Shown here piece by piece: positions 1 through 27,565 of a DNA stretch of 27,565 bases. Source of the DNA: a virus; the IMG/VR virus record IMGVR_UViG_3300042914_001312, positions 1 through 27,565 of that record. One strand, given 5' to 3'. The notes under the pieces are model-generated. The model made no database searches. It was given only the letters and a program-made list of their open reading frames with translations, and was not told the origin of the DNA. The stretch's first letter is position 1, and each line of letters begins with the position of its first letter. The position numbers and the translations under genes were made by a program.

Positions 1-168
1 CCAGCATGAGTCATCAGCATATGACAGATACATAGACAAGAGCATGGTCACTATGTAGATGCTTCTCCACCAAGTGATGTGTCTATTGGTCAACCTGTAT
101 ACATACAAGTCAGAATAGACTTCCTTGAATATGTCCTTGACTCTTTGATTCCAGTTCAGTAGACTCAT
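1..168 (-). CDS. Membrane protein, 3' end outside window (partial)
   Basis: Starts with ATG at 168 and reads 56 codons without a stop to the left window edge, so its C-terminus is missing. It begins MSLLNWNQRVKDIF. A hydrophobic stretch at about residues 36-51 (SIYIVTMLLSMYLSYA) follows a Trp/Arg-rich segment and looks like one membrane span, so it probably sits in the inner membrane. The leader is an ACACACATC-ATG context, as at other starts here. It overlaps the last 59 bases of the winged-helix-like gene in another frame, consistent with the compact leftward operon. Function is not recognised. The coding call rests on the open frame, the start context and the protein-like composition. Confidence 0.55.
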   Translation of the reverse strand, partial: MSLLNWNQRVKDIFKEVYSDLYVYRLTNRHITWWRSIYIVTMLLSMYLSYADDSCW

Positions 169-580
169 GATGTGTGTGTGTATGTGAGTGATTCAAATCT
201 TCCAACTTCAACTTGTCCAGATGCTCTTGGATGACATCCAACTTGTCCAGATATTCACCCATAGAAAGAAGGAATCTGTGGAATTTCTCCTCTCTCCTCT
301 TATTCATTTGCATGATTCTGTCTACAGAGTCGGATACATATTTCATTCTGGAGTAGTGTGAACCATCAACTTCAATCTCCCCAATTGATTTGACCAGTCC
401 TTCATCCATCAATGCAGAGATGATTGCAGTCAATGTCTGATGTGAGCAGAGCAAGTCTTCTCTCATGTGTAGGATAGTGCATCCATCATGCATCATGATG
501 TAGTGAAGTATCCTTGTTGTGTTGCTGGATATCATTCCAGATTCAATCTGGTTCAACCATGTTTTGACTTTTGGCTTCAT
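110..580 (-). CDS. Winged-helix-like DNA-binding protein, 156 aa
   Basis: Residues about 20-80 have the look of a winged helix: a helical segment (TRILHYIMMHDGCTILHM), a likely recognition helix (CSHQTLTAIISALMDEGLV), then a short beta-wing (GSHYSRMKYV). The C-terminal half is charged and probably coiled coil (about residues 85-128). It ends in a His/Thr stretch (HSHTHTHHES) encoded by a GT dinucleotide run. Such proteins occur in phage early regions as regulators or replication accessories. It follows a 42-codon gene by two bases and sits downstream of ninG in the operon. The exact role is unknown; the DNA-binding assignment is from fold-like pattern only. Confidence 0.65.
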   Translation of the reverse strand: MKPKVKTWLNQIESGMISSNTTRILHYIMMHDGCTILHMREDLLCSHQTLTAIISALMDEGLVKSIGEIEVDGSHYSRMKYVSDSVDRIMQMNKRREEKFHRFLLSMGEYLDKLDVIQEHLDKLKLEDLNHSHTHTHHESTELESKSQGHIQGSLF

Positions 581-582
581 AC

Positions 583-711
583 TCAGAATAGTGTTAAAGT
601 GTGTGATGTTGGTTTGATAGTCAACTTGTCAAGCAGTTCAATCACTTGCTCCTTGTTGTAGTAGTGTTGAATATCATTCTTGACTTTGTCCTTTGCTTGG
701 TCAATAGTCAT
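583..711 (-). CDS. Small protein, 42 aa
   Basis: Found by hand translation: begins MTIDQAKDKVKNDI and ends SHTLTLF. The start codon overlaps the stop of the upstream 80-residue gene as ATGA, and the stop lies two bases before the start of the winged-helix-like gene, so it exactly fills the gap in a tightly coupled operon. The peptide is charged and probably helical (KVKNDIQHYYNKEQVIELLDKL). No membrane span, cysteine pair or known motif is visible. Function is unknown. The coding call rests on overlap geometry and composition. Confidence 0.6.
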   Translation of the reverse strand: MTIDQAKDKVKNDIQHYYNKEQVIELLDKLTIKPTSHTLTLF

Positions 712-950
712 GACTTCACCTCCTCTATTCTGAAGATTCTCACACCATTGTCAACTCTTCTGGTGACAAACTTCTTTCCATGTCTCTTCCCAGACATCAC
801 ACATAGAGCAGACATCTTTCTTTGTGTCTTGGTCATCTGCTCTGGTTCACAAAATATGAAGAATGATTCACCGACTTCAAGAGTCTTGAATGGATAGATT
901 GATTTCTTTCCTTTTGCTTGTGGCAATTCTACTGATTCTACTTGGTACAT
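708..950 (-). CDS. Small early protein, 80 aa (DUF7303-like pattern)
   Basis: Begins MYQVESVELPQAKGKK. The pattern is a short Lys-rich N-terminus, then YPFKTLEVGESFFI, then GKKFVTRRVDNGVRIFRIEE near the end. This matches small phage proteins I associate with the DUF7303-type family, whose role is not known. The strongly basic middle (KTQRKMSALCVMSGKRHGKK) would suit nucleic-acid contact, but that is inference. Its start overlaps the 3' end of the NinG-like gene by 13 bases, and its stop overlaps the start of the 42-residue gene as ATGA. It therefore belongs to the same translationally coupled recombination operon. Confidence 0.7.
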   Translation of the reverse strand: MYQVESVELPQAKGKKSIYPFKTLEVGESFFIFCEPEQMTKTQRKMSALCVMSGKRHGKKFVTRRVDNGVRIFRIEEVKS

Positions 951-1468
951 TGTTGTTTGGTTTTTGATTTGTATAAATTGATTTTGATTTTGATTTCATC
1001 CAGAGGAAGTCTCAATGGTTCATTCCTCTGTGATTCTAATTCTTCCAGTCTATGCTTTCCAATCCTCTTCAAGATTCCTATCTGATACTCCAGAAGATTC
1101 CCATGAAGATGCTGATTGCAATGGACACATTGACCATGACAATTGTCTTCATTGAATCTCAAGTTTGGATATGAACCAACAGAGTAATAGTGACCAGCAT
1201 CATACTTCCCTTGCAGTTTTGCTCCACATGAGATGCATCCTTTTCCCTTGTCTCTCTCTCTGATGAACTTGTTGAATACTTGTTGCAGTTCTCTTCTCCA
1301 TTGAGAGATTGACTTCTGTCTCTCTCTCATTGCTTTCATCTCTCTCTTCCCTTTCTTCTCATCAACTTTCTTTGCCCAAGATAGAAGACACTTTGGATTG
1401 ATACAAGTTGGTTGAAGAGATGAGTACAATGGAGTGAACTTCACTCTACAGATTTTGCAAGTCTTCAT
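938..1468 (-). CDS. ninG: NinG/Rap-like recombination protein, 176 aa
   Basis: Matches the NinG (Rap) family of phage recombination proteins, which in lambda promote Red-pathway recombination and act on branched DNA. The N-terminus has two cysteine pairs (CKICRVKF and CINPKC) that probably bind zinc. A basic helical stretch follows (about residues 35-75). The family core comes next: CISCGAKL, DAGHYYSVGSYPNLRF, then NCHGQCVHCNQHLHGN. The start overlaps the DnaB stop as TGATG. It is next to the helicase and downstream of the exonuclease and annealing protein, so it belongs to one replication/recombination operon. Length is close to the usual for the family. Confidence 0.9.
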   Translation of the reverse strand: MKTCKICRVKFTPLYSSLQPTCINPKCLLSWAKKVDEKKGKREMKAMRERQKSISQWRRELQQVFNKFIRERDKGKGCISCGAKLQGKYDAGHYYSVGSYPNLRFNEDNCHGQCVHCNQHLHGNLLEYQIGILKRIGKHRLEELESQRNEPLRLPLDEIKIKINLYKSKTKQQCTK

Positions 1469-2832
1469 CAGAATTCATCTTGTGTTTGACCATGTGGATA
1501 GACATTCATGTCTGTATACTTCATGATGTTGTGATGGAATCTCATTGGACAGATACCAGTTCCACCATTCCTCTGTTTGGCAATGATGTACTCTCCCAGT
1601 CCATTGGTTGAATGTCCTCCTTCTGCTTCCATGATACCATAGTATTCTGGTCTGAATAGGAAGGTGACAACATCAGCATCCTGTTCCAATGAACCAGACT
1701 CTCTCAAGTCTGCAAGGATTGGTCTCTTGTCCTGTCTTGATTCTACTCCTCTGGATAGTTGTGATAGAACTACCATTGGAATGTTGGACTCCTTTGCAAT
1801 CAACTTCAGATTCCTTGAGATAGCAGATAGTTCCTGTTCTCTGGAGAGACCAGTCTTCTTTCCACCAAGAGACATCAACTGGACATAGTCAACATAGACA
1901 ATCTCTATTCCATGCTTCTGTTGCATCCTCTTGACTTTTGCTTTCAAGTCCATCACAGAGAGACCAGCAGTATCATCAATGTAGATGGGCATCTTGTTCA
2001 GCACATCAACTGCTTGATAGTATTTGGTTGCTGACTCTTTGTCCAACTTGTACTTCATGAGTTTCTCTGCTGATACACCAGATACCATTGAAGCAAGTCT
2101 GTATGCAAGTTGAACACTACTCATCTCAAGTGAGAAGAATGCAACTGGTACACCAGACTTCCCAAGTTCCAACACTTCAGTCAATGCCATAGCAGTTTTT
2201 CCCATTGCTGGTCTTCCAGCCATATACATTAGGTCTGACTTCTGATGTCCACCAAGCATCATGTCCACAGAACGAACACTTGTAGAATATCCAGAGACTT
2301 CTTGATTGGAGTTCATCCTATGAGCAATTGACTTTGATGCTTCAGTCACTACTCCAGATATGTGAACTACTTCAGTTTTGAGATTCTGCTGGAAGACTTC
2401 ATTCATCTGAGTCATGAATTCATCATAGACATCAAAGACATCAATGGTCTCATCAAAAGTCTTCTCATATACTTTGGATGCAATCTCATTGAATCTCCTC
2501 TTCATGAACATCTCACTCAACTGCAAGCACCATGTTGTGATGTTTGCAGTAGATGCAACTCTGTTGGTCAACTGAGACACATACAAAGCACCACCAACAT
2601 CATCCAACTTTCCTTCACTCCTCAACTGCTTGGTCAAGGTGAGCAAGTCAACTGGTGTGGATGCTCTGTAGAGTGATAGAATTGCAGAGTAGATATCTCT
2701 GTGCTTTGGTTCATAGAACTTTTCTGGTGCAAGTAGTTCAATCACTTCTGGAAGCATCTTCTCAGAAAGCAATAGACTACCCAGAATTGCAACTTCTATG
2801 TCCGAGTCATGTGATTGTATTCTCTGTATCAT
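1468..2832 (-). CDS. dnaB: Replicative DNA helicase, DnaB type, 454 aa
   Basis: A hexameric 5'-3' helicase that unwinds the phage replication fork. The DnaB N-terminal helical domain covers about residues 1-105 (SHDSDIEVAILGSLL, then YEPKHRDIYSAI). A linker leads to the RecA-like ATPase domain: Walker A GRPAMGKTAMAL near residue 205, then FFSLEMSS, Walker B IVYVDYVQLM near 315, then VVLSQLSRGVESRQ and a C-terminal segment DLRESGSLEQDADVV. All expected ATPase motifs are present and the length is normal. The start overlaps the stop of the upstream DUF6291-like gene as ATGA, consistent with co-translation of helicase and loader-like protein. Confidence 0.96.
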   Translation of the reverse strand: MIQRIQSHDSDIEVAILGSLLLSEKMLPEVIELLAPEKFYEPKHRDIYSAILSLYRASTPVDLLTLTKQLRSEGKLDDVGGALYVSQLTNRVASTANITTWCLQLSEMFMKRRFNEIASKVYEKTFDETIDVFDVYDEFMTQMNEVFQQNLKTEVVHISGVVTEASKSIAHRMNSNQEVSGYSTSVRSVDMMLGGHQKSDLMYMAGRPAMGKTAMALTEVLELGKSGVPVAFFSLEMSSVQLAYRLASMVSGVSAEKLMKYKLDKESATKYYQAVDVLNKMPIYIDDTAGLSVMDLKAKVKRMQQKHGIEIVYVDYVQLMSLGGKKTGLSREQELSAISRNLKLIAKESNIPMVVLSQLSRGVESRQDKRPILADLRESGSLEQDADVVTFLFRPEYYGIMEAEGGHSTNGLGEYIIAKQRNGGTGICPMRFHHNIMKYTDMNVYPHGQTQDEF

Positions 2833-3473
2833 GATAGTCCTCCTGTTGGTCTGTATTGCAATGGTAGTACATATCTGTTCGCTTTTGCTTCAGATGATTT
2901 GTTCTCATCCTTGAACCAAACTTGTTGAACTTTCTGCTTCCAGTTCAGAATCTTCTTTCCCTTGGAGTCATGCCAGTCAGCAACCTTGTATGATTCATAT
3001 GAGCGGACTGCAATGTCTTCCTTCATTCCATATGCTCTGAAGTATTGCTTCCATTCTTCAAGTGTAGGAGGAATGAATGGTGATGGTGATGGTCTCTTCT
3101 TTGGAACTGGTTTCAACTTGTCCTTTGCAAGTTCTATCACATCAGTCTCATTGATGATTCCATTCTCATTTCCATTTTCATTTTCATTTTCATTTTCATT
3201 AGCATCACTTTTGGTTGCAGTTTGCTTGTCTTTTGCTTTCACTTTGCTTCCTGTTTGCTTCTTTGGTATAGTTCCATTCATATACCTTTTCATGTTTGCA
3301 TCCAGTTGTGGCTTGATGAGAGTGAAGATGGTCTTTGCAAGTCCAGATAGTTCAACTTCATTGAAGTTCAGAGCATACTCAAAGAGTGCATGATAGACAT
3401 CTGCTTGAACTTCCTTGGGTAGTTCAGAGATTGCTTCATAGAATGAGCGATAGACAATAGTGGAGTCTCTCAT
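2829..3473 (-). CDS. DUF6291-like replication accessory protein, 214 aa
   Basis: The N-terminal ~65 residues (MRDSTIVYRSFYEAISELPKE, then FEYALN, then KTIFTLIKPQLDANMKRYMNG) match a domain I know as DUF6291, common in Bacteroidetes phages directly before a replicative helicase. A low-complexity Asn/Glu linker follows (about residues 90-107, encoded by a 6-bp repeat) and then a Pro/Lys stretch. The C-terminal segment PTLEEWKQYFRAYG plus W-rich residues near WHDSKGKKILNWKQKVQQVW resembles domains of phage helicase-loader or primosomal proteins. Its position just upstream of dnaB with an ATGA overlap supports a loader or origin-binding role. That role is inference; the DUF match is from memory. 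Confidence 0.75.
   Translation of the reverse strand: MRDSTIVYRSFYEAISELPKEVQADVYHALFEYALNFNEVELSGLAKTIFTLIKPQLDANMKRYMNGTIPKKQTGSKVKAKDKQTATKSDANENENENENGNENGIINETDVIELAKDKLKPVPKKRPSPSPFIPPTLEEWKQYFRAYGMKEDIAVRSYESYKVADWHDSKGKKILNWKQKVQQVWFKDENKSSEAKANRYVLPLQYRPTGGLS
3162..3197 (-). repeat. Hexanucleotide tandem repeat (ATTTTC on + strand, 6 units)
   Basis: Six consecutive 6-bp units: ATTCTC, ATTTCC, then four perfect ATTTTC copies (read on the + strand). On the coding strand they are GAAAAT units giving alternating Glu-Asn in the linker of the DUF6291-like protein. Because the unit is two codons, unit gain or loss changes linker length without breaking the frame. Confidence 0.9.
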
Positions 3474-4183
3474 AGTGCTGGTGTGTTAGTCCATTCATTC
3501 AACAATTGTTGCTTGTATGCATATGCTTTCTCCAACTTCTCACAAAGCAGTTGACCATCTTCTGGATTGAAGTGAATCAATGCATGATGAAGAATCTTGT
3601 TGTCTGGTTGACGAGGGTCAAAGGATGCAAATATCCATGCAGTCTTCCCGAATGTCAGCATATTCATTTGGACTTGCCAATAGTAGTCTGAATTGATTTC
3701 TTTCAGAGTCTCCCATCCATCAACTTGACAATGGTAGAAGTGATTGAGTGAATTGAATGGGCATTTGATTTCTACTCCCAGTTCCATGTCAAAGCATTGA
3801 TGATACATGAAAGCATCTGGAGAACATCCACTAAACTCATTGAACAACTTGAATGATGGTTTGAGTTTGGTTTGCTCTGGTGTACTACCAATGTGTTTTG
3901 CTAACTCCTTCAATGCAGTCTCCTCCCATTCGTTTCCCCAGTCCAATGCTCTTCCTGTTGCTTCATAGCATACTTGTCCTGTGACTTGCTCCATGAGTTT
4001 CTCATGAATGTACTTGAGTGCAGTCTGGGAGAAAGCACCAGAGTCCTTGTCTGCTTTGCTTCTTGGTTCAGTCATCAGAGCAGAGATTCCACTACCTGTG
4101 AATTTGCCCAATCTCATTCTATCCCATGCAAGGGATTGTTGCGCTGATTGAATCAGCAAGTCTTGTACATACTTATTCTCCAT
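3470..4183 (-). CDS. YqaJ/lambda-exonuclease-like recombination nuclease, 237 aa
   Basis: A 5'-3' exonuclease of the PD-(D/E)XK fold that prepares single-stranded ends for the neighbouring annealing protein. The start of the fold is LAWDRMRLGKFTGSGISALM. Next come ALDWGNEWEETAL (the conserved glutamate helix), FSGCSPDAF (motif aspartate near residue 125), GVEIKCP (the E-x-K core near residue 140) and YYWQVQMNMLTFGK (the conserved Gln motif). All catalytic residues appear intact and the length fits. It overlaps the annealing-protein gene by 11 bases, the usual exonuclease/annealase pairing. The helicase-loader gene follows with an ATGA overlap. Confidence 0.92.
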   Translation of the reverse strand: MENKYVQDLLIQSAQQSLAWDRMRLGKFTGSGISALMTEPRSKADKDSGAFSQTALKYIHEKLMEQVTGQVCYEATGRALDWGNEWEETALKELAKHIGSTPEQTKLKPSFKLFNEFSGCSPDAFMYHQCFDMELGVEIKCPFNSLNHFYHCQVDGWETLKEINSDYYWQVQMNMLTFGKTAWIFASFDPRQPDNKILHHALIHFNPEDGQLLCEKLEKAYAYKQQLLNEWTNTPAL

Positions 4184-4862
4184 GTGTCTCTTTCATTAAT
4201 TGGTTCAACTGATTCTTCTGCTCCTCACTCATCACATCCTTCATGAGTTCCATTGCATTCCGTATCTCAAACTCATCTGCTCCAGATTTGATTCCTTCAA
4301 TCATCTTGGTCATGGTTGATTCTGGTAGTGCTGATACTCCAGTAGTCTGAGGAGTGATTCTGAATGGTCTATAGACATCCTTGTTCTTCCTGTTCAAGTC
4401 TCTTCCAAATACCTTCCCAAGAGATTGTGCTGCATTCTTCAGACATTCCGATTTGAGTTTAGGGAATGCCATGTCAAGAGCATTTGGTTTCTTGTTGTCG
4501 GCACTCAATGCCCATCTATTCCTCAAGATTGGGTCATCCTTGATATCATCTGGAACTTTGTCTACCATGATGACTACTGATGCTGCTCCAGTCCTTCTGA
4601 TTTGTTGACCAGATACTGGATGAATGACTACCAGTTCAAGTGATGCTTGGACTTCATTTGCTATGTGAGACCATTGGAAGTTCTCTGTTGTCCATTGACC
4701 AAAGAAAAGTTCATCCAATGTCATCTCAATGTGACTGATGACAAGTGTAGATGCTTTCCTATCTGGAGTCAATTCAACTCCTTCAATGGATGGTTCAGAG
4801 TTGAGTCTACCTTGGAACTTCTGGAGAGCATCCATATGCTCTGGTGATAGTGGATAGTTCAT
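4173..4862 (-). CDS. Rad52-like single-strand annealing protein, 229 aa
   Basis: Probable annealase that pairs complementary single strands made by the adjacent exonuclease. The pattern fits Rad52-type phage proteins: FFGQWTTENFQW, a beta-rich part with RRTGAASVVIMVD, then FPKLKSECLKNAAQSLGKVFGRDLNR, where the KSECLKNAA helix and the Gly-rich turn are typical. The C-terminus is helical and charged. I chose ATG at 4862 (MNYPLSPEHM) over the upstream ATG at 4916 because its ATGA overlaps the stop of the previous gene, a coupling seen throughout this operon. Family assignment is from motif memory. An ERF-type annealase is less likely, given the FGRDLN element. Confidence 0.8.
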   Translation of the reverse strand: MNYPLSPEHMDALQKFQGRLNSEPSIEGVELTPDRKASTLVISHIEMTLDELFFGQWTTENFQWSHIANEVQASLELVVIHPVSGQQIRRTGAASVVIMVDKVPDDIKDDPILRNRWALSADNKKPNALDMAFPKLKSECLKNAAQSLGKVFGRDLNRKNKDVYRPFRITPQTTGVSALPESTMTKMIEGIKSGADEFEIRNAMELMKDVMSEEQKNQLNQLMKETHGE

Positions 4863-5164
4863 TGGTTGTCCTCCTTCATCTCTCTTGTGATTGCATTGAT
4901 TCCAGCAATTGACCAACTTAGTGCTTCAAGGAATTCACTTCTGGTACATTCTTCTGTTCCTGTATCAAAAGCATCAGAGACCATTCTCTCTCCAGTACAG
5001 ATGTATGCACCAACATTGGTATACTCTGACTTGAAGACTTGGATTGCTTCAGTTTCTGATAGGACTCCATAGTACCAGTTTCCTCTTTTGCGATAGCATG
5101 GGATAGATACTTCAATTGTCTGTTCTACTGCTGGTTGCTTAACCTTGATTTGAATTGTTTTCAT
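4859..5164 (-). CDS. Small early protein, 101 aa
   Basis: Starts at ATG 5164 (MKTIQIKVKQPAVEQTIEVS) in the recurring leader CATACACATG; an upstream in-frame ATG at 5218 lies well inside the previous gene and is less likely. The protein is a mixed alpha/beta sequence with YRKRGNWYYGVLSETEAIQVFKSEY, resembling small early proteins of Bacteroidetes phages of unknown role. There are two cysteines (YICTG and EECTRS) and no membrane span. It overlaps the end of the 67-residue gene by 26 bases and ends in an ATGA overlap with the annealing-protein gene. That suggests co-expression with the recombination enzymes. Confidence 0.7.
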   Translation of the reverse strand: MKTIQIKVKQPAVEQTIEVSIPCYRKRGNWYYGVLSETEAIQVFKSEYTNVGAYICTGERMVSDAFDTGTEECTRSEFLEALSWSIAGINAITREMKEDNQ

Positions 5165-5342
5165 GTGTATGAGATTTAGAATTGATTTTGATTTGAGAGA
5201 CTTCATCTTTGAAGTCAAAGACTACTGCTTCTACCAGTAGTTCAAGTTGCTTGGTGTAGAACTTGATGTCTTCATCACTCATGTCAAACTGCTTTGACAT
5301 ATAGTTGATGGTCATGTTGATTGTTCTCTGAGTATACTTCAT
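5139..5342 (-). CDS. Small helical early protein, 67 aa
   Basis: Begins MKYTQRTINMTINYMSKQF. It is mostly charged and helical (MSDEDIKFYTKQLELLVEAVVFDF) with a polar His/Asn tail (SKSHTHENNSNQG) that overlaps the next gene's start. The start overlaps the stop of the 76-residue gene as ATGA. No known domain is recognised. It could be a dimerising regulator, but nothing in the sequence decides that. Confidence 0.65.
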   Translation of the reverse strand: MKYTQRTINMTINYMSKQFDMSDEDIKFYTKQLELLVEAVVFDFKDEVSQIKINSKSHTHENNSNQG

Positions 5343-5569
5343 AGGTCAAAGATTGAGTAGTGATGAACCATGAGTCCAGATGTGTTTGGTTTCTTGCAAA
5401 CTACCATGCAATTCTGGTAGACAACTGCAAAACCATTGGGTGATTCTGATGCTCTTCTGATGACTGCTAAATCAATCTCATTGTAGTTGTGCTTTGCACC
5501 AGCATCCAGAATGCTTTTCAATCTGAGAGCATCTGCTCTCCTTTCCTGTAGATAAGAATTTGATACCAT
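5339..5569 (-). CDS. Small early protein, 76 aa
   Basis: I place the start at ATG 5569 (MVSNSYLQERRADALRLKSI). The frame runs nine codons further up only to a TTG, which lies next to the -7 promoter element. The leader CATACACACAAG-ATG matches other early starts. The protein has a helical N-terminus (RRADALRLKSILDAG), then AVIRRASESPNGFAVVYQNCMVVCKK, and no recognised motif. It is probably the first gene of a transcript from the promoter at 5594-5601. It ends in an ATGA overlap with the 67-residue gene. Confidence 0.65.
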   Translation of the reverse strand: MVSNSYLQERRADALRLKSILDAGAKHNYNEIDLAVIRRASESPNGFAVVYQNCMVVCKKPNTSGLMVHHYSIFDL

Positions 5570-5593
5570 CTTGTGTGTATGTATTAAGTTAGA

Positions 5594-5601
5594 CAAATAT
5601 A
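5594..5601 (-). promoter_or_regulatory. Bacteroidetes-type -7 promoter element (leftward)
   Basis: On the minus strand the octamer TATATTTG matches the Bacteroidetes -7 consensus TAnnTTTG. It lies 24 bases upstream of ATG 5569, just after the stop of the 86-residue gene. No clear TTG -33 element is seen 17-23 bases upstream, so it may be weak or activator-dependent. Confidence 0.45.
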
Positions 5602-5604
5602 AGT

Positions 5605-5865
5605 TCAGTAGTCATCTCTGTCATCATCAGCATGGTCTTCCTCATAGCACCATCTACACATCCCATGCTGGTTTTGAACTTCATCCAAGCAATCATCATA
5701 GAAGTCCTCATCAATCTTCTCATCTTCTTCTGATGCTGGATTCTCTATGTTGTACTGCTTTGCTCTATCACTTGCAAGTTGTCTTGCTTCTGCTCTCACT
5801 TCATCAGCATCACAATAGATGCACAGAGAGTGATTGTCTGGTGGATTGATTGGTGATTCAAACAT
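5605..5865 (-). CDS. Acidic two-CxxC small protein, 86 aa
   Basis: Contains two cysteine pairs, LCIYCDAD near residue 14 and MCRWCYEE near residue 70, which would form a four-cysteine zinc site bringing the two ends together. Between them lies an acidic helical region (ASEEDEKIDEDFYDDCLDEV) and the C-terminus is Asp-rich (DHADDDRDDY). The overall charge is strongly negative, unusual for a DNA binder and more like a protein-protein inhibitor or DNA mimic; that is inference. Its start overlaps the 75-residue gene by 8 bases. A promoter element sits just past its stop. Confidence 0.7.
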   Translation of the reverse strand: MFESPINPPDNHSLCIYCDADEVRAEARQLASDRAKQYNIENPASEEDEKIDEDFYDDCLDEVQNQHGMCRWCYEEDHADDDRDDY

Positions 5866-6085
5866 GATGGTCTGGGATTAAGGTGATACGATAGTCATGA
5901 CCTACTCCACCAGCAATCCATTCACATGGATAGTCTTCTTGGTTGTAGGTATCATAGTCCAGTCCTTTGGAGTCACATATCTCCTTGAAGACTGATAGTG
6001 CTTTTCCATATGTAGGAAAGCAGATGAGTTGACAAGCACCATCATTGATGTGCTTCTGCATTGGTTCAATTAGTACATTGTACAT
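5858..6085 (-). CDS. Small early protein, 75 aa
   Basis: Begins MYNVLIEPMQKHINDGACQL. It has a mixed alpha/beta pattern (LICFPTYGKALSVFKEICDSKG) and ends with GHDYRITLIPDHHV. Similar short proteins of unknown role occur in Bacteroidetes phage early operons. There is no membrane span or clear motif. It follows the 58-residue gene by 20 bases and overlaps the acidic CxxC gene at its 3' end. Confidence 0.65.
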   Translation of the reverse strand: MYNVLIEPMQKHINDGACQLICFPTYGKALSVFKEICDSKGLDYDTYNQEDYPCEWIAGGVGHDYRITLIPDHHV

Positions 6086-6105
6086 AGTGATTCTGGTTTT
6101 GGGGA

Positions 6106-6282
6106 TTATTTGATTTTGCTGATTGCAGTATCTATGTGAGACAAATATCTCAGATGCTTGGTTGAATCCTTGTGTCCAATAGACATCAAGTCCAGCATCA
6201 CATTGAGATGATATTCTCTGAGTGATTGAAGTGAGGAAACATCCCTTCCTTTCAATTGATTTCTGAAGTCAAACTTTGCCAT
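6106..6282 (-). CDS. Small early protein, 58 aa
   Basis: Found by hand translation: begins MAKFDFRNQLKGRDVSSL and ends SHIDTAISKIK, with a TAA stop. The leader is CATACACACATGG, nearly the same as at other early starts. The sequence is amphipathic and helical (SLREYHLNVMLDLMSIGHK) with no membrane span. It fills the space between the hairpin terminator at 6302-6332 and the 75-residue gene. It is therefore the first gene after the terminator, reached by read-through or by an unseen promoter. Function is unknown. Confidence 0.65.
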   Translation of the reverse strand: MAKFDFRNQLKGRDVSSLQSLREYHLNVMLDLMSIGHKDSTKHLRYLSHIDTAISKIK

Positions 6283-6301
6283 GTGTGTATGATTTGAGAA
6301 T

Positions 6302-6332
6302 GAAAAATAGGGGAGGAGTCTGACTCCTCCCC
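6302..6332 (-). terminator. Rho-independent terminator (leftward)
   Basis: A perfect 10-bp stem (6310-6319 with 6323-6332, GGGGAGGAGT arms) with a 3-base loop is followed on the minus strand by TATTTTTC. It lies just after the stop of the 70-residue gene. It probably ends or attenuates the short transcript from the 6594-6623 promoter. Confidence 0.85.
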
Positions 6333-6342
6333 AATCAGTAAA

Positions 6343-6555
6343 TTAGCGAGGATATCTATTGAGGAGAGTATCCAATTCAACAATTCTATCTGTGACCAAG
6401 TCTATTCTTTTGAAGCAATAGTCCTCTTCTACTATGTTTCCTTCTTCTATTGCAAGAGCAAGTGAAGCATGGAGATACCCAAGTGAGCGATTGAGTTGAT
6501 TCAGTTCTGCATTGAGAGTGAACTGGACTTTGATTGGAATTTGAATGGTGTTCAT
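6343..6555 (-). CDS. Small early protein, 70 aa
   Basis: Start taken as ATG 6555 (MNTIQIPIKVQFTLNAELN). The in-frame ATG at 6639 lies upstream of the promoter and would fall outside the transcript. The leader is A-rich with CAGACACATG. The protein has a beta-like N-terminus and a helical C-terminal hairpin (LGYLHASLALAIEEGNIVEEDY, then VTDRIVELDTLLNRY). It is the first gene after the leftward promoter and is followed directly by a strong terminator, so it is likely to be the most expressed early protein. Function is not recognised. Confidence 0.7.
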   Translation of the reverse strand: MNTIQIPIKVQFTLNAELNQLNRSLGYLHASLALAIEEGNIVEEDYCFKRIDLVTDRIVELDTLLNRYPR

Positions 6556-6593
6556 GTGTCTGATTTTTTTAGTGTGTTCCTTTATTGGAGTAG

Positions 6594-6623
6594 CAAATGT
6601 ACTACAAATGTCTATCATTCCAA
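6594..6623 (-). promoter_or_regulatory. Bacteroidetes-type promoter (leftward, early operon)
   Basis: On the minus strand, TTG (6623-6621), a 19-base spacer, then TACATTTG (6601-6594) match the Flavobacterium/Bacteroides consensus TTG-N17-23-TAnnTTTG. The expected start of transcription is near 6587, giving a leader of about 30 bases to ATG 6555. This fixes the start choice of that gene. Confidence 0.7.
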
Positions 6624-6662
6624 GAGAAGTTATTAACAACAGACATGGTGTACTCTAACTTG

Positions 6663-6694
6663 CTGAAAATCATAGAGAAAAAAAATATTTTCAG
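6663..6694. promoter_or_regulatory. 8-bp inverted repeat in divergent promoter region
   Basis: CTGAAAAT (6663-6670) and ATTTTCAG (6687-6694) form a perfect inverted repeat with a 16-base A-rich spacer. It lies midway between the two divergent promoters, a natural place for an operator. The spacing of the arm centres is about 24 bases (two helical turns). The binding protein is unknown. Confidence 0.35.
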
Positions 6695-6724
6695 AAAGAT
6701 GTCGGAGATGTCTATCTGTGTCTA

Positions 6725-6732
6725 TATCTTTG
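6725..6732 (+). promoter_or_regulatory. Bacteroidetes-type -7 promoter element (rightward)
   Basis: TATCTTTG matches TAnnTTTG and lies 24 bases upstream of ATG 6757. No TTG is present at the usual -33 distance. Two TGTCTAT direct repeats (6709-6715 and 6719-6725, 10 bp apart) abut it, possibly regulator contacts. Confidence 0.5.
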
Positions 6733-6756
6733 GCAAATAATTAAAAAACACACACA

Positions 6757-7491
6757 ATGAAAAAAGCATCTTTCTCAGCAACAATCTACTCACCATGTGG
6801 AACAAAGTCAGCATCTGCTTATGGTAGCGTGACTCTCAAGGATGACAACAAAGTATCTATCAGCATCCAATGCAGAAACTACCTACCATACAAATTGCGC
6901 TCTCTTGCAACCAAGACTGCCAATGAGATTGTTGCAGCAGACTTCAATCACCCAGCAATCATTGGTGAAGTTGAGTCTTCTGATACTGGTATCCTTGCTA
7001 TCCTCACCAAAGAGACATTTGACTTGAAGCAATCACTACTTTGCAAGACTCACACTTTTGCAAACCATCAGTATGCACACATCATGGAAAGCATTCCATC
7101 AGTTAAGTCTGAACTTGATTCTGTTGTATCAGCATACAATGAAGCAATCCGCAACAAGGATGCAGCAAAGCATTCTCTTGGTGCTGAGTACAACAAACTT
7201 GCAAACAAGTTGCAGAAGATGAGAAAGATTGAGAAGAATGGTTTGACTGCTTTTGTAGAAGAAGCAATGAAGTGTGCTGAATTGCACTACACTTCTTCAC
7301 TTTCAAAGTTGGCAATCAAAATCACCCAGAAAGGAATGGACATGACCAACTTCAAACTTGTATCTGGATATGTTGGAATCAACTTGGAGATGACCATGAC
7401 TGATGGTGTGAAGACAATCAAAGCATGGACAATCTGGGCAGCAGAAGATTCCACATTGGTATCACCACACTACAGATACTTGGTGAAGTAA
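6757..7491 (+). CDS. Unrecognised 244-aa protein, the only rightward gene
   Basis: Begins MKKASFSATIYSPCGTKSAS after an A-rich leader AAAAAACACACACAATG. The N-terminal ~85 residues look beta-rich (ATIYSPCGTKSASAYGSVTLKD, then KVSISIQCRNYLPYKL). The middle (about 115-185) is a long charged helix pair, likely coiled coil (KDAAKHSLGAEYNKLANKLQ). The C-terminus is again beta-rich (GYVGINLEMTMTDGVKTIKA). No signal peptide or membrane span is seen, so it is probably cytoplasmic. It has its own promoter element and a T8 hairpin terminator, and separates the lysis genes from the early genes. This layout fits an independently expressed cargo (moron) gene, perhaps acting on host or rival phages; that is inference. 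I do not recognise a family. Confidence 0.85.
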   Translation: MKKASFSATIYSPCGTKSASAYGSVTLKDDNKVSISIQCRNYLPYKLRSLATKTANEIVAADFNHPAIIGEVESSDTGILAILTKETFDLKQSLLCKTHTFANHQYAHIMESIPSVKSELDSVVSAYNEAIRNKDAAKHSLGAEYNKLANKLQKMRKIEKNGLTAFVEEAMKCAELHYTSSLSKLAIKITQKGMDMTNFKLVSGYVGINLEMTMTDGVKTIKAWTIWAAEDSTLVSPHYRYLVK

Positions 7492-7510
7492 TCACCACCA
7501 GAATCAAAGA

Positions 7511-7542
7511 GAGAGCATCCAGAGTGATGCTCTCTTTTTTTT
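7511..7542 (+). terminator. Rho-independent terminator of the rightward gene
   Basis: A 9-bp perfect stem (GAGAGCATC 7511-7519 with GATGCTCTC 7526-7534) with a 6-base loop is followed by eight T residues. It sits 19 bases after the rightward gene's stop and against the convergent endolysin stop. On the minus strand only a short T-rich tail follows, so it may work in both directions but mainly rightward. Confidence 0.9.
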
Positions 7543-7543
7543 G

Positions 7544-7924
7544 TTACACTTGGAAGTGAGGAAGGTCTTTGAATCTCTTCCAGTCTCCTCCCCATTCTAC
7601 ATCATCAGATACTCTCTTGACTATGTCTGCAAACTTCTTGAATAGGTGAGCAGACCAGTCCAACTTTCCATCTTTCTTGAAAGCAATATCAAATGCCTGT
7701 GCTGGGAGAATGTTGTGCTTCCCTCCAGAAGCAATCTGGGTGACTATTTTTCCCTTCTTTGTCCTTCCTTGGGCATAGAGTTCAAGTTGCTCCTGTTCGC
7801 TCCTGTATGTGCAAGTGATGAATGGTTGTGGTAGTGCTGGATGTTTGGAAGCAAACTCAGCAGATGCAAGAGACCATGCTCTCTGAAGTTCAAGTGTGCA
7901 GTCTTTGATTTCTCTGGATGCCAT
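7544..7924 (-). CDS. M15-family endolysin (L-alanyl-D-glutamate peptidase-like), 126 aa
   Basis: Single-domain peptidoglycan peptidase of the VanY/CwlK (M15) type that cuts the stem peptide at lysis. Visible elements are CTYRSEQEQLELYAQGRTK (substrate-side loop), the zinc-ligand region GGKHNILPAQAFDIAF with His and Asp, and the C-terminal WGGDWKRFKDLPHFQ containing the third ligand His. Length matches single-domain phage M15 lysins. No signal peptide is present, so it needs the holin encoded just upstream. Unusually for this window, a purine-rich GAGGAG lies about 9 bases before the start, inside the end of the preceding small gene. It is the last gene of the leftward late operon. Confidence 0.92.
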   Translation of the reverse strand: MASREIKDCTLELQRAWSLASAEFASKHPALPQPFITCTYRSEQEQLELYAQGRTKKGKIVTQIASGGKHNILPAQAFDIAFKKDGKLDWSAHLFKKFADIVKRVSDDVEWGGDWKRFKDLPHFQV

Positions 7925-7927
7925 AGT

Positions 7928-8062
7928 TCACTCCTCTGTTGATTGTTTTTTCAATTGTTTCTTGAGTTTCCTCTTCTCAATTGCTCGTACAATTAGACCA
8001 ATGAGAATGATGATTGTCTCTCTCAACAAGTCATCTGAAGTTGGGTTCATGATTTCTTCCAT
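7928..8062 (-). CDS. Small one-span membrane peptide, 44 aa
   Basis: Found by hand translation: begins MEEIMNPTSDDLLRE. A single hydrophobic segment (TIIILIGLIVRAI, about residues 17-29) is followed by a strongly basic tail (EKRKLKKQLKKQ). A second possible start is the ATG at 8050. It sits between holin and endolysin, three bases before the latter. That place, a single span and a cationic tail would suit an antiholin, a small holin or a spanin-like accessory, but none can be decided. No lipobox is seen. Confidence 0.65.
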   Translation of the reverse strand: MEEIMNPTSDDLLRETIIILIGLIVRAIEKRKLKKQLKKQSTEE

Positions 8063-8081
8063 AGTATAGATATTTGTTTGT

Positions 8082-8411
8082 TTACTTTTTCGGTTGAATT
8101 ACTTTGATGAATGCATTGATGATGTCCTTGTAGTTGGCAAAGAGATAGACAACAATCTTCTCTCCCATCAATGTTGCAATGGGAACAAGGTATTGTGCTT
8201 CCTTCTCCATGTGATTTGATACGCAATAGACAGACATAAGATACCCAGAAAATATCGACAGACCAATGATGGATATCCATTGCAGTATTGATAGAGTCCT
8301 CTTCATGTAGATATCATAGGATAGTTTTGCAATCACTCCCAGTCCTGTTCCAATGATGAATTGTCCATATGTGTGAATGAACATTCCAACATCTTCCCAG
8401 AATTGATTCAT
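8082..8411 (-). CDS. Putative holin, three membrane spans, 109 aa
   Basis: Three hydrophobic segments are visible: about residues 15-32 (GQFIIGTGLGVIAKLSYD), 40-64 (LSILQWISIIGLSIFSGYLM) and 72-92 (QYLVPIATLMGEKIVVYLF). The C-terminus is short and basic (IKVIQPKK). The order of spans and the MGEKIVVYLFANY segment resemble phage holins of the LydA type found in Bacteroidetes phages. It would form inner-membrane lesions that release the M15 endolysin two genes downstream. The start overlaps the 36-residue gene stop as ATGA. Confidence 0.75.
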   Translation of the reverse strand: MNQFWEDVGMFIHTYGQFIIGTGLGVIAKLSYDIYMKRTLSILQWISIIGLSIFSGYLMSVYCVSNHMEKEAQYLVPIATLMGEKIVVYLFANYKDIINAFIKVIQPKK

Positions 8412-8518
8412 GTCTCTTTCACTTTACTTGTGACCAACTTAGTCAAGAGTTTATGTTCATACTTGAGCAGTCTGTTCAAGTATTCTCTTTTCAGTTTCTT
8501 GGTATCTCTTTTCTTCAT
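8408..8518 (-). CDS. Small basic peptide, 36 aa
   Basis: Found by hand translation: begins MKKRDTKKLKREYLN and ends TSKVKET. Both ends use ATGA overlaps, upstream with the connector gene and downstream with the holin gene, so it exactly bridges the two. It is strongly basic and amphipathic, one long helix. No domain is recognised. The geometry makes real translation likely; the role is unknown. Confidence 0.6.
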   Translation of the reverse strand: MKKRDTKKLKREYLNRLLKYEHKLLTKLVTSKVKET

Positions 8519-9078
8519 GGTAGTTGGTTGAGTCTTCTCTCACCATGTCTCACATTTGCTGGATGTCCTCCACTTGAGAAGATGTAGTGTGAGTCTCCTT
8601 TTCTGATTCCAATTGGACATCTCTGTGGTGAAGTATTGTTGGAATACTCTGGGAACAAATTTGACTCTGAACACAAGTAGTCAATCAAAAGTCCAGTATA
8701 GTATTCTGCATTCTGTCTTGCTCTATCCATCATTGACTTCATGACTGCATCAGATGCTGGTTGTGTATCCTCACTCACTCTCTGAACAAGTGAACCATTG
8801 TCAATCTTGTAGGTCAAGTAGGGATAGACATCAACCATTGTCCACCACAAGACTACTCTCAAGATATAGTCATCCATCAAAGTCTTGTAGTCACCAGTCA
8901 ATGTATTGTTTGCAACATCATCCTTGAGTCTGTTGTACAAGTTTGTTCCAAGGTATGGAGACAGATACTTGTCCTGTGCAAGATAGATTGATGGATAGAA
9001 GAAGTTTGGGTCAACACTATCATTGACTTGTGTGTACTTCTTGATGTATGTGTCCGATATGAATACTACTTCAGCCAT
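8515..9078 (-). CDS. Head-tail connector-like protein (DUF6712-like), 187 aa
   Basis: The pattern fits the DUF6712/gp6-like connector family of Bacteroidetes phages. It has an N-terminal FISDTYIKKYTQVNDSVDP, a helical segment YPSIYLAQDKYLSPYLGTNLY, then DYKTLMDDYILRVVLWWTMVDVYPYL, and a C-terminal helical part with SESNLFPEY. Such proteins form a ring below the portal that joins head and tail. It lies directly downstream of the portal gene in the transcript, after an A-rich leader ending ACACATGG. The last ~25 residues (SSGGHPANVRHGERR) are basic and probably flexible. Confidence 0.75.
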   Translation of the reverse strand: MAEVVFISDTYIKKYTQVNDSVDPNFFYPSIYLAQDKYLSPYLGTNLYNRLKDDVANNTLTGDYKTLMDDYILRVVLWWTMVDVYPYLTYKIDNGSLVQRVSEDTQPASDAVMKSMMDRARQNAEYYTGLLIDYLCSESNLFPEYSNNTSPQRCPIGIRKGDSHYIFSSGGHPANVRHGERRLNQLP

Positions 9079-9090
9079 GTGTTTGCTTTT

Positions 9091-11160
9091 TTATTTTTTC
9101 TTGTATGCAGTTCCATTCTTTCCCCATACTGGATTGGATGGAAGGAATCCATTGTACTTCTGGTCAAAGGGAATCTTTGCAACTCTTGCATCATTCCTCA
9201 CCTTGTATCCCATCTTCTCTGCTTTGGCAACTGCAATCCTCTTTGCTGATGGAGATTCCAAGTCAATCTTTGCTACTCTGCTGGAGATGTACACTTCCTT
9301 TTGCCAGAAGTGATAGCAGTTTCCTCCTCCTTTATAGAGCATATGTTGCTGATTATCAGTATGTTGGCACTGCTTTGTCAACCAGATTGAGTATGTGTCT
9401 TCACCATATGCTCCCCATCCAGAGTTCACTACTTTGTTCTCCATTGCTTCTATATCCTCTTTGCGATATAGCAAGTCAGCACTCATCATCTTCTTGCAGA
9501 ATGGTCTCTGTGGTTCTGGGTCTCCTCTGTATCTGTATCTGGTGATGAAGAGTTTGTTGTTCATCCTCTTGTCCTGTTCAGATATTTGATTGGGAGTTCC
9601 CTTGACTACTCTGGTTGCAAGTTCATGTGACTCTATTGACTCAAGAAGTTGGTTGTCTTCATCATCAGTATCATAGTCAACCTTGAATTCATCAATCAGA
9701 ATCCAATCAGCATCTGGTTTCTCACCAAGAGCAATCAACACATCAGCAGAATCATCAAGATTGAGTCTCTCAGTTTCTACTTTTTTTTTTCCAGACAGAT
9801 GATGCATCAGAGTCTGGAGTGAATTCATTGCAATCTCACTTGGATTCACACTACCAGCAGAGATTCCTGTGAAGATATCTTCAACTTGTTGGTCTGTCAA
9901 TGTCGGGAATGATGCTTTCATGACTGCTTTTGCAGAAGGAACAGGAAGAACACCAGTTGCAGACTGAATGAGTATCTCAATCATGCTGGATATTTGCGCT
10001 CCATTGAGAGCAGTACCAGCAACATCACCACCACCAGATGCTTGTGCTTCATCTGCTATCATTGCTTGAGTCTTCAATGGTGTGTTTGGTACAATCACCA
10101 GTTGAATTCCTTGCATCTCTACAGATAGAATCTCTTCAAGTCCATCAGTCACCTTCCTCTGTGCTGGTTCAATCACTTGATTGATGAAGATTTGGAGACC
10201 AGTCTCCATCTCATCCTTGTTGCTACCAAAACCAGTATTGTCTCTGATACCAAAGAGCAGAGGAGTAGTGATTCTGTGAGCAATCATCACTTCCTTTCTG
10301 GAAGATTCACTCAAGAATTCATACTGCTTGTCTGCATCTTGAATCGGAAATGGAATCACATCTACTTTCTGAGTATCTGGTTCATTGAATGTCATGATGA
10401 ACTTTCCAGCATTCCTTGCTCCAGACAATTTGTTCTCCCAGTCTTGCATCATCTTCCTCTGTTTCTCTGGGTCTGTTTCACCATTGTAGAAGTTGACAAT
10501 GAATGATGGGAATAGACCAGAAAGAATGTTGGAACAATGGTAGATTCCAATCTGCTTTGATAGTTCAATGTAGTTGACTGCACTCCAGTAGTCTGGTCTT
10601 GGATAGATTTGACCAGATGTGTAGTTGAAGCACCAGTACATCTGTCTTCCCTCTGTTGACTTCTTCAGAGGATTGAATCTGGGAATGAATACTGGTTTGT
10701 TTTTCTTCTTCTTTGTAGCAGACCAGTCATCACTATGGTATACACCAATGATGTCTTCAGACTCTGTATCAATTCCAATTCTACATTCCTCAAAAGGGAT
10801 GTGCTTAATCTTTGCAATACCAGATTTGTCAAGTGTGTAGATGACTTCAATGTAGTATCCACCATACTTCTTCAAGTCATGTGATGCACCATATGAAACA
10901 TTGTAGGTATCCAAAGAATCTACTCTTGTTTGATATGCTCCAGCATGAATTGCCTTCCCAGCAATCATGTCACCGATAGAGATACATAGTGAACCATGAA
11001 CTGGAGATGTCTCTGATAGTTCCCTCAAGTAATTTGGGAAGAGATTCCTTTCTCCAAAGTTCACCCATCCTCCTCTATCTGCTTTCTCAGTAGTTAGAAC
11101 AGGAGAGTAGTCACTCAACTTGAGTGATACTACATTTGTATTTGTTGTCTTCTCATCCAT
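9091..11160 (-). CDS. Portal protein fused to a MuF-like head morphogenesis domain, 689 aa
   Basis: The N-terminal ~455 residues are portal-like: VNFGERNLFPNYLREL, GSLCISIGDMIAGKAI, GGYYIEVIYT, a stem/wing region with ILSGLFPSFIVNFYNG, then RITTPLLFGIRDNTGFG and a C-terminal helical clip/crown part. From about residue 540 a second domain appears: RPFCKKMMSADLLYRKEDI, then YKGGGNCYHFW. This is the Cys/His pattern of MuF/SPP1 gp7-like minor head proteins. Portal and MuF are usually separate genes, so this is a fusion. The linker (residues 457-461, GKKKV) is encoded by a run of ten A residues. The portal forms the dodecameric DNA gate, and the MuF part is usually a minor internal head component. 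It overlaps the upstream structural gene by 8 bases. Confidence 0.88.
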   Translation of the reverse strand: MDEKTTNTNVVSLKLSDYSPVLTTEKADRGGWVNFGERNLFPNYLRELSETSPVHGSLCISIGDMIAGKAIHAGAYQTRVDSLDTYNVSYGASHDLKKYGGYYIEVIYTLDKSGIAKIKHIPFEECRIGIDTESEDIIGVYHSDDWSATKKKKNKPVFIPRFNPLKKSTEGRQMYWCFNYTSGQIYPRPDYWSAVNYIELSKQIGIYHCSNILSGLFPSFIVNFYNGETDPEKQRKMMQDWENKLSGARNAGKFIMTFNEPDTQKVDVIPFPIQDADKQYEFLSESSRKEVMIAHRITTPLLFGIRDNTGFGSNKDEMETGLQIFINQVIEPAQRKVTDGLEEILSVEMQGIQLVIVPNTPLKTQAMIADEAQASGGGDVAGTALNGAQISSMIEILIQSATGVLPVPSAKAVMKASFPTLTDQQVEDIFTGISAGSVNPSEIAMNSLQTLMHHLSGKKKVETERLNLDDSADVLIALGEKPDADWILIDEFKVDYDTDDEDNQLLESIESHELATRVVKGTPNQISEQDKRMNNKLFITRYRYRGDPEPQRPFCKKMMSADLLYRKEDIEAMENKVVNSGWGAYGEDTYSIWLTKQCQHTDNQQHMLYKGGGNCYHFWQKEVYISSRVAKIDLESPSAKRIAVAKAEKMGYKVRNDARVAKIPFDQKYNGFLPSNPVWGKNGTAYKKK
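9781..9790 (-). other. A10 homopolymer at the portal/MuF junction (possible slippage site)
   Basis: Ten consecutive A residues on the coding strand encode Lys 458-460, just between the portal and MuF domains. Adding one A gives S-R-N-stop; removing one gives an immediate TAG. Either shift would release a portal of about 460 residues, a normal portal length. Confidence 0.5.
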
Positions 11161-11542
11161 TGTATATCACATCATCTTGAATTGTGATGCTCTGCACATC
11201 AAAAGCAGTTGAACCATCAGACAGATTTGCCCATCCAACTTCACAGAGTCCAACTACTGAAGCATCTGTTGGATTCAAATTGGTAGAACTATTCTGTCCA
11301 TACACATAGTACCTATATCTTCCAGCAAGTGTGAGTGATGCAGTAGTCACAAGTAGAATTGTGATTCTCTGATTCTCTCCAATGATGGTTGGTACTTGTT
11401 GCAAATCTACACCAGCAGTTGAATTCTCTTCATGCTGAAGTATGAACAGATAGTGAGTGAATGGTGTAGAATAGTATTGCCTTGATTCATCAAGACTCAA
11501 TCTGATAAGTTGATTGGGAGTATTTGTTTCAAGGTATATCAT
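11153..11542 (-). CDS. Small virion-associated protein, 129 aa
   Basis: Start taken as ATG 11542 (MIYLETNTPNQLIRLSLDES). The frame extends up only to a TTG that lies beyond a terminator hairpin. The protein is beta-rich: HYLFILQHEENSTAG, ITILLVTTASLTLAGRYRYYVYGQ, then GLCEVGWANL. Proteins of this pattern occur in Bacteroidetes phage head/tail clusters, but I know no defined function; a decoration or joining role is a guess. It lies between the tail-tube gene and the portal and overlaps the portal start by 8 bases. Because a terminator sits just before it, its expression may need read-through or a separate promoter. Confidence 0.7.
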   Translation of the reverse strand: MIYLETNTPNQLIRLSLDESRQYYSTPFTHYLFILQHEENSTAGVDLQQVPTIIGENQRITILLVTTASLTLAGRYRYYVYGQNSSTNLNPTDASVVGLCEVGWANLSDGSTAFDVQSITIQDDVIYNG

Positions 11543-11558
11543 TGGTCTATCAGTTAAG

Positions 11559-11586
11559 AAAAAAGGGAAGGAATACTCCCTCCCTT
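11559..11586 (-). terminator. Hairpin terminator after the tail-tube gene (leftward)
   Basis: A 10-bp stem with one A-C mismatch (11563-11572 with 11577-11586) and a 4-base loop is followed on the minus strand by six T residues (11564-11559). It sits shortly after the tail-tube stop and before ATG 11542, so it could end the abundant scaffold-capsid-tube message. Confidence 0.65.
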
Positions 11587-11611
11587 CTTTCAATTTTTAT
11601 TCTGTAGAATC

Positions 11612-12154
11612 TTAATCTGTCACAACAGAGATTCCAGCAAAGTTGGAGAATGGTTCATCTCCAGCAGTATATTGAGCAAGGAATGGACACAACTCTGGTT
11701 CTTCAGCAGTTATCGTACACATATATCCGCTCATGTCACCTTTTGCTTTTCCAGATTGGTATGAACCAGCAGTCAAGAATGCACCATCAGTACGACCAAC
11801 AAAAAGAATCTGGTCATCATAGAGACGAACAAATACTGCAAGTTTGGCCTTTGACAATACATTGAATTCAACGTGCTTCTCTGGGGACAATTTGCCCAAT
11901 GTGAATTCTACTGCTTGAGTGAAGAACAATGTTCCATTCTCAAGATTCTGATTTGGAGTCATGGTCACCGCTCCTGTAGAACGATTGGGTTGATATCGGT
12001 AGATAGTTGCAGTAGGTAATGCAGTTACCACACCAGCAGTCAACACTACATCTGTCTCAAACAATTCCCAGTTTGCAAGATATACGTCCTTGACTCCTCC
12101 GATTCCCTCGTTACACAAAAGACTGAATCCAGCCCCAAGCAAACAATCAGCCAT
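11612..12154 (-). CDS. Major tail tube-like protein, 180 aa
   Basis: Begins MADCLLGAGFSLLCNEGIGG. The pattern VKDVYLANWELF near residue 23, AVEFTLGKLSPEKHVEFNVLSKAKLAVFVR in the middle, and FVGRTDGAFLTAGSYQSGKAKGDMSGYMCTITAEE near residues 118-152 fits the tail-tube proteins of Bacteroidetes siphophages. These polymerise as hexameric rings around the tape measure. Its position right after the major capsid gene, with the capsid and scaffold on the same unit, fits high expression. The leader has ten A residues just before ATACTATG and no Shine-Dalgarno sequence. A terminator follows. Confidence 0.75.
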   Translation of the reverse strand: MADCLLGAGFSLLCNEGIGGVKDVYLANWELFETDVVLTAGVVTALPTATIYRYQPNRSTGAVTMTPNQNLENGTLFFTQAVEFTLGKLSPEKHVEFNVLSKAKLAVFVRLYDDQILFVGRTDGAFLTAGSYQSGKAKGDMSGYMCTITAEEPELCPFLAQYTAGDEPFSNFAGISVVTD

Positions 12155-12188
12155 AGTATTTTTTTTTTAAGTGTTAGACTTTGATGAA

Positions 12189-13091
12189 TTAGAATGCAGT
12201 TCCATATGCAGCAATCTTGCTACCAATTCCATACTGAACACCAGCAAAGAACTTTGCAGAGAAGCGAACATTGTCCTCACCAAACTCACCCATATCTTTC
12301 ACAAGAATGTTGTTCCAGTCTGACTCTACATTAGTACCAAACCACAAGTTTGACTTCTGAGTCATCAACATGGTGTTTGCTGGAAGACCAGAGCAAACTC
12401 CAATCTGATACATACCAAGGAATGTCTTTGGTACTTCAGCACCACCGAATGTGTACCATCCATTTCCAGCAGCAGCAGAAGCAAACATGAACTTCTCCCA
12501 TACATCTGTGCTGATGTACATGATTGGTTTTTCAGTTGAATTCTTGATTGCAACTGGTAGTGCTGCAACAAGTCGCTGCATCTCTGCAAATACGTTTGCA
12601 TTTGTGATTGCAACTGGAGTAGTCACAAAGTTCACATCACCATCAACATCATTGCTGATGAGAGTCACCAAACCATCATATGAAGTTGCTGAATCAGTAC
12701 CAGTCCACATCTTGGTCTCATTTGCTGCTGCAATTCCTTCCAGCATATTTGCAATCAAGTTGTCTGTCAAAGCAGTCTCCAAGTTTCCATTCTGCACATC
12801 TCGTGCAGCCCAATCTTGTAGGTATGTGTTCTTGCAAATTTCTCGCTGAACTTGGAACTTCTTGATGGTCAAGAATCGCTCTGTGATTGCTACATCACCC
12901 AGAGGAGTGAATGCACAATTTGGTGCTTCAAAGTCTACATCATCAACCAACTTCTTCACTACTTCCCTCCAATCTACATTGGTGCGGAATGTTACAAAGT
13001 TGAGTGAGTCATTTGCTTGGAAAGCAGAGCGGATGTATTCACCAGCATACTTTCCAGCATAAGTTGTGTCTAAGGTGTTTGTGGTTGCCAT
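12189..13091 (-). CDS. Major capsid protein, 300 aa
   Basis: Begins MATTNTLDTTYAGKYAGEYI, the opening typical of major capsid proteins of Bacteroidetes phages. Then come GDVAITERFLTIKKFQVQRE and CKNTYLQDWAARD, a helical spine region, an internal KPIMYISTDVWEKFMFA segment, and a C-terminal part ending SKIAAYGTAF. The length is close to a processed HK97-like capsid subunit. It is preceded by a coiled-coil scaffold gene and an XkdF-like protease, which completes the head-assembly set. The leader is A/T-rich with no Shine-Dalgarno. An HK97-type fold is inferred, not read directly. Confidence 0.88.
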   Translation of the reverse strand: MATTNTLDTTYAGKYAGEYIRSAFQANDSLNFVTFRTNVDWREVVKKLVDDVDFEAPNCAFTPLGDVAITERFLTIKKFQVQREICKNTYLQDWAARDVQNGNLETALTDNLIANMLEGIAAANETKMWTGTDSATSYDGLVTLISNDVDGDVNFVTTPVAITNANVFAEMQRLVAALPVAIKNSTEKPIMYISTDVWEKFMFASAAAGNGWYTFGGAEVPKTFLGMYQIGVCSGLPANTMLMTQKSNLWFGTNVESDWNNILVKDMGEFGEDNVRFSAKFFAGVQYGIGSKIAAYGTAF

Positions 13092-13122
13092 AGCAATTTT
13101 AAAAATTAGAAATTATACTGGT

Positions 13123-13737
13123 TTAATTTGATTTTGATTGTTCAATGTTGTAGAGAATTCTCTCTTTCAATGTCATCTGTGAGTATGACTTTTCAGATGA
13201 TTGTGACTTCTCCTTTGCAAAGACATGACTCTTGGTCTCTTTGATAGATGCAGTTGATGCAGTCTTCTTGAGTGATGACAATTCTGTCTTCAATGAAGAT
13301 ACTTCTTGAGATGACTTGATTGCTTTCTCAGACTCAGTTGCAAGTTGTGTTGCAAGTTCAGTCTTCTCATTGGTGAGAGCATTCACCTTCTCACTCAAAG
13401 ACTCAATGATTTTCATCAAGTCTTCTGATGACATCTCTTGCTCTGTTGGTTCACCAAACTCAGCAATGAATCCATTCTCATCCACCATGACTTTTGTACC
13501 ATCTTCCAACACATACTCACCAGCAGCAACAGGAACTGGAGTTCCATTCTCATCCAAAGTGTAGATGTCTGCTCCTACTCCCCAAGCATCAGCAGTTGAG
13601 TATATCATTGTTCCATCTTGAAGTTTGCCTTCTGAAGAAAGTTTGATTTCATCTTCAAGTTGAACACCAACTTGTGATGGGTCTATATTGAACTTGTGGA
13701 ATGTCTCTTTGAGACGAGTGATGAAATTCTTGGACAT
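13123..13737 (-). CDS. Scaffold-like head assembly protein, 204 aa
   Basis: Start taken as ATG 13737 (MSKNFITRLKETFHKFNIDP); an upstream in-frame ATG at 13791 adds a Cys/Phe-rich stretch unlike the rest. There is a beta-rich middle (TYTL-like repeats around TPVPVAAGEYVLEDGTKVMV). It is followed by a long heptad-like coiled coil at about residues 100-165 (MKIIESLSEKVNALTNEKTE, then QLATESEKAIKSSQEVSSLK) and a Ser/Lys-rich tail. An acidic, coiled-coil protein directly before the capsid gene is the usual form of a scaffold, which organises shell assembly and is then removed, probably by the nearby protease. Confidence 0.75.
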   Translation of the reverse strand: MSKNFITRLKETFHKFNIDPSQVGVQLEDEIKLSSEGKLQDGTMIYSTADAWGVGADIYTLDENGTPVPVAAGEYVLEDGTKVMVDENGFIAEFGEPTEQEMSSEDLMKIIESLSEKVNALTNEKTELATQLATESEKAIKSSQEVSSLKTELSSLKKTASTASIKETKSHVFAKEKSQSSEKSYSQMTLKERILYNIEQSKSN

Positions 13738-13771
13738 GGTTAATCTTTTCAGTAGAAAGAAATAGACACAT

Positions 13772-13852
13772 CTATTCCCATGATTGTTCATAGTTCAATC
13801 TATTGACATCAGACTTGTAGTGATGGTCTGCACATATATTTGTCAAGAGCAT
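13772..13852 (-). CDS. Possible 26-aa peptide upstream of scaffold gene
   Basis: An ATG at 13852 opens 26 codons (MLLTNICADHHYKSDVNRLN, then YEQSWE) ending at TAG. It is the only reasonable small frame in the ~220-base stretch between protease and scaffold. That stretch otherwise holds the terminator at 13896-13921 and probably an unrecognised promoter. The peptide is polar after a short hydrophobic start. The evidence is weak: no overlap coupling and very short. Confidence 0.25.
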   Translation of the reverse strand: MLLTNICADHHYKSDVNRLNYEQSWE

Positions 13853-13895
13853 TGATTGAGTCCTTGCTTGATAGATATAGTGTGTATGTTAAGTG

Positions 13896-13921
13896 AAAAA
13901 GAGGAGTCCTTTGACTCCTCT
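13896..13921 (-). terminator. Rho-independent terminator between protease and scaffold genes (leftward)
   Basis: A 9-bp perfect stem (AGAGGAGTC type arms, 13900-13908 with 13913-13921) with a 4-base loop is followed on the minus strand by TTTTTC. It ends the tail/tape-measure/protease message. Its arms share GAGGAGTC/GACTCCTC with the terminator at 6302-6332. Confidence 0.8.
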
Positions 13922-13957
13922 CTTCATTTACTCCAAAACCAATTCAACAAACTACAA

Positions 13958-14536
13958 TCACAATTCTTGAAGTAGTTTCTCAAGTTCAGCAATGAACAAG
14001 TCTTCACTTGATGGTGCTGACATTGATAGACCAATCTCATTGAACATTCCTTCTATTGAGAATCCTCTGATAGTTCCATTCTTCACTTCCTCCCAGATAG
14101 ACTCATCATCTACTTTTGTTCCTATCATCCAAGTACCAACAGGAACATCCAGACCAAGTTGTCTTGACTTGTCTTGCTCTCCTTCTACTATCCATGATTC
14201 CACCACCACACATCCAGAGACTGGATGCTCATGCTCATATGTATGCTGGTGCTGGAGATTCTGCTTGAGGAATTGATGAGCACACTTCATGATGGTCTCC
14301 TTCTCAAACATGATGTAGAATTCTTCACCATTCCCATCCAATCGGAGGATGTGCTTGTCTGGTACAAGAGCAGCACCATACAACATCTTCCTCTCCTCTT
14401 GTATCTGACTCAATTTTATCTTGGACAAACTCACCCAGAGTTCTTCTATTGCTGGGTCATGCACCAATCCAATTGCTGAGATTCCCAACTTTCCTTGGTC
14501 ATCTATCACACACTTGACTACTCTTTTCTGTTCCAT
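13958..14536 (-). CDS. XkdF-like prohead serine protease, 192 aa
   Basis: Matches the XkdF-type putative serine protease of phage heads. The N-terminus is GKLGISAIGLVHDPAIEELW, then YGAALVPDKHILR, a possible catalytic His in the HTYEHEHP segment, VVESWIVE, PVGTWMIGTKVDDESIWEEVKNGTIRGFSIEGMF. GFSIEG carries the likely nucleophile Ser near residue 164. Such proteases degrade the scaffold and trim capsid subunits during maturation. It lies just upstream of the scaffold and capsid genes but is separated from them by a terminator, so the enzyme and its abundant substrates may be made from different messages. Confidence 0.82.
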   Translation of the reverse strand: MEQKRVVKCVIDDQGKLGISAIGLVHDPAIEELWVSLSKIKLSQIQEERKMLYGAALVPDKHILRLDGNGEEFYIMFEKETIMKCAHQFLKQNLQHQHTYEHEHPVSGCVVVESWIVEGEQDKSRQLGLDVPVGTWMIGTKVDDESIWEEVKNGTIRGFSIEGMFNEIGLSMSAPSSEDLFIAELEKLLQEL

Positions 14537-14542
14537 GTTGTT

Positions 14543-16996
14543 CTATTTTATTCTTGCTAAATTCTCAACTTTTTCTCTTGCTTCTGTAGCAGATGCAACA
14601 TCACCAGCAAGCACATATGCTGGAGTGATTTGGTCTGGTCTATTGTTGATGAAGTCTGTCACCAATGGATTGAATTGAGCAGAAGAGTTTGTTGTTCCTG
14701 TTGTCTCTCCTCCTCCACTACCCATGCTACCACCACCACCACCAGAAGATGGTGTGGTTGTGCTTCCTCCTTCATATTGTGTTTTTGCAATCTTTGCAAT
14801 GTTTGCAAGTCCAGCACCTACTGCAATACCAGCAGCAATGGTTGCTCTCACAGGAGAAGTCACATCACCAACTACCAATTGTGAACCATATGCTTTTGTT
14901 GCAGATGCATATGTGTCGGCAGTTGCTTGAGCAATCTGGAGTGCTTTGTTTCTCTTGAATGCTTTCTTCCTTCCTTGCTCTGTCTTCTGTTCGCCCAAGT
15001 CACTCAATGAAGTCAGCAAGTTGATGCTCATGTTTGCCCATTCTACTTGTTGGTCTACTCTTCTTTGTCTCTCTTCCATTTCTATGAGAGTCTTGTTCTG
15101 CTCATACTTTTTGGTCAAGTCAGTAGTATCAATTTGATACTGCTCCATCATAGTCTTCTCTGCAAAGTATTGCTCCTCCAGTTGCTGGAGTTTCAATTCA
15201 TGCTCTGTCTTCCCAGCATCCAAAGACATTTGGAAGTACATCTCTTCTTCTGCAATTTGCTCTTGCATGATTTGAGTCTGCAATTGTTGTCTCTCCTTGA
15301 CTCCTTCCTGTTGAATGTCTGTGATTTTTTTCTGCATCTCTTTCTCAAGAGCAACATAGTCCATTCCCAAATCTTTGGCATTCTCAATCAATGTGAAGTA
15401 TTCATCTCTGATTGCTTCAATTCTGATGTCCTTGTCAGACATCTTTGCTCTTCTGATTCTCTCAGTCAAGTCTTCTTCCATTGCAATCTCTTCATTCATC
15501 TGAGTTTCCTTTGCTGCTTTCAATGCATCGGCAATCTCTTTGGCATCTGCTTTCTTTTTGTCCTTTGCTGCTTTTCCTTTGTCTGCATCTTCCTTTGCAA
15601 ATTGTGCATTCAACTTTCTCTCTTCCTCATTTCGGACTGCATTCAATTGACCAAGCATCTCTTGTGTTGCACCAAGTTCTATCAACTTCTTCTCTTGGTC
15701 ATCAAATGAATTCTTCAAGTCATCAGATGCTTTCTGTCTTGCAGTCATACCAACTTGATTGAATCTTCTCTCCAAGTCAAAGGATGCTTGGTTGAGAGCA
15801 TTGATTCTCTCAATCTTCAATAGTTCAAGTTCAACTTCCAAGTCTGCTTTCCTCTTCCTTGCATCAGTCAACTGCTTGAACTGGTCTTCTGTCATCTTTG
15901 TACCAGTCTTCTCTTGGTCTAAGATTGCAAGTACCTTCCTTGCGTTATCTGCTTGCTCTGCTCTATTTGCAGAGAGTCTTGCTTCATATACTTTCTGTGC
16001 ATTCCCTTGTGCATCTGCAAGCATCAACTTCTCATCTCTCTTCCTTGCTTCAGCATTGACATCAATCATCTTCAGCATTCTATCGGTTGACTCTTGAACA
16101 TTCTTCTCAGCAACTTTGAATGCCATGTAGATTGCAGTTCCAGCAAGAGCAATTGCAGTCAATATCAAGACTACTGGATTGGACATGATTGCAGTTGCCA
16201 ATCCCCAGAATGCTTTTGCAGAGTCCTTGATTCCTCCTGTGAATTCTTTCCATCCAACACTTTTGATACTAACAGAGAGTCCTTTGGTTGCTTGAGTGAA
16301 TCCCTCAAAGTCCAAGTTGGTCAATCTCTCCTTCATCAATGCAAGTCCACCAGAAGTCTGTTCAAGTGAACTACCTGCTCTTGCACCAACTTCCTCATTG
16401 AAGTCCTTTGCTTTGTCCTTCAGTTCTGCAAGTTCTTTGGACATATCATTGAACTGCTGACTTCCTTGTGGAATCTTTCCAGATAGAAGTTCATTCTGAA
16501 GTTCTTTGATTTGTTGTCTGAGAGTCTTGACTGGTTGGACTACTGGGTCAATCTTTCCTCCCAGATTGGTGAATTCATCTGCAACTTTTCTATATTGCTC
16601 TGAATCTGGTGCAAGTCCATCAAGTTGTTCTTTGAGATTCTTGAGTCTTGCTCCTGTCAATTCCGATACACTTCCTCCCAGTTCAATGTAGGTTGCATTG
16701 AGTTGCTTCCATTCCTCAGTATTTGGGTCTGTAGTAGAAAGAGTATTCTTCAAGTCTTTGAGTCCACCATTCAAGACTTTTGCATTCCCTCCCAAATCTG
16801 AATACTGCTTTGCAAGTTCTTGCCATTGCTTTGTCTTTGGGTCAAGAGTCCTCAGAGACTTTGCCAAATCATTGATTTGCTTTTCTGTATTATCTGCTGC
16901 TTCACCAGTTTTGTCCAATGCTTTTGTCACTCCATCAATTGAGGAGATTGCACCAGCACTATCAATGGATATCTTGACTTGGTATTCTTTTGCCAT
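14543..16996 (-). CDS. Tail tape measure protein, 817 aa
   Basis: Sets tail length and is threaded inside the tube. Features in order: N-terminal MAKEYQVKISIDSAGAISSI; three imperfect repeats at about residues 40-155 built on L-x-x-L-dP-x-t-x-x-W-x-x-L-x-x-x-Y-x-x-LGG; a helical region; a hydrophobic segment near residues 265-295 (IMSNPVVLILTAIALAGTAI) expected of tape measures; long charged coiled coils at about 310-640; an Ala/Gly-rich region (TIAAGIAVGAGLANIAKIAK); and a Gly/Ser/Thr linker near the end. Using the known ~1.5 angstrom per residue rule, 817 residues suggest a tail of roughly 120 nm, which supports a siphovirus. It follows the 59-residue membrane protein gene by one base. Confidence 0.92.
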   Translation of the reverse strand: MAKEYQVKISIDSAGAISSIDGVTKALDKTGEAADNTEKQINDLAKSLRTLDPKTKQWQELAKQYSDLGGNAKVLNGGLKDLKNTLSTTDPNTEEWKQLNATYIELGGSVSELTGARLKNLKEQLDGLAPDSEQYRKVADEFTNLGGKIDPVVQPVKTLRQQIKELQNELLSGKIPQGSQQFNDMSKELAELKDKAKDFNEEVGARAGSSLEQTSGGLALMKERLTNLDFEGFTQATKGLSVSIKSVGWKEFTGGIKDSAKAFWGLATAIMSNPVVLILTAIALAGTAIYMAFKVAEKNVQESTDRMLKMIDVNAEARKRDEKLMLADAQGNAQKVYEARLSANRAEQADNARKVLAILDQEKTGTKMTEDQFKQLTDARKRKADLEVELELLKIERINALNQASFDLERRFNQVGMTARQKASDDLKNSFDDQEKKLIELGATQEMLGQLNAVRNEEERKLNAQFAKEDADKGKAAKDKKKADAKEIADALKAAKETQMNEEIAMEEDLTERIRRAKMSDKDIRIEAIRDEYFTLIENAKDLGMDYVALEKEMQKKITDIQQEGVKERQQLQTQIMQEQIAEEEMYFQMSLDAGKTEHELKLQQLEEQYFAEKTMMEQYQIDTTDLTKKYEQNKTLIEMEERQRRVDQQVEWANMSINLLTSLSDLGEQKTEQGRKKAFKRNKALQIAQATADTYASATKAYGSQLVVGDVTSPVRATIAAGIAVGAGLANIAKIAKTQYEGGSTTTPSSGGGGGSMGSGGGETTGTTNSSAQFNPLVTDFINNRPDQITPAYVLAGDVASATEAREKVENLARIK

Positions 16997-16997
16997 G

Positions 16998-17177
16998 TTA
17001 GAAAATCAATTTATAGATTGCATATACTACAATTGTGTACCAAGCAAATTGGAAAAAATACTTTGCACACTTCCAGCATTGATACTTCCAACCATCCAAC
17101 TTGAATGATGGTCTATCTACTGGAATCTTTGACTTCATGAGAGATAGAACTGAACTGATTGAATTCTTGTTTGTCAT
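16998..17177 (-). CDS. Small CxxC membrane protein between tail tip and tape measure, 59 aa
   Basis: Found by hand translation: begins MTNKNSISSVLSLMKSKIPV. A CWKC motif at about residues 34-37 precedes a hydrophobic C-terminal span (FQFAWYTIVVYAIYKLIF, about 42-59). The start overlaps the stop of the 1252-residue tail gene as ATGA, and the stop is one base before the tape measure start, so it is precisely coupled in the tail operon. A redox or zinc-type CxxC right at a membrane span, in a structural operon, is unusual. A role at the membrane during DNA entry, or in protecting the infected cell from superinfection, is only speculation. Confidence 0.7.
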   Translation of the reverse strand: MTNKNSISSVLSLMKSKIPVDRPSFKLDGWKYQCWKCAKYFFQFAWYTIVVYAIYKLIF

Positions 17178-20100
17178 CTGCTTTGAGTATATTGAAGTGT
17201 TGCAACTACATCTACTGGAGGAGTAGGGAACAAATATGCTGTTGATGTACCAATGTCATTCAATTGAATTCTGAATCTATGTTGTGATGTATCAGATGTC
17301 ACATCTATAGTAGGTGCAACTTCAAGTTGATTCCCTATAGAATCATCTATAGACATTTGAATTGGTGTAGATGCATCAGCAATTGAGTCCTTCCATATAG
17401 TGAATGTGTAGACAGAATATGCCCAGAATCCACTATGGTCTGATATATGAATGTTCATGATACAAGACCATTGAGTTTTTGAATCAAGATTCAATCTGGT
17501 GATGGTCTCATTGCCCACAAACACTTCAATAGAATCCCCATCAGAGTTGAAGACTTTGCTATTCCCAAGCACTATGAATCCAGATTGCTGACTACCAATT
17601 GCACTACTCAACCTTTGTCCTCTCCATCCACCACCAAAGTGAAGTCCTTTGATTGGAGAAAGTGTATTTGAACCAAGCAGAGCAGATGCTGGTTGTCCTT
17701 CTTTTGATTGAAGCAAGTCACCTTGAGCAGTAGTGAATGGATTGTTTGCTGGTATAGTGATGTCTCTTCCGATATATGAAGACCAATTGTTGTCTGGAGA
17801 TACATTGCTTCCAGTCACCATTGCAATCTTCAATGCTGGTTGATTCTTCTGTCCTTGCATCACCATCATTGCACTCCCTCCTCCTGTTGGGTCTGATGGT
17901 TCACTACTTCCTTGTCCTCTACCCAAGCATTGATTCAATTGACTATTCCATGTGTATCCATATCGGATGCAACATGATGCTGATGGAGGAACTGGATTCC
18001 CATCAAAGTCTTCAAACTGGATGAAACCATTGGAACTACTTTGGAATGGAATAGAAGTACAATCTGGAGAGTCCATGTCTGTCTTGATGAGAACTACTCT
18101 GGTAGATTCATTCATCCCAACTTTGTAGTCTGTGATTTCAAGGATTCTCCAGTATGAATCTTTCACCCATATCTTGTCAGCAAAAGAGAATGACTGGACA
18201 TCCATCACATCAAGAGCAAAGGATGCTTCAAGGATTCTTGCTTTGGGTGAGTATAGTTCATTCATGTAGTCTCTCCAATATAGGTTGAAGAGATTCTTGA
18301 ATGGATTCTCTTCTATCACATGAAGAGGAGTCTCTGGAGCAAAGTTCAAATCAAAGTCAGAGATAGTTGCATATGAGTCTGAGTAGTGATTGGTGACATT
18401 AACTGCTGACTCCAATACTGCTTCACTCACTTCATCATACAACTTCACCAGTCCAATATCAGACATATAGACAAATCTCAAGTTGGGAGTCACAAAGTCT
18501 CCCTTGTCATTCCGATACTTTGAGATGACAAGAGAAGTTCCAGCAATGAAGTTGCATGGATTGGATTCAGCAGTCAACTGAATCTTCAAATCACCATCAG
18601 CAAAATCATTGACTGGTTCATCTGGATTCACTTGGTATCCTTCTATCTTGTATTCTCCATATGTTCTACCATTGTCTGAGAATACCTTTGATATCAAGTC
18701 TCCACCATTCTTGTATGTGAAGAGGATGTTCTTCTTCTGTCTGTCGGTTGTAGGATTCAGAATGATGTCTTTGCTGATATCCAACTTGTCTGTCCAATCA
18801 AGTGTGTTCCCACTATTGACATAGTCAACCATTGGGATGATGTTCAATACACTTGGTTTGAATGTGTCGGGAACTATTGCACAACAATGCATATTGATGA
18901 TGTCCTTCACAAAGTCTATCTGCTTCACATCTGGTGCATTCTGGTTCATCTGCATGACTGCTCCATATGCAACATTCTCAATCTTCACCAGTTCCCAACC
19001 AGTTGCGTTGAATGGGTCATAGGTTGCACTACCATAGAATGGTGTATTGTTGTACAGAGTTCTCACTTCTACAATCACTCCATCAGCACCAGTCATGGGA
19101 AGAAGGAAGATAGCATTGGTTGTGAACTGAACATTGATTGGTATCTGTGCAATTGCATCCTCTTCTGAGATGAATACAGAATGAGTGAAGTAGACAAGAC
19201 TTGGGTCTTGTGCATTCCTCACTCTGAATGATATACTCTGTGGAGCATCAAACAGATTGACAGGAGTGAATGTCAACCATACTCTGAATGTGTATGATGC
19301 TGGGAATGGTGGTTGATAGATTGCTCCAGCAAACAAGTCACCATTGTTGTCATATATCTCTGGAACATTGTTGAAGGTTTGTCCAAAGTCAAGAAGTTGT
19401 GTGCTGGTGTATTGCGCTCGGAACAGATATCCAGTATCTTGATTATTGACTTGGATGCTGGATGAGTTTATCCAAGGACTCCAGTATGATGTGAGAATTG
19501 CTTGCAATGGTGTTGGATTGAGTGAGAATCCAGCATCTTTCAAGATGTTGGTGAATATCCACCAAGCATTGAGATGTGGAGTCATATCACCAGCATAGAG
19601 AGGAATGTTGGAATCAGAGATTGGTCTTGTTCCATTTGCAGTTGTCTCATCCCATTTCTGTCCTCTATCTACAAGAGCATACTGAACATTGTTGAATAGT
19701 TGACTATCTATCAATTCCCAAGTTCCTCCAACATAGTTCTGATTCAATCCAATACTCCATCCAATCTCATCTTGTGATGATGTGTATTCACTTGCACTTG
19801 TGATTGGTCTTGTGGTAGTATTTGCTCCATTGATGAGTCTGATTGTGCTTCCTACAAATTGTCCAAGATTTGATTGTTCTGGAATTCTGATTGATGTTGC
19901 TCCTACTCCACCAAGTCCAAGTATGTTCCCAGTTGCAATGATTGCTTCTGAACCAGTCACTATACTATGTGTCAATGGATGATTCAATAGTGGAAGGTCA
20001 CTCAGTTCCTTCAACTTTGCATCACCTATTGCTCTCTGCAAGTCTGGAGTCTCAGCATAGAATGACAACTGCAAGTCACTATACTTTCCATCTTGAGTAT

Positions 20101-20932
20101 ATGTCTTCATCAATCTGATGTGACCAATTGCAATTGGGAAAGTAGAGACTCTGATTTCTGCTTTCAGTTTGGTGTGGAAGTAGTTCAAGTCATCATTGAA
20201 GTTGACTTCCTCCACTATACCAAAGATGAATGAATTGTTCTGAGTTGCTGGGATTCTAAACTCCCTACTGAATGAACCAGTAGTTCCAAAGTTGCTGATA
20301 TCGGTGAATCTCCAGTTCTGAGATATGCTCTCATTGGGATAGAGTTCCAGATAGTATGGAGAAGTCTCAAACACTATTGACCAAGTACCATTGATGGATG
20401 GTGCTGGAGGAGAGAATGAACCAAGCAATCCAATGTCTGTCTGTCCTGTTCCTACTGGATAGTTTACTGAAGTTATCACCCAATGATACTTCTGTCCTGT
20501 CTCAAGTTCTATCTGGATAGTTTTACCAAGTGTTGAACTTTGGTCTCCATTCACTCTGAAGAATGCTCCTGTAGTGAGAAGTGAATTGTTCAACTCACCA
20601 GTATACTCTCTGGTGACTATCTGATAGGTAGAGATGGAGAAATCAAACTCACTCAATTCATATGAAACAGGAGAGGAGAATGGAGCAGTCAGCAACCAGT
20701 TTCCGCTCAAGACTTGTGCTTGCACAATTGGGAAGTATTGTGATTGTCCAAGTTCATTGGTCAACCTTATCCAATACCCTCTCAAGTCTGTGACATCTGC
20801 AACACCAGCAATAGGAGCAATAGTTGCTCTGAATTCTGTATCCTTGCTTTGAGCAGATATGCAGACTCCAGTATAGAATACTTCATCTTCTATTGCTTTC
20901 TTCCAAGCAATCAATTGTACTTCATTCATCAT
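17174..20932 (-). CDS. Large tail/baseplate-like protein, 1252 aa
   Basis: The largest protein in the window. Its N-terminal ~180 residues are beta-rich. From about residue 190 it has PYYLELYPNESISQNWRFTD, then FSREFRIPATQNNSFIFG and IRVSTFPIAIGHIRLMKTY. This is a pattern I associate with tail-tip or baseplate hub proteins of Bacteroidetes siphophages. Near residue 980 a Cys-containing motif PSASCCIRYGYTWNSQLNQC appears, also seen in such proteins. A Gly/Ser-rich linker follows and then a separate beta-rich C-terminal domain that may contact the host. No hydrolase motif is clear. It overlaps the upstream 434-residue tail gene as ATGA. Confidence 0.7.
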   Translation of the reverse strand: MMNEVQLIAWKKAIEDEVFYTGVCISAQSKDTEFRATIAPIAGVADVTDLRGYWIRLTNELGQSQYFPIVQAQVLSGNWLLTAPFSSPVSYELSEFDFSISTYQIVTREYTGELNNSLLTTGAFFRVNGDQSSTLGKTIQIELETGQKYHWVITSVNYPVGTGQTDIGLLGSFSPPAPSINGTWSIVFETSPYYLELYPNESISQNWRFTDISNFGTTGSFSREFRIPATQNNSFIFGIVEEVNFNDDLNYFHTKLKAEIRVSTFPIAIGHIRLMKTYTQDGKYSDLQLSFYAETPDLQRAIGDAKLKELSDLPLLNHPLTHSIVTGSEAIIATGNILGLGGVGATSIRIPEQSNLGQFVGSTIRLINGANTTTRPITSASEYTSSQDEIGWSIGLNQNYVGGTWELIDSQLFNNVQYALVDRGQKWDETTANGTRPISDSNIPLYAGDMTPHLNAWWIFTNILKDAGFSLNPTPLQAILTSYWSPWINSSSIQVNNQDTGYLFRAQYTSTQLLDFGQTFNNVPEIYDNNGDLFAGAIYQPPFPASYTFRVWLTFTPVNLFDAPQSISFRVRNAQDPSLVYFTHSVFISEEDAIAQIPINVQFTTNAIFLLPMTGADGVIVEVRTLYNNTPFYGSATYDPFNATGWELVKIENVAYGAVMQMNQNAPDVKQIDFVKDIINMHCCAIVPDTFKPSVLNIIPMVDYVNSGNTLDWTDKLDISKDIILNPTTDRQKKNILFTYKNGGDLISKVFSDNGRTYGEYKIEGYQVNPDEPVNDFADGDLKIQLTAESNPCNFIAGTSLVISKYRNDKGDFVTPNLRFVYMSDIGLVKLYDEVSEAVLESAVNVTNHYSDSYATISDFDLNFAPETPLHVIEENPFKNLFNLYWRDYMNELYSPKARILEASFALDVMDVQSFSFADKIWVKDSYWRILEITDYKVGMNESTRVVLIKTDMDSPDCTSIPFQSSSNGFIQFEDFDGNPVPPSASCCIRYGYTWNSQLNQCLGRGQGSSEPSDPTGGGSAMMVMQGQKNQPALKIAMVTGSNVSPDNNWSSYIGRDITIPANNPFTTAQGDLLQSKEGQPASALLGSNTLSPIKGLHFGGGWRGQRLSSAIGSQQSGFIVLGNSKVFNSDGDSIEVFVGNETITRLNLDSKTQWSCIMNIHISDHSGFWAYSVYTFTIWKDSIADASTPIQMSIDDSIGNQLEVAPTIDVTSDTSQHRFRIQLNDIGTSTAYLFPTPPVDVVATLQYTQSR

Positions 20933-22233
20933 GTCCAGTAGTCTTGTGAGTATTTGAGTTTGATAGTGATGTTGTAGAGTTTCCCATTCCTCTCCTTCTT
21001 CTCTACAAAGGATGTATCAATGATAGATACTGGTTTGCGATATCCAAGAGACTTGTCAGATGTTGTGTCTATCAATTCAACTTGGTTGCTTGCAAAGAGT
21101 CCTCTCAAGAATACAAACTCATTCTCTTGAATCCAATCAGAAGTGATGGTCAATGTCTGAGTCACTATGGTCTGTCTGTCTGTCAATTGTCTTTGCCAAT
21201 TGTTAAATGTACCAAATTTATTTGTGAGAAGTTTCTTGTACTGCTTTCTCTCAAACTCATTGCTCACTTCATTCTTCTTGATAAAGTTTGCATAATCCCA
21301 ACCAGAGCGACTACTCACCCAAGCAAGTCTCACATAGTCATATCTGCAATCAAATTGTCCATACTTCTCTGCATTATAGAAGTTGTATGTGATAGTTCTT
21401 GGAAGTCCTCCGACATTTGCAGAGAAGATGATTGCATAGTATATCCAGTTTGGATTCATTGCTGGTTTGACTGAATTGGGGAAACTACCAGCATCATTGA
21501 TGTTCATTGGATAGACTCCACAACCAATCACTTCATTTCCTGTCAAAGGAATCTCATGAGTTGCTGGAGCACCACCAGCAGTTGTAAACATCACTATTTT
21601 CATTGCACCAGCATTCCCAGCAAGAGTTGTCTTCAATGGAACATACATCAATCCATAGTCAGTACCAAAGCATGGAATATATGTTCTGGTTTTTGAAATC
21701 GGCAAACCAATTGGTGAATTGAACCAAGTGTGTGTATCTGGAAATCTATCAGACCAAGTTCTACTTGAATTGCTTCCAAGAGCAAGTTGAGTATTCCCAG
21801 CACCATCAACACTTGGTTTGTATCCATCAAAAGGTTGATAGTATCCATTGAGTATGAATGCTGCAACATTCAAGTATTCTTGATTGTCTTCCAATACTCC
21901 TCCAACCAACCACCATTCAGAGAACTGAATAGTGAAGGACTTCCAACTTCCTCCCAATGGTTCATCCCAAGGATTGTCTGCTGGAGCAGTATGCAAGTCT
22001 GGTGTAGATTCATCATTGAACATCTTGACTACTGGAGCAAGGTCAAAGAGCAAATCATTGGTTGATGGACTTCTGTCTACAAAGAATGTATAGACTTTTC
22101 CTGTTGCAATATCTGTCACAGATACTCCATATTTGAAACCATCTTGACTCACATTGGTAGATGAAATTCTATACAAGAGTTTCTGTCCTCTCAATGTCCA
22201 TTCATATGGTTGCTCAACTATTGATAATCCCAT
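20929..22233 (-). CDS. Tail structural protein (distal tail-like), 434 aa
   Basis: Beta-rich protein beginning MGLSIVEQPYEWTLRGQKLL and ending VEKKERNGKLYNITIKLKYS. The C-terminal part (LGYRKPVSIIDTSFVEKK, about residues 395-415) is a recurrent feature of tail proteins in Bacteroidetes phages. The middle is rich in aromatic residues and Gly/Asn, as in baseplate or distal-tail proteins. It lies between the gp10-like completion protein and the 1252-residue tail-tip protein and overlaps the latter by 4 bases, so the two probably interact. No enzymatic motif is visible. Distal-tail function is inferred from place and pattern. Confidence 0.65.
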   Translation of the reverse strand: MGLSIVEQPYEWTLRGQKLLYRISSTNVSQDGFKYGVSVTDIATGKVYTFFVDRSPSTNDLLFDLAPVVKMFNDESTPDLHTAPADNPWDEPLGGSWKSFTIQFSEWWLVGGVLEDNQEYLNVAAFILNGYYQPFDGYKPSVDGAGNTQLALGSNSSRTWSDRFPDTHTWFNSPIGLPISKTRTYIPCFGTDYGLMYVPLKTTLAGNAGAMKIVMFTTAGGAPATHEIPLTGNEVIGCGVYPMNINDAGSFPNSVKPAMNPNWIYYAIIFSANVGGLPRTITYNFYNAEKYGQFDCRYDYVRLAWVSSRSGWDYANFIKKNEVSNEFERKQYKKLLTNKFGTFNNWQRQLTDRQTIVTQTLTITSDWIQENEFVFLRGLFASNQVELIDTTSDKSLGYRKPVSIIDTSFVEKKERNGKLYNITIKLKYSQDYWT

Positions 22234-22235
22234 GT

Positions 22236-22805
22236 CTATTTGATGTATTTGTCTGACTTCAATTGTTTCTCTATGTCTTGGATGATTGCCGATATCATGC
22301 TATCATCAAACTCTTCCAGAGCATCATCTATTGCTTCTTGGAAGTAGTGGATTCCTTTGATTCCTTTGATGCCTATACTCTTGGACATCCTCCTTGCTAC
22401 CAGAAGAAGTTCATCTTCTCTATCCTTTGGTTTGGTTGCTCTCTTCTTGAATTGACTTCTCCTCATCACATTCTCAGAGTCAACATTCCTCAATCGTATC
22501 TTCTTCAACTTTATCCATTCAAGGATTGGTTGAATTGGTGGTGGAGTAGAGTTTGGTCTTCTACCTTCTTCAATCACATCAGCATACTCTCTTGTCTCTT
22601 TGGAGTTAGTGGTGAAGATGATGACATCTGTCTTCCCTCTCTTCCATAGTCTGTATGTCAATGAGTCTCTGAGTTTCCCAGATGCTACTCTCCTTCTCTT
22701 CTTTCCATCAATGGTTCTATCAATCTGCAAGTTGCTCCTTGCAAGTTCAACTGCTCTCAATCCAAACTCATTGAGCATCTTTCTCAGTTCAGTCAATTCT
22801 CCCAT
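22236..22805 (-). CDS. HK97 gp10-like tail completion/neck protein, 189 aa
   Basis: The pattern fits gp10-like tail-completion proteins. It has an N-terminal helix (LRKMLNEFGLRAVELARSNL), basic KKRRRVASGKLRDSLTYRLW, then TREYADVIEEGRRPNSTPPP and ILEWIKLKKIRLRN. The ASGKLRDSL and YADVIEEGR elements are the recognisable parts. The C-terminal half is basic and helical with IGIKGIKGIHYF and an acidic end. Such proteins cap the tail or join it to the head. It begins one base after the stop of the fibre-like gene. Confidence 0.75.
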   Translation of the reverse strand: MGELTELRKMLNEFGLRAVELARSNLQIDRTIDGKKRRRVASGKLRDSLTYRLWKRGKTDVIIFTTNSKETREYADVIEEGRRPNSTPPPIQPILEWIKLKKIRLRNVDSENVMRRSQFKKRATKPKDREDELLLVARRMSKSIGIKGIKGIHYFQEAIDDALEEFDDSMISAIIQDIEKQLKSDKYIK

Positions 22806-22806
22806 C

Positions 22807-25254
22807 TTAGTTGACTCTTATTGCTCTTAGATATGAACCACGAGGACTGAATGATATGGTCTGATTCAATGTGACTGCTGCAAGAGCAAGAGTCAAAGTA
22901 GTAGTGCTTCCAGCAACCACACTACAATATCCTTTGAAGATAGTTGGTGAGAGTGCATTCCTTGTGATGTCATTTGCAAGATATGGTGTGTTTGATGGAA
23001 ACAAAGTTCCACTCCCAAGTGATATGACTTGTCCATTTCGGAATTCTATTTCCGATTGACTACCTTGATAGACTCCATGAAAATTGAGGATTGAACCACT
23101 CCACAAGAATCCTACTCTTGCACCAGATGTTGGGTTGAATGATGCTTGAATTGCCCAACAGGCTTCAATGTAGTATGTTCTATCAGCAGTACCAGAAGGA
23201 AGACTGAGAGATAGATTGCAACTGGTTGCAGTAGTAGCATTGACTTGTACTGGAGCAACTGCTGTTCCTCTTGTGTTCAATGTAGGAATTGATAGACCAT
23301 TGATTTGAGTCTGGATGTTGCTGGTCACTCCATTGAGGAATCCAAATTCAGTATTGTCTATTGTTCCTCCTCCTATACTTGTCGCTGGAATACCAGTAGG
23401 AATATCAGAAGCAAGAAGTGAACCACCACCAGTCACCAATCCTTTTGCATCATATGTTATCTTGGTTGCAGTCTGTGGAGTGATGGGAGTATTTGAAGTC
23501 ACCTTTCCATTCAGTTGTGTTTGAATTGAACTACCGACTCCATCCAAAAAACCAAACTCAGTATTGCTCACTACACCAGTTCCAATTCTTATTGCATCTA
23601 TTCCAAAAGGAATATCCAATGCAGTTATCTGTCCACCAGAAATCACAAGTCCTTTTTCATCATAGACTACTTTGGTTGCAGTTCCCGAAAGGATTGGAGC
23701 ATTTGCATCAACTTTATTTGCATCCAATGTGTCAAGAGCATCAGTCACACTTGCTCCAGATACACCAGATGAATTTGCTACTATGTTGCTCTCCAAAGAT
23801 TGATTCCTCCAGAGTGAACCATCATAGCGTAGAACATCACCATCATTCTCTGATGTAATTCTAACACCATGCAGTTCATTCAGTTCATATCCATTCTGTA
23901 TCTGGATGACTACTCTTCCAAAGTTTGGATGACTCCTTGCAACATATCCAATGAACACACTATGTGCTGGTTCTGCTGGTGGAGTATTTGCTTGAACTTC
24001 TCCAGCAGTCTCACTCAACCAAAGAGTATCACCTTCATTGAAAGCAGATGTGTCCAAGTCATGAAGTGTACCATTGACTGCAATCTGTCCATCAGAATTG
24101 TCTCCAATATCGGCAATCACAAGACCAATTGTCTTTGATGATGTTGCTTCACTTGATGCATCTGCAAGAACTGCATTGGGTCTGTTCCCAGTTGCACCAG
24201 ATAGATAGACAACTTGTCCTTTGAGTAGTGTGCTTCCAGTTGAATTCCTCACCACTATCTGGATTCTCTCAGCACTATCTACCACACCATCTTCATCTGT
24301 ATCATAGACTGCTTTGGTCATGTCACCAATCACAGGAGGGAGTGCTGGTTTGTTCTTGATATAGTCTACTTGAGTATCATCTGTCTGATTCCAATCAGAT
24401 TGAACTTGAGTAGGTACATCAGCAATTGTGATGAATCCACTATCATTGGTCAATTCACTTGTGAGAGTCGGAATGGTTGGTGTGTTTATCAAGTCACCAT
24501 AGTCACCAGAGAATGCTACATCAGCAAGTGATGATGTGTCTGCTTTGAGATTGAGAGCAGATTGCAAGTCTATCTGGTCTGCAAGGATTCCTCCGATTGT
24601 TCCCCAGTTTGTTCCCAAGTCTCCTGTTGCATCAAACTTCACTCTCCCATCACCAAGGTCTGTGATAGTCATGTTTGCTCCTTGCACCAGATTCAAGATG
24701 GTCTGTATGTTGTTCTCAACATTGTTCACCTTCAAGATGAGTGATACTCCTCCTCCTCCTCCAGTTCCTCCACTACCACTACCACCAGCACTCCAGTCTG
24801 CTGGTATCTCACAAGCACTCCAATCCCAAGGGAATGTCATGGTCAATGATAGAGTCACTCCAGTCAACACATGAGTATACTCTTCCATGAATGGAGAGAT
24901 AGATGTTCCTTGCTCAAGTTCTACATCCTCACCAAAGATGATGCTCCCATTCTGAATCTCTGCAAGCAAGTCTTCAGCAAGTCTGATACAATCACTCAAT
25001 GATTCTCTCTGATATTCTGTCTTGTCTTCCTTGTCTCTTGGTAAGTCAGCAAAGATGATGTCAAAGGAGAAGGAGCGAGTTCCAGCAGAAGGATTCATTG
25101 AGACTGGTACTATGTGCATCCAAGGATACAGAGCATCCTTCATGATATCGGTGACATCAATCTGTCCATGTGAGAATCTCTTGATGAGATAGTGACCATC
25201 AGCAAATGCTTTGAATCTCTCTACTACTACATTGTATGATACTTGACTGAACAT
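22807..25254 (-). CDS. Tail-terminator-like domain fused to tail fibre, 815 aa
   Basis: Residues 1-155 (FSQVSYNVVVERFKAFADGH, DALYPWMHIVPVSMN, SFSFDIIFADL, then FPWDWSACEIPADW) resemble small tail-terminator or tail-completion proteins of Bacteroidetes phages, including the acidic LAEDLLAEIQNG helix. A Gly/Ser linker (GGSGSGGTGGGGG, about 160-172) joins a long fibre-like part. That part has N-V-E-N-N-I-Q-T-I-L coiled start, NTPTIPTLTSELTNDSGFIT, a repeat-poor beta region (IQIVVRNSTGSTLLKGQVVY), and two ~65-residue repeats at about 520-655 (YDxKGLVxxGG...NTEFGFLxGVxSxIQTQxNG). The C-terminal ~150 residues are a separate beta-rich domain, likely the receptor-binding tip. Confidence 0.75.
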   Translation of the reverse strand: MFSQVSYNVVVERFKAFADGHYLIKRFSHGQIDVTDIMKDALYPWMHIVPVSMNPSAGTRSFSFDIIFADLPRDKEDKTEYQRESLSDCIRLAEDLLAEIQNGSIIFGEDVELEQGTSISPFMEEYTHVLTGVTLSLTMTFPWDWSACEIPADWSAGGSGSGGTGGGGGVSLILKVNNVENNIQTILNLVQGANMTITDLGDGRVKFDATGDLGTNWGTIGGILADQIDLQSALNLKADTSSLADVAFSGDYGDLINTPTIPTLTSELTNDSGFITIADVPTQVQSDWNQTDDTQVDYIKNKPALPPVIGDMTKAVYDTDEDGVVDSAERIQIVVRNSTGSTLLKGQVVYLSGATGNRPNAVLADASSEATSSKTIGLVIADIGDNSDGQIAVNGTLHDLDTSAFNEGDTLWLSETAGEVQANTPPAEPAHSVFIGYVARSHPNFGRVVIQIQNGYELNELHGVRITSENDGDVLRYDGSLWRNQSLESNIVANSSGVSGASVTDALDTLDANKVDANAPILSGTATKVVYDEKGLVISGGQITALDIPFGIDAIRIGTGVVSNTEFGFLDGVGSSIQTQLNGKVTSNTPITPQTATKITYDAKGLVTGGGSLLASDIPTGIPATSIGGGTIDNTEFGFLNGVTSNIQTQINGLSIPTLNTRGTAVAPVQVNATTATSCNLSLSLPSGTADRTYYIEACWAIQASFNPTSGARVGFLWSGSILNFHGVYQGSQSEIEFRNGQVISLGSGTLFPSNTPYLANDITRNALSPTIFKGYCSVVAGSTTTLTLALAAVTLNQTISFSPRGSYLRAIRVN

Positions 25255-25260
25255 ATTTGT

Positions 25261-26018
25261 CTATCTGTATTGTTGTCTCATTTGTCTTCTTGTCTCTACT
25301 TGATAGTCTCTCATGTAGGATAGATGAGTGAATATCTCTCTTGCATCCTTGTCCAAGATTGCTTTGAACTTAGTGATGTCTCTATCTGCTACTGACTCTA
25401 TGATGTGATACCATCCCCATCTATCAAGTCCGCTTGGTGTGGAAAAGTCTCCATCATCATCATCCTCATTTGCTTGAGTGAACAGGCTTGAGAATTGAGT
25501 AGTGATTCTTTTTCGATAGTCGAAAAAAAAACCAATGCACCATTCACTCTGTCCATAGTCATCTGGTTGATGTACTCAATGTATGTTGGTATGGCATCAC
25601 CAGAGTATGGTTTCAATGTATAGAACTTTCCAACTTTCGCTTCAATTGGTCTGAAGAGGATTGCCATGAGTCTTGGTAGTTCCTTGAAGTTGACTCCTTC
25701 ACTTGTCCATACCTGTTGACTCAATGCATCCAAGTCCACAAACTCTCTGAATGAAAGAGCATTGATGTCTGGGATGAATCCTATGTGCATTCCTCCAGCA
25801 CCAAATGTCTGTTCATGTCTTGGTGTACCAACTTCACAAGCATCATAGAATGACTCATTGATGAAGTCAATTGTCTGGAAGAGCATGGACTCAACTTCTT
25901 CTCTTGACTTCCCAGTTGCAATCATTGCTTTGGTGATGTCTGTCTTTGCACACATGAAGTCCACATACTGCTTCAATGTGATACTATTGTAGTTCTTTGG
26001 GAGTGATACTTCCATCAT
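25261..26018 (-). CDS. Tail assembly chaperone, -1 frameshift product, 252 aa (inferred)
   Basis: If reading slips back one base at the T9 run (25531-25523), the first 165 residues continue into a second frame of 87 codons. This adds FDYRKRITTQFSSLFTQ, an acidic NEDDDDGD, then SGLDRWGWYHIIESVADRDI, KFKAILDKDAREIFTHLSY and a basic end at TAG 25261, six bases before the fibre-fusion ATG. The extension looks far more protein-like than the zero-frame end, and its WGWYHIIESVADRDITKF part matches C-termini I associate with Bacteroidetes phage tail proteins. This arrangement parallels lambda G/GT, whose chaperones are made by a -1 shift. A sequencing error in the homopolymer would also give one long gene; either way this 3' part is coding. 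Confidence 0.75.
25398..26018 (-). CDS. Tail assembly chaperone-like protein, zero-frame form, 206 aa
   Basis: Begins MMEVSLPKNYNSITLKQYVD. The N-terminal ~165 residues (TKAMIATGKSREEVESMLFQ, FIPDINALSFREFVDLDALS, ELPRLMAILFRPI) match small proteins placed before tail genes in Bacteroidetes phages and probably chaperone the tape measure or tail proteins. After the T9 run the zero frame gives STIEKESLLNSQACSLKQMR, four Met in a row and a polar end, which looks like out-of-frame sequence. The start overlaps the stop of the terminase small subunit candidate as ATGA. It is the short-form partner of the frameshifted product. Confidence 0.7.
   Translation of the reverse strand: MMEVSLPKNYNSITLKQYVDFMCAKTDITKAMIATGKSREEVESMLFQTIDFINESFYDACEVGTPRHEQTFGAGGMHIGFIPDINALSFREFVDLDALSQQVWTSEGVNFKELPRLMAILFRPIEAKVGKFYTLKPYSGDAIPTYIEYINQMTMDRVNGALVFFSTIEKESLLNSQACSLKQMRMMMMETFPHQADLIDGDGITS
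25509..25533 (-). other. T9 slippery run overlapping an 8-bp hairpin
   Basis: On the coding strand GG is followed by nine T residues (25531-25523). An 8-bp stem, TTTTTCGA and TCGAAAAA with a CTA loop (25527-25509), shares five of the T residues. The codons are GTT TTT TTT TCG in frame and TTC GAC after a -1 shift. The hairpin may stimulate slippage or simply favour polymerase stuttering. Confidence 0.65.
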
Positions 26019-26410
26019 ATGTTCCCAGCAATTTGAATGATTGGTCTTCCTTCTTCTCCTGTGATTTCTTGTCGCTCAACATATCCTCTCTTCTTTCCTT
26101 TGGTCTTCAGATAGAAGATGGTTGCAGCAGTATTTGGTGCATCCTTTATCTTCATGACTCTACCATTGTTTGCAAGAACTTCCTTCTCTGCTCCATCAAT
26201 TAGTTCAAAGAGTTTCTTCTCTGCAAAGTCAATTGCAAGGTCTGTGATTTCTTGAACTGCAAAAGCATACTCCTCATCTTCCTTCATCCATGTGTGGTGA
26301 GTCCTTGAACTGATTCCACATATCTTGACTGCTTGAGTCACTATCCCCATTGTCTGAGAAAGAGCATTTATCATTGCTTGCTTCCTGTCTTGGTTTTGAT
26401 TTGCTTCCAT
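26015..26410 (-). CDS. terS: Terminase small subunit-like protein, 131 aa
   Basis: Begins MEANQNQDRKQAMINALSQT. The N-terminal helix-turn-helix (GIVTQAVKICGISSRTHHTWMKEDEEY, residues about 22-48, with SSRTHHTWMK as recognition part) is the phBC6A51-like form seen in small terminase subunits. It is followed by a helical oligomerisation region (AIDFAEKKLFELIDGAE) and TAATIFYLKTKGKKRGYVER, a frequent signature in this family. It would recognise the packaging start and recruit the large subunit, which is not in the window. Its start codon lies within a set of 11-bp phased repeats that it may bind. It ends in an ATGA overlap with the chaperone gene. Confidence 0.8.
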   Translation of the reverse strand: MEANQNQDRKQAMINALSQTMGIVTQAVKICGISSRTHHTWMKEDEEYAFAVQEITDLAIDFAEKKLFELIDGAEKEVLANNGRVMKIKDAPNTAATIFYLKTKGKKRGYVERQEITGEEGRPIIQIAGNI

Positions 26411-26464
26411 TTCGCTATTGTTTTGCTTCTGTTTTGCTTCTACTTTGCTTCACTTTTGCTTGTG
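26399..26464. repeat. Six 11-bp phased direct repeats at the terS start (possible packaging site)
   Basis: On the + strand six consecutive 11-bp units each carry TTGCTTC-like sequence, with the central GC at 26403, 26414, 26425, 26436, 26447 and 26458, exactly 11 apart. The minus-strand consensus is NNGAAGCAAAA. One unit (26410-26420) is degenerate. The array spans the end of the upstream small gene, the 29-base gap and the first codons of terS. Because 11 is not a multiple of 3, it does not encode a peptide repeat, which argues for a DNA-level role. Confidence 0.8.
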
Positions 26465-26592
26465 AATGATGTCTGACATATAGCAAGTCTTTGCTTCCCT
26501 TCTGGATATTCAGATATCATCTTGGAGTCACTCATACATCTTGCAATGAATTCAGTCTTCTCCTCATTTGGTGTTGGTGTAGGTATAGGCAT
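26440..26592 (-). CDS. Small protein, 50 aa
   Basis: Start taken as ATG 26592 (MPIPTPTPNEEKTEFIARCM), which forms a TGATG overlap with the stop of the upstream membrane protein. A more distal in-frame ATG at 26649 would overlap that gene by 58 bases. The segment EFIARCMSDSKMISEYPEGKQRLAICQTSF is a motif I know from the ends of various Bacteroidetes phage proteins (FxxRCM...EYP...QRxAICxxxF), with two conserved cysteines. It usually forms a small tail on larger structural proteins, so here it stands alone. Its role is unknown. The last codons lie in the 11-bp repeat array. Confidence 0.7.
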   Translation of the reverse strand: MPIPTPTPNEEKTEFIARCMSDSKMISEYPEGKQRLAICQTSFTSKSEAK

Positions 26593-26786
26593 CACTTGTG
26601 TTTGTTGGTCTGATTGATTGCATCCAGTACACCCAGCATGATGAAGCACAAAGCACCAGCAAGAATGACAAAGAATAGTAGTTCATTGCCGATATCACTT
26701 GTGTCCTTGTATCCATCCCAGACATTCTTCCCACACTTGATGGTATCTGGAATCATGATGGTAGTATGTATGATTGTGTCTCTCAC
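26592..26786 (-). CDS. Small one-span membrane protein, 64 aa
   Basis: Begins MRDTIIHTTIMIPDTIKCGK. A hydrophobic segment at about residues 36-54 (LLFFVILAGALCFIMLGVL) is a clear membrane span, followed by a short polar tail (DAINQTNKHK). There is no lipobox. It overlaps the upstream Cys-rich gene as ATGA and the downstream 50-residue gene as TGATG, so all three are coupled. Position before the packaging genes does not indicate a role. Confidence 0.7.
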   Translation of the reverse strand: MRDTIIHTTIMIPDTIKCGKNVWDGYKDTSDIGNELLFFVILAGALCFIMLGVLDAINQTNKHK

Positions 26787-27214
26787 TTTTCTATCTCATT
26801 CAGTTGTGCATTGATGGAAGCAATCAAGTCTTTGATACATCTTGGACAATTGGGAATGTGCTTCTTGCTCCCAGTCATCTTGTTGAACCATTCCTTCAAT
26901 AGTAGAATGTTTTCACTCTTGAGAATTCCCTTGCTTGGAAGTTCTTCCATGAACTTCTTCAGTTCCTCTGTCTGCTCATCAGAGAGTCTATACTTTCCCC
27001 ATTTCCCAATTGGACAGGATGTGAAGGTGAACTTGGTCTTCTCCTTGAGGAAGCATCCACAGAGTCTTGTCTTCCTTCTGTAGAAGGTGACTACATTCTC
27101 TTGTTCTATCTCTTCAATCTGTTCTGGAGTCAGAGCATTCCCAATGATAGGTCTTCCACAAGTTGGTTTTGTTCCATTCTGGTTGTAGAACTTACATTGT
27201 CTACATATTGTCAT
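26783..27214 (-). CDS. Cysteine-rich, probably zinc-binding protein, 143 aa
   Basis: Start taken as ATG 27214 (MTICRQCKFYNQNGTKPTCG), preceded by GGAAGG, rather than the upstream ATG at 27256. The first half holds CRQC, TCGRPIIGNALTPEQIEEIE, LCGCFLKEK and SCPIGKWGKY. At least six cysteines could form one or two zinc sites. The second half is helical (EQTEELKKFMEELPSKGILK) and ends in a CPRC pair (HIPNCPRCIKDL) and a helix. Similar small proteins occur near the packaging genes of Bacteroidetes phages. A nucleic-acid or protein-binding role is inferred. It overlaps the sigma-like gene by 14 bases. Confidence 0.7.
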   Translation of the reverse strand: MTICRQCKFYNQNGTKPTCGRPIIGNALTPEQIEEIEQENVVTFYRRKTRLCGCFLKEKTKFTFTSCPIGKWGKYRLSDEQTEELKKFMEELPSKGILKSENILLLKEWFNKMTGSKKHIPNCPRCIKDLIASINAQLNEIEK

Positions 27215-27565
27215 CCTTCCATCTTGGACTGACTTTGGTACATTTAGATTCCACATTCCTTTTGATTTTGTTGATTGCTTGCTCTACTAATTTGTACAAA
27301 TCTTTGACTGGTATTCCAGTCTCATCACTCACCTTCTGATATGAGAAGTCATCCAGCATATAGAGTCTCAAGATGACTGCATCTATCTGTGGCATCAGTT
27401 GAATGTATGCATCCAGATACTCATTGTCCAGTCTGCTTCCCATCCAAGGAGCATCCCTTTCCTCTTCATGCTTGATAGACATATCACTCCAACTTCTTGC
27501 ATATCTGGTGTACTTGATTGCAAAGGATGATGACTGATTGATTGCTCCTCTCCATAGTGCTTTGT
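27201..27565 (-). CDS. Sigma-region-4-like HTH protein, 5' end outside window (partial)
   Basis: The frame stays open from the right window edge through 120 residues to its stop. An internal Met at 27482 is probably not the start, since the sequence upstream (ALWRGAINQSSSFAIKYTRY) is also protein-like. Near the C-terminus DAVILRLYMLDDFSYQKVSDETGIPVKDLYKLV, then AINKIKRN, resembles a sigma region 4-type helix-turn-helix. Such small proteins in phage late regions often act as transcription regulators or DNA-packaging accessories. Its place upstream of the packaging and structural genes fits a late-gene activator, but that is inference. The N-terminal part cannot be seen. Confidence 0.65.
   Translation of the reverse strand, partial: KALWRGAINQSSSFAIKYTRYARSWSDMSIKHEEERDAPWMGSRLDNEYLDAYIQLMPQIDAVILRLYMLDDFSYQKVSDETGIPVKDLYKLVEQAINKIKRNVESKCTKVSPRWKDDNM

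Follow-up and report, generated by a model that had tools for sequence, protein, structure and literature searches.

Comparison of relatives strongly supports the view that a gene of a tailed phage has a genuine −1 shift, conserved among those relatives, at a run of nine T residues (T9), and the data suggest that the shift fits polymerase slippage at T9 better than a ribosomal shift at U_UUU_UUU. The gene lies in IMG/VR record IMGVR_UViG_3300042914_001312, whose analyzed stretch of 27,565 nucleotides is herein called the window; the host probably belongs to the Bacteroidota. To the whole picture, a two-product gene of the packaging/tail region that would be expressed through polymerase slippage and have a chaperone-like role, we give somewhat better than an even chance.

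The zero-frame open reading frame (ORF; 25398..26018, minus strand) runs from an ATG at 26018 to a TAG ending at 25398 and would encode a short product of 206 residues, comprising a conserved domain (residues 1 through 165, up to the T run) and a variable tail. The T9 run occupies 25523..25531 (minus strand) within the codons GTT TTT TTT TCG, which contain an in-phase U_UUU_UUU. The −1 frame extension (25261..25524, minus strand), predicted to form the end of a long product, adds 87 codons after FFF; it begins FDYRKRITTQF, continues through an acidic linker and WGWYHIIESVADRDITKF to FTHLSYMRDYQ, and closes with a TAG at 25263 through 25261, leaving a six-base gap (ACAAAT) before the next ATG at 25254. 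The two frames overlap over 25398..25522 (minus strand), where MMMM in the zero-frame tail lies over acidic DDDD in the −1 frame. The preliminary description had placed the 206-codon frame with its stop at 25398, the T9 run, and the 87-codon −1 frame ending six bases before an ATG at exactly these coordinates. It had also stated that eight or ten T residues would unite the two parts or alter the shift; for uniting them, this is correct for T10 and wrong for T8, the other length that would join them being T7.

Three near relatives in IMG/VR, with 89 to 98% protein identity, are identical in both T9 and the −1 relation. A scan based on the extension yielded 42 loci with identity down to 33%, and T9 is present in all 41 that extend back across the run. 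In the isolated Nonlabens phage P12024S, a homologue of 28.7% identity likewise carries T9, followed by a −1 extension that is not annotated as such. Because selecting for the run itself was to be avoided, queries without it were also used: the N-terminal part (N-part) of the P12024S protein, the C-terminal 70 residues of the extension, and N-parts alone. The same T9 arrangement is found in about 200 loci. When a distinct context is defined as the run plus 60 bases on each side (n = 157), the long partner is in the −1 frame in every context, and the alignment of relatives proposed in the preliminary description shows both the T run and the shift to be conserved, with T9 in 151 contexts, T10 in 6, and neither T7 nor T8 in any. 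Relatives without any shift had been named as one finding that would speak against the idea; the −1 extension is present in all contexts, including those retrieved with N-parts only. The same loci contain 13 other T runs of at least nine in 718,696 bases, and the junction run is present in every relative; T9 at the junction exceeds chance occurrence. As judged from these alignments, run length is preserved across many distantly related phages.

The six T10 contexts (L118, L135, L183, L211, L219, and L224) all have a C flanking the run on both sides, unlike the T9 runs, where G or A is the usual preceding base. In Flavobacterium phage 6H, a weak homologue (L147, 10044-10927, minus strand; E 4e-5) leads into an open −1 frame of 105 codons, but no T9 run is present; this homologue was left out of the evidence. 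Its PHROG profile is 293 long compared with 191 aa for the protein at this locus, and some relatives may therefore be fused. Searches of phage records by tblastn with the N-parts of L045 and L048 and with the window extension gave no matches. Across 395 genomes from the phylum to which G001 belongs, a profile of the N-part matched nothing, a weak result from a scan without a positive control. One alignment (A1) held too much diversity to be used in scanning collections. A scan of genome contigs with degenerate DNA for GFFFDYRK returned ten matches, all due to chance and none homologous.

The run is fixed in length and free in phase. Its first base falls on codon position 1, 2, or 3 in 8, 123, and 26 contexts, respectively, and the flanking bases on either side vary while the run stays constant. 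A quick maximum-likelihood tree was built from 137 N-parts with the run left out. On it, run phase changed at least 10 times (an approximate count, as the tree is a quick one from short proteins), and run length changed on 4 occasions, each time between 9 and 10. The junction therefore carries an A/T run of at least nine that is selected for length and not for phase. A fixed length in all three phases favors a polymerase, since a ribosome needs only T_TTT_TTT in phase. A deletion at the run would open the +1 frame; in all contexts of the first set this frame is shut within 57 nt of the run, while a +1-type frame is still open past 60 nt at 18% of control positions. In vivo, slippage is efficient on runs of nine A/T residues, and RNA polymerase forms an RNA:DNA hybrid of 9 to 10 bp (PMC5009743); in many bacteria, selection against A/T runs begins at nine (PMC1088944). 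The Escherichia coli enzyme is more prone to slip on T than on A, and it makes insertions ∼3 times as often as deletions (PMC6260861), and from this insertion bias the −1 frame is the one expected. We consider transcriptional slippage at T9 the likely mechanism.

Alternatively, ribosomes could make the same products from the same gene by a programmed −1 frameshift at U_UUU_UUU. Lambda G/GT and P2 E/E+E' use this mechanism, which is known for tail assembly chaperones (PMC5009743; P2 annotation) and whose direction matches the −1 shift. Every phase class of T9 holds one in-phase heptamer, which is accordingly present in all contexts, so a ribosome could shift everywhere. However, the heptamer requires just seven Ts in one phase, whereas T7 and T8 are absent and T9 occurs in all three. 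Folding downstream of the run (mean z of −0.55, compared with −0.08 and +0.39 for controls) falls below −2 in a few members, as a ribosomal stimulator might, but no structure common to the members was seen; a search by folding z for RNA structure shared across relatives near the run found none that was consistent. The hairpin pointed out over the run is indeed predicted in the window (11 bp; 25506..25530, minus strand), but it is a local feature of some clades and was rejected as a stimulator because other clades lack it. Of the lambda G/GT-like shift that had been proposed, the conserved −1 shift therefore stands, and the ribosomal mode is less favored given the fixed length, the three phases, and the fact that no common stimulator was seen. 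We regard ribosomal frameshifting as possible but unlikely, and joint use of transcriptional slippage and ribosomal shifting as quite improbable.

Under polymerase slippage, T9 would be read straight in most transcripts, giving the short protein of ∼165 conserved residues and a nonconserved tail. In a fraction of transcripts RNA polymerase would slip on T9 and add one U, and this extra U would lead ribosomes into the −1 frame to make the long protein with its extension of 80 to 90 residues; the length of T9 would set the short:long ratio. If the analogy to lambda gpG/gpGT holds, the tape measure would be coated by the short form and tail tube subunits recruited by the long one.

A tail-assembly-chaperone-like role is plausible. 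The N-part is modeled by AlphaFold with a pLDDT of 90.7; the viral models closest to it represent uncharacterized phage proteins, and chaperones are among the named matches below threshold. The HK97 gp13 tail assembly chaperone (2ob9) is the top match by VIA-align, although weak (Z of 3.5), and a Foldseek search against the PDB gave no significant match. PF10109 (Phage_TAC_7) matches 5 of 23 members weakly (best E 0.0047, under its cut-off) and phrog_166 (tail) matches 7 of the 23; where inspected, both cover the same helical segment (residues 35 through 83). These three signals (PF10109, phrog_166, and 2ob9) are weak but concordant, and an hhalign comparison with a thin, four-sequence alignment of P2 E/Mu gp41 found nothing. 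The extension is modeled, at low confidence, as a helix, a disordered acidic linker, and three helices, with no useful structural match. The identity as a tail assembly chaperone given in the preliminary description is thus plausible in that the three signals agree, even though homology is weak and the structural score low.

The neighborhood leaves room for a different function. Upstream lies a terminase small subunit-like gene (26015..26410, 131 aa; phrog_309, E 2e-8), and downstream are a gene for an 815-aa tail-fiber-like protein (22807..25254; phrog_7389, E 3e-6) and one for a neck/tail completion-like protein (22236..22805; phrog_5, E 4e-5), all on the minus strand. The tape measure gene (14543..16996, minus strand; phrog_9483, E 5e-11) is ∼8.3 kb downstream of the extension with several genes between, and since the two-frame gene is not placed directly before it, we call the product chaperone-like and not a lambda-type member. 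In P12024S, L075, and L116 the two-frame gene follows the terminase large subunit and is itself followed by a phrog_30964-like gene; a neck-like protein is encoded further down in the window and in L075. The position beside terS had been described as unusual, which is true by comparison with lambda but not within this family, where it is the usual one. These neighbors (terminase, a phrog_30964-like gene, and a neck-like protein, but not the tape measure), together with the weak homology to known chaperones, would suit a real slippage gene whose product is some other tail, neck, or packaging factor. Against this, PF10109 and phrog_166 recur among members, HK97 gp13 is the top structural match, and a short product plus extension is the classic chaperone layout; we find such a factor doubtful and retain the chaperone-like reading.

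Several further features of these regions were observed. The slot of the 815-aa protein in the window holds a phrog_30964-like gene of 138 to 177 aa in P12024S, L075, and L116, and the 815-aa protein may therefore have arisen by fusing a short tail gene to a fiber; BLASTP between it and the short genes reaches only E 0.048. In the window's clade, the terminase large subunit is encoded upstream of the terS/chaperone block and on the opposite strand (L003 1325-2620, L012 721-2016, and L016 1002-2297, minus strand); none was seen in the window, which ends before that place. A DNA methyltransferase/ParB-like gene lies upstream of the two-frame gene in L016 (4055-5215) and L022 (2807-3985). Elsewhere in the window, a sense-strand A10 (9781-9790, minus strand) in lysine codons of a 689-aa portal-like ORF is a possible slippage site.

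Substitution patterns indicate that both parts of the gene are under selection. Before the run, 54 to 75% of substitutions fall on zero-frame third positions in six clades. In the overlap after the run, 35 to 56% fall on −1-frame third positions, the commonest class in most clades, with the third-position signal nearly even in clade B; past the zero-frame stop, the −1-frame share is 45 to 82%. At the run, all six clades tested change from zero-frame to −1-frame periodicity, apart from the near-even overlap in clade B. The zero-frame tail varies among relatives in both length and sequence, and the extension conserves a W.W motif and an FTHLSY-type helix. Errors are frequent in homopolymers and the window is a contig from a metagenome, but a mistake in assembly or in homopolymer length, or decay of the gene, has a negligible chance of explaining the frames, given the same T9 in the isolated and sequenced phage P12024S and about 200 loci and a −1 frame under selection.

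Shifts in chaperone genes are textbook ribosomal recoding in phages. If slippage is correct, the present gene would achieve by transcription what lambda-type chaperones achieve by a ribosomal shift, and the same two products made through the polymerase would imply that evolution conserves the ratio while the machinery is interchangeable, as is the case for dnaX (PMC1088944). In the literature searched, we found no description of transcriptional slippage of a tail assembly chaperone. We see an even chance that a large, previously undescribed phage family sets the ratio of two chaperone forms by polymerase slippage at a fixed T9. Length versus phase offers a sequence test that would help to tell the two mechanisms apart with no need for experiments, and many annotations of metagenomic phages, in which the extension is now lost or listed as a separate hypothetical protein, would gain a missing gene product.

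Among known systems, P12024S_38 (phrog_32199, unknown function) is a homologue that shares T9, the −1 extension, and a place beside the terminase; it differs in being annotated as two separate hypothetical proteins with the shift unannotated. Lambda G/GT and P2 E/E+E' resemble the gene in joining a short ORF to a −1 extension across a slippery run and in encoding similarly sized helical proteins among the structural genes of tailed phages, and the chaperone-type layout, a short N-terminal ORF with a conserved −1 extension, is found here. Unlike in those systems, the length of T9 is conserved and its phase free, the gene is terminase-adjacent with the tape measure 8.3 kb off, and neither clear sequence homology nor a conserved stimulator is seen. 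Thermus dnaX (a run of 9 A/T), Shigella mxiE, and Citrobacter tssM1 (A11) likewise have an A/T run of at least nine at the frame junction and two products with no obvious ribosomal stimulator. These are cellular genes for unrelated proteins, whereas ours is a phage morphogenesis-type gene whose run is kept across very divergent relatives.
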